DNA from: Lindgomyces ingoldianus
Lineage: Eukaryota > Ascomycota > Dothideomycetes > Pleosporales > Lindgomycetaceae
Length of the DNA: 64,000 bases
Assembly: GCF_010093535.1 (NCBI RefSeq)
Contig: NW_022985185.1
Span: 739,256-803,255, forward strand
Direction: 5' to 3'
Shown: positions 1 to 64,000 of the stretch, in pieces
Position numbering within the stretch: the first letter of the stretch is position 1
Layout: every line of letters begins with the position of its first letter
Program-made: the position numbers and the translations under genes
Notes under the pieces: model-generated
Databases searched by the model: none
Told to the model about the DNA's origin: nothing
The model's input: the letters and a program-made list of their open reading frames with translations, nothing else

Positions 1-317
1 TACATTCGAGCTAGCGTATTTGTGTTTTGGCGCGAAGACTCCATCTTCCCTTCCAAGGTTCTCCTCCGTCATCACTCAGCATGGTACTACATCGAAGTAA
101 CAACGTAGGGTGCGCCTCTTTCCATTGGTTCTAATAAGCGCAGCGCTGACGCCCATCATATGCTGCACTATTGCACAATTTCACTTCTACCCTCTTGGCA
201 CCGAGGTGGGTTCTTGTCTCTCCTCACCAGCCCATGAAGGCATTGAGCTCTAGTTCAAACCATCGAAACGCCCTTGTTCGAATGCCAAACTATCAATGGA
301 GAGAATCGGCTACATAT
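1..317. other. intergenic, left window edge
   Basis: Downstream flank of the minus-strand SDR gene. I see no coding, RNA or repeat signal here. Confidence 0.5.
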
Positions 318-1553
318 CTACCATGCTGTACAGCCACCATCGATGACCAGGTTTGTACCAGTCTACCATTTGTTAGCCCTGGCGCCGTAACACGTGCCGG
401 GAGAAGACATATCCTCACCATGTAACTGCTTGCTCGGCTCAGCAAGAATAGCCCAGCTGCTTTGTATTCCTCAGGCGTACTTATTCTTCCCAGCATACTG
501 TTCTCCTCCCATGCTTTCCGATCTGCCTCCCCTTTCCGGAAGTTCTCTTCCACCATTGGTGTCAGGATATGCCCCGGGCTCAGACTGTTCACCCTTATGC
601 CACCAGAGCCATCTTTCTCGAGTCTGCCCCATTCCATGGCCAGATTTCTCGTCAGCTGGATGACGGCTGCTTTGGACGAATTGTAAACGGGAGCAATGAA
701 CCCTTTGTTCGCGATACTCCCACTCATTGAGGCGATCAGACACATGGACCCTTGGATCTTATACTTGTACATCTGCCTTGCACAAGCCCGAGCTGTGAGA
801 AAGACACCCGTGTAGTTTGTGGCAAGCATGCGTGCAATGTCGGACGCGGCGTAGTCGAGAGCGGAGGTGCATTGCTGGATACCAGCAGCTGGGTGACCAA
901 GTTAGCCATAAAGACTTCCAAACTAACCATTCGCAACTGAGGATATGCGTCAATTATGTACCAGCTATCAGCCCGTCCAGTCGCTGCCTTTTCGTGGCAA
1001 TATCCCCTATCACCTCCTCCACCATCTTGTCATTCGATACATCAACCTGGTGGTACTCTAGGGCACCACTGTATTCGGTAGAGATTCGTTCCTTCGCACG
1101 GAAGAAGACCTTATCTGGTTCCGGAAGTATGTCTAAGCAATGGACTACAAGGTGTAAGTAACCCGTCAATCCGCGATTAGGCTGCAAAAGGTATGCCAGA
1201 TCTACATACCTTTCCCACCAGCTTCTACTAGCCCTTCAGCCATACACAACCCCAACCCGCGTGCACCACCTGGTTATTGGTTAGCTCAGTCACAAGGGTT
1301 ATCTGCAGTACATGGGAGAATAACGTGAAGCAGCACCTGTAACTACAAACACCTTCCCCCCAACATCGAATTGGCTGAAGGTCTTCTCTCCAACACTCTC
1401 TCTAGTGCTGTATGGCGACTTGGCTTGATGAGTTGAGAGACCTCGTACAGCCCGCCTCTGAAGAAGAGGGGTGATGAGGGGTGCAATCCCCGAGGCCGCA
1501 GGAGCGCCGGCAAGCCGACGAGCCAGCATTGTTCTCGATCTTAGGGACGCCAT
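318..1553 (-). CDS. short-chain dehydrogenase/reductase (sorbose reductase / arabinitol-mannitol 2-dehydrogenase type), possibly mitochondrial
   Basis: Classical SDR expected to catalyse NAD(P)-dependent oxidoreduction of a polyol or keto-sugar. Five exons can be joined in frame: 1325-1553, 1210-1269, 962-1144, 419-888 and 318-362, giving about 328 aa. The first ~50 residues are rich in Arg, Ser and Ala with no acidic residues at the start, like a mitochondrial presequence. The glycine-rich cofactor loop (TGAASRGARGLG) spans intron 1, the catalytic YNSSK motif follows later, and the C-terminus ends in the family's typical ...GTNLVIDGGCTAW. The first donor reads GTTATT, which is unusual; the other introns look ordinary. 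Substrate class is inferred from overall resemblance to the fungal sorbose reductase/arabinitol dehydrogenase group and is not proven. It stands alone, and its nearest gene is about 3 kb away. Confidence 0.82.
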
Positions 1554-4490
1554 TAATGTTTACAGCTCAGTGAGGAAAGCACGTCAGTCGTTTAAGAAGA
1601 AGAGGTGAGGTGGGAGTGCACAATGTGTCAAATCCCTCAGGTTCATGTGGACGGCAGGACAAAAGCATTGCCCACTCCATGATGTAATTTGTGCAACCGA
1701 GGAGCTGCGCGGCGTAAGCTCCCACCACCTCCTCACTTCGCCAAAAGCTTCATCGTGGGCTCCGCCTTGTCAGTCTGATTGCCCGCATCGGAGACCCAAG
1801 ACGCTGAGCCAGTGTGTGTGGCGCTCTCCCCTCATCGAATCGTTTCCCCTTGCTCCCACAACATGGCACGCGCCCGGGGGATTCATCCGGTATCTTGGAC
1901 CAACCAGGACAGAATTCAAAAAGCAACTGGCCTAATTCTTGAACACGGTATTCACGATACCAGCATTGGGGTTAACAGTTGAGAGAGTGGATTCTCGGTG
2001 GGTAGAGCAGGGGCAGTTTGCAGCGTATCTGCGGGGAAGTTAGCCCACAAAACTAGCAGATAGGACACTTTAATTGGTGGAGAAAGGAACCGAGCGTGGG
2101 GGCTCACTGTCCTTCCGAAGCGTAGACATATCGTCAACGAGCAGCTGTGGGCGACCATTGTCTTATCACGGACAGTCAGCTGCAGGTCCGAATCTGCCCC
2201 TATATCAGGGTCTCGTCAGATGTCAACTTTATCATGGAAATCAAAGGAATCGAAATCAGTTCCACGGTTCTGTCAATATTCTGTGGCCCTCATGTCACAG
2301 AATATCTGCCCTATGATCCTCAGAACTTTCAACCTAATATTATCCATAGATATCAACTAGCGGAGAATCTACCACCGGGGACCAGAATGACGACTGCTCC
2401 AGAATTTCAAGAACCCAGCCCGTGTGTGAACTTGGAGTCGAAAAGCCTCACGGAATCAGTCGAAACGGCCTTCAAGCACAGCACTTAGCCTGTTCCGAGC
2501 TAGGTGTTTTGCATTGTTATTGCTTAAGTTTATATCCTGAAGCGTCTAGCATCCGAATCTTGATTGTGGGTCTATATATCACAGGCAGCTAATCGAGATA
2601 TGAATGCGGCTCTGGGGAAAAGCAAAAGGAGGCGAGCATTCACGCCGCTATAAGAACTTATAACAGCTCTGAAGGAATCCTTGGCGCTTGGTTCGTAATC
2701 CAGCAAGACGACGAAGTCAAGTCAACCAGTCAGGCCATCTCCTCTTCTCAAACCACACTCTCTAGCACGAGTAGCTAAAGATATAATTGCTGGCTGTCTT
2801 AATGGGTCGCTTCTCCACTAAGCTATTTATATTTTTCTCCTCGAGCGTCTGGTGGCAAATCGAGCATTCAGAGATTCTCAGTTCCGCGGGGTAGTTGATC
2901 TATGGATGCTCCACCTGGGGCTTTATTTCTAGGTCGATAGGACTTGGGTAGGGATTTGAGTCCCCGGGATATTTTGAAATGTCAAATTAGAGTGTGGGTA
3001 CGATGACGGCCTCAGGAATTCAGTGTCTATGTGAGGAGTAGCATCGTGTAACGCAAGTCCAGCAGTAATCTAGAAGCGCCTTCTCGGTTTTCTTGGCTTA
3101 GAATAGCGTGATTTATAACATGGAGAAGCTGTGGGGAGTTTCGGGATAATACAATAATATTGACAGAAGCTTGCATACATACCGGGGGTATCCATGATGG
3201 GAAGGCTGGTAGTGCCTCACGGATTTTTGGGTTAGTTCGTAAGGGATTTTGGGTTCTAAAACATGTCGGATTGGTTAATGCAAACTTGTTCAAGAGTGAA
3301 GAATAATGACAATCCTTTCAAGTAACCTTGTGCATTGCGTATCAGTGACTTCAATAACATGCTTCTCTAAGTTAGTTAGATATCCTGTTCAGGAACTTGT
3401 TACGTTCTTTACTCCTCACTTGCTGAAGGGAGGAGGTGCCGATGCTCTTTATTCCACTGCACAAAAACTTTTCGCTCGCGATCGGATCCACGCTCAGAGT
3501 TGGCAAGGGTTCGCACTATCTCTTGATTGTTGCCTCATCGATAGATATTCCTTTTAGTAATATTCCCATCTACCCCTCATCTGTATCTGTCCATGGCTCG
3601 GAGTCGATTTTGATACACGGGATGTTGGCTATCAACTTTGTCTTGAAGAACCAAGCATAATGGACAGCTTGTGTAAGACTGACTTCGAGGTCTCCAGGGA
3701 AGAAGAGAAATACATCTTGGTAGAGAATGTAGCACGAATTATACAGCCACTTAATACCAAATTTGCTATTCCCTTTCGGACTTCCCCAATCTACGGTGGC
3801 CGGGTCAATTTTGGTATGGCCGTGGATGGACGGCTATTAGACGTCCCGGACGAATTGATGACGCATCGAGCGCGAGAGAGTAGCGAAACCCTATGTACGC
3901 ATAAACACTGCTCTACATCATGTCGTATGGAGCTATGGAGAAATTCTGTGGCTTCACTAGCTTGGCTGGAGCGGGCTTATTTAAGAGTGGTGAGCATATC
4001 TGGAGTGGGAGTAGGTGCTGTATGCGGTAGGGAGCTTTTCTGATTCAGCGGGAGAACACATTTTAGTGAGGCTGCTAAAAGGAAGAAATTCGAGGATTTG
4101 ATGGGAGTTTGCGAGAAACGAGTAGCCCGAGGGGTCAGGGCTTCTTTATACATGGATGCTTCGTTCGAGGGAGTAGGTGTGATAGTAGGGATGCAGCAGC
4201 GCAGATAATCAAAGAGCACCATGTTCTGTATGATGGCCTCGATCCTCAAGAAAACACCCTCTGTGCGTCATATTCGAACAAAACAACAGTTTTTGCTCAA
4301 GTTGAGACACAGGAGTGCGCTGCTTCATAGGAAAGCAGAACAAATGGCTCGATATTCACGGAGGAGCTCACTTAGAGTACCCGCGCGAGCGCTATATGCG
4401 GCTTGTAGGCTTCGAAGAGGAACGCCAAGGTGGATACTCGTATCTCACTCTCCTGGAAGAGGCACTGGAGGGGTAGGTAGTTTGTTCGGG
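1554..4490. other. non-coding stretch, about 2.9 kb
   Basis: Several open frames of 60-127 codons occur on both strands (for example 3660-4043 and 2147-2488), but none shows a recognisable domain, plausible splice extension or composition different from the surroundings. No tRNA, terminal repeat or array was seen. The upstream 300 bp would contain the promoter of the SDR gene. Confidence 0.45.
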
Positions 4491-5549
4491 CTACTCAGGC
4501 TTATCCGAGGTGCTATATGGGCTTTCCTTAGGATCGCTTCTCGATATCCATGGCATGTCCCCGAGCAAGCCATCAATAGGCTCGCCACTGAGTAAACATC
4601 TGACGCTCCATTCCAGGCCCTCTCCAAGCTCTTGCGATGTTTCTTCCACCCATCCACGCTGCTTCCTCTTGCGGCTTAAGAGATCTCCAGTTGCGTGAGA
4701 GTCCTCTAACCAAGGTGCGTAGCCGAAGCGTTCTTCGCCTCTGACAGTGTCCTCATACTCGGCGCCGGACATGACGGGGTCAATACCCTGCACTCTTATT
4801 CGATCGGGTTCCCACCCAATAGCTCGCGCATGCAATTCGAGAAACCTTTTAGCTTTGAAAGCATGGGTGATGATACGGATGTTTTTTGGGTAGACTCCCG
4901 TTGTCTGCCGGAAAAGCACGATACTGAAGAGCAGATTCTGGTAAGAGTCGGTGGCGTATTCCTCTAGTAGTAGACGGCCTTGGTCGAACAGCTTCCGAGC
5001 ACGACCACCGTGTCGATGGCCGTGCAACATCGCCTGGACGAGGGCAGCATTGTAGTAAGAACGAGCTTCACTGAGAGGCGTGAGGGGGCGCTTTGTGACA
5101 CCGCCGCTGAGGATGAGAAGAGTGTTGCCGGCCCACGAACCAACAGTCAGCGCGTCCAGACCGGCGGTGAGATGGGCGAGAAATGTTTCATGCTCTCCAG
5201 GCTTGGCTGTGTTAGGATTCGATTCCTGGAAAGGAGCAAGATGCCAATTGCGCTCATCATACGGGCTATACAAAGGAAAGCTGGAAGAGGAAGCATCGGG
5301 ATGGAAAATGGAATGGCAGCAAACAATAACTAAATTCTGCACCCCGTCGTATCTAATGGATGGGATTACATGATCAGGATGCTCAAACACATGACCACGT
5401 GAATGGCTGGCGATATCAATATTGTCGCGCGCCGCAGTTTCATCTCTAGAGAGTGCGGCTGAAGCAGGGTTCCCGGTTGATGGAGCAGAAGCGATAGAGT
5501 GATGGAAGTTGGATTTAGGTAATGTTCTAGAAGGTGTGGCTGGTGACAT
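4491..5549 (-). CDS. DUF218-type conserved protein
   Basis: Single-exon frame of 352 aa. After a Ser/Ala/Pro-rich N-terminus of about 65 residues, the strand-like segment NLVIVCCHSIF is followed later by NTLLILSGGVTKRPLTPLSE and IRIITHAFKAKRFLE. This alternation of hydrophobic beta strands with SGG and T(H/D)xFK motifs is what I recognise from the DUF218 (YdcF-like) fold as seen in fungal homologues. DUF218 proteins are of unknown biochemical role; bacterial members bind nucleotide-type cofactors. No signal peptide or membrane segment is evident, so it is probably soluble. The start is the first ATG of the frame. It is about 1.7 kb upstream of the divergently oriented chitin synthase gene. 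Confidence 0.7.
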   Translation of the reverse strand: MSPATPSRTLPKSNFHHSIASAPSTGNPASAALSRDETAARDNIDIASHSRGHVFEHPDHVIPSIRYDGVQNLVIVCCHSIFHPDASSSSFPLYSPYDERNWHLAPFQESNPNTAKPGEHETFLAHLTAGLDALTVGSWAGNTLLILSGGVTKRPLTPLSEARSYYNAALVQAMLHGHRHGGRARKLFDQGRLLLEEYATDSYQNLLFSIVLFRQTTGVYPKNIRIITHAFKAKRFLELHARAIGWEPDRIRVQGIDPVMSGAEYEDTVRGEERFGYAPWLEDSHATGDLLSRKRKQRGWVEETSQELGEGLEWSVRCLLSGEPIDGLLGDMPWISRSDPKESPYSTSDKPE

Positions 5550-7070
5550 TTAGATGAAAGGATCCGATTACCGGAAATGATAGGGCGAATGGTATGAAGC
5601 GCGGAGGGCGGTGGCTGAGGGCCGTTGAAGGTCTCGGTTGGGCCAGATCCGGGGAAATGCTCAGCTGGAATTGGTCAATGGAAGCTTGATTGGGAAGATA
5701 TTTTCGAGTGGACCGTCAGAAGGCGGCTGTGGTGGTTGTGGTGGGGAGGTTGAACGAGGAGTCTTCTAATCCCGTGGATTGACGGAAAGGAAGCAGCGCT
5801 CAAGACATGCAGCCCACCTAACCACACAACATGATTGGGCGATGAGTGAAGACCAACAGAGCGTCGGACACGGTGTATTGCATGAACGAATATGTTGGAA
5901 CTGCCCGGGACCGCACGACTGCGAATGTCCAGGTCCCACAAACGGTGATTGATGTGGAATGGAAACCTCCGAGCGCGAATTGCAACTCTCGTATGATGTT
6001 GACATGTGTCGACGAGACCGTGTGGTGGGGGACTAGTGAGGGCGGTGTGGATTCCGCCGCCACTCCACCACATTCAAGCCTCACCATCCTAACACGAAGT
6101 GCCCATTCTCCACACCAGCTGTGAGGTACGTACGATTCATACGAAACAGATGGGAGGGCAGCAGAAAGAAGGCCATTTACGGCAGCAAAAAGTAGACAGC
6201 GCCGACGGCAGATTTTCCCAGGGATTGGGTACCCAATTACACGGTACGTGCCGGGAGATGAGGGTTTGCTGACGTCCTCTCCTATTTGCGGACTGGAGGC
6301 TCAAGGCGTGCAAGATGCAAGGTTTCTAAGAGATCCTGCCCGAGAGGGCACGATGTCGTAGACCTACTCAATAGGTAGGGTAGGCTGGTGCACAAAGACG
6401 AGTGATGTGCACACGACATATCACTGCAGACACACCTGCTCCCCTCAAAGGGCCATGCGGCACCTCAGTGTCCCCTTAGGAGAAATATCTTTAGCGCGGC
6501 ACCGTCGCAATGACCCACCGATGACACTATACTGCTCTCGTGCTTTTGTCTACTTTTCAACTCGCTGGACGAGGGTAGGTGAGGCTGAGCGTGATGGAGT
6601 AAGCATGAATGCTCACGGCATGCCCGTCCATCATGCAGGTATTTCTAGCGAGAGCAGCTGAATAAGGTGGCCTCTAAATTTAGCTGCTCTCACTGGCAGA
6701 GGGCTAGCTACGCCACAGGTTGCCAGAGGGAACAGACGTGCAGCAGGCTTTGGGAGATGCGCTCAGGTTGTTATCCACGACGAGCGATCTCCAGCATTAT
6801 ATCCTCTTCATCCGGCGACTTGGACGACATTCCTGCAATCTTTGATGAAGGACCGCGCACATTCAATTGCGAAACAGGGAGCGCAGCTGTCTTGAACCAG
6901 TAACATTCCGGGCGCGTTTCACCCTCTCAGCGGCCGTTTAGCGCACTCCTTTGGTGCAAGCCCAGCCCCAGCTCGCAGCACAGGGCCAGAGGCGCTCCAA
7001 ACCATTCCCATTCCCTACAAGGGGCTGAGGCTGCACCTCCACCTCCTCAGCTGCTCAAACACTTTTCTCG
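5550..7070. other. intergenic between divergent genes
   Basis: About 1.5 kb separating the DUF218 gene and the chitin synthase gene. It has only short overlapping frames with no domain signal. It must contain the promoters of both genes; no individual site is convincing. Confidence 0.5.
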
Positions 7071-7216
7071 CCATCGCCTTTATCAACACCCCAGGCCCGC
7101 ACCCTTCCCTTCTTTTTTTCAATCCATCACTACACACCCCATCACCAACCCTCCCTCCCCTCCTCCATCTCCCGACCCCCCGCCGCAACACTCACGCCCC
7201 CGGACAGCGGCACGTC
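7071..7216 (+). promoter_or_regulatory. pyrimidine-rich promoter/5' leader of the chitin synthase gene
   Basis: About 145 bp directly before the chitin synthase ATG is strongly enriched in C and T, with long CCCTCC/CTTCTTTTTTT runs and almost no G until the last 30 bases. CT-rich leaders before strongly transcribed genes are common in filamentous ascomycetes. The transcription start cannot be placed from sequence. Confidence 0.5.
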
Positions 7217-10189
<2,973 letters not shown>

Positions 10190-12144
10190 AGCTACAAACG
10201 CAATGTCCCTCCATACTCAGCAATCCGTCCAAAATTCATCAACGGCCTTGTTGTATCCTCGCCCCGGTCCTCCTAATCTCCCTTCGATGTTGCGGTGCTG
10301 GCGTTTTCGGTGTGCTTATGCTTGATTATCCAGCAGGCTGGGGCTGCGTGGTTTACTTCATTATCTTGGTAAAGAGAAAAACTCACTCATCATTCAAATT
10401 CGATCTGACATGACAAGACGAGGAGAGCGGGTGGATGCGATTATCTGTATTATCTGACTGACGGACTGACCATTCCGTGCATTCATCTGGGCCCTTAGTA
10501 TCTCACTCGTCTCCCCTTTTTGCACTGGCTCGTTTAGTAGAATGGGACGGACTAGTTAGCGATTGGGGATGGTTGGTGGAGCTGGGGAGATAGGGATCTA
10601 GTGCAAAGGATAGGGTTGAACCTGGCAACCTTTTTACGAAAATGAGACGGCGAGAGCCCGGTGTAATTTCTTTAGTGCTCAACTACCCCCCTTTTCTTTC
10701 ACTAATAGAATGAGAATCAATGTCTACGATACATTATATATTATATGGATGCTTCCTATTTCATAGTTTTTGTGTTTCTGGGGCTGCTGTACCGCATCTT
10801 GTCGCTGAATGGAACATGTGAGAGCTTTAGGACAGAAAATTGCATTTGTTTGACATGCTCCTCGATTCCAGCAACAGGGAGAACAGATGCGGCCTACACT
10901 GGATGCTCTACGTTAGGTAATACGCCATTAGTAACGGATGTGTATGCATGGTTACCGTTATATCAAAAACGAGCTTTAGGTTGCACCAGAGGCCACGCAG
11001 ATGAGGCTGCTGACCTCGTCATTAGAACAGATGGTTCTGCAGACACGAGGGTGGCGGGTCGCGTGGGAATACGGGGTTGTGGTTGTGAAGTGCTCCTTCC
11101 CTTTTAGGCAGGCGTGTCTTTGGGGACTCGTGGGTGATCGGGAGGCGTAATAGGGCTGAAGGGACCAGTCGTACAGGGCTGAGACTAGAGTATAATTGGG
11201 CTGTGATAGTATGATGTTATGGTAAGGGATTGAAGGTTGGAGGCTGTGAAGAGTTGATTCGGTTGTTTATTTATTGTTGTTGGTTATGGTGGTCATCATT
11301 ACTGTCTTTGTCGTCCTGCTTACAGCCTCATCCACCATGTCCTTCACTATTTATCTTTGAATCTTAGGAGGTGGAGGTAGCGGTGTGTCGTAGGAACCTC
11401 CTTCACTTGACCGATAATAGCAATCGATCTATTGTGAGAAACTTCTTGAATCCAATATTCAACAGATAAAAAGCTAAGCCCCCGCAATTCAAATTATCTT
11501 CCTTTACTATTAAACTCTGCCTGAAACCGTGAATAAAGAAATCCTGGTCGCTTTCAGCAATCTCCAGGAAACGATAAGATGAAGCGATAGCGTTCATCGA
11601 AAGCTAGCTTGGCGATGACATCGTTCTCCGAGACCCGGACGTGACCGAGAGGAACAAATGGATTCGGATGGTTGGGTAGGAGTCATGCAAATTTACTCTT
11701 CCAAGAGACTCTGGTGTGATGGTATTCGCCATCTAGGAATCGCAGACGATTCCTTTGGGAATTCGCCTGGCATCTCCGAGGCGCCATAAGGACTATAGCA
11801 GGCTTCCTTCACTTGAGACATTCATGGTTAATAGAGAGAGAGACATTGTTTATTCTCTTGTTTGAGTGAGCTGAGATCGGCTATACTCTCTCTTAATGAG
11901 GTTTGATATTTTGCATCACAATGTTGGTGTGTTGGTGAAATATTTTGCGTACCTAAGTTGCGACTCTTGGTGTTCAAACCATGTCTAGTATTAACGAACT
12001 CTAAACTTTATGTTGCTTTGTCGCGTATACAATAGAACTCCCCAACAATTTCAACATGATGAACTTGCTCACTTTGTCCTTCTTATTCGCGTTCTTTGAC
12101 TATTACAATTCTCACTACCTTGACCGCTACGAACCACAAACAAG

Positions 12145-12560
12145 ATGGCACCTGTGCTCAGGGTTGAAGCCAGGCTGGTAATACTCATCGGTCTACTCGC
12201 GGATGTCGTCGCATTTGTGTCGGAATCACCGTTCCCGATAATAGGAGGGCTGTTTAGGTTTACATCAGGAATGGAGGGGAAGTTAGACTCAAGCCTGCTG
12301 ATAGCAGTTTGGACTGCCATAGAAGAAGAAGATGACGACGAGGACGATGAGGGCGAAGTAAAGGATAGGGACGTAGCCAGTGACCCAGAAGACGTGGAGG
12401 GCCAGAGGAGATTGATACCGTAGAAGACACGAAAGATGCTGATGAAGAGGAGACGGATGAGACTGGTGACGGCAATGACGATGCTACAGCGGAGGATGTT
12501 ATAGAAGAAGATGCTATAGCTGAGGAATATGGAGACTGGCTTGAAGACGGAACTTGGGTA
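12145..12560 (+). pseudogene. possible remnant of an acidic-repeat coding sequence
   Basis: An open frame from 12145 runs into a Glu/Asp-rich stretch (EEEDDDEDDEGE) and stops at 12421. From 12420 the -1 frame continues with another acidic run (EDTKDADEEETDETGDG, then ...EYGDWLEDGTW). The change of frame inside one compositionally uniform acidic stretch suggests a broken gene, though a chance purine-rich sequence is also possible. No family is recognised. Confidence 0.25.
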
Positions 12561-12632
12561 GGAGGTGCCTGGCTGGTTAGTGGGGGCGCGGGCTTGGAAG
12601 TGCAGGCGCCGGGTTATTTCTACTTCCGCCTG

Positions 12633-12664
12633 TTTTTTTTTTCTTTTTTTTTGGGGGGGGGGGG
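12633..12664. repeat. T10-C-T9-G12 homopolymer tract
   Basis: Ten T, one C, nine T and twelve G follow directly on one another. It is a simple low-complexity tract, and the run lengths are likely to be inexact in any assembly. Confidence 0.8.
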
Positions 12665-15600
12665 TGGCTTGGAACCGCCTCTATTTGCCTTGGGTTTGCG
12701 GGTATCGAATTTAAGGGGAGAACGGCGGAGAAGGGTTTTCAGAAGGGCTTCGTCGAGACGAACGAGCCTGCTGTTCTCGACGTATGTAGCCCTCATATAC
12801 CACCCTTTTGGGTTCGTTACTACTTAGGACTGAATAGAAAAAGGAAGTATTTCAGCCTACTAACAGCAAGAAGAGCGTATGAATGCGCGTTTGCGATACG
12901 GGCTATTGAAGGAGCTCCACCTTCTCTAGTCTGGTCGACAGCATGCCCTGCAGCCTTCTAGTACCCATACACTTCGGATTGCCCGATACACAATCTCTTG
13001 CAAATCTGTTTCATTAAGTCTTTGCTTACAAGTAGGACTTCTGTTGTCGCGATAAATGCTTATTTTTCCTAAAATTAGTAAAACTGTAAAATCCATATAT
13101 ATTAGGGGAAAAAAAATCGCCTTTATTTAGTCGCTTACACAGAAGAAACTAAACAATAAACGACTTAAAAAAAACCTCTAGGTCTAGCGGGAACTACGTT
13201 TGTTTCAGTTACAGCTCACGAACGCTACTCTATACGTATTACTCACACCCGGTTCAAAGAAGCGCATGGATTACTACTTCATGGAAGAGCATGTACGACG
13301 AAAACAGCTCCATGACGCTCATGCCAGAAGTTACAGTGGAGAGATCACAACTCCTATGATCATCTATATCCTGACCGGGGTTCGCAGCTAAAAGAACGCC
13401 AGCCGGGGAACCTAAGCACCGCACAAAAGCATGGCTATTCATCGTGTTCTTCGTATTGTCCGTAAAAGTGTAGTGGAAGGTCCTTGGATTCCTCGACAAG
13501 GATTTGGTGTACGACGCTGACCAGAGGGAGCAGGCATTACTGAATGGCGCCTCCCTGTTATTGCTGTTTTAGTGCTTGGTATCGTCATGTGTGTCCTTGG
13601 TCAAGTGCTTTTTGTCGCAGCGAATCCACAGATTATCGTCGGGAATTGTCGTTTCTGCTTGGCGAAACGCCACTGTATGGTTTCGTTTGGTTGCATGCCC
13701 TAATTTCGGTCCGAATTACTCACCTCTAACTTTCTTCAGGACATACTCATCATCCTCGCTAGAGGCATCGAGAAGATCTTGGAGCAGGGTCCCCTGGCGC
13801 AGGTGGACAGTGAGGCTGCACGCTTTTTTCTGTACACTGCCATCGCATTTACCATTTTCATTGCCTTGCCAACTCAGGTTTTGCCAGTTGCGGAGCACCG
13901 GGGGTCGAGCTTATACCCCACGGTAAAGGATACCAAATTAACAACAGCGAGAATGGCGCACAATGCGTGTGTGAGCTTTGAGAAGAACGGCATAGTTTGA
14001 CAAGCAAAGTAAAGAGAGACTTTATTTAAGGAAAGAACGAGAATATGAAGAGAAAAGAGTATTGCTTAGGGAGAAACCGAGAAGAAGGAAAGGAAAGACC
14101 ATGGAACAGCGAAGCATAATGTATTATCCACTGAGCTCGTCTGAAGAACTCTCTGAAAATGTGTGCCTCTGATGACAAACAATACGCATAAGTCCACTCA
14201 GACCAAAATAGCGTGTACGGAATTTTATGTTTATATATTTCGCCCCGTTGTACATCTCGATTTGTATCCATTGCTCGTGACTTGGACGTATACGTATGTA
14301 CATCACTTATGAGCATCTGTGGATATCGAGTTCACTGAAACATGAAAACTTGTCTTGAAACGTTTGCAAACCTAATATTCTGGAAGCAAATAAGGGGTGA
14401 GGTGAGAAAGCTTACTTTAGGAGAAACGAGCGTAAATAAGCTCGGAATGTCCTAGCTCGTAGAATAGCGCCGAAAAGCTCGTCACACTTGAGCTATGGGA
14501 TCGTAAGCTTACAATGCAATTACCGGAAGCCTTCGGTCGGAGGAGAAGCTCAATGCGACAATTCATAGAAATAAACATGTTTTAACTTCATGACATGACC
14601 CTATAAACGCGAAGAAGAATACTTTGCCTATGAAGAGTTGGATCCGTCTATGTTCATATTCCCGCAACGAAACAATTATTCCACGGTTTAAGGAAGGTGA
14701 GAGAGACTAACCAACTTTAATCTTCCTGCAAAGGCTTGGAATGAGAAGTATGAGATTGGTGAAGTACGCTACTTGGGTTCGATGCCAAGGGAGGATTCTC
14801 ATCAAAATGCGTTGTGGTCGTCAGGCAGCCTCAATCCAATAAAACAAACATGTGCTAATAAGACCAAATTTGGCGCTGAGATGATTCGAAAGTTTTTAAT
14901 GCCTTCATGCTCAATGTATAATTTTGCGCTGCGTTTGAAGAGCCAAGATGTAGGTGTTCTGCCAGACATGACTCAACCTCTGTATTGTCCTGCTAGATGC
15001 CCCCACCTACCCCTCTACAGCCTTTATAGCTTGCTATAAAGCAGAGCTTACAGTATATTCACTAATGAACCCCTCTAGTCGCCAGAACAGCGCTCAATTG
15101 GGTGTAGGTCTAGCGACGACGGAGGATAAGGTGCGAACTTGATCGAATCCCTTCTTAACTCATAGCAGAAGTAACGGTAATCGTTTTGGTGGAGATGTAA
15201 ACTATCCTTGCTTAGTTAGAAATAGTCGTCAGGATTATCCTCTTTTATGACCTTATAATAAGGAAATACGTGCTCATCCAGGATCCCCTCTGCGCCAAGT
15301 TTCCGTAGAAGGCTCGTGTTTAAATGCCTCATTTGCTGTTTTGTTACGCGTACTTTCCTTGTCGTTGCTAGATTCTCTCCCCAATATTTAGCATTGTATT
15401 GTGCTATTTCCTTATAATGAGTTGACAGTGAACACGGCTTCCTTGATCAATATCTTGTTTGGGAGCTTGCATGGGTGTTAGCACAAAGTTTGACTTGTTC
15501 CGGCGGATAAGTTCTACTTCTACTTCCCCTCCTAGACCTACTATCTATAAGCAGGAGATCTTCTCATAGTCATTCTTGCGTTCTCCTTCCAGGTTAACTC

Positions 15601-15789
15601 CGCAGCCTTATTTGGGCCCTACTTAATACATTCAAGTGGATGTAATTAGAGTGCTCTCCGAGTTATCCTCATCTAAGCCTATTTGGAAGATTGCACGACT
15701 ATATCCAGTAAATAGTACTGGGATCTTACATTTTGACGTTTCTGGACAGGATTGGATCACAAGGGCGTAGTTCCAATACAAGATATTGA

Positions 15790-15970
15790 ATGGGGCGTGA
15801 GGCGGAGGTGTGAGGTGTGAAGGGAGATGTGTCAGGTAGGGGATGTAAGGTGAGAGGTGCAAGGTGAGGTGTGAGGTGTTCGACATGACGTGCCTAGTAT
15901 GAGGTGTGCGTGTGACGTGTGCGACGTATAAAACGTAAGCTGTGTGAGGTATGTGGCGTGAGGTGTAATG
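15790..15970. repeat. degenerate GT-rich minisatellite (GTGAGGT-like unit)
   Basis: About 180 bp made of imperfect copies of a 7-10 bp unit such as GTGAGGT, GTGTGAGGT, GTGCGAGGT and GTGACGT. C is almost absent from the top strand. The reading frames on the minus strand here are only translations of the repeat (Thr/Ser/His/Leu-rich) and not genes. Confidence 0.75.
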
Positions 15971-18270
15971 CGACAACAGAGCACTATGCTACTGAGCTTA
16001 GACCAAGATTTCCGATAGGGCATTTCTTGTGAGCCAGCGAATAGCTACCTTGACCGCCCTCAACTTACCTTTATTCACTTTCCAACTTTCCTTCCCCCCT
16101 ACGTTAAGAGAACCAACAACAGGTAGTCGAAACTTCGGTGACGAGGCATTCTATTCCTTCCCACTAGTTCTTTTAGCCCAGTCGGGGCACTAAGTTTTTC
16201 TATTTATGTTCGAGATATAAAATCTTAGCGATAGAGGAACTCGCCAGGGATCAGGAAGCCTCCCACTCTCAGTTGAATCATACATGTTCGACATGTCAAA
16301 AGCGATTTTCAACCTCGTAAAACCTCAAACGGCACACAGGAAGTACACATCAAAATCTTAAGGCCTACCCCGTCCAATCAAGCAGTGAAATCGCAACAAA
16401 ACGCCGTTTTCACGGTAGGATAGCCCTTTGAATCATGTTCGATGTGTCCGCAAAGGGAATAATCAGACGAAAAGGCCGTCACGGTTACAAAGTGGAAGCG
16501 AAATCTCCATGATAGCTGATAGGTCTCCGACAAGAGTTAGTGGTTGTGCGAACGAAAGAATAGATGACACCCCAGGTTATGATCCAAGCTACCTCAATCA
16601 AAACGAACCGCAGCAGCTTGTGACTAACGCTAACATGACGGGAAAAGATGAACAGGCAGAGCTGCAGGATGTAGTCAAAGGGGAGTAGAGGATAACGATG
16701 GTGGAAATGCACTACATGACTTAGCGTGCAAATGTGACTAGATGATTAGCTAAGGAATTACTGCTGAATAACAAACCCGATGGGAGAGCGGAAAGTCACG
16801 TACAGAAGTATTCAATTAGACCAAAAGTGTGAGTGTACTTGAGGAGCATCCTTCCATACCGACCAGCATGGGCAACCTGGCGTCGACGTACATCAGTCAA
16901 GAGTAGTAGAAGGAGGCCGGAGATCTAGAGGAGCAAGTGGCGGAGACGAGAGGGTATTTAGGGCGGAGCATCCGACTACGCTGTTGAGCATGAACGGTTT
17001 ACCGTTTGTATTGAAAGGCCAATGTTGCAGCAACAAGTCCCTGCTATAAGGTCGAGTCATTTGTCTCATACATCATAATAATATACTATTTTATCAGCCC
17101 TACCATCTGATCTATATTGAGTGCAGCTCTATACACTGCATGCTACGGATATCTTAGCTCCTGAGTACACTCTAGGGCGGCTAGCGGCACGTACGTAGGT
17201 TCGACTTCCTCCGTTCCTTTGCCTCCCACCCTTAGGTTTGCTTTCTCACTATGGCTCTACCACACCATACACACCTTATCCCGTATTCTCCCACTGTTTC
17301 TTGTGCTCAGCAGAATACTCTAGATCTCCTCGAACCATGGCAAGAAGTTGAGTTTGCTGAATATCCTAGTGTCATAAACCTCATAAAAACTTACGTCCTG
17401 CCTTGTCCGTAAATTCTTCAACTATCAAGGTTTAGAAAATACCTCTCTCTGAAAAGCTCCCGCGAACAGCGAACAATCCTTCGCATGAAGAAAATTGATG
17501 CTTGATTTAGCACCACGCTGCACTCACCTGATAGATGCGCCCATTGCGCTGCTGCACAAAGCTTAAACAAAATAAGCTTGCTAAAAACGAGAGAGCCTTT
17601 TCAAGCCTTATTTAGTAACGGGAAGAGCGGAAGAGAAACCAGTTATTCTTTCATTAGTGCGATGCAAGTTCATCGTCGTAGAGTTGAAGCGTAAGCGACA
17701 ATAGCTGAGCTCCGCTGTACACCACCAGCTTTCAGCCCTCGCTCGCTTCCCTCTTCAGCCACTTGATCCAGCTGAATCTTTAAAAGCCGCTGGCAGAATT
17801 TGAAGAATGGAAGGTCCTACCCAAACACTCAAGAACCAACAGTACCCACAGTGTTGCTTTTAGAATGTCAGATCCCTCCATACACACAAGGCATTGGGTG
17901 AATTGGAGTAAAATTAAAAGAACAGATTTTCAGCTCCTCATTTGTTAACAGTGCCTAGGCAAAGGCTCTTATATTCTCGGCTCAACACTTACGGTTTCAG
18001 CAAGACAAGCAGGTTTCCTAGTTGCTTTCCTCGCGCTATTCGTAGACTGGGCTGGTGATCACTGCTGGGGAACCCTCTGGAATAGAGTCGGCGAGTAATA
18101 TAGGGAGACGCAGGGGCCAGTGGGATTTTGATTGTTTCATCATCGGCACATCCCTTGCATGGATTTCTATTAGTGTATGCCAGGCGCCGTTTTTGGGGTG
18201 CCTAGCTAGGTCCATTGTCGATTCAAAATATGGCTAAATTTGAAGGCTGTATAATGATGTAATGGTATTC

Positions 18271-20246
18271 TCAAACAGGCACCGCAGCCCCGTCGCCCCT
18301 CAAATCACTTGCGCCACTCCAAACCAAAATGCCATCATCGTGATGCTGTCTGATAATCTGCCCTCGGCCAAACATCGCTCTTCCATACCCACTCAGCTGC
18401 TGCACGCTATGTCCCATATCCCGCAGCTCTTTCACAACTTGGGAATCAATACCTTCTTCTAGGTAGACCGTCGCATCCGTCATTCTGCCATCCCGATCCG
18501 GCATCCCAGCTCCAATGCAGATACGCGGTGAATCGAGCGCTGCCTGTGGATGTAGTTTGAAAACCTCCTGATTTAGTAGGACTTGCACGTGGCCTTGTGG
18601 CTGCATGAACCCACCCATAACTCCGTATACGCTGTGGAGACTTTGATCCCTAGCGTTGGTGATGAGAGCGGGAATAATGGTATGGTAGGGCCGTTTTCGG
18701 GGTTCGAGGGCGTTCGGGTGACCTTCGATGAGGCTGAAATTCGCGCCACGGTTTTGTAGGGTAAAACCGCATCCTTTTGGAATGATTGCAGTACCGAAGC
18801 CACCGTAGTTGCTGTTGATGAAGGATATTGCGTTCCCGTATTGATCCGAGCAGCAGAAATACACCGTGTCGCTATGGACGTGGGCTGGGGAGCCATGAAC
18901 AGGGGCGGATATGGCTTTTGTGGGGTCGAAGAGTTTAGCGCGCTCGGCGAGATATGGTTGCGATATGAGTTCTGTGGAAGGGACGTTTGAGACATTCGGG
19001 TCGGCGACGAACCAGTGGGCGTCTGCAAAGGCGATGCGGAGGGCTTCGATGAGGGGGTGGAGATATTTGGTCGTATTGTGGTCTTTTAATGTCCATCTGG
19101 GTAACTTGCCTTGCTTTTCTAGCTCCTGGATAATGCCTAAGGCCATGAGTGCTACGATACCCTGGCCGTTTGGTGGATGTTCCCATAATTCGATACCGTA
19201 TCCCTCGGTGCGGTCACCAACACCCTGGCCAGAGAACTTCAGGGAAATAGCGTCGACTGGCTCGGTTCCAAATTCGGCATGTTGTTTCAAGTCATCCAAA
19301 GTGAGATGACCGCCGAGGTCTGTCACTACCTTGATAAGCTGTTCAGCCACCTCTCCTTCGTAGAAGCCCTTCTTGCCATGCTTTGCGAGCAGCTTGTAGG
19401 TGTTGGCGAGAGTGGGATTCTTCATGATCTCTCCTGCCTTTGGGGCTCTGCAGCCATCTTTTGCTGAGGGGTCTTTCTTCAACATCTCGGCTCCATTGGG
19501 AGATGCATTTTTTATTTGGGTTTCGCTGTTTGCCCACTATCACCACATTAGCTTAAGAGTGTTTGAAAGGGAGAAGAAACACTCACAAATATGGCGGAAA
19601 GCTCTGAAACTGGAAAGCCTTTATCTGCTAGTTCGATTGCAGGTGCGAGAACATCCTCCATCGTCACCTTCCCACTTCCGAATCTTTCTACTACATCGAC
19701 CCACCCAGCTGCTGCCCCTGGAACCGTTACCGCATGCACACTGTCCATTGGGATCTGTCCAATGTCGCCATCAGGAATCTTGAGATCCTTGCGGATTCGA
19801 TCTAGCGTGACATCTTTGCCCGATCTGCCAGACCCGTTCATCGCATGCACTTTCTTCGTCTTGATGTCGTAGAAGAGACAGAACATATCACCGCCAATCC
19901 CCGTCGACCCCGGCTCTGTCACATTGAGGCTTGCTGCAACAGCTACTGCTGCATCCTGCAAACGATAAGCGCTTCTGAGAATGAAGGAGGATCTGAATTA
20001 CGTCATTCATACAGCAGCGTTCCCACCTTTCCGCAGCACATCCAGACCCGCAGTGGCAGCAAGCGGTTGCGTGCACGACACAATCCCCTTCGTACTATGC
20101 ACTACTGAGCGCCGGCTGGGGAAATGTATAAACTGAGGTTCAGGATGCGGATAGATATCGCCCGGACCCATTTTCGGTTGACGCAGGACCTGGACAGGCG
20201 AACAGTGGGGCCTTAGTGCCGTTAGTTTGCGCGGAGGGTTCTTCAT
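18271..20246 (-). CDS. gamma-glutamyltransferase-like protein (YwrD/acylase-type GGT)
   Basis: Ntn-hydrolase that self-cleaves and removes or transfers gamma-glutamyl groups, or acts as a related acylase. Three exons join in frame: 20013-20246, 19587-19955 and 18271-19536, giving about 622 aa. Family landmarks are GGNAADAAVA and [12 protein letters not shown] near the N-terminus, the VPGAAAGW segment, and the autoprocessing site HSDTVYF with nucleophile Thr at about residue 425. NSNYGGFGT, then [10 protein letters not shown] and [12 protein letters not shown], close the small subunit. No signal peptide or membrane anchor precedes the domain, so it resembles the intracellular YwrD-type subgroup rather than secreted GGT. 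It is transcribed divergently from the release-factor gene through a 427-bp intergenic region. No residue defect is seen. Confidence 0.9.
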
Positions 20247-20673
20247 TGCGCAGCATAAACCCGTACCTGAATATTTAAAGGAGGGAGTTGCAGGATTAGG
20301 ATTGGGATTTGAGAGATAGGCTTAGGGAGATTTATCGGGAGGGAAGATGGATATTCACGGAGAAAAGCACTGGGGTAACTAGTGTGGGAATGGGGATTTA
20401 GTTTCCTGGACGTAACTTTCTCCGCTCTCGGGGGTCGCTTGGATGACTGGAGATGGGATCTCAACATTTTCGCGTCCATATTGCATAACGAGTGATGTAG
20501 ACAAGAATGGAGGAGCAATCTGTACTTGATGGAGTGATGTGCACTGTGCGTCTAGATGAGGATGACGTAAGGCTAAAATCACGTGAAATCTGGCGCGCCA
20601 AGCCGTTGAATAATCGTCAGGACGCGTTCAGAGTCTGAATGAAATTTTGTGCTTCAGTTGGAGAGGTGAAGCT
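20247..20673. promoter_or_regulatory. shared divergent promoter of GGT and MRF1
   Basis: 427 bp between two divergently transcribed start codons. It contains TGACGTAA at 20563-20570, which matches a bZIP (ATF/CREB type) half-site consensus, and a perfect 10-bp palindrome TGGCGCGCCA at 20591-20600, about 75 bp before the MRF1 ATG. Functional use of either site is inferred. Confidence 0.45.
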
Positions 20674-22039
20674 ATGACAGCAACACCTTGGATATGCCGC
20701 GCTTGTATGTCACGCATATCACGTATATCACGACCACTCGCCAGCCGCAGTGTTCGGTGGCAGTCGACTGGTAGGTCATTGCCCCCCACCTCCTTGGAAA
20801 GTCACTGACTTGTGGAAGCTTCCAAACTGGAAACCGTTCCTCCTGCACTCCTTGCGCGAGCCCGAACTGTCGCTGCTGAGCACAAGAAATTGACGGAGAA
20901 GCTTGTCGATGGCTTCGACACCCGCGCCGCAAAGAAATTGGGCGAGTATGGCCCTGTCGTGAACGCATTGCAGGAATGGGACAAGGCAAACGAGGTCCGT
21001 CAAGGATGTCTTGCACCAACAAGCGAAGAGTGCAGACTAATAGTAGGCGAAGTCCCTTGCAGAGCTCACTACCCTCATCCATGACCCTACTTCTGACCCC
21101 GAACTTCGAGAGCTAGCCGCAGACGACCTCAGCGCAACTCGGGTCCTGCTCATCAACGCTTCACAAAGCCTCACAACCTCCCTAGTTCCAGTCCATCCGT
21201 TCGCACATCTGCCATGCCTTCTAGAAATTCGGCCCGGTGCAGGCGGTTCGGAGGCTGCCATCTTCGCAGGCGATCTCCTCCGAATGTACCAAGCGTACTG
21301 CAACCGGAACAACTATCGCTCCACACTCCTGAAGTATGAGAACGTCAATGGAACAACAGAAGCTGGCGTACCACTCTCTGAAGCTATCCTGGAGGTCAGT
21401 TCGGAGAATGCATACGGCGTGTTCAGATGCGAGGCAGGAGTGCATAGGGTTCAGCGTGTGCCAGCTACTGAGACCAAGGGACGAACCCACACCAGTGCGG
21501 CATCTGTGCTGGTACTTCCTAGCTTAGAGGAAAGCTCCCTTGGCGAAGGGGATTTTGATGATCCAGAGAGTGACTACTTCGTCGACCCGAAGGAGGTCAA
21601 GATGGAGATTATGAGAGCAAGGGGTGCTGGCGGGCAGCATGTCAACACAACAGACTCCGCAGTTCGGTTAACTCACATACCCACAAGCACCACCGTCTCA
21701 ATGCAGGACTTCAGATCCCAGCCTAAAAATAAAGAGAAAGCGTGGCAGCTGCTTCGTTCACGCTTAGCGCAAGCGAGACGTGAGAAAAGAGAGGAGGAGA
21801 TGGTGGCAATGCGAAGAAGCGTGGTTGGGGTGGCAAAGATGGGACGTGGGGACAAAATCAGGACATACAACTGGAACCAACAGCGAGTCACAGATCATAG
21901 AAGCGGAACTACAGTCCACGACTTGGATGATGTGATGGGCGGGGGCCAAACCCTTGACATGGTCATGGAGAGTGTTCAGGAGTGGCTGATGGAGAAGGAC
22001 GTAGAGGCGCTGATTGCTGAAGAGGCAAGCAGGAAGTGA
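20674..22039 (+). CDS. MRF1: mitochondrial peptide chain release factor 1
   Basis: Class I release factor that recognises UAA/UAG in the mitochondrial ribosome and triggers peptidyl-tRNA hydrolysis. Three exons join in frame: 20674-20770, 20819-20994 and 21047-22039, giving about 421 aa. The first 30 residues are basic and Ser-rich (CMSRISRISRPLASRSVRWQ), a good mitochondrial presequence. Domain 1 is helical (LEKL...). The RF core contains EIRPGAGGSEAA and GVHRVQRVPATETKGRTHTS, and the catalytic GGQ is at residues 286-288 inside GAGGQHVN. The C-terminal RSQPKNKEKAW and IRTYNWNQQRVTDHR segments are also typical. The first intron is only 48 nt. The start is chosen because it is the first ATG giving the presequence and matches the phase of exon 2. 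Confidence 0.95.
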
Positions 22040-23497
22040 TCGGTGGGTCCACCTTGGTCGCTTCTGCATGTCTGTAGGTGCTCCCGCTTCCCTTCCCCTC
22101 ATGCTGCGTTTCTCTTTTTCAGCATCCAATCACCCCCGACGCAGAAAATCTCGTTAAGGCGGTTGAGTCTCTTGGCCTTGTGAGAGTTTCTACTACTTTG
22201 TTACCTCGTATGAAACTTGCCAATGTCCCGAGAATTGCCACTCAAGCGACTAACGCCTGGTCCTCAATACTCCCCGCTCCATCGCTGAGCCCATATTGTA
22301 CTATAGCATGGAACCATGGAAACGTGTTCATCCGTCTCACTGTATTACAAGTCCCTGACGCTAGGAACCATACTGCATACCAGGCCGACCATTCTGGAAT
22401 GGAAGATTTTCCCTCTTCGCAAGACCCTTGACTCGCCTTGGTGGATTCCCATGATAGACCGACAGATCCCGCGACGTGCCTCTAACGCTGCTGCCGCATG
22501 CCAAGAAGCACTTAATCTTAGAGTATGTCGGCGGGCACTAGAGGTGGCGTTAACACCAACCATTGCATCCTCTGAGCATTTAAGCGTTAAACCAGAAGGA
22601 TCATGGGTCATGTGTTCGTTGGCTACTGAATTGATGAAGGAGTCTAGCAAGCCCCAAGCGGGTATATACTCCTCTTCAGGACGCGATCTATTTCTAGGCG
22701 AATTTGGTCACAGGGTTGCCACTAGGGGGCTTATATAGCTACTATTTGATGTTTTCTATCTGGCAACCACGGGGAACGTGGATTTTCAGACACACTGCAA
22801 TCGGAAAATTTCGATGTCCTAGGTTATAAATCAGGAACTGCGACCATATTGTCCCTGTTTAATCCTGAGGAATCCAATCCAGCCTTGGTGTGCAATTCCA
22901 GCAAATTCTTTATTCAGCACGGGTTGAAACTACACGCATGGTTGAGGGTTAGAGTTGGGACAATATCACCTGATCTCCATCACCAGCAGTTCGCTATCCC
23001 TCCTATCTTGAACACCACGAAACGCAAACCAGGGCTTCTGGCCCAAGGTGGCGGTATTGGATTTCGGGTCCCGAGGTCTGCTCCAGGCTGTGGGGATGTT
23101 CGAGGAGATTGCCAACGAGAGCCAATCAGAACGCTTCATTCGTCAATTGATTCATCAGTCGCCTCGAGTCAGCATCGCAACAACGTAGGAATATCACACA
23201 ATAGCAGATTTACGACTCAGCCTTGAAAGTATTTCCCCGCATTTCCCACATTCAGTTCTCTTACCTACCCCGGAGTATCGCCCTTTCTGGTCAAGTGGCT
23301 CAATGGCGTTAAGATTCAACCAGCGAGTGAATCTAGGTCTCCAGAAGTCTGGATGGAGCGTGGAGTCCGCGTGGTGTGGGGAAGCCTAACATGGACGATA
23401 TAGGGTCGTCGTATTTCCGCCTGAATGCAAGCGGGTCTGTCCTCCAGTCCTTTCTTTTCAGATTACTCCTTCCTGTGGGTATCAACTCGCTCTACTT
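22040..23497. other. intergenic, about 1.4 kb
   Basis: Frames of 100-140 codons occur on both strands near 22316-22738 and 22849-23226 but show no domain and no splice continuity. The last few hundred bases must include the MFS gene promoter. Nothing else is seen. Confidence 0.5.
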
Positions 23498-25487
23498 ATG
23501 TTTAATGCAGTCATGGCTACTCACTCTAACGATTATATGAAAGAGAAACACGGTGAAGAGAAGCCGCGTTTCATCGAGAATGCCGACGAATCTCCTACCA
23601 ACAACTCGCTCAACTTGGAAAAGGAGCGTACGTTGGAAGGCGTAGATGTCCACAACCGAAGTGCATTCAAGGGAGACAATTCCGACGGCAAAGTGACTTG
23701 GGGTCTGCGTGGCATATTCGCAGCCATATTTCTCGCGGCACTCTATACAGGTATGGGAGCATATTCCATTCTTGTAGACTTGAATGGGCTTTACTGACCG
23801 AAATGGTAGGCTCGCAAGTTATCCTATACTTCACTGGTGGTTCACTCGGCTTCATTGAGGAAGACCTTAAACTATCAAGAGGTTCAGCATGGCTTCCAAC
23901 TGCGAACATCCTGGCCATTGCCGCAGTATGCCCGTATGCTGGATATCTGCAGGATCTTTTCGGGAAACGATACATTGCCCTAATCGGTTCACTGTGCATT
24001 TGTATCGGAACCGTCTTGATGGCCACTACCCACTCCTTTGCCCAGGCTCTTGCGGGAATGGCAATTTCTGGTGTCGGCGCTGCCATTGGTGAATTGACTG
24101 GCTTAGCTGGGTATGATGCCCCGTTGTGGGCGTAAATGACCCAATGTTAACCAAATTTAGGCTTGCTGAAGTCGTCCCAGTCAAGTATCGTGGATACTCA
24201 CTTGCCCTTGTCACCGCATTCGTCATTCCCTTCTGTCCATATTTAATGTATGTCGAGCTATGGTCCCATAATAGCAGTGTCGGCTGGAGATGGGGCCCAT
24301 GGTGTGCGCTGTAAGTTCTACTTTTCTTCGTGCTATACGTCGCACTGACCTCTTTAGGACCTACAACGGCATCACTGGTCTTGGCCTATTTTTCACATAC
24401 TTCCCGCATAATCACACACGTGCTGAAGGTTTTTCTCATCGTGCCATTCTCAAGAGAATCGACTACGTCGGTGGTGTTCTGTCGATTACTGGCCTTACCC
24501 TCTTGTATGCTCACCTCTCACTTTCTACTCTAACCCGTCTTGCTAATACGTCACAGCCTTGTAGCCCTTCAATCAGGCGGTTACACACACCCCTGGAAGA
24601 GCGCCTACGTCCTATGTACTCTCCTAATTGGTCTTGCTCTCATCGGCGTCTGGGTGAGCTATGAATGGAAAGGTGCCCGCCATCCAATGGTTCCCGGAGA
24701 GCTTTTCAAAGGCCAGCGCATCGTTGGACTCGCCTATGTCATCGCATTCGCCGCAGGAATGAACTTTTTTTCTATCTTGAACTTCTTCCCCATAACCTTT
24801 TCCTCTGTCTATGACCCCACCCCAGTTCAAATTGGTCTCAAAGGTCTTCCTCCTGCTTTTGCAACCACATTCGGCGCTATTGGATTCAACGCCGCACTCT
24901 CCACCTTCCCCAGTCGTAGCCGCGAGATTCTTCTCGTTGCTCTATTTATCATGACTGCTTTTGGTGGCTCGCTCGCAGCTAGTACTCCTGACAACCCGAA
25001 GCTTACAGTCGCACTTGGCACGCTCGCAGCCTTTGGCGTCGGCGGCGTACTCGTTCCCGCCGCTACTGTAGCCATGATCGTAACTCCCGACGCGCTCATA
25101 ACTACCGCAGCCGCACTATCACTTTCCATCCGAACCGTCGGTGGCTCCATCGGCTATTCTATTTACTACAACATCTTCGCCACCAAGCTCGGGCAAAAGC
25201 TCCCCGTATACGTCGCCGAATATGCCATTGAAGCTGGGCTACCCGTTTCATCTGCTAAGCTCTTCGTCGGCACTTTTTTGACAGAACCGGAAAAGCTTGC
25301 AGCAATTGAAGGCGTGACGCCGGCGGTGGTTGCGGCAGCTACGAAAGGGACGCAATGGGCGTATAGTCAGAGTTTGAAATATGTTTGGTTTACGAGTATT
25401 GCGTTTGGGGCTATGGCGATTGTTTGTTGTATTTTGCTGCCGAGTACGAAGAAGTATCAGACCAATCGTGTGGCGGTGCAGATGTGA
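23498..25487 (+). CDS. MFS transporter, TRI12/DHA14-type efflux pump
   Basis: Proton-coupled major facilitator predicted to export small toxic molecules or siderophore-type compounds across the plasma membrane. Five exons join in frame: 23498-23750, 23810-24110, 24161-24310, 24358-24504 and 24557-25487, giving about 593 aa and the long hydrophobic profile of 14-TMS pumps. A hydrophilic N-terminus of ~70 residues precedes TM1. The segment RGSAWLPTANILAIAAVCPY then GYLQDLFGKRYIALIGS carries the MFS motif A equivalent, and LSIRTVGGSIGYSIYYNIF is typical of the fungal trichothecene-efflux-pump (TRI12) group. An in-frame ATG at 23513 in better context is an alternative start. No secondary-metabolism genes adjoin it, so the cargo is unknown. 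All frames are intact. Confidence 0.88.
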
Positions 25488-26432
25488 GGGGTTTATTTGG
25501 CTAGGCGGGACAAGGGACAGGTCATATTGTGCACAACCTTTCTCTGTGGTCATGAGAGGATCTTGGTTGAATGTTTAGGCTAGGCCGGGACAGACTGATA
25601 ACGACGAAGGATGGAAGCAGCCAGAGTATATCGCGGAATCAACGCTTGTTTCTTGTTCAGCCTCAGTTGCGTGTGAGTAACCAGGTGAGCTGTCCCTGTT
25701 TTCGGCCATCGCACATGACTCAGTAGCGGCTCCAACTCTCGAATGTTCAGCCTTGCACCTCTTCTTAACCTTCGTCTCTTCCGAGGTCACCACACATCCT
25801 CTCGGGTATCTTCCGCACCTACTCAACCAATCATGAAAGATGATAATTATCTAACGACCACATCGAGAATCCTGCGCTCGGACCCTGGCAAGTTGCCATC
25901 AATCTTCAGGCCCCCAGCCCCCCGGTTTCTCATTTGATGCCCTTATAGTGTCCTGCACAACCTGAGCCCACTCTAACCATTTCCGGCGATACTGAACGAG
26001 CTCAGGTGGCCAATGATGAGGGCGGATAAACCAGGAGCGTCGGAATTAGTGCACTACTTTCTTCTGATTCGTGTTTCCTCCACATTAGCAACACACAGTG
26101 TGTGTGACGTAAGCCGACCCTGTGGCTTCTTCTCGACATGAAATCTAGAAACCGACCACCATTTCAACACCATTTTTATACCAATCTAGCCTCGTTTGCG
26201 CGAAAAGGGATTGTGCCTTCGACGGTGATGTTGCAGCATCCGACATCAACTCTCCCAAATAAGAGCGAGTACGGGCCAATGATCGTGCGCGGGATGCATG
26301 CAGGAAGATGCATAAGTCTCTGTCTGTCCATGCCAGACCAGCCTCCCTAGCGACGTGCGGCTGCTTAAGAGAAACACGTCCCCAGCATCCACTCCGGGTC
26401 ATCCCCGCGTTTCACACCCACTAAACGGCACC
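25488..26432. other. intergenic, about 0.9 kb
   Basis: Short frames only, with no domain. An in-frame upstream ATG at 26355 could extend the following gene by 26 residues. Confidence 0.5.
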
Positions 26433-27878
26433 ATGGAAGATCGAAACCTCGACAGACGCCTACCTGAGCTTAGCGATAGGCTCATCGTGCTACGTGACCG
26501 GAAATGCCCAGCATCGGGAGAGTTCCTGTACATGGGAAGAGAGATCAGAAGCTTCAAGGCGTCTTACCTAATTCTACGGCCATACACACACAGTTCATCT
26601 CGGTTCATATCGGCTGATGGAAGAGATCTTGTCCGAAACATTTATGATGGAATTCAAACTGTTTTTTATGAGCTCGAGAAGCGAATTCGCACTCTTGAGC
26701 AGCAGTTTAGAAAGCGCTCCCGCAAGTCTCATCAATCCGTTAACCCTATCAAGGTGCTTTTCGGTAGTTCCGGCAATGAGCGCGATAAGCAGTACCAGAA
26801 ATTCTTTGAGAGGAATGATTTTGTATTGCAACGATGCCAGATTCGATGTGGAGACATGCTTCTGAAATTAGTTTTGGCAGTACTTGTGTGAGTATTATAA
26901 CATTGCAGTTTGATATTCGCAACTCGCTCATGCACCAAAAGGTACGCACAGAACACCCCTATTTCACAAGCTAGGGCAAACTTTCAAGATGAAGAAGATC
27001 TCGTGGACGGCATTGACAGAGCATTCGACTATCTTGACGAAAAAGAGAGGAGGGAGAGACGCCGCGGCAGACCTCTACCAATTGAAGCATCAAGGTGGTG
27101 GGATGGCCTTCCTCCTCAGGCAGCAGGGTTGCAAATTGGTCCGCTTGAACAGTTAGCCCAAATATGGGTGAATGGCGAAAGTCGAAATCCAAGTAATCCC
27201 GCCCCTCCAAATAATCCGACGTCTTCTACACAAAGGTTTATTCCACCGGTGGAATTAGGAGCTGACACTTACCAACGAGGCCACGGTACAAGTCGATCCG
27301 GTGTACACAATCTACGATTGGGGACGAACATCAACCAGCCAGCAGGAACTCACCAGCAAGTAGACGGTAGCATTGCGCAGCTAAGGAGGGAAAACGCGGA
27401 GCTTCGGAGGATGCTCGATGAACTTAACGAGCAAGTCCGGACGCTCAATTTTCTCTTAAACAACGGAGGAATCACTCATGACAGGGTATCAGGTCAATAC
27501 GAGGAGGTAGACAGAACCAATACTCACCCACGGCGCCCACATGAAGGCGTAACTCGAGATCGTGATACAGTAACCCGGGAACGTAACTTGTCTCATCAGA
27601 GCGACCCAGCTCCACGCCCAGTTGGAGTAAGAGCCGAACCATCCAGACATCAACCCCCTCCCCCCGCAATAGAAAACCAAGGCCGCCGCCGTCACCATTC
27701 ATCCTCATCTTCGAACGCGACACAACGACCAAATGGTTCTAGCACAAATCCAGGCGAGGGCATTTACAGGGATCCCAATTATGAAGCCATGTTGGCGGGA
27801 GGGCCTCCTCCCATTCATTATAACACAAGACCTTACCGAACTAACTACGATGACCGTTCACGTCATGGCCAAGGCTGA
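26433..27878 (+). CDS. hypothetical coiled-coil protein
   Basis: No family recognised. Two exons, 26433-26887 and 26942-27878, joined through a 54-nt intron give about 463 aa. The start at 26433 is chosen because it sits in a good fungal context (CACCATGG); an ATG at 26355 is in frame. The first 150 residues are basic and charged, with a hydrophobic stretch near residue 142 (MLLKLVLAVLV) at the exon junction. A basic patch ERRERRRGRP follows the acidic DEEDLVDGIDRAFDYLDEKE. A leucine heptad stretch (QLRRENAELRRMLDELNEQV) around residues 297-316 predicts a short coiled coil for dimerisation. The last 130 residues are Pro, Arg, Asn and Ser rich and look disordered. The gene lies directly upstream of the rvt-like gene on the same strand, with no evident functional link. 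Confidence 0.6.
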
Positions 27879-28645
27879 AGTATAAACAATGCGGAATACA
27901 CCGTCCTTTGCCTGGTCTTCGGCTTACGGTTGGACTTGATACCCTAGCCGAGTTATAAAAAATGGCGTGGGTCTGAAACCCGAGCAGGAATGCTTTGAGG
28001 ACAGCCCGGAGGAGAAATGTTCAATACCTCCAGATTGGTACTTGTGGGTTTGTTGAGCATTCTGAAGCATCATCAGCAGGGTTTAATTGCTTTATCAACG
28101 AGTCGCTCAATCAGTGGCCGCTGTAACCTCGCCGCCGCTATGCCACCCCACGTTAATGGTTGCACGACCCCTCATGTGTCTCGCCTCACTTTTGTCGCCA
28201 ATCACGGACTCCTTGGAATATCGTGTCCTGTTGCGGGTTGTCGACGGGTCAAAATTTGGGAATGGGTAGATAAAGGACGACAAAGCGTAATGTTCCGTTA
28301 ACAAAGGCAAGAAGAGGGAAGTGGAGGACGACCTAAATAAATATCGTGAGATCCTTGAAGCGGAGCGAAGCAACCGGTGAGGACCGGTCAAGGTGGGGCC
28401 ATCTATCTCATCCTGATTTGTTCGCAAAAGCGTCCCGCTGATTGGCCGCCTTAGCCTCCTGCTGGGCTGAGCCGTTATCGTCTGCACCAACCTGCAACAT
28501 CATCAAGGCATCAACCCAGGCAGCCATTCAGCGACTCGACGACAGGGAATCGGCCCCCAGATTTCGATTCTCCTTGGTGGTGCTCAAAGCCAGGCAGCCG
28601 TGGTGGAATGAGAATACGAGACGACGCCAACGCTACTGTGCGTAT
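27879..28645. other. intergenic upstream of the rvt-like gene
   Basis: No coding signal. It contains short frames only and leads into a TATA-like promoter. Confidence 0.5.
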
Positions 28646-28656
28646 GTATATATAGC
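28646..28656 (+). promoter_or_regulatory. TATA-like box of the rvt-like gene
   Basis: GTATATATAG lies about 80 bp upstream of the ATG at 28733, at a spacing that fits a fungal core promoter with a short leader. Position and composition are the only evidence. Confidence 0.45.
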
Positions 28657-28732
28657 CCCTCCATTCCCAACCCTCCAGATCCAAGTCCTTCAGGACCGCA
28701 TCGGGGGAAAGACCTCCAACTGAATCATCATC

Positions 28733-31588
28733 ATGACTTCGTTTGTGCCTCCAATTATCTCTCCTGTCCTGAAAGAAGCAGCCGAGCTTAAAATTGAGGA
28801 GCTCAACCGTGTGAAAACGTCCTTTAAGAGCCGTTATTATGCCAACCCTAACATTCTCGCCGCTGGGCCGGATACGCTCAAGCGAGTAGACGCTCTCCTC
28901 GAAGAGATCAAAAAGCTCGACCCATATCTTGAGAACGACGACGATCTTGCAAGGCTAGCCCGCTACGTCGAGCAGGGAAAGAACGACCGCTCCATTTCAC
29001 AAGCCAAGCTTCAGAAGCTTGAGAAGCAGCTGTTGGATAAGTTGGCCATTCATGCTCACCGGCTCGATGTCTCGTCTCTGCACGTCGATCTACTGAGAGA
29101 AGCCATGTACCCGAACGACTCCCCTGAAGCAGTCTCCGCAAAGTTGGAGAAGGCCACAATGGAAGATGAATTCGAATTCCTCGAGGAGGGCGAGCTCGAA
29201 ACGGCTTTCGAGAAATTTGAGAAGAATACGTTCGCATCAAAGCAGGTCGATGTCGAAGCTCTCGAGAAGTATCTGTCCGGCCTGTTCCAAGATAACGGAG
29301 GTAATCAAGCCCTCGAAAGACTCCGTGAGGACATTGGAGACTATGGAGACGATGTTATGAACGGACCAGACGAACTAGACGATGAGACGCTCGAGTGGTG
29401 CATTAACGATTTAATTCATAATGGCTTACTCAGCGATGAGAGGAGGAAAACTCTTCAAGGCTACTTACAGTCACCTATAGTTCTTCGTGAACTAAAAAGC
29501 ACTCTCAACGCGAAATCGATCCGGCATTGGACATGGCGGAACGTAGACAAAGGATTACCAGTCACTGCTCGCAAGAATTCGGAAGGAAATTACTGCATCA
29601 CTGTGGAAGAGGAGATCATCGATATGCTCTTTCTCCATACTCTTGCAATTGGGTGGAGCTGCAAGCTCAGGGGCTCTCTTAAAGATTTGGTCTCAAATCC
29701 CTGTGTCTGGGTTCGCAGCATTGGGCCATTACCTAGTGAGATGAACAAACGCGAATATTATCTGCTCCCAACCAAGGTGCCTAAGAGGGCGCCAGCGCCG
29801 AGGCCATCTGTTTGTACAGTGTGCCATCCTCCACCCCCACCTCCTGGTCCTCCCCCACCACCGATGAACTATGGACCACCTCCGCAAATTATTTGCCCTC
29901 CGCCCCCGCCGCCTCCTTTCCTGAAAGCAAAGAAGAAAAAGAAGAATAGCAGCTATCCCCCCCCGCCGCCCTTCCCTATGTACGGCCAAATCCTTAATGA
30001 GGAACGATACAGGAACTTTTCGAAACATTTCTTCCTTACTCGTCTCCCCGACCGCGATGGGAGTACGCTAGGTGTCACCCCTGTTCAAGAGACTCAGTCG
30101 GAATTGATCAAGCACTTGGCAACCGAACTCAAAGTACGCGAAGCACTTTATGGCGACGTAAACATCTTCTCGACAAACTTTGAATCTTTTGGCTCGTCTC
30201 TGCCGCACCAGACGATCCTCGCCCTCCTGAAGTTCATTGGCGTGCCAAAGCTCTGGCTTGAAGTCTTCACTCGTTTCCTTGAGGCGCCCTTGAACATGGG
30301 TCCCGTAGTCCGAGGGACTTCAGACCAGATATTGACCCGCACTTGCGGCGTACCTGTCTCCCACGGCATGGAGCTGTTCTTCGGTGAACTCACTCTCTTC
30401 TTCCTTGACTTTGCCATCCACCAAAAAACTGGTGCATACCTGTATCGTCTTCGTGACAGATGCTATTTCGTTGGCAAGTCTGAGCAATGCAAAATGGCTG
30501 AAGAGGCCTTCTTCAAATTTGAAACTGTCACGGGACTGAGGTCGGGTCCGAGTGGCTTGATGTACGGCGCCAAGGTTGGCTTCCTTGATTTCCCTCCGGT
30601 CAATCATGCCCCTGTCACCATCAACATTGATAATCACAAAGTTGAGGCATATGCTCGTCGGGTCAAGAAGCAATTGACAGCCTGCACCACTGTCGTTGAT
30701 TGGATTCGTACTTGGAACAGCACTATTGGTACTTATGCAGATGACAAGTTTGGTCCTCTTGCGAACGTCTTTGGAAAACATCATCTTGATGCCGTTATGG
30801 GAGCATATAATCGCATCCATGAGATAATCTTCGAAAGAAGCAACCTCACCGATCATGTCAAACAACTCCTTTCTAGACATATCCGCCCAACTCTCCAAGA
30901 CCCACCGTTCGCTCTCGAACCGCTCATTTTCCTGCCTACAGCCTATGGCGGTCTCGGCGTCAAGAACCCATACATCACATTGAACCTCGCAAAGTCTATT
31001 GCGGAGAACCCAGGGGAGGGACTCAACGAATACATCAAATCAGAGGATGAATACTACAACAAGGCCAAGGAGACGTTTACTGGCCTGAAGGCTGATGCAC
31101 GCGACCGCAAACTGAATGTCATCTTTGGTGATGATAAAGAGCGCATAGCTTTTTGCTTGGGCGACAGGGACCCCTCTGTCTTCATGTCTAAAGATGAGCT
31201 CACTGCCCATCGGGAGGATTTTCCTTATCCTACCCTCCCGCACCACACTTTCCCCTCTCCGGTCCCCTTCACCTACACGCCAACACCTGCGATTACTCCA
31301 GTGTACAACTCGCTTCTAGATGAGCCAAGAGATGAAATCAACCCAAGTGAGCGGATTGATGATGAGACTAGAAGACTGAGCGGAAGAGACGGCATGAAGA
31401 ATTGGTGGAGGATGTGTGGGGAGGACAGGTGGGTGGTGGAGCTGTATGGGGAGGAGTGTTTTGAAAGGTATGGTGGTTTGGAGCTCTGGCATGGAGATTA
31501 TGTGCCATTAGAGGTGGTGAAGATGGTGCGGGGAGAAGATGGAGATGTGGATGATGATGGGAGTACGAGTTCTTATAGTCTCCCCTGA
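28733..31588 (+). CDS. rvt: rvt-type reverse-transcriptase-related cellular protein with altered catalytic residues
   Basis: Intronless, 951 aa. From memory of the fungal rvt family (single-copy domesticated reverse transcriptases), these parts match: an N-terminal helical, charged region; a segment around LQSPIVLRELKSTLNAKS and HWTWRNVDKGLPVTARKNSE; then an RT-like core. Motif A corresponds to TNFESFGSSLPHQTI, where the expected Asp is Asn482. Motif B is CGVPVSHGMELFFGE. Motif C is LYRLRDRCYFVG, where the expected HDD reads RDR (Asp575 kept, the second Asp is Arg576). HIRPTLQDPP and YGGLGVKNP lie in the thumb/C-terminal part. A Pro-rich, Lys-containing insert occupies about residues 365-425. 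There is no endonuclease, RNase H, integrase or terminal repeat, so it is not a retroelement. The long undamaged frame argues for selection on a non-catalytic or altered role. Family assignment is likely; loss of polymerase activity is inference. Confidence 0.72.
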   Translation: MTSFVPPIISPVLKEAAELKIEELNRVKTSFKSRYYANPNILAAGPDTLKRVDALLEEIKKLDPYLENDDDLARLARYVEQGKNDRSISQAKLQKLEKQLLDKLAIHAHRLDVSSLHVDLLREAMYPNDSPEAVSAKLEKATMEDEFEFLEEGELETAFEKFEKNTFASKQVDVEALEKYLSGLFQDNGGNQALERLREDIGDYGDDVMNGPDELDDETLEWCINDLIHNGLLSDERRKTLQGYLQSPIVLRELKSTLNAKSIRHWTWRNVDKGLPVTARKNSEGNYCITVEEEIIDMLFLHTLAIGWSCKLRGSLKDLVSNPCVWVRSIGPLPSEMNKREYYLLPTKVPKRAPAPRPSVCTVCHPPPPPPGPPPPPMNYGPPPQIICPPPPPPPFLKAKKKKKNSSYPPPPPFPMYGQILNEERYRNFSKHFFLTRLPDRDGSTLGVTPVQETQSELIKHLATELKVREALYGDVNIFSTNFESFGSSLPHQTILALLKFIGVPKLWLEVFTRFLEAPLNMGPVVRGTSDQILTRTCGVPVSHGMELFFGELTLFFLDFAIHQKTGAYLYRLRDRCYFVGKSEQCKMAEEAFFKFETVTGLRSGPSGLMYGAKVGFLDFPPVNHAPVTINIDNHKVEAYARRVKKQLTACTTVVDWIRTWNSTIGTYADDKFGPLANVFGKHHLDAVMGAYNRIHEIIFERSNLTDHVKQLLSRHIRPTLQDPPFALEPLIFLPTAYGGLGVKNPYITLNLAKSIAENPGEGLNEYIKSEDEYYNKAKETFTGLKADARDRKLNVIFGDDKERIAFCLGDRDPSVFMSKDELTAHREDFPYPTLPHHTFPSPVPFTYTPTPAITPVYNSLLDEPRDEINPSERIDDETRRLSGRDGMKNWWRMCGEDRWVVELYGEECFERYGGLELWHGDYVPLEVVKMVRGEDGDVDDDGSTSSYSLP

Positions 31589-32759
31589 AGCGGATGAGAA
31601 TGGCTTGAGGGCTTTAGCTGGCAAGCTAGTTGACTAGCACTTCCGTTTTCTCCTTTCACTTCCTTTGGTAACGTTTCTTTGTTAATTTGGAATACGTTAT
31701 TGCACTCTCATTTCTCTCCTATCGTCAAGAAGAATGTTGTCACGATCATTATGAAGCTACGGTTTTTTAATTAAACAGTATTCTATCTCAAATTTGTGCC
31801 TACTGAGGTCATTCCTGCTCACACGTTTTGGCTGCTGATACTTCCTACCTACTACTTCAACCTTTGTAATTGCATGACTGAGGCCACACTCTCTCTTATT
31901 TACTCGCACTCAGAGTGCTACCGTCATTCCTTGACCTTTCTTCAGCAAAAATTTCTCAAGATAATGCCCTTCCCGCACCTCTAATCGGACTGAAACACAG
32001 CGTCCACCGGTAGGCTCCAAACTACGCTAATATTACCCTTATATTCCATCCAAATAATCCCATACACGCTTAATATAATGCCCTCCGATTCGAGTCGTGG
32101 CCTGTATTTCTTCGGCTGGCAAACCTGTGACTTTGAACCTCTTCGGAATATAAACTTTCTCCGTGACTTCTGTAGCTGTAGAGCTAGACTCTCTTATTAC
32201 TAGAGATACTAGTGATCAAAACGAGAACAGTGCGAAATTGTGAGTAAATACTGAATAGAACGTGAATATAATGGGATAGAGTGGTATTCCGGAATGCTGC
32301 TCTCGACTTGGTACTGATGGATGCTTCGAGACTAAATGGAATTAAAACGACAAATTAGGACACCGCCTCCGGAAATTAACCAAGACCAGCTTCCTTGAGT
32401 AGACTTGTTACACGTCTATTCGTGGGGAGAATAAGATATGTTCAGGGGCTGGCGCTGGCTGGAAAGAAAGCATTCGAATGAAAATCCTTGTTGGAACCTC
32501 CCTTCTTCGACCATCGAGAATTCCGGTGACTACACTCGAGCTCTTTTTTCGCCTTTGAGAAAGCCTGACGCGTGAGAGACAGAACATTGGAAGCTCGTTT
32601 TTGCTTAGGAAAGGGGATGGACATTCTGCAAGAAGGCACTCGGAGCAACACCTAGTATTCAATTGACGTCTTCTCAGAAGTTCAATAAAGGTTGATAGTA
32701 AATTTGCATGGTTCATATTTCGAGGCTTTGGATCAGGCTGGATTAAAAAAAAAAAGTGT
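31589..32759. other. non-coding
   Basis: Short frames only. The segment near 32515 (GAGAATTCCGGTGACTACAC) resembles one in the degenerate repeat that follows (32876, GAGAATTCCCGTGACTGCAA), so the repeat family may begin here. Confidence 0.45.
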
Positions 32760-33640
32760 CGAACAACTTGAAGCATGCCTTGGATACCTCTTCCTCTTGT
32801 TCTAGATCTGGGCACTGATATCTATATTGAGAAAGGAATAGAATCCAGGAAACAGCAGTTAATAGTCTGGAAATGAGAATTCCCGTGACTGCAACATGGA
32901 GCAACTACTGAGTATTGAATTGATGCCATTTAGTAGACGCAATAAAAGGCAGATTGTCCACGCCTATGATTTGGATTTGGACGCCTTGGATCTTTCTAGA
33001 TGCAATACAAGCGTTGAGCATTTCGACTTGTGCCCTGGGCTCCCTTTCTCACTGTTCTAGACTTCTGTTTCCTTGGAATTTCACGTCTGAACTAGGACCG
33101 GAATAAATTTTTTGAAATGGCCCCCCAATGGCCTAAGATTGATCTCTCGTGGCAGCTTGCAACAATGTGACACCCAATTAGACCAACGAATTTGTAGACG
33201 ATGCGGATGAATGAAAACTAGAACCCGCCAGTCATGACTCGGGATTGGAGGCTTTGGATCTCTCCAGGGGAAATAAAGGCTTGAAAATTTCACAGATACC
33301 TTGGATTTCCACTCCCCTGGTTGTTCGAGGCTGGATCAGGACCGAATATAATTCAAGTAATCCCGCCTATGTCTAAGATTGAAATTCCTGGGCATCGCCT
33401 CAGCACCGCAGTATCCCACCCGCTGCGGACTAGGAGTAACATGATCTTCCTTTAAAAATCATGGTCTGCGGTAGATGAGTCTAAATTCTCTCAGTGTCCT
33501 ATGCCCCTCTTCCTCTAGTTCCAAACAGGCTTCACTGCGAACGCTACGTCTGAGTACCGACGGGAATAAATCATTCGAAGAGGAAGACTATGGTCTGGGA
33601 TTTTGTTGATTGATTCGCCTCAGCGACATTTATACTGCAC
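32760..33640. repeat. degenerate tandem repeat, period about 190-270 bp, at least four copies
   Basis: Four similar blocks can be aligned by eye, starting near 32785, 33046, 33318 and 33508. Each has a CT-rich head ending in TGTTCTAG or CTAGTTCC, then about 40 bp later a GACCGGAATAAA-like word (GGACCGGAATAAA, GGACCGAATATAA, CGACGGGAATAAAT, AAAGGAATAGAAT). A CTAAGATTGA-like word and a GC-rich word (CGCCTCAGC or CTTGCAAC) come next. Identity is low, so the copies are old. No frame runs through them. Confidence 0.5.
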
Positions 33641-34377
33641 GGAGGGTTTGATTACGTCCTGGACCCCGGTTGCTCCAGGCGTCTTCCCCCCGCAAAGCTG
33701 TGTCAACCCACTGTCAACGAGAACAAACACGTCAAGCAGGCCGAACATGGCTCTCGATTCTAGAGTCTGGGTTCAATGACGGGCTGAAAGCATTGCTTTC
33801 AAAAAAGAGTGGCAATGGAATGACTCGAGAGATTCCGGGTGTGCTATCGCTCTGGGAGGAATATTCTTGCTTGTTCTCCGTCGAGGCCGTATATCGGATC
33901 TAATCTAAGGATACTAGCAAGAGCGTAGAGTGCTTGTGCTTATGGACACACTCGGGCATCGGGACTTGGCGCCATCTGTATACTATTGATATCGGAAGTC
34001 GGATGTCGGAGATGGAATTTCGGTGTTCGCTGTCAACAAAGGCAGTGGATTAGCTTAAGTCTCAGCACTTTCAAAGATTATACAGTACGGAGTAGCTCGG
34101 CAATTACTTAATATGACGCATCCTGGCAGATCGAGTCATGTATATCTCAGTGCCCACTCTTATCAGAATGGTAACTTCACGTGACCGAATCACATGATAA
34201 TGCAACGTGATGAAATATCTGGCCGCCCTCCGCACTTCGTCTCCATCATCTCACGCAATCGCTACTACTCAAAAATCCACGTCAAACCCATCAAAGCTCC
34301 CGTCAGTGGAAACAAGCACCTCTCCAAATGCAACCACTTCCACCTCATCATCAAATCCCTCGCCATTTCCCAATTTC
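33641..34377. other. non-coding flank of the PKS relic
   Basis: This is where the ACP and thioesterase parts of the PKS would be expected. No ACP phosphopantetheine motif (GxDS) or thioesterase motif is readable in any minus-strand frame. The PKS similarity stops at about 34378. Confidence 0.5.
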
Positions 34378-37300
34378 CTACTCTCGCTTGCTGTCGGAGT
34401 CTACTGACACATTTCTATTGGATTCAACGCCGTTGAAGACGATGGCGGCTGCGGTCGGAACTAGAGCTGGTGCTGGGACAGGTGTGGGGACCAAAGTTGC
34501 CTCAGTCGCTACTTCGGCTTGGGCCAGAGTTGGTTTAGATGCAGGTGCAACACCACGCTTGGGTGCTTGTTCATCCGGTGCAGAGAAAAAGCGATCGAGG
34601 AGCAGTCGTGGGTATCGGCGGAACTTGATGCCACCCACCATTCCAATGATCACGCCGTCCGGAAGGATGTACGCATCACCCAAGTAAATAGCAGGGTCTT
34701 CTGCAGCGGGTATCATCTTAATAGAAGCGGTACTTGTTTCCAGCAACGAGTGGGCGGGCAAAACGCATTGAGCTCCAACCAGGCGTGACGCAGAAGTTCG
34801 TTTTAGTATCGACCGTGCCGGATACATCTATAATGAAACCGGCGAGATGTGCGACGCTGTCAATAAATTAGGGTGTGATAGTCCAAGTACCTCCTTTTTC
34901 CGTCGTCAGCTTCACATCGGCAAAGGCCTCCAATTCGTGAAGAACAGCGGATTGCATGCCACGATATTTGCCAGCATAATCGACAAGACTGTTGGCAAAG
35001 AGACGATACGCCATGTTGCGAGAGAATCGATCAGCAACTCCTTCAGCGAGGCGTTGGATGGCCTCGATACGGCTCTGGACGAGATGAGTGATGAGAACCC
35101 AGGATGCGAGCCATTCTGATGTGTCGCCATAGTACAGGTTGGCGCTTGCGAAAGGATCGTCAATGGTACCATTGGGTTAGATGCTATGCCACCGGAGATG
35201 AACAAGGCCTGAGTGAATATCCGGGGTCGCAGCAGAAACTTGGATTACCTGAGGCGTTTTCGTATTATCTTTCGCGACGATGCCTTTGAGAACTTCCAAG
35301 TTGGCTACGTTCATGGCTACGTCTTTGACATTTGGCATGAGCTTCTTGTAGAGGTATTCCCCCAAGGTAAATGCGATGTCCGCATGAATTGACCGCCCAA
35401 AATGTAAGTCTAACTTTGCGGTAGACGTGTTGGTTAAGGTAACTTACCGAGGTGATAACACCACATCCATTCATTTTGTGCCCATGGGCCGCAGCGAGGA
35501 AGTCTGGTTGTATCAAATCCCCTTGCATGACTACTTTCCCTGCCAGTCCTTGGAATGTTTCTTCTACAATCTGCTGAACCGTTGAGGTTCTCAGACTGGA
35601 GTGCGAAGCAGGCACAAGTGCTTTTTGTGTTAGCCCCTTTTCGGCGTCGTAGAAATCGTCGCCTTTCGTGAGAGCCTAGTCTCCCTAGTACTAAAGCCAG
35701 TAGTTTTGTTCATTCCAACATAAGTAGGCAGGCCCAGTAGTCGAAGCTCCCCCTCAAAAGGTCGGTGGAATTCACTCCAGCCTAGCTGCACCCCTGCGCA
35801 GTGCAAGGCTCCAAGACTTTGCGCTATCGTGACCCAATTATTTTTTCCCCGGCGAATCGATGGGATGGAGATGTTGACAGACGGCAGAGTGGCCTTAACG
35901 AAACCCATGCAGACGGGATGAGGCCCAATTTCGACCCAAGTAGTTGCATCATCGATAGTTCCGATTCGCTGTGCTATCTCCAGCGCTGCAAGGAAATTAA
36001 CTGGTTCCCGCGTGGCACGTCTCAAGTAGCTCGCGTTTACCGTTTTGTCGTCAAAGATGACTTTGCTTAGCAGCGGTGTTATGACGGGCATATTCGGGGC
36101 ATGGAAGTGAACACCAGACTTTGCAACATCCTCGAAGTCGTCAAGGATTGGATCTGTTTGTGACGAGTGGAATGCAAAAGGTATATCCAAGCTAAAGCAT
36201 TCGTAACCATCCGCTTGGAGAGGTTCCACCAGTGCATCGATTTGCTCCACGGTCCCACTGAGCACCGTTTCCTTTGGCCCATTGATGCACGCGACTTCGT
36301 ATGGCCTTTCCCCAGCATTTTGGTCGGTTTCATTAAGTGAGGCCCTCACAGCCATCATCTTGTGGCTCCCAATCTTGCAGTTCTCTTCGAGCATCTTAGC
36401 TCTTTGTCCTACGAGGAAAATGGCATCGCTGGCTGAAAGCATGCCCGCAACATGCAAGGCAGTATACTCTCCAAGGCTGTGTCCGATTACAACATTTGGC
36501 TTGACGCCCAAAGAAGTCCAGTACTTAGTAAGCGCAATTTCAACACAGACAAGAGCAAGTTGGGTGACGCTGGTGAATGTGCATGCTCTTTCAGATGGCT
36601 TCCGTCAATTGCTGGAACGATGGTGGGAAACCCTTGACCTTGAGCGAGAGAATCTAAGTGAAGGATCTGCGATCAGAAGTAAGGCGAATTGTGATACAAC
36701 TCTAAGTTGCTTGACTTGTAAGACGATCCCTGGTCTATGAAAGCGAACGCGACTGAAGGTGGTCTAGCGGTAGGAATTGGCTTGTGAGAATTGACTGAGT
36801 GGAGGTCTGAAGTGAGCTGCTTTGTTATTTGGGTCACTTCAGAAGCTGCTACTGCCACTCGATGATTGTGGTGATGGCGACGTGCCGTGGTCGAGTAGAA
36901 GAGGTTTGACAGTGAAATATCCGAATTAGCATCCAAATAACCAATCATATGCTCTAAGTGGCCCTTCAACTATATCTTACTCTTAGCGGAGACTGCAATA
37001 ACATGGGTGGTGCGAGGGTCAATTTGGTTGACGTCCCGAATTGGCCCTTCTTGAATCGCAATCGATGTGTTCCCACCCGCTGCGCTGAGATTGTTCACAA
37101 AAGCAATTCGCTTTCTGCCAGAAACACGAGGCCAATGTTGTTTCTCGTATGGAATGCGAAGGTTGCGCTTGTTTAGATCCTTGGGAAACTCTGGATTGAT
37201 GCTGTTCCTAATGCCGACATGAGGCGGAATGAGGCTTTTCTGGAACACGAGGAGAACCTTGAGCAATGCCGTCACCCCAGTTACAGTCCCTCCATGACCA

Positions 37301-38890
37301 ACATTCGCTTTGACTGTCCCAATGTAAAGCGGATACTTTTGACTACGACGCCTCACGGCAGGTGCGAAGACATCACTGACGGACTGCAACTCCTCGTGGT
37401 GGCCAGCCTGCGTGCCAGTCCCATACATTTCCACGAAGCTGACATCGAGCGGATCTACTCCCGCATAACTCAAGACTTTCCTTTCTAGGTAAGATTGAGC
37501 ACCAGCATGCGGATGTGCAATAGAGATCGCGTCTGGTGAATGGTTTGTTCTAGCTTCGAGGATTATACTAAGAATATTATTATTATCGGCTTCAGCATCT
37601 TTGAGGCGCTTCATCACGATAGACCCAATTCCGTCGGCGCGACAGTATCTATCGGCTTCGCAATCCCAAGTCTTACATTCGCTAGGGGTCTTGGAGAGGA
37701 AGTGGCTATGGCTGAGACCGTTGAAAGCATCAGAATTCGTGAGGACATTCATTCCTCCCGCCACCACCGTGTCACAGGCGCCGTTCCAGAGGGAAGTGAA
37801 GGCAGCTTGTATCGTGGCTAGGCTAGACGAGCATGCCGTATCGATGCTGAAGCTTGGCCCAGAGAATTTGAAGAAATAGTTGATGCGTCCTGGGCCGAGC
37901 GCACGAGATCCACCTGGATTAAAGTAGGTGCTACTCTCCTAAGTGGTATTGACTTCTCGGCAGTCATCGCTAGCTTAACTATAGAACGTCCTAATGCGAT
38001 GGAGATTCGTAGCTGCGGTCTGGTTGGCAACGCAACCTGCTCTCTCAAGTGCTTCATACGCCGTCACCAAGGCAATTCTTTGCATTGGATCAGTCTGTTG
38101 CGCCTCACGAGGGGACATGTTAAAAAATGGTGCGTCGAATAAGCCAGGTTCGTCGATAAAGCAGCCGTATGGTGTGTGGTTAGCATTCACCCTTTTTCCT
38201 GTAGGATCAAAATGGGACTCGACGTCGAATCGGTCAGCTGGTATCTTTCAATGCACATCCAGCTCTTGCTCCAGGAGGTCCCAGAATTTCTCCGTGTCTT
38301 TCCCTCCTCCGGGCATCCGACATGACATTCCCACGATTACAATTTTGGGCTGCGCAAAGCCTCTCGGCCCCCACCCATCGTTGTTCTTATCAGAGATCCA
38401 TGGAACTAGCTCCTGTGTCCTGGCCTCTAACCCTGGGAGTTCCACTTGGAAGAAAGAGATAAGATCATGGACTGGAAGAGAGATTCTGAAGACAAGCACT
38501 TCGCATTCGGAGGCTGCAATCTCGCTGACTCGTTGAACCACGCCCTGCACCACGCCGTTCCATTCAATCTTTGGGGTCAATATTTCTGAAATGATGGCCT
38601 CGAAAATTCCCCTCACGTTATTAACTAAGAAAGGCCTCCCGGTACTCGTTGAGAAAATTGGTATCCGTGGAGACAGCTCAGAGTTCAACGCTTCCGTTGA
38701 GCTCGTCTGGACAATGGTTTGAACGTTTTCATCATTGTAGATGTGCTTTGCGTGGCATAAGCCTCCATACACAGGCAAGGATACGTGTTTGCGATCCCGA
38801 AAGAAATCTGAATGGAGAAAGATGCTCTTGAGTCTTAAAGGAGGCCCAATAGTCAATCCAGAAGCTCTGAAGGCAAAGGCAAAACATTTC
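34378..38890 (-). pseudogene. non-reducing polyketide synthase relic (DHN-melanin PKS type; partial SAT-KS-AT-PT)
   Basis: Remains of a pigment-type iterative type I PKS. Reading from 38890 down: a SAT C-terminal part, KS, AT and PT remnants, then a Pro/Ala-rich linker. KS motifs are IVGMSCRMPGG near 38330, [14 protein letters not shown] near 38100, DTACSSS near 37831 and NVGHGG. AT carries [11 protein letters not shown] near 36460. ACP and TE are absent, and about the first 200 residues of SAT are missing. In-frame stops lie at 38248-38250 (TGA), 37975-37977 (TAA), 37939-37941 (TAG) and 36970-36972 (TAG). Frameshifts affect the AT start, the AT end and the PT part. The KS active-site His is Tyr at 37423-37425 ([10 protein letters not shown]), and the AT FTGQG box reads FIDQG. 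Close wording with melanin/conidial-pigment PKS proteins supports the family. It cannot make product. Confidence 0.88.
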
Positions 38891-39209
38891 CGAGATAGAA
38901 GATCCCCTTCCTATCGGCCACTTAGCGGGCACCGAGACAAAAGCAACTCCTGACCGAGCATCGTATCAGTTGCTCGTATTATATTCCATATAGGAACCCG
39001 ACGTTCCCGCATCGGCGCCACGTGGCGCCACGTGAAGGGAGCCATACGTATGTCCTGAAGTCTCAAGACAGGGTGACCCAATATCGGAGGGATGCGTTCC
39101 AAGATCTCAGAGGCTAATAGAATAGAGACTACCCATTATTCTTATAAAAAGTTAAGGCCGCACAGAAAAGGTCATGCTAGACAATCGTTTAGTTAATTCA
39201 CTTGAAATC
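38891..39209. other. intergenic between PKS relic and GMC relic
   Basis: No coding signal beyond the decayed SAT edge. It holds the CACGTG double palindrome described separately. Confidence 0.5.
39019..39034. promoter_or_regulatory. 16-bp perfect palindrome containing two CACGTG E-boxes
   Basis: CACGTGGCGCCACGTG reads identically on both strands and also forms two tandem copies of GCGCCACGTG with the preceding bases. CACGTG is the core site of bHLH regulators. It lies between two divergent cluster genes, where a shared operator would be expected. Both genes are now broken. Confidence 0.5.
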
Positions 39210-41027
39210 ATGTTTACCAATAATTTAGCGCTCAGAAGCTGGTTGGCGACTATACTCGCCATGGTGGTAGCGGTTCAGCAACTGAGGGGTACCTACGACT
39301 ACGTAATTGTAGGTGCAGGATCAGCAGGCTTTGTGCTTGCCAAAACGCTTTCCCAGAATGCTAGCTTTAAGAATCGCTGTTCTTGAAGCTGGGCCCGACC
39401 CCATCAATTCAACATTAGTTAACAGTGAGTTATAATTCTTTCATGCGCGAAGGAAATGCGCTTAGTTGACTTTAACCAAGCTCCCGCCTACTACCCGTTG
39501 ATCTCCGAGTACTTTCGGAATTTCGCCTCGCGGCCTGATCCCAAATTGGGGGGTCATGCCCCAAAATTGACAGGGACGCGCCTTCGGGGGTGGAAGCGTT
39601 GTCAATGGCATGGCCTACTGCCGTGGTGCGGCCTCAGTCTTTGATGAATGGGCGAAAGTGTCAGGCAATTCAGGGTTGGCTTGGAAGTCTCTACTTGAGG
39701 ATTTCAAGGCAGCTAGCCACTACGATTTCCAGCAGACTGACTATGAGCAATTTGTTAATACCACTACCTATGGCGATGGGCCATTGGAAGTCAGCCGCAC
39801 GAGTGGTCTGACTGGTTTCGACGCTCCCTTTGCTAGTGCGCTCAAATCGGGACTCGGGGTGCACGAAGTCGACTTGACTGATGGCATAGGAACTGGGCTT
39901 GATTTGGGTGTTGCAGTCATTCATGCTGGAGAAAGAACAAGGTAATATGCTCGGAATTCCTCTGGCTCGCTTACGGAGAATCGACCGAATGTGCAGATGA
40001 TTCCCAATGCCTGGGTCACGAAGATCGGATTTTCCGGAAAGACTTCTAAAAATGTCACCTATACCAACACTATCAGCAACGCAAAGACGACTATTGCAGC
40101 AAAAGAAATTATTGTCAATGCAGGTGCCATAAATAGCCCCAAGTTGCCCATGCTTTCCGGTGTGGGCCAGAAGGCACGATTGTCAGAACTAAACATTCCA
40201 CTCGTCGCGGATATCCCTTCAATCGGAACCAATCTGTACGATCACACTTTTCCGATTGTGGAGCTTGAAGTCTCCAGCGATATTAAAACAGGTTGGCAAT
40301 GGGAATTCAACGCCACAGGGAAGAGTATATCAGAGCAGCAATACGTGGTGAATCAATCCGATCCCTCGGTTGGAACAACGGATTTGTATACGCTGCATTC
40401 CGCGTACCAGATTCTGTATTTGATGGAATCAACGGCACGCATTACACGTCGCTCCCTACTGATCGGCCTCATATCTTAATGAAATACAGCACGGTTCCGT
40501 TAATGTCTACTCCAAACGTCAGCCTCGTAACCGCATGGGCTAGCCTTGTGCAGGCAGAAGCTTCTGGCTATGTTACTCTCAATTCGTCGGATTTTCGCGA
40601 CGATCCGTTCATTTACTCTAACTACTACGGCTCTCCGGCAGACAAGAAAGCTGTTGTGTGGGGATATAAGAAGCTCCGTGAGATCATGGGCTCCGAAGAG
40701 CTCAAGTCTTTTGTTTTGAAAAGAGGCATACCCAGGCAAGAATGTGACGACAGATGAAGATGTTTGGGGACCCATTCGGAAGGCTCGTATTCTTTCCATC
40801 ACCCTCTGGGTACCGTGGCTTTAGGCAAAGCTCTTGATAGCAACTGGGGACTCAGGGGACTAAAAAGCATTCGGCTGGTGGATGTCAGCACCTTTCCTAG
40901 TCCTCCTTCGTGCCATCCATTGGCGGACGTGTATGCTGTTGCGCATAGAGCAGCGAAGGACATTCGTCGTGCGGATAAGTGGCTTCCCGTGCTAAGATGT
41001 ACACTTCATATTCGTTTGGATAAATAG
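39210..41027 (+). pseudogene. GMC oxidoreductase relic (FAD-dependent alcohol oxidase/dehydrogenase family)
   Basis: The dinucleotide-binding motif YDYVIVGAGSAGFVLAKTLS lies at about 39294-39353. A frameshift at about 39370 moves the continuing sequence (LRIAVLEAGPDP) to another frame. The [15 protein letters not shown] block near 39590-39620 is again in a new frame, and the next blocks read on with NAGAINSPKLPMLSGVG near 40117-40167. Further shifts occur near 40310-40330 and 40735-40770. The C-terminal catalytic region ([14 protein letters not shown], then [17 protein letters not shown] and [10 protein letters not shown]) is at 40793-40965. Typical introns could explain one break near 39425-39470 but not the others. 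The N-terminal hydrophobic run (SWLATILAMVVAVQQ) suggests the protein was once secreted. Confidence 0.85.
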
Positions 41028-41219
41028 CGTTACTTGTAGTTAAAGTTGATAGGAAGATGAGATTTACATTAGGAGAATCTTTCTGTGCCCTTTTACTTTT
41101 GGTGAGAACCCTATAAAACTCGCAGGTGGACTAGCAGACTGGAAGGAAGATATCATATATGGTCATATACCCTTGAGTAGCATTATTCATCCCCGAACTC
41201 TACCACCCTGTCTGCGAAT

Positions 41220-42537
41220 CTAAGCCTTCCAAGCTGCAGTGAGTTCTCCCGGGTGAGGTTTTATAGCAGCCTGAGGTGCAACATAGTCGAAATAACCCAT
41301 ACCGGCGAGGAAAGTAGCGTCTTGAGGCCCTTGAGGGGCATATCCAGCCATATTGATGAAGTTGTGGGGGAAACCGAGGTCGAATTCGTAGCCCTTCTCG
41401 ATCTCTGTGATATCCTCTGGAGTGAGTTGGAGGCTCAGTGCGTCAACATTGGCTTGGAGCTGCTCAATCTTGCTGCCACCCACCATTGGGAACATATATG
41501 GAGCCTGGCGCATAATTTAGCAAGGGAGAAACAATTACATCTAGAACATGCGTGGCTTACTTTCTGCAGCACGTATGCAAGTGCGACAGCGGTGATAGGG
41601 ACGTTGTGGCGCTTCGCAACGGTGTCCACCACTACAGAGACCTTTTGCTCGCGACCGGTCATGAAGTTGGGGGTTTGACGGCCCCCTTGCTTAGCTGCTG
41701 CATCAGGAGACCGTATGTAACCTGGATAATATAAGTAATCAGTTTGAAACAAGCAGAATGAAGGACGGACATACCACTGCCAAGAACACCCCAAGGATGA
41801 AGTGCCATTCCTTCGTCACGACACATGGGAATGGCATCGCGTTCTAAGTCGCGCACAAGCGCAGAATACCGGCCTTGGTAGACAGAGAACTGACGAAGAC
41901 CATGCTCGCGAGCATAGGCGTTTGCCTTCACGACTACCCAGGCAGGCGTGTCACTGATACCAAGGTACAAGACTTTACCCTGCTGAATCAAGGTGTTGAG
42001 GGATTGCATCAACTCGGGAATGCCAGTAGCAAAGTCCCAGGCATGAACGTAGTACAAATCGATGTAGTTGGTCTGAAGGCTCTTCAGGCTAGCTTCGATA
42101 GCCAAGTGCATGCTCTTGGTACCGGTTCCTCCAAAGTTGCTCTGCTGGATTGGCTGGCCGGCTTTGTTGCTCAAGGTGTACTTGGTAGAAACCACTATCT
42201 CAGCGCGACATCCGGTCATCTGCATCCATTCGCCAATCCACTGCTCACTCTGGCCGCCCTGGTAGACGTTGGCAGTATCAATGAAGTTTCCTCCTAGGCT
42301 GTAGTAGGCATCAAGAAGCTTGAATGCTTGCTCTTTGCTACATTCACCCATCATTGGGCCCCATGCCGTGCCAAGACCTTCGATATTGTTAGAGTCCAGA
42401 ACTAGGGAAAAAGACTACACAGGTAGCAACCTACTCATACCACCCAAAGACAGAGGGCTGACACGGATAGATGCCGTAGGGGCGAGAAGGCGGTGCCTGC
42501 CGAGCAGACTCTTTGGTGGAGCTGGTGGGGGAGGCAT
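41220..42537 (-). CDS. aldo-keto reductase (aryl-alcohol dehydrogenase / norsolorinic acid reductase-like)
   Basis: NADPH-dependent carbonyl reductase of the AKR9/AAD type. Four exons join in frame: 42441-42537, 41775-42377, 41561-41721 and 41220-41504, giving about 381 aa with all introns GT..AG. The catalytic tetrad is visible as Asp66 and Tyr71 (FIDTANVYQGG), Lys98 (VVSTKYT) and His144 (YYVHAWD). The segment VLYLGISDTPAWVV and the C-terminal PMVGGSKIEQLQANV and QLTPEDITEIE are typical of fungal aryl-alcohol dehydrogenases and norsolorinic-acid-reductase-like proteins. Unlike the genes around it, it has no stop, frameshift or missing active-site residue. It lies within the decayed polyketide cluster, so an original role as tailoring reductase is inferred. 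Confidence 0.92.
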
Positions 42538-43332
42538 AATGATAGAATTGCTGAGTTTGTAAGTGTCTTGAGACACGCTCGAAAATAAGTTAAAAGCAAT
42601 GAGTTGTAGGAGTGAGAATGGAGTTCAAGGTAGATTCGGGATGGCTTTCGTATTTCTTATGCAAAGCTCGATGAGGAAAATAGAGTGTAACCGTTGCGGA
42701 GATAGTATGCAAGTGAAAGCACCAGGCTTTACCTATCACCGTTAACTCCCGGAGCGTTCCCGCACCTGCATACAGTGGCTCGCTGTTGATTAGCCTTCGA
42801 CGATGCGGAGGCAGCCACCAACCTCCGACCTCCGACAAAGGGTGCAATTCCCGAAATAGTGCAATTCCAGTGGTGCAAAACCCGGCCTGCTGAAGTTAAA
42901 ATAATTATCCAGCGAGTGCAACTTGTTAAACCCGACTAATAAATCCGTACAAGCGGAGTGCAGTTTTCGCGCTAACTTGCGTCCCAATGAGGCATTATTG
43001 ATGCCAAACTCCTGGGAAGAAATGGGCATTACATGGGATTCGCGACCTGCGACTAAGTCTTTAAACCCAATAAAAGTGTATTGTTATATTAGTAGTAAGA
43101 TCGATTGCGGGTCATCAATAGAGAAGGCTCGAAGTCAATCACGTGACAATCGATATTCACTCTCGGCCTTTAAGCACACAGATCACTCAAGGATGCATAA
43201 TGGAAGCAGGAGGACAAAGAGACAAGAAAAGAAATTTTCCTAGGGCTGTATCATATACTAGTGAGAGGGATACTGCATCACATCGTGCACTCTTTGTATA
43301 TCTATAGAGTGCACATAGGAAGTCGTGACTCT
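42538..43332. other. intergenic
   Basis: About 0.8 kb between the AKR start and the end of the methyltransferase relic. Short frames only; nothing recognised. Confidence 0.5.
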
Positions 43333-44341
43333 CTACTTGCTCGTCGCCAAGATGAGTACAACTGGAAAGCTTACTGCCTGCTTCGCTCCAGCACCTCCCA
43401 TGGCCGCGCTCAGCTCCTCCAGCATTTCCTCGATCTCACCATATCAATCACCTGCCCGCTTACGGTAGCCTGGATAAACCGAGTTCAAATATCATGCCAC
43501 TCGCTCAGCGTCTCACTCCTCTGCCCAGAGGCCTCGGTCAATCATCTCTGTTGTTACTTCGCCCTCTCCCCTCCGATCTACGCGCTCAAATTCAAAGTCA
43601 TAACCCTCCTTGCTATTAAACAACAAGGGGATGATGTTGTTGTTCCACTTACGCCTCTCGGTACTTTCCCATTCCATCAAAAGAAATGCGATACTATCCA
43701 GCCAGCTGAACATGGCCTCGGCAGCTCGCGAATGGAAGGTGAAACCAGGGATGCCCTTGAATGGAAGAAGGAAGGTACAGATTCGGGTAGCAATACGATC
43801 GTATATGACGTCCAAAGTGGAAGCTTTCTCGCTAGTGAAAATTGATCGTCTATAGAAGTAGATAGCGAGGCTACCTCCTGGGCGGAGCATAGTATGGAAA
43901 GACTTTAGTGCCTTGGTAGCATCGAGAAGCGGCATGCACTCGCTGACAACGATAAGATCAGTCTTTCCTTTTCCAACTTCCTCTGGGATTGCTGCCTCTG
44001 GAAGTGCTTCAGCGGGACACTTAACAAAGTATCTGCTGAAGATATTCCTTACGGAGAATGGCTGGAGCAGCAGTCAAATCACCCTCATTTACATCGGAGC
44101 CAACAACACGGTGGAAGTATGGTGCTAGTCGAGAAGCAATGTTGCCAGGCCTGGTCCCAACGTCATGTGCAACGCCAGTCAAAGGATTCCTGTGACTCAG
44201 GTAGTAGCCGTTAGTAAGCTTGAAGAAGTTCTCCGTTGGATTGGGATGACCAGTACTGTATGACTGCCAAAATTCGATATCTAAAGCGACGGCGGCGGTG
44301 GTGAAAGGCGTTTCAACTTCTTGGACTTTGCTTGGAGCCAT
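43333..44341 (-). pseudogene. SAM-dependent methyltransferase relic
   Basis: Resembles small class I fungal methyltransferases of the trans-aconitate methyltransferase (TMT1/Crg1-like) group. The start at 44341 gives MAPSKVQEVETPFTTAA. Motif I is recognisable as HDVGTRPGNIA, with Arg replacing a conserved small residue in GTGxGN. VVGSDVNEGDL (the acidic loop) is followed by a one-base frame break at about 44040. The next block (VKCPAEALPEA, DLIVVSECMPLLDA, SFHTMLRPGGSLAIYFY) reads well in the new frame to about 43515. Then three in-frame TGA codons interrupt the last 60 codons before the original TAG at 43333-43335. The breaks together make this a pseudogene rather than a shortened enzyme. 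Confidence 0.82.
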
Positions 44342-44559
44342 TATGGTGTTGATATCTGGGATCAAATCTGTATTTCGAAAAAGATGCAATATATTGAAAT
44401 GAGGCCTTTTCTAGGCTGTGAATTCAGGTACTGAGTGGGAATTATCGGACCAAAATGAATCTCAACACTTGGCTCCCTAAAAAGATAGCAACTGTGAACA
44501 AAGGGCAGGCTCAAATACCTATCCAGGCCTAGATGAGACCCCCGTGCCTCTGCCCTTCC

Positions 44560-44690
44560 CGACGGGTGATTGCCCTTGCGCAATCCGATGTTGCGGCAAT
44601 AGGTGTTGATCCTGGCTTTCGGGTTTTGGAGGAGGATTTGCATAAGCGAGCTACCACAATTGCCCGTAGAGCCCAAAACAGCATAGGTAG
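44560..44690 (-). pseudogene. NAD(P)-binding (NmrA-like) protein fragment
   Basis: About 40 residues encode [19 protein letters not shown] followed by [14 protein letters not shown], a Rossmann first strand, GxxGxxG loop and second strand as found at the N-terminus of NmrA-like or atypical SDR proteins. The rest of the domain cannot be found downstream in any frame. This is most likely the 5' end of a deleted cluster gene. Confidence 0.5.
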
Positions 44691-45197
44691 AAGATATTAT
44701 GATAGATGGAATAATGTAAAGAGCCAGCGCACTGCAAGCTGTGTTGTATGAAATTTCGATTCCCACCGTGCAGGACATCCCAGGGGCGTACCATCTTCAG
44801 CTTATGTTTCTAGTATCCTCCGACGCAAGGGATTCTGCCGCCGCATTTCGGGGGAGTCTTGTATTGAGGTTAGAATCCGGATGTGCGAGGGTCCGACGTT
44901 GAAGGACAGCAATACCGTTATAATCAGATCACATGACCAAATGCGCTCCAATATTAACGCTTTAAGCATGAAACTCAAGAAACGCCTTTTTTCAGTTCTA
45001 AGTCTGCACTAGGATCTTTATTCACCCACTTAAATAATGTGTTCGTGAAATTGCACTTTGGCCGCTCTATGTGCACAAGACCTGGATCGGATTTCCGCTA
45101 GTTAAACGTTAACGCCGATAGTGGTGACTAATCGCAGCGAGTATAAGTTAAAGGGAGTCGCACAGGAGTGCAAGGTCCCAATGACACAATCAGAAAC
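44691..45197. other. intergenic, promoter of the SDR gene
   Basis: No coding signal. The sequence immediately before the SDR start includes GAGTATAAGTTAAAGG near 45138, a weak TATA-like word. Confidence 0.4.
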
Positions 45198-45994
45198 ATG
45201 GCGACAATAGCAACGAAAAGACTTGTCTTGATTACTGGGGGTGAGTATTCACAATACCTTTTTCACTAGCACCCTGTTAAGGCTCACTCCAAGCGAACGG
45301 CGGGATCGGTTTTGAGCTCGCTGCTCAATTAATGAAAAAGGGCTCATACCATGTTCTCTTGGGGTCTAGATCCTTGGAAAAGGGAAATGCAGCAGTCACA
45401 GAACTCCAATCTCGAGAACTCCCTGGTTCCGTAGAACTCCTCGAAATCGACGTAACCAATGACGACACCATTGAGCGTGCAGCATCGAGCGTGCAGCGCA
45501 ATCATGGAAAACTCGACATCCTGGTAAACAATGCTGGGATTTCAGCTATGAGTCCACCATTTCGCCAGCAAATGCGGGATGCTTTCGATACCAACGCAAC
45601 GGGACCAGCTTGTATGAGCATCGCTTTCGCGCATCTCCTAAGGAAGTCAACGGCATCGCCTAGGATCGTGAATATCTCCAGTGGAGTCGGCTCGATTGCT
45701 CGCCGTCTAGATACTTCTTCGCCAATGTACAAAGCGCAGCATATTCAGTATCGAGCGAGCAAGACGGCACTGAGCATGGTTACTGCATGTCACTTTGTTG
45801 AGTTTGGGCCAGAGATCAAGGTCTTTGCATATGACCCTGGTTTTACGGTATCCAGCCTCGGCCCTCACAATAATATCGAGAGTGGTGCAAGATCAGCTGC
45901 GGATTCTGTGATGCCTCTGATTGATGTTCTAGAAGGGAAGCGGGATGATGAGGCAGGGAAGTTGTTGCACAATACAGGGGTTTATCCCTGGTAG
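45198..45994 (+). CDS. short-chain dehydrogenase/reductase (carbonyl reductase-like)
   Basis: NADPH-dependent SDR of about 247 aa. Two exons, 45198-45240 and 45294-45994, join in frame across a 53-nt intron that splits the cofactor-loop codon. The nucleotide-binding motif TGANGGIG is at residues 13-20, NNAG at 93-96, catalytic Ser144 (NISSGVG) and the YxxxK pair Tyr167/Lys171 (QYRASKTAL). The following YDPGFTVSSLG is typical of the C-terminal substrate loop. All catalytic residues are present and there are no breaks, in contrast with neighbours on both sides. Similar small fungal SDRs reduce polyketide or aldehyde carbonyls, so a tailoring role in the former cluster is possible. The substrate is unknown. 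Confidence 0.92.
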
Positions 45995-46398
45995 ATGGGC
46001 GATGCATATTACTCTTCTCCCTTGGCTTGGTTCTCCTCCCACACATAAGTGGTGTAGGTCCCGGATTCGTTGAATGTGATAACAAGGCGGTGGGATAGTC
46101 GGTGGACTGAGGGGCAATGCTTGCGATTATCAACCAACTTCAAATACTATTGCATTCTAAGACGAGCTCTAAGTGTGTGATATAGTAGTGAAGTACGCAT
46201 GGAAACTGGTTACGGAATTAGTAGTCAAGAGAATCTATCTAACATGAAAAGAGACTACTTGAATTTCGTTTCCCGAAGCGCCCACCTGCTATCGAGACGG
46301 ATCTACAAGAGACATATTAAATGCTGACCGAAACATATCATGACTATGGCTCCCAATAACCCTCAACGCTCAATATGCAGTCAGAAAGATGCCCTGCA
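45995..46398. other. intergenic, 3' ends converge
   Basis: About 400 bp between the SDR stop and the end of the regulator relic. No feature seen. Confidence 0.5.
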
Positions 46399-47077
46399 CT
46401 ATGCATCACGCCGTAGCATTTCGACAATCTCCAACGATAGTCCACAAAGACGTTTGCGGAGGTCCGTCCCTAATTGATCCAGCATGACGGTAGAAAATGG
46501 TGAGGTTAATTCGTTGTTAAAAAGTGCAATTTGGCCGCCTGCAGCACTATTAGGGGTGTCCATGCCCCCGTCCTGCAAAGCCTTTGTTTTCAATTTCTCC
46601 GACAACTGGTTGACAAGCCGCTGTACACGATTTAATTCACTAAGAACGAGCTGCGCAGTCATGCGCCCTGAGTCCTCTCCATCTAGTTAATAATTACCCA
46701 CCACGGTGGGGCATTGTCGCACTTGCTCAGAATGGAGGGATGGACTCCCCAGACTATTTGATTTCATGAACCCCTGGCCGCCATTATCTGCAGGTGTCTC
46801 ACGTGCAGCTGCAGCGTACCAACCCACAACCTCAAAAACGACGAGTGACATGATAGCGAGCAAATAGCCGTCATGCGAGCATGGGCATTCCAGCATGTTG
46901 CTAATTGCTCTAGTGGTATGTTCGTTCCCTGTGATGACTGCTTAAATTATAGGGTGTTAGCACATCTCTTTAAAGCACTCTTTGCTAGCAATTGTGCATG
47001 GTGTCGAGGAAGTTGGAAAGAGTTGTCTCAAGAGATCAAGTGCCCTCAGAAGGTAGCAGCAAGAGGACCCTATGGTA

Positions 47078-47085
47078 CCGAGCCC
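47078..47085 (+). repeat. target site duplication, left copy
   Basis: CCGAGCCC directly before the left inverted repeat; identical to the right copy at 47805-47812. Confidence 0.9.
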
Positions 47086-47804
47086 CATGGTGTTTAATAG
47101 AACGTAACTGTTACTGTCAGTAGTGTTTTTGAGGCGTTACTAGCAGCAATAGGGTTTTGTTCTTACAGAAAAAGAGAATTAAAACAGCCTTATAGGCAGT
47201 AACAGTTACTGCTAAGTTAATTAATAGCAGTTACTGTTTAGTGCAGTTACTGCAGTAACTAGTGTTACTAGAGGCTCTAGAGGGCTTAATTTTAACACAA
47301 TCTTGCTAATATAGTTGCGGAGATTGTTTTACTCTAAGATTATAAAAGGCAATAGCTGCAATTAAGCTCTTTATATAATATCTAAGGCCCCTAGGTTTTA
47401 GCTAGAGGTTGCAAGTCTAAATATTATCCTACTTAATATTAAAATTTAGTCTGTTGTTAAGGCAAGAGTTTTTAAAAAATTTATAAGAATAAAAACACTA
47501 GAGGATAAGGCCTTAATAAAAGAGCTCTAAGAGCTCTTAGAGGCACCTTTTAACTTCTTAAAACAATAAAAGCTTGTAAGGTGTTAAACTAGCTACAAGC
47601 TGCAAGTGCTACGTGGAGTTTAGCATACTTAAGGAGTTAATTCACTGTTCTGTACTAACAATAGATAGTATAGGCAGTTACTGCAGTTACTATAGCCTTA
47701 TTAACTGTACAGTAACAGAAGGCAATTCACTCTTGTTCTAACTGCTAAGAGATTGTTACTATCAGTAATAGTAGGAATAGTACTACGTTCTATTAAACAC
47801 CATG
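47086..47804. mobile_element. non-autonomous hAT-type DNA transposon (MITE), 719 bp
   Basis: The two ends are perfect 21-bp inverted repeats: the left end begins CATGGTGTTTAATAGAACGT and the right end is its reverse complement. An 8-bp direct repeat, CCGAGCCC, flanks the element at 47078-47085 and 47805-47812. An 8-bp target duplication is the hallmark of the hAT superfamily. The interior is AT-rich, unlike the flanks, has no open frame of note, and carries many copies of a CAGTTACTG/CAGTAACTG word. No transposase is encoded, so mobility would need one in trans. The ends and target copies are still perfect, which indicates a fairly recent insertion into the AflR-like gene. Confidence 0.9.
47105..47280. 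repeat. subterminal CAGTTACTG/CAGTAACTG repeats of the hAT element
   Basis: The words AACTGTTACTG, GCAGTAACAGTTACTGC (a perfect palindrome) and GCAGTTACTGCAGTAAC occur within the first 200 bp. The same word recurs near 47674-47716 at the other end. Clustered short subterminal repeats are typical transposase-binding sites in hAT elements; binding here is inferred. Confidence 0.7.
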
Positions 47805-47812
47805 CCGAGCCC
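47805..47812 (+). repeat. target site duplication, right copy
   Basis: CCGAGCCC directly after the right inverted repeat; identical to the left copy. Confidence 0.9.
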
Positions 47813-48463
47813 TTGGTAGCTCCGCTCATCTTTCCTTGGACAAGCTCGGCTATTGGGAGGGGAGTGGGGAGTTGATAAGCTAGGCAGCCGCTCGAAGACG
47901 GACAATGTGTAGTCGGACAAAACCAGGGCTGCGGCACCATTGCTGCTACTACCGATTTCTCCGGAGAAGAAGCGAGAGTGACCGAGAAGGTCTGGATCGG
48001 CGGCCTCAGTGGTTTCAGAAATAGAGAATGATAAAGGAGAGCCAAAGAAATCATCGAGATCGGTGTTCAAGTTTGTGAGTGCAGAGAACAAGGACTGGAT
48101 AAGAGGTCCGAAGATCCTCCAGATATATTGTTCTCGGGAGAAGGCATCATGAAGTTAGATGACGTCAAGTAGTCGGGTGCAGAAGATGTGGCAGGAGTGA
48201 TTGGCCAATTTGATTCAGGCAACGCCTGGATAACGTACGATTTTCATGCTTTCGACCAGCCCGTTTAGTGACGATGTATTTGCAAGTGAGGCCTCTTTTG
48301 CACAACGGGAACAAGTCGGTTTCTCTTTGTGGCACTTGACCTTGGAAGACGCGCAAGCATCACAGCTATCCCGCAGTTTAGGAGTTGGAGCAGTTGTTGA
48401 GACCCACCGTGCTGGTGCTGAAGAGGGTGTAGACAAGTCGAAAGAGGAATGTAACACAGCCAT

Positions 48464-48839
48464 GATTGTTCGACGAAGCCAGGATATCACGCGCTGGAGC
48501 AGAACCAAACACGATAGGGTTCTGATTGAAGGGTGGGACTAGATTTAGGAGATCTGATGCTTCAGTTGTGGGGCACACCTTGCCTGCAGTGTGCTCTCAA
48601 GTTACAGTTAGAATTCATGATAACAAACGCTGACCAGCTGGCTTCTGCACAGCGGACAGTCCGTACGGCCTTGCATGACCTGCCAAAAGCAGAGAGGATC
48701 TACCCAAAGGTTCGGGACTAATTCGCCCTTACATATGGCCTCAATTGAAGATATCTGGGGTGGGCGAATGTGTCCTAGCTAGTCCTACGCATGAAAGTCT
48801 GGCCTATCCAGGCGTTAAGCAGGGGTAGTGTCGCTATGG
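48464..48839. other. former divergent promoter region
   Basis: Between the regulator start and the MFS fragment. No gene is supported. The deleted part of the MFS gene would have lain here. Confidence 0.4.
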
Positions 48840-49102
48840 AGGTGGGAGCAATTACCAGGCCCCAGTTCCAATATCAAGCACTCACAGGTGTTGGAATAGG
48901 CTTGTGTTTCCAAGTCCCTGTCGTGGCCTCACAGGCTCTCGCCGAGCATGAAGACGTGTCTGCAACAACAGCTATGCTTCTTTTCTTCTGGACCATGGGT
49001 GGCGTGTTTATGGTTTTGGTGGCGCAATCTGGATTCACGAATGTTTTGGTAAAGGAGTTAGCGAGCAGGGCGCCGGGCGTTGATGCCGTGGACGAGTATT
49101 AA
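48840..49102 (+). pseudogene. MFS transporter C-terminal fragment
   Basis: About 85 residues encode the last membrane helices of an MFS pump (QALTGVGIGLCFQVPVVASQ, then TAMLLFFWTMGGVFMVLVAQ and TNVLVKELASRAPGVD), close to the C-terminus of DHA1/DHA14 pumps found in polyketide clusters such as AflT-like transporters. The preceding ~12 helices are absent upstream, so this is a truncated relic. Confidence 0.75.
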
Positions 49103-49438
49103 GGGGAAGAAGGATGTGGATGTGATGGCTTGATGTTAAGCTAGTTGGAAAGGAGGCTAGGGATAAATGGATACTTTTAGGTGGAGCTAGAGAAAATATT
49201 TCACATACTAATGACATTTTCCGAGTCTCAATTTTTGGGGAAGATGTTCCCATACGACAGTGCCAGCAGTGGTCCAGAGTGAGCGAATATTAAGATACAT
49301 GGAAATAAATAAAATGATTTCGAGCAAAAAGAGGGTGGAAATGCACTCCAAAACATATATCCGAAACCATTAGCACACTAGTACCCATACCTCAAAGCAT
49401 TCAACCATTCCCATTCGGCCCAACCAACCAATTCTCCC
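49103..49438. other. intergenic
   Basis: About 340 bp between the MFS relic and the 3' end of the NACHT-TPR gene. Nothing seen. Confidence 0.5.
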
Positions 49439-52400
49439 TCACACTGCAATAACCCTATTCCCATTCCCAAGTCCATATCCATTACCATTCGCATACCCAT
49501 TCTCCGCAGAATTACCCAACCCCTTACCCGCGGCCCAATTCCCACTTATCCTCCTCCTCACCAACTCTTCCCTCCACTTAGTCTCTCCCAGTGTCTCCTC
49601 CTCTTCAAACACATACTCCAATCTCTTCGGCGCTTTCCAGCAACCAAATGTCTCGCCTTCCTTGACACCCGGGCTCCACTTCTCCAACTGCGGGCGCTTC
49701 TCCGTCCAGGCTTTGTCTCCTGCAAAGCGACCGTCCAGTGCGCTGAACACGTCGTAGTAGTACTGCGAAGATTTTTCCCACTTGCCTTGCCGCTTGAACG
49801 TGAATTTGAGAAGTTCAGTGTGCTGCATTGCAACGCGGAGTTTATCCAGACCCGGAGCAGATTGGCCTTCACTAAGACGGCATAAGATGTCTTCGTGGAG
49901 GTCCATAGCGTCGCGGTAGCGTTTTTGCTGGGTATAGAGTTCAGAGAGTAGGACTGTGAATTCGAGAGTCGATCTGTCGAGCGCGCCGCGGATGTATGCG
50001 AGATTGTAGCGGATGTGGTAACACAGATGAGTAGCATCCGAAAATTTGTCGAGCGAGGCGAGGGTTTGAATAAGGCAGCGGCCGAGCCAGAGGGTGAGCG
50101 GGGAAGAGGCGAGAGTGTTTCTGGCCTGGCGTGTTTGCCAGAGAGTTTGGAGGATGCGCTAGGACAGTTTAGCCTCCTATTCGAGACGTTTGGGGAGAGA
50201 TTTTGGGGACTTACTTCAAGATCTTCATACTTCTTCTGCTCGCTCAACATGCAGACTAGATCAGCCAGCAGTTGTTGCAACTCGCTTAGTTCCATATCAA
50301 TCTTGTCCAAGCCCTTCAAAGCTTCCTGCAAGATGACTCTAGAGAGATCTAACATAACTGCATAGAGCTTCTCGTCGCCACACTTACCCGTATCGATACC
50401 AACAAGGTATTTGGCGAGGTTAAAAGCAGTGCGAATGTAAAATTCAGAGTGGAAGCCTCCGTGAACATGAATGAAGCGATCAATCAATAACACAAGTTCG
50501 TACGCTTCGGAAAACTTTGCAGTCTTCGTGAAGCGCAAGACCGTTTCAGTAGCTTGTTTGACAACCTCTTGCTCGCAGGACGTCTTGCTGCTCTGCTTGA
50601 GGTAGAGGTGGAAGAAGAAGTGCATGACTGTCTCCTTGATAGTTCGAGAGAAGCTGAGATATTTGCAGAAGTACTCCATAAGCTCTTTCTCAATCTTCTT
50701 GAACTCCACTTGGCGCTCGGACCTCGTTTCAAGATGTAAGTAAAGGCCGCATCCTGACCTAATGATAGAGCGGTAGTCTGTCTGAGTCTTGGTTGCGTTG
50801 AAATAAGACTCATACATCAAGATCTCACTGCGGAGCTCTGCCATGATGGAGGAGAACGAGCTTGACTCGGAAATACATTCTTGGAATGATGCAAGAAAGA
50901 CGTATGACTTGGCTTCGACTTTGGTGGATGAAGATATCGACCCCCGAATCTCTTCCACAATTTTGCTGCGCATCTCCTGAACGAGTGTTTCGGCTTGCTG
51001 TACATAGCGGCATTCTTTGTAAATCGAGGCAATGCTTCTTGCGGACTCGATGAGTTTCTCAGAGGAGCTTTCATGCTGGAAGATTTCGATAACGCTGTTC
51101 TTGAGTGTCTGAGTGGCAATTGTGGTCGACTCGGCGGTACTCTGTTTTTTGTATGCTGTAACTAAACTTTTGAGGGCGGTGATCGTTTCTGTTGAAGTCT
51201 GTTCGGTCTTTTTGGAACTCTCAAATTGCTCTCGGTAGATCTCAACAGCCTTGTGAATCTCTTTGGTGCTCGATGCATATATCTGCGCGATTCGAGTGTT
51301 GCAGGCATGCAATGTCTTCTGTGTGAACTCGGACTTTGTCTGCTTGCAGTATGTGATGATCTGCTTGTACAAAGAAATAGTTGTCTCGTAGTGCTCCTCC
51401 CTGCGCTCGCAGATATGTGCATACTCGAGGGTTGCCTTGACCGTAATTTCGTGGTGATGGTGGTAGTACTCCACACACTTCTCGTAGTACTCTCGGGAGA
51501 CCTGCAGGAGCACGCTGTATTCGACCATCTCCTTGTGCTCCAGAATGAAGCTGTACTTCTTGTAGATCTTTTCGATAATTGTGACATCCAGCTTGTACTC
51601 AAGTCCGAAGCGGATGAAAGTTCGCCATAAGCAGCCGTAGACTTCGTAAGCAAGCTCCCACTTGCATTGAATTTCGTAGAGCTCGCAAAGCAGTAGTGCA
51701 GCTTCAAAGCCATCGAAATGCAGACAACCATGTTCAATGCGGAAGCACGAGTAAACATAGTGGCATGCCGTTATTGCTTCTTGGTACAACCTCATGCGGA
51801 AGCAGACCCGCGCAAACTCGATCAGAATGGTGATAGTTTCGGTGTGCGTCTTTCCAAAACAGATTGGCATCCAGAAGAAGAGTTCGCGATAGATCTCAAT
51901 GACGCGTTCGTAATTGTAAACCGTCTTGAAGAACCCTATAACAACCTTAATCTTCGCGAGCAAGAAGTGTTTGCTCTCAATGTGGCGGGTGCAGATCAGA
52001 GCGCGGAAGATATTGAAGTAAATTGCCTCCGCGATTTCGACGTGGAGCATTTCAAGATGGCACTTGGCAAGGCTGATTGCGAGCTCGATAATCTCTTCCG
52101 TGAGATGGACGGCGATCGCTCCTATGTCGATATGGATGGATGTGCTCTCAATTGAGGCCCACACTTTGCAGATGACGCGGCTGTAGATCTCGCAAGCCTC
52201 CATATAGCGCTTCTCCTCCATATAACTGGAGCAAAGAGCTTGGCAGATAGAAATTGTGGTGGAAGAAATTTCAGTTGACTCCAGTGAATACTCGAAGACT
52301 TCCAAGAGTGTTTTTTCTTCCTTTGAAATTACTGTAGTGGTGGATGTTGTCGTCGTAGTAGTTGAAGACGAAACCGTTTTCGAGAAGGTAATCGATTTAG

Positions 52401-55400
52401 TGATGGTCTCTGCAAGGGATCGAACAATCGTAATGCACTCGGTAGACGTTCGCTGCTCATGTCGCTCATAATGCTCATAGATTGACTGGTATATGGACCG
52501 TGACATGGCGAAAACTTCAAGCCTAGAGAAGTACTTCGCGATCTTCTCAATGCGCTTGATCATCGTAGACTCGAAACGAGCCGCGTAGTTGTATGACTGG
52601 ATCTCGGTCCACACACCACGTAGAATGACCTCAGACTCCTCTTTGCGAGAATATCGGTAGAGGAACTTGGAGTATTTTAGGGCGAAGTCGATCTTCAGTT
52701 CAGTGATGCGAGTCGTGCTCTTCCCAACAGAGACGCACTTCCAGAAGCGAACAAGAATCTCCTCAGCCTTAAACAACTCCTTCCGCTCCTCGTAAATCTC
52801 GACAATGCTCAGAGTCGACTTGATACGCCGTTCGTCCGTGATGACTAAAGTCTGCTCGAGATGCAGGTGATAATCCAACGTAATATCAAGGACTTCATCG
52901 TAGAGCGAAAGAGTCTTTAGGTACTTGATTAAAAGTATGAAGAGCTGGTGGGTCTCCTGGTGGAGATGTCCGCAGATCTTCAAGCGAAGTCGGTAAAGCT
53001 GACGATAGATGGCAACCGCCTTTTCGACTTGATGAATCTCAATATAAAGCTCTGCGAGAATCTTCCTAAATTTAACGGTACAAAGTCAGAACAGTTCTAG
53101 AAGGGGAAAAATCTTTCGCACTGCTCCCCCCTTATCTGCGCAGCATCTTCCGAATTGCCACTTAAAGCAGCATATCACAGGCTTTGCAACAGATACGGGG
53201 GTTGAGTGCTGGAGATACGTACATATAGTGGACCTCCTTCGACTCGTGGTGTTCATGCTGGAGAACATCGATGAGGTACTTCAGAATCTCTTCTTTCCTA
53301 GAGCATAACTCGGCATGCTCAGAGATATCGAGGCTGAGCGAATACTCAATGAAGGCTTCGGCTAGCGTTCTGGTAACGGTGGTGGAGCAGATGTGGAGGC
53401 TGATCTTCCATGCAACATAGGAATATTCTGACATGGCTTGGGCGCCTTTAAACTTCCTTCCAAGTCGGAGTTCAAGGATGAGACTTTGCAGAACAGAGGC
53501 TGAGTGTTCTCCAAATAGTGTTTTCCTGATGTTGTAGGCCAGGTTCTGAAGCTTCTCCGCTTCGCAAGCGATGTACTGACGGGAAAGGCAGGAGCCTTCC
53601 AAAAGCGCTAGCCGAGTAGCATTCGAGAAGCAAATCTTGAATTGGGTAGTCAAGGCCGGCTTGTTGCTCTTAAGATCGTATAATGAAGAAGAACGGAAGT
53701 GAAAGACCCAGTACCGGGCCGCGTACTCTAGGAGGTGGTATGTAGAGAACTTCGCAGCCATCTCTCGGGTATCACAGAGCTCAGACTGTGGCTCGACATC
53801 GCTGTGTAGGTGTATCTTGACGAAAGCCATTGAGCGTACAGTCAATTCGCGATGTGCCTCCTTCAAATCAATGACTAACTTGGTTGTCTTATTGCCTGCC
53901 GACGTGGTAGACAGGAGGCGCTCCCGGATGCTCGGGTGGCGGAGGTAAACTAATCCGTCACGGATAACAACGAGGGAGCCGCAGAGCTGGCGGACCATCT
54001 TCTCAACGTCTCCAGGGAATGGCCGGTAAGCGCATCCATCCAGGTCAACCTCAAGTAGTGATTTGATCTCCTTTAGCGTCAAAGGACGCTCAGCGGCCAA
54101 GATCCAGGATAAAATGTGCTTTGTCTCGGATCTTTTTGCATCAAGACCTCCTATGAGAAGATCAAGCGACTCGTCAAGAGTCTTTGGGGCCTTGTTGCAA
54201 GCCTTCAAGATAGCAGACCCGGATTGCTCATGCTTGACTCTCTGCAGCTGCAACTCAGCCCAAAGAAAAGATCCATTGGCAGCTTCCTTGTGCTTCTGGA
54301 TGATATCATGTTTGTCGCTCTGTTTCAACATGCGAAGCTCAGAACGATGTTGAATGAAGTCCTCGACGTAATGTTGGATATCTGCAGCTGCCTCTGTATG
54401 ATTTCCGAGACTAAGGTGTTCAGAGCAATGCTTTTCAGCTGACTCACTGACAGGTCGAGTGAGGACAATGGCTTTGACGTTGGGCCTTGACCTTGTGATT
54501 CTGTCGAGTGTTTCCAAAGCAGGGGGGTTTCCGATGCGTACTCCCGAAAGCTGATCGAGGCCATCGATAAGAATCAGGAGTTTGCTATCATCAAGCGACG
54601 CCTCGAGAGCAGACCAAAGGAGTTTCTCAACCTCGGCAGGTGAGCATCCTTTCTGAGAATGCTCTATTGCTTCTGCGATACAGGAGAGAAGATTTTTGTG
54701 TCCAATCTTTCGGTCCAAGAGCTGAAGCAGTAGACTCTTGATGAGAGTCAATGGGCTCGTCGTGTATTTGACATTCGTATCTGTAACGTTGTTAGTCTGA
54801 ACATTGCCGCAGGAATGCTCGAGTTACATACCAACAGAGTATGTGATGACATCATAGCGTTCGTCATCAATAGACTCTTGAAGCTTTTCATAAATCCATC
54901 GCGCAAGAACCGTCTTTCCAGTGCAAACAGCGCCAGTAACGAGGAAGACCTTATTATTCCTGTTCCTTGTAAAGCGTCTAAGGTGAGGACCAAACCATTC
55001 ACAGGTGAACTCCGCACGTTTGAACTCGGAGTATAGTTGATTCGACATGATGGTTTTCACCACGCTATCCTGAGGGGACAGGAATTCGCGGATCTCATGG
55101 ATATTAAAGTGCGAGCAATGTCGCTCTGAAGTCCACATTGAAGTAGACACAGTCTCCAAGTGACTGTAGAAGGAGGCAGTGCCCTCAGCAATGTAAGAAT
55201 CAAAGTCTACGAAGTCGATGGAAGCGGTTGCTATCTCAGTGTCAGAACAGTATCAAGACGTGCCTTTCCAGAAGTTTTCGAACAGAGAAACGTACCATGA
55301 CACCTATGGGTGCAGTATTCGTTCACGTTGAAAGTCAAGTGAGCCCACTCCTGAAACGCGTGTGCCAGCTCCCTCCGGACCTCCGATGTCGACTTGATCG

Positions 55401-55965
55401 AGTTATTTTGCCGAAGAAAGATGGATAGTGCAAAGCTCATCTTATGAAAGACACTAAAGACCTTCAAGAGGACTTTGATATGAGTAGTGCCCAACTATTC
55501 AAGTTAGCTCTATCGACTAAGAGAGCGGCTACTAGTTACCTGAATGAGAGATATGCAACTGTCACAAATGAGACGGATAGCATCCTCGCTATTGAGCATG
55601 AAGTCGTTCAAGACACCGTGAGAGAGAAGAACCACCCCTCCAATATCATCAGCCCACTTGAGCACCTTGTCCCAATTGGAGCCATCATGTGGCATGTATC
55701 TGAACCTTTCATTCTTGAGCATTTTCAGAAAGTCGTGTACAGAGCCATGTCCATCAAAGGCAACACTGGTCGTTCGACCAAAACGTGTGCGCATCACAGA
55801 GGAAGTTTTCGTCATTGACTCGCGGAGGATGCTCAGCTTAGGCATCCGGAGGGAGTCCAGGGATTCGGGAGTAGGAGATACGGGACTGCCATTGGTCATG
55901 GTGAGGCCGGATGGTTGGTATGTGCCGTTCGTATTCGAAACAGCAGAGAGAGGAACTGGTGCCAT
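49439..55965 (-). CDS. NACHT-TPR STAND protein (fungal NLR-like)
   Basis: Large signal-transducing NTPase. Six exons join in frame: 55540-55965, 55296-55494, 54832-55230, 53223-54780, 50215-53065 and 49439-50158, giving about 2050 aa. The N-terminal ~230 residues hold a helical domain like the effector/adaptor domain of fungal STAND proteins (WDKVLKWADDIGGVVLL). The P-loop GAVCTGKT is at 308-315 and Walker B LLILIDGLD at about 409-417, followed by NACHT-associated winged-helix sequence (LSWILAAERPLTLKEIKSLL). More than 1000 C-terminal residues form TPR-like helical pairs (EIYREL, EAITACHYVY, YEEHYETTISLY-like units) with a Thr/Ser-rich linker SSSTTTTTTSTTTVISKEEK. The C-terminus is Gly/Asn-rich. 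Relatives detect non-self or regulate incompatibility and cell death; the specific ligand is unknown. Intron 4 (53066-53222, 157 nt) is longer than the others and could hide a small exon. Confidence 0.88.
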
Positions 55966-58052
55966 GCTGTAGGAGTAACTAGACCGGTGCCTGACACCTG
56001 AATCAGCAAATGGTGATTTAGGGAAGGGAAATATTCGAGTAATATTTACTCACAGAGTATAGTTTGACGAAGGCCACGATCTTGGTGGACCTAAAGAAAA
56101 GCAGCAAGAGAAGGACTGAAAGAAGGGAGTTTGAAGGAGGGCGCCTAAGTTCATGAACCATGCGTAGGACCGAAATTTAAGTATGAAGAATTGAACCCCT
56201 AATAAGTTAGTCGATCTGCGAGACCCTAGCTCCCGGAGCGGGAGCGAGCATTGATGAATAGGAGGTCCCGAGGAAACTTAGGCCACAGGGGTTGCTCAAA
56301 AGCGGCACGATGGCTTTCCAAACAACGCTGAAAGCTTCAGGGATTGGCCGCTGAGGGACGACCATCGTTATAGGGGGACCAATTTCGCCAGTGTACGGAA
56401 TAAAGAGACAGGTTGAGAATCTCTAGTCAGTTAAGCCGATTCTTTTTCAGCTTCCACGCATCTATCGGAAAAGCAAGCCACGTAAGAAAAGCATTCGGAT
56501 GAAGTTAGGAACATGAAAGATCGATGTGGATGTTTCCCAATCCGAAAAGAAACTGGGAGCTGAAATGCACGCCGGGATGAAAATGCAGGCTCGTCAGATG
56601 CAGTCTCGCACGCATGACTCCATCAAGCCTATTCGAAAATAAGATAACTGGGAGATGCTCCCCAGGCGACAATCCCTAAGCTCGAGACGGGCGGCAGCTC
56701 TTCCAAGCGAGTATATAGAGAAAATATACGGCAGGCGATCCTACGATGCGCCTCATTTCCACGTTCTGTGACTGGCTGGCTTGATTAAAAAAGAGGCCAG
56801 AGAATGACATCGTCATCAATAAAGTCGCGAACAGCGATCTCTGTACCCCTTTAGTCTCTTCTACTCACCAATAGGCCAGATTCCCACACCCAGATCCCAC
56901 AAAATTGCGCGGCCAAGGAGTTCATGTCAAAAGAAAACGATGTCGATGGCGGAAGCGGAAAGGCCCGCTAGCAACCCGTCTAAGGCTTGCGGAAGGAACA
57001 AGGCGGCGTGCGAATCTCGCTATTTCAAGTAAAGGGAAGCGAATATGGAATGTTTACCAGAAGGCTAGACCCCACGGTCTGTCTGTGTTTGGTCTTGCGG
57101 CTGGCTGTCAGTGCTGCAAAAGGAAACGCCAGTATGTGACGAAAGATGGTTTGGGATGATGTTCAGCTTGAGCACATCGTTGGGGGCTTGACCAGCCAGC
57201 CTCACGGAACGCCAAGAGCGGAACGGAACATCGTTTGGACAAAGTTATTCAGGTGAACGTCCTCTAGGAAGAGAGATATTGTTAGGAAGACTTGGTGCAT
57301 CACGCGCGACATCACAAAAGCCACCATAACGCGCATCGCCTTCAAGACTCCACGCTTCAACAACCTTGGGTATACCAAGTATATTCCTCTAACCCACAAT
57401 TCCTCCGACTCTTCCAGCTTCCTCTCTCTCAAAAATAAGCCTCCCACGAATCTGACCAGGTCCAAACCCACAAGGAAACTCATGATACAAGAATCGAAAA
57501 AGGCCAGAACTCCATAGCACACACATGAAGGAATGGGGGAATCAAGGCTTTATTAAGAACAGTAGTAGGCCACTTCAGCAGCAGCGGTGGTGCCATAGCC
57601 ATCGCCATCCCCATCCCCATCGACAGGTCTGCAACAATCACACCTCACGGCAAGACAAATAGGTGGCATGGTGGGGTGTAATAAAGAAAGGGGGATACAA
57701 GCGTAAGATGAGATATAGTAGTGAAACGAACATGACAAGTGTTGGTGGTGAAAAAGGGAGGGAATCTTCCATTTCCGATGTCCAGCCCTCCTGATAAACA
57801 CTCGAGGATTAAATATTTTATTCGCCGTGTGATGACGTGCAAAAAAAGGAGATGATACGCTTCCTGTTCCCTTGCGCCAGAGACTCCCAGGTGCCCGAAA
57901 AGAGGTAAAGCAGAGAGGATTCGCTCGAATAGTGAAGACCACGTTTGCCGGCGTACAGCACTGAAGGGGGGGATTGGGGAGTTGGGGGGAAACCAATACA
58001 ACAGATCGTAAATAGGGAATATATGGGCTCAAGAGCCTCCAGCCTTAGGGCG
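55966..58052. other. intergenic, about 2 kb
   Basis: Promoter side of the NACHT-TPR gene and 3' side of the CASC3-like gene. Frames at 56905-57159 and 57202-57522 have no recognisable domain. No RNA gene or repeat seen. Confidence 0.5.
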
Positions 58053-60254
58053 TCATTGAGGTTGCTGATAGAAGGCCGCAGGTTGCATTTGCTGTTGGGG
58101 GTAATAGTATGCGCCTTCAGGGCTGGGTGTCATCATCCCGCCCATGCCAGGGACGGCGTAGCTCGTTTGCGAGTATCCCTCCAAAGGAGGCGCGGCCGCA
58201 TAGAGCTGTGAAGGATCCACATAGTAGGTCATGCCGTTCGATTCGTATGCCACCATATTCGCCTGTCCGGCAGAAGGTGGTGCGGCGGGTACAGTGGCAG
58301 CCGCCATCGGCATAACGAATCCAGCTTGTTGAGGGTTTGGAACAAACATGGGCACCATGCCTCCGGGAGGCAAGAACTGCGGCTGGGCGCCATTTTGTGG
58401 AGGATAATAGTACCCTGGCTGCACTGCAAAGTTTTGAGGCTGAAAGCCAGGCTGCTGGAACGGCTGAAAGGCGGGGGCGTGGATGGCGCGTTCGGGAATG
58501 TTGGATAAGGGGGTTCCAGTGGAGGCTTGGCTAGGGTATGAGAGCTGGCGGGCGTGTGGGTAGAATGATTGTTGTTCGGCGGACGAGGTGCCTCCGTTCA
58601 TGTGGGTGGGAACTTGCTGGTGGAACGGTTGTTGCTCTTGTTGCTGTGGCGGATTGAAAGTCATCGAAGCAGGTGATTCGATACCAGCCACCGAGACGGC
58701 CTTTTGCGGTCGAGGTTGATGCATAGGGAGCTGGCCTTGCCAATTTTCGCGGTACGTCGGTTTTTGTGGAAGCGGGTAAGGTTGTTGCGTGCCCATGTTT
58801 CCGGCCGGCGTACCGCTCTGCGGAGAGTACATGGAGGGTCCCATTGGCATCTTGGGGCCTCCAGGTGGCAGGCGGACGACAGGTCTCGAATTGTCCACAA
58901 ACCCGCCGGGCCGGGACATAGCAGATCCTGCTGGTGACACTAGATTGTCTCTCCCCATCTCTCTTGCCAAGGAAGACCTTCTGCTCATGGCCACGCTCGG
59001 AGAATATACGCTGCCGCCATAAGCACTTGTTCGTCTGCTTGAGAACCCACCGCCAAAGGATCCAAAGCCGCGTCCTCTGCCTCTGCCAAATCCTTGCTGA
59101 TTCGGTCGCAGCGCTCGCGGGATGAAGATGAAAGATCGTTCAACCGTGGGGAAGATGTATCGTGGCATGGAGGGTGGAAGGGAGATGCGGACGGGCTTGT
59201 CTCGTCGAAGGGGGGGTCGATGGTTCGGAAGGCGAGTGTGCTGCTTGATAGGAACATTGTTGAAGAGGATGGGAGCCTTCATTCCAGGAAGGACTACTCG
59301 AACCAGGGCATTATGGGTATGTACAGTCGTAGAGAAGTTACGAGTCTGGGGGGGCTTGGGTGTAGGATGTGCAGGCGCTTTCGCGGTCAGGTGTGGTGCA
59401 CTAGGCACAGGCTGTACAGGAGCGCTCGTAGGAGCGACTTGTGGTTGGGTTGGCTGAGACTGGGGTGCGGGATCGATGAGGGTTTCGTGCAGGTCGTGCT
59501 GCCAAGGGGCATCAGTAGCCTCCGATCCAGAAACCATCATGCTAGAATGATCGTCAGCGAACGCAATCTTCATCATACCTATATCTCTAGGGGAGCTATC
59601 ATACTTTGCTGGCGAATAGGGGCCCCCGACGCCTCCTCTGCCTCTTCCCCGTGCTCCTCCCCGCATAAATGGTCGGAACCCGTTCTGACCCTGTGCAGAC
59701 CGTTGGTCGTGCATGAAAAACGCTCCACGGTTGGGAATGAACGCCGGATCCGAGTCTCGCTTCTTCTTGTACTCCTCATGCTCTCGCCGTTTACGCTCTG
59801 TAAAAGTCTCCGACCGGCCAGATGGGGTGCCAGTAGAGGAAAGAGGTTGAACAGCAGGACTCCCGGTCTCGAAATCCACAACTTCCTCATCAGGCCCCTT
59901 GCCCGCTATCTTCAACCCATTCAGCATCATTTCTGTCTCTCGTGTGGCCGTGAACTTGGCATCAGAGCGAGCAATGGGCGGAGAAGGCTCCCTCCGGCTC
60001 AGGACGTCAGGGCGAGCCTTGAGATCTCGTGATCCATTAACTTTCCGTACTGTCTTCCCTGCTGTGAGCGAAGGGGAGCTGTCCACATCGCTGAGATCGC
60101 TGTTGTCTGCATCGGCTGTCTCGTCGACATCGCTAGGGACGGAGATGTCACTCTGGGAGTCCTCAGCAGCCCCAGTTGCCACCGACACATCATCACCCTC
60201 GTCGTCCAACCGCCTTCGTCGAGCGAGATTCGCTCTCTTCCTGGGGGCTGCCAT
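58053..60254 (-). CDS. CASC3/Barentsz (Btz-domain) protein, exon junction complex
   Basis: Fungal homologue of MLN51/CASC3, which binds eIF4A-III and RNA in the exon junction complex. About 733 aa in one exon. The N-terminus is basic (KRANLARRRRLDD) then acidic and Ser-rich. The Btz/SELOR domain covers about residues 150-258: SETFTERKRREHEEYKKKRD, DPAFIPNRGAFFMHDQRS and, after an RG-rich GGARGRGRGG stretch, APWQHDLHE with Trp251, the kind of aromatic that docks on eIF4A-III. The C-terminal half is Pro, Gln and Gly rich and disordered. The start at 60254 (CCATGG context, MAAPRKRANL) is preferred; the frame is open further upstream to 60743, but that part looks like 5' leader. Confidence 0.87.
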   Translation of the reverse strand: MAAPRKRANLARRRRLDDEGDDVSVATGAAEDSQSDISVPSDVDETADADNSDLSDVDSSPSLTAGKTVRKVNGSRDLKARPDVLSRREPSPPIARSDAKFTATRETEMMLNGLKIAGKGPDEEVVDFETGSPAVQPLSSTGTPSGRSETFTERKRREHEEYKKKRDSDPAFIPNRGAFFMHDQRSAQGQNGFRPFMRGGARGRGRGGVGGPYSPAKYDSSPRDIGMMKIAFADDHSSMMVSGSEATDAPWQHDLHETLIDPAPQSQPTQPQVAPTSAPVQPVPSAPHLTAKAPAHPTPKPPQTRNFSTTVHTHNALVRVVLPGMKAPILFNNVPIKQHTRLPNHRPPLRRDKPVRISLPPSMPRYIFPTVERSFIFIPRALRPNQQGFGRGRGRGFGSFGGGFSSRRTSAYGGSVYSPSVAMSRRSSLAREMGRDNLVSPAGSAMSRPGGFVDNSRPVVRLPPGGPKMPMGPSMYSPQSGTPAGNMGTQQPYPLPQKPTYRENWQGQLPMHQPRPQKAVSVAGIESPASMTFNPPQQQEQQPFHQQVPTHMNGGTSSAEQQSFYPHARQLSYPSQASTGTPLSNIPERAIHAPAFQPFQQPGFQPQNFAVQPGYYYPPQNGAQPQFLPPGGMVPMFVPNPQQAGFVMPMAAATVPAAPPSAGQANMVAYESNGMTYYVDPSQLYAAAPPLEGYSQTSYAVPGMGGMMTPSPEGAYYYPQQQMQPAAFYQQPQ

Positions 60255-61314
60255 GGCTGTCCTTAGCGGGTGCGGTGTTGGGACCAAGAAGGGCGATGGA
60301 GGGCGACCTGGGGGGGACTGCTCGGCCAGATCGGGGGATGGATAGCGGTGACTCGGCTGCGGAGCAGGCTCAGCGGGGGGAGACGGGGCGTGAGCAGCGG
60401 CAGGAAGGGCGGGGTCGAGGGGCTGTAGTTCCGGCAGCCGTGATGGGGGTTGATGGGTACAGTGGTAAAGTGATGAGGTGTTAGTGGTTCCAGATACCTG
60501 CCTGAGATGTTCAGAAAATATGACGGCGAAAGGTGGAACTTGCCGCACGCACCGGCTCGGTACGAGGGGAGCAAAAACCCTGTCGCGAGATCTGAGTCCA
60601 GAGCACTCGACAGGAAAAGCGCCCAGCGAAAGTCGGCCGCCTGGAAGTCGCAATTGGATGACAATACCGGAGAGAGGGAGATGCAAAAGCGCGCAAAAGA
60701 CTGAGCCAAGCGTCTTCTGATGAGGATGCCGCCAGCTCAACAACGCGACACGTTGGTGCAGGGATCTGCTGCAGAGGCCTCCGCTGACGCTTCCAGCCTG
60801 CCACGTGACCTGCGCTCAGCTCTAAGTCGTGTGCATATGTGCCCCAGCTGCAAATGAAAATTCAGGGAATTTGACAATACAGAGGGAAAATGCTGTTCTG
60901 AAACGTTGGCCATGTGGCGGTGCAACTGCCTGTGGCTGGTGGTGAATGAGGCGGTTGTCGGCAGACCACCTCACCACTGTCATTCCAGCATCATGCATTC
61001 TTATTATCCCTCGCACGCAAACACACGAAAATTGATTCCATTAAAGGCTCACCCAAAATGGCTACTGTCTTACTTCTAGCGCATCTATATTTTGGTAACG
61101 TTTCAAATATCTACCGCAGTTATCGCCGCCTGTGTGTTTGCAGGTGCGGAAAACATCGCAAAGCTGACTGAGAACGCACGAACTGCTATTTCCATTCAAA
61201 GATCGCCCAAACCTCCCCCCATCTCACTTCTAGCGCATCTAATATCCAACAACAACAACAACAACAACAACACATCATGCATATCCTGCAATCATCACCC
61301 CCTAAACTTTCCAT
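60255..61314. other. intergenic upstream of the CASC3-like gene
   Basis: CT/GC-rich leader next to the start codon, then sequence without genes up to the quercetinase 3' end. It contains an (AAC)n microsatellite at 61247-61272. Confidence 0.5.
61247..61272. repeat. (AAC)n microsatellite
   Basis: About eight uninterrupted AAC units. Confidence 0.85.
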
Positions 61315-62445
61315 TCACTCAACTGGAAACACAGGCCAACCCCACTGCTCCGCACTCCCCAACAACACAATCCCCTCTATCCCCGCACTCACATACATAA
61401 CCTTCGTAAACGCCACTTCCGACCAATACGCAAACGTGACATTGCCTGGGACTAAAGCCACATCTCCCGTAATCAATGTAGCGTTTTCGTCGCTAATAGA
61501 AATCCACAACGCGCCCTCCAGGACCTCGAAAGCCGTGTGACTAGCCAGCGTGTGCATCAACAACGACCCGTTTGATGGATGCAGCGACATCGTAATCGTG
61601 CCCTGAGTGAACCGCCCTTCCCCAGTCGTGGGTGTAACAAGCGGCTGCACGATCTGATACCCGGTATCGCGGTTCAAGAACTTAGGTCCATGGTCCTTTG
61701 CCACGAAATAACTCCTTCCAGCCATCGCCGGAATAATGTCCATCTTCTCATGCCACCCAATCCCTGCAGGTGCAGACCCATTCACCAGATCCCTCCGGGG
61801 ATTAAAATCTAATTCAGCGTATACGTCGAATTGCTGCAACTGCTGGAGAACTTCAGGGGGCGGGCCTGCGCTGCCACTGCCGTTACTGGTGGCGGCCACA
61901 GGTGCGTATGGAGTTTGAGTCGAAGCAGTGTAATTGCTGTCCGCGAGGAAGAAAAATAGCTCCTTAAACCCACCAGGCGAGATCACTCCAACCACCTCGG
62001 TGTCTGGATCTTGGATTTGGAACGTATGTGTAGTATTTTGGGGTACGGATCCATAATCTCCCACTGTTAAGAGACGAGCTTGAATTTCGTTACTATCCAC
62101 CCCTGCTACTGCCACTGCATCCGAAGTCCAGAGTTGAAAACGGCCTTTGAGACAAAAGAAGTTCTCATGGTAGCTTTGGTGATGGTGAGGGAGGACACCA
62201 AGGGCTGGAGAGGATGGGGAGGATGGGGAGGAAGTGCTGAGAAGAGAAAAGGCGCCACCACTTGATGCGCCGGTTACAGGGAATCGGTAGACTTGTTGGC
62301 CTATGGCGACCGCTTGGGCGTTCGCATAGTGTTCAATAATGTAGGGTCGGACGAAGTTAGGGGCGCGATCGACGTAGAGGGGACTGCGGGTAGAAGCGAT
62401 GTTTATTAATGCCGACGTCGTGATGATGAACATTACAGTACGCAT
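61315..62445 (-). CDS. quercetin 2,3-dioxygenase-like secreted bicupin
   Basis: Metal-dependent dioxygenase expected to open the heterocycle of flavonols, releasing CO. Single exon, 376 aa. The first ~20 residues (MRTVMFIITTSALINIAS) are a signal peptide, and several N-x-S/T sites (for example ADSNYTAST) fit an extracellular glycoprotein. The N-terminal cupin has the ligand set HxH...E...H: His87, His89 and Glu94 in LPHHHQSYHENFFCLKGRFQ, and His140 in PQNTTHTFQ. The second cupin (FTQGTITMSLHPSNGSLLM, then FEVLEGALWI) has lost most ligands, as in fungal quercetinases. RPYIIEHYANAQAVAIGQQVYRF-like wording near residue 33 is close to Aspergillus and Penicillium enzymes. Length and motif order are normal. 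Substrate preference is not certain. Confidence 0.9.
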   Translation of the reverse strand: MRTVMFIITTSALINIASTRSPLYVDRAPNFVRPYIIEHYANAQAVAIGQQVYRFPVTGASSGGAFSLLSTSSPSSPSSPALGVLPHHHQSYHENFFCLKGRFQLWTSDAVAVAGVDSNEIQARLLTVGDYGSVPQNTTHTFQIQDPDTEVVGVISPGGFKELFFFLADSNYTASTQTPYAPVAATSNGSGSAGPPPEVLQQLQQFDVYAELDFNPRRDLVNGSAPAGIGWHEKMDIIPAMAGRSYFVAKDHGPKFLNRDTGYQIVQPLVTPTTGEGRFTQGTITMSLHPSNGSLLMHTLASHTAFEVLEGALWISISDENATLITGDVALVPGNVTFAYWSEVAFTKVMYVSAGIEGIVLLGSAEQWGWPVFPVE

Positions 62446-63536
62446 GTTTCAGATAACTCATTCAAAAAGAAGGAATTCCGAGAGCCCGCAACCGAAGTAC
62501 ATGGAAACACCGACCTTTTTAATTTCACAACAACATCTGCCATTCACCTTGATTTACACAAGGTTCCAATGCCGCGCTCGATGCCGTGAATCTCGCAATC
62601 AAAGCTCGGAACTTAAAGCCAGGGCTGAGCAAGGAACACCTGCATCATCTCGGTGTGGAAGTGACGACACTTTGATCAAGGACAATGCTTCTTTTGGAGT
62701 AGCCATCTACATGGGTAGGAACTCCGCATCGAGTGGGGTATTTCAACTGTCGTGTACATTTTGTAAGCGGCAAGAATTCTATTTACCATGCTTAACTTAA
62801 GATCAGTCTTGAGGGATACTATGAGACATGTACTCCTGTGCGAACAACCAGGAGTGGTAACGACGTGGCGCGATGGTAAGAATAAAGTGCACAGAATGCG
62901 GTCAAAGATTTACATTGGCATGGTCTCGGGATCGCAACAGGGATAACCCCCCACGTCAGGTTAAGCATATGGAAGTTGCCGTTCTCCACGATACCCAAGT
63001 ACTATCCCCACAAACGCGGGAAAGAGGCTCGGGACATCTTCAAGCGAGCGAGATGCTCGAGAGGCGTCATTACGTTCCAAGTGAAGTTCCCGCAGTGCAC
63101 AGATAGTGTCCACGGACATCACCAACAAGAAACACTTGAGAATTCAAATTCATTAAGGTATTTCTGATCCACAAAGCCGTGAGGCAGATAAACCCGAATC
63201 TCTCTAAAGAGACTATATACCATACGGGCGATTCAGCCTCCCTAGCGCCGTCCCGATGCTGCTTCTGTGAGCGGTAGATGCCGTCTCTTCAGAAAGTTCC
63301 AAAAGTATGAGTAGTTGAACGCCGGCTATGCATGCAGAAGGCTATAAGACAAAGGAAAAGTAATGTACAGAGTCCCAAAACTGAGAGCTTTGCCATGCCT
63401 TTCCAGGGCCAGCTGCTCTTCAGTTCGGGATATGCACTAGCTGGATGCTGTAGACGGCACGACGTTGCGTTTGCCTACACGTATCCAGTTGCATTCAAGA
63501 AAGAGTTGAGCTACGTTCAAAAATTTCAGGATGTCT
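62446..63536. other. intergenic, about 1.1 kb
   Basis: Promoter side of the quercetinase-like gene and 3' side of the CCCH gene. Short frames only; nothing recognised. Confidence 0.5.
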
Positions 63537-63801
63537 TCATTTAAGGCTTCGATCATGAATGAAAGTGCATTCATCGCCTTTGGCGCACTTGCCTTGTTGG
63601 AAGAATCGGCATGGTATGACTTTGTGCGGCACATCCCCCTGAAATCGCTCATTGAAACGATGATTCTTGTGGCCCTTTTGCTTTTTAAAGGAAGAGTGTC
63701 CTCGTTCGTGAGTGTCGTCCTCAGTACGCCAACGTTTCGTTCCTCCATTAGCTTGCTGGTTCCGCTGTGGTTGCTGCGTCTGTTGGTAGCTTGAGTTGTT
63801 T

Positions 63802-63834
<33 letters not shown>

Positions 63835-64000
63835 GGTTGGGGTTGTTGGAAGGGTTGTGGAAATGGCCAGGCCGTGAGAGGAGGTGGGAAGGAGGCCCCG
63901 CCACTAGGAGCAGTCATTTGCGCAAGAATAGCCGCCAAGTCAAACCCAGCTTGTTGAGCCGCCGCTGGTTGTTGTGGAACTGGGGGTTGGGCCGGAGCTT
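63537..64000 (-). CDS. CCCH zinc-finger protein, 3' part (gene runs off the window)
   Basis: The C-terminal ~154 residues of a larger nuclear or RNA-associated protein; the start lies beyond base 64000. The visible part is Pro/Ala/Gln-rich with a polyglutamine run encoded by about nine CTG-complement repeats at 63803-63830. A basic region with an NLS-like stretch (KRWRTEDDTHERGHSSFKKQ) precedes one C-x7-C-x5-C-x3-H finger (PCRFFQQGKCAKGDECTFIHD) close to the end, and the stop is at 63537-63539. A single C-terminal CCCH finger occurs in PNUTS/PPP1R10-type proteins and in several fungal RNA-binding proteins. The visible part cannot decide between them. Confidence 0.75.
63803..63830. repeat. CTG/CAG trinucleotide repeat within coding sequence (polyQ)
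   Basis: About nine CTG-type units encoding glutamine on the minus strand inside the CCCH gene. Length variation between strains is likely. Confidence 0.8.

Follow-up and report, generated by a model that had tools for sequence, protein, structure and literature searches.

The rvt genes encode domesticated RT-like cellular proteins. RVT of N. crassa reportedly polymerises NTPs and dNTPs and forms multimers. The defence reverse transcriptases (RTs) DRT2 and DRT9, which are active bacterial enzymes with ncRNA partners, are not members of rvt. The rvt proteins form a long branch marked by loop 2a, a sizeable insertion that separates motif 2 from motif 3 (PMC5718144). According to a meeting report, N. 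crassa RVT is dispensable for growth, is induced by a block of protein synthesis and has terminal transferase activity in vitro (PMC3520738), and rvt genes are presented elsewhere as single-copy, under purifying selection and dependent on intact catalytic residues for the relief of stress (PMC10680173). PMC4920403 gives the names RVT1 and RVT2 to genes that carry endonuclease or integrase domains and, despite the shared label, are not the rvt genes meant here, while the available portions of PMC10799480 and PMC12632851 hold nothing further on rvt. Here we compare with these systems a gene of Lindgomyces ingoldianus that we call rvt-B.

The rvt-B gene and its surroundings

The rvt-B gene occupies positions 28733..31588 (+) of the window, by which we mean the whole stretch of 64,000 nucleotides analysed. 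Its 951 codons start with ATG at 28733 and are followed by a stop codon at 31586-31588, with zero internal stops; the intact 951-aa frame reported by the initial annotation is thus uninterrupted. The features of the gene are as follows.

28733..31588, + strand: rvt-B gene, single open frame of 951 aa, clade B fungal rvt; the start agrees with that of the orthologue P0002, beginning MASFVPPIISPVLKEA
28763..29233, + strand: N-terminal helical region, residues 11-167 (AlphaFold2 secondary structure)
29768..30040, + strand: loop 2a region, residues 346-436, with C361-x-x-C364-H365, polyproline runs and a lysine run (alignment and AlphaFold2)
29813..29827, + strand: CTVCH motif, residues 361-365; CxxCH is present in the loop of 24 of the 37 clade B proteins, as counted from the listing
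30041..31012, + strand: RT palm and thumb region, residues 437-760 (structure model; boundaries estimated)
30164..30199, + strand: motif A, residues 478-489, IFSTNFESFGSS; Asn482, codon AAC at 30176-30178, is Asp in clade C
30338..30376, + strand: motif B region, residues 536-548, RTCGVPVSHGMEL; R536 and G539 are kept, Cys538 versus Arg in clade C
30452..30460, + strand: motif C residues 574-576, Arg-Asp-Arg versus His-Asp-Asp in clade C

There is no RIP-like bias in the gene. It is flanked by ordinary genes (MFS transporter, release factor, gamma-glutamyltranspeptidase, ketoacyl synthase and acyltransferase, chitin synthase), and no mobile element was recognised around it. The ketoacyl synthase and acyltransferase frames, at window positions 36970-37767 (-) and 35630-36511 (-), about 4 kb past the rvt gene, are probably parts of a single polyketide synthase gene.

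The genome searched comprises 68.4 Mb in 99 contigs. A search with the window protein (P0001) revealed one clade B locus and one paralogue. Hmmscan of P0001 with E values up to 10 produced no match to a Pfam RT domain, and Pfam detected no endonuclease domain in it; with ten other members scanned against Pfam, sub-threshold RVT_1 matches were found only in P0041, P0038 and P0240. The genome also yielded 150 scored RVT_1 matches, most of them with TAA and TAG stops and few with TGA, a pattern consistent with RIP-mutated retrotransposons.

Homologues of rvt-B form one of three clades

A homologue search with the window protein returned 40 proteins at E ≤ 0.001 among 7994 scored candidates sharing most words. 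Three of these are distant, and the remaining 37, including the window protein, form a close group, clade B. The 36 relatives are 38-62% identical to the window protein, and lengths in the clade range from 894 to 1006 aa. A species name is carried by 19 of the 37 proteins; the named ones are Dothideomycetes, mostly, as we take them to be, Pleosporales. Taxonomy was looked up for four of the genera: Lindgomyces and Lojkania belong to Pleosporales, Lepidopterella to Mytilinidiales, and Zopfia to Dothideomycetes of uncertain place.

Two further searches, started with the paralogue P0041 and with a Cadophora protein, contributed the best 120 of 770 and the best 120 of 791 matches, respectively. 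After P0057, P0172, P0221 and P0248 had been dropped for length from the 278 proteins collected, 274 were aligned. They split into clade B (37 proteins), clade A, which contains the paralogue (120), and the canonical fungal clade C (117), whose named members are presumably Leotiomycetes and Sordariomycetes. In a 93-row tree every clade is separated from the rest by a branch with SH-aLRT of 99-100, and in a 36-row mixture-model tree clades A and B each have support of 100/100 and clade C of 93/96. A bacterial rvt outgroup was sought in two scans of genome contigs, of whose 148 and 110 pattern matches 0 were confirmed; since no outgroup was found, the order of the three clades is unrooted.

Clade B is 24-29% identical to clades A and C, with homology along the whole length. 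From the features of these proteins and the presence of the Sordariales members Chaetomium and Thermothielavioides we infer that clades A-C are the published rvt family. N. crassa RVT itself is absent among the matches listed and would belong to clade C. Two clade C proteins, P0206 and P0210, are filed under the liverwort Calypogeia fissa; they are 55% and 53% identical to the Cadophora protein and both lie on a contig of 8,945,542, and a fungal contaminant or horizontal transfer is suggested.

Fold and motif placement

AlphaFold2 predicts a confident RT fold for the window protein (pLDDT 88.5), the nearest solved folds being R2 and LINE-1. Loop 2a is modelled at lower confidence, with block means of 52-72 over residues 351-420. 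In the model, strand 477-481 adjoins residue 482, and a hairpin (570-573 / 576-581) has RDR at its turn, as motifs A and C predict. The structure prediction that had been suggested as a check of the RT assignment bears it out, and puts the altered residues at the end of the motif A strand and at the motif C turn.

Profile comparison matched rvt to the solved RT DRT9 (9ioa) with E of 4.9e-4 when clade C was used and 4.1e-6 when all three clades were used. The matches span motifs B, C and D and stop short of motif A; the rvt 'hDD' falls on the DRT9 'aDD'. Alignment of the rvt cores by hhalign with two LTR-type RT frames from the genome gave no useful result. Motif A was placed by clade C conservation, spacing and the structure model. 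The window protein thus shows an RT fold in which motifs A to C are recognisable by position and altered in residues.

Catalytic residues are lost throughout clade B

The complete D/DD triad is present in 115 of 117 clade C proteins, in 0 of 37 from clade B and in 0 of 120 from clade A. Column 482 is Asp in 116/117 C, 6/37 B and 0/120 A proteins, so Asn482 (codon AAC) of the window protein does stand where the motif A Asp is expected, as the initial annotation had it. The same holds for its reading of motif C as Arg-Asp-Arg (574-576) instead of HDD, the columns being H, D and D in 117, 116 and 117 of the 117 clade C proteins. The first Asp of motif C is present in 116/117 C, 25/37 B and 116/120 A proteins, and the second in 117/117 C, 1/37 B and 109/120 A; both occur together in 116/117 C, 0/37 B and 107/120 A. 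The first of them, D575, is kept in the window protein and in 25 of the 37 clade B members. Acids fill all three triad places in 115 C proteins, 12 A proteins and a single B protein, the early-branching P0002, which reads D/DE and is near canonical. The motif D Lys, counted at ungapped offset, is found in 117/117 C, 114/120 A and 4/37 B proteins and is lost in the window protein; the alignment column gave Lys in 0/37 of clade B, but this stretch is gappy and the ungapped-offset count was therefore used.

In clade B the former catalytic columns rank at percentiles 82, 62 and 78 of RT-core variability, compared to 12-19 in clade C. Free variation at catalytic positions would be unexpected in a two-metal polymerase, and ordinary catalysis has therefore likely been lost in clade B; to judge from its sequence, the window protein is very probably devoid of it. 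With the triad found in 0/37 proteins, we place clade B beside the rvt proteins as a non-catalytic sister clade and do not count it among the rvt enzymes.

In clade B the RT motifs show no significant excess of losses (17 of 25 conserved motif columns versus 81 of 147 others, Fisher p = 0.28; 8 of 10 versus 90 of 162 with a strict motif set, p = 0.19), and general divergence thus accounts for much. For clade A, the wide set gave 10 of 25 lost motif columns versus 24 of 147 others (p = 0.012), and the strict set was not significant (p = 0.11).

The second rvt of the genome belongs to clade A

The sole other rvt locus found in the genome lies at C19:1084486-1087149 (searches with P0001 and, at E up to 10, with P0038 of clade C). 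The paralogue P0041 is a 982-aa frame, L010:1474-4422 (-), that reads Val531 in motif A and Y621-D-D in motif C, and is identical to Lindgomyces ingoldianus protein BDR25DRAFT_304295. An active HDD paralogue in the same genome was considered and rejected, as neither search matched any locus besides that of clade A and the window gene itself. The second, HDD-bearing rvt that the initial annotation had proposed did not materialise: the only other rvt reads Val531 / YDD, and with Val at its motif A a regulator of an active HDD rvt is left here without such a partner. Two rvts found in one genome, neither with the full triad, argue against rvt function always needing nucleotide polymerisation.

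Position 484, two residues past the lost Asp, is an acid in 109/120 clade A proteins and mostly Lys in clade C (92/117). A relocation of the clade A metal ligand from 482 to 484 is possible, and the alignment is suggestive of it. The clade A model P0057 of Ophiobolus disseminans has 1568 aa and extra Pfam domains, and the clade A protein P0075 of Ascochyta lentis is named glucosylceramidase; together, the extra domains and the name suggest a common neighbour of the clade A gene.

A histone H3-like tail in clade A

The N-terminal tail of histone H3 is copied almost exactly in loop 2a of clade A proteins, for example P0150, P0131, P0160, P0148 and P0111. Local alignment with the H3 tail scored at least 60 in 51/120 A proteins, in 0/37 B (best 36) and in 0/117 C (best 40); in the control, one shuffle per A protein, the best score was 41. 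STGGKAPR occurs in 20/120 A loops versus 0.0 per shuffled set, and QTAR in 60/120 versus 0.31, as well as in 1/117 C. In P0041 the tail is degenerate, with only RAKQTRA left. A limited literature search, covering titles and the beginnings of abstracts, found no description of an H3-tail copy in rvt. If functional, the tail would point to chromatin. One could picture a two-protein, chromatin-linked rvt system without a canonical polymerase, in which the H3 tail copy of A would serve histone writers or readers (H3K4, H3K9 or H3K27 type), B would be a dead partner with a CxxCH/polyproline docking loop, and the two together would tie RNA binding by the RT fold to heterochromatin, with no cDNA made; we consider this picture speculative and improbable.

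Constraint and specific features of clade B

Constraint on clade B was judged from proteins alone; a scan of viral contigs with the clade B alignment for orthologous DNA gave 29 pattern matches, 0 of them confirmed. In nine species (36 pairs), B proteins are 35-64% identical over well-filled columns and diverge at 1.66-2.47 times the A rate, with a median of 2.1; A and B are both listed for ten species, of which Ophiobolus was left aside since its A row had been dropped. At the protein level the divergence of clade B is far from free drift, and protein conservation in 37 members argues for purifying selection. H492, G539 and E552 are invariant in 37/37 clade B proteins.

Loop 2a contains CxxC in 27/37 B, 0/120 A and 0/117 C proteins in the stretches scanned, and is proline-dense in most clade B proteins. 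The median length of its alignment span is 104 residues in B, 123 in A and 51 in C. Over the span 437-760 mean net charge is +1.2 for clade B, against -14.3 for A and -6.4 for C; over the span 169-345 the respective values are -9.4, +1.1 and +2.1.

Possible role of rvt-B

An RT fold without the triad, in a frame kept across the clade, makes a role outside polymerisation the simplest reading. This much of the non-polymerase role put forward by the initial annotation stands, while the active HDD partner that it allowed for was found by neither search of the genome. We infer, with a probability of roughly 0.6, that rvt-B is a pseudo-polymerase that most likely serves an rvt assembly or RNA-protein complex as a structural or regulatory subunit. 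Clade B would have kept the RT fold and lost the residues of two-metal catalysis, and the protein would have been retained in many Dothideomycetes. Its RT body may provide a docking surface for nucleic acid or protein, and loop 2a, with CxxCH and polyproline, may act as a partner-recruiting arm, an explanation tempered by the lack of CxxC in the loop of 10/37 clade B proteins.

A direct partnership of rvt-B with the clade A rvt is perhaps conceivable, and we hold it to be doubtful. Of 20 species (19 named and this genome), 10 have both A and B among the matches listed, the A list holding the best 120 of 770. For many species with A, for example Alternaria, Pyrenophora and Bipolaris, there was no clade B match among the 7994 scored candidates; should this absence be real, A can do without B.

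The RT part could instead be a passive remnant kept for folding, the selected function residing in the N-terminal helical region or in loop 2a. The RT core is indeed more variable in B (median column entropy 1.41) than in A (1.03) or C (1.18), and CxxCH and polyproline are specific to B. However, the N-terminal blocks of clade B vary about as much as the RT core, or more, and 21 of the 32 columns invariant among the 37 proteins fall in residues 437-760, which makes this alternative unlikely.

It is also rather unlikely that rvt-B remains an enzyme whose active site has been rebuilt, where D575 and a neighbouring acid such as E484, or a single metal, would give terminal-transferase-like addition. 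D575 is present in 25/37 clade B proteins and an acid at 482 or 484 in 19/37; clade A has an acid at 484 in 109/120 and both motif C Asp in 107/120, and N. crassa RVT is credited with terminal transferase activity in the meeting report (PMC3520738). Yet position 484 is at the 93rd percentile of variability in clade B, residue 576 is Lys or Arg in 22/37, and the motif D Lys is found in 4/37.

A decaying gene, caught as a pseudogene before its first stop codon, would fit the faster evolution relative to clade A and the lost catalytic residues, but is very improbable given that 37 proteins from 19 named species, this genome and unnamed sources can be aligned, at lengths of 894-1006 aa and with 38-62% identity to the window protein, and that the gene has neither a stop nor RIP-like bias. 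A retrotransposon fragment is scarcely credible: the RT fold and the structural neighbours R2 and LINE-1 are set against a single clade B locus, stops in most of the scored RVT_1 matches of the genome, no Pfam RT match, 24-29% identity to the rvt-type clades A and C, and ordinary flanking genes.

With rvt-B read as a pseudo-polymerase, a clade that keeps the RT body across many genera after loss of the triad separates the importance of the body from that of polymerisation, and clade B is a natural catalytic-dead control.

Comparison with known systems

Like the rvt genes for which N. crassa RVT is the reference, rvt-B has an RT core and a loop 2a insertion, is single-copy and has no recognised mobile element around it; its clade C kin of like architecture keep Asp and HDD. 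It differs from them in that the triad is missing in all clade B proteins found and loop 2a carries CxxCH and polyproline. With clade A rvt, including P0041, it shares its architecture (28% overall identity) and the loss of the motif A Asp; in contrast, clade A keeps the motif C Asp pair (107/120) and the motif D Lys (114/120), evolves slower and has an H3-like tail in loop 2a. Unlike the non-LTR retrotransposon RTs R2 and LINE-1, which are multicopy and carry an endonuclease, rvt-B has one clade B locus and no Pfam endonuclease domain. The RT-like core of Prp8 in the spliceosome is among the closest known systems, and the best solved relatives of rvt by sequence profile are the defence RTs DRT2 and DRT9, which resemble it over motifs B to D.
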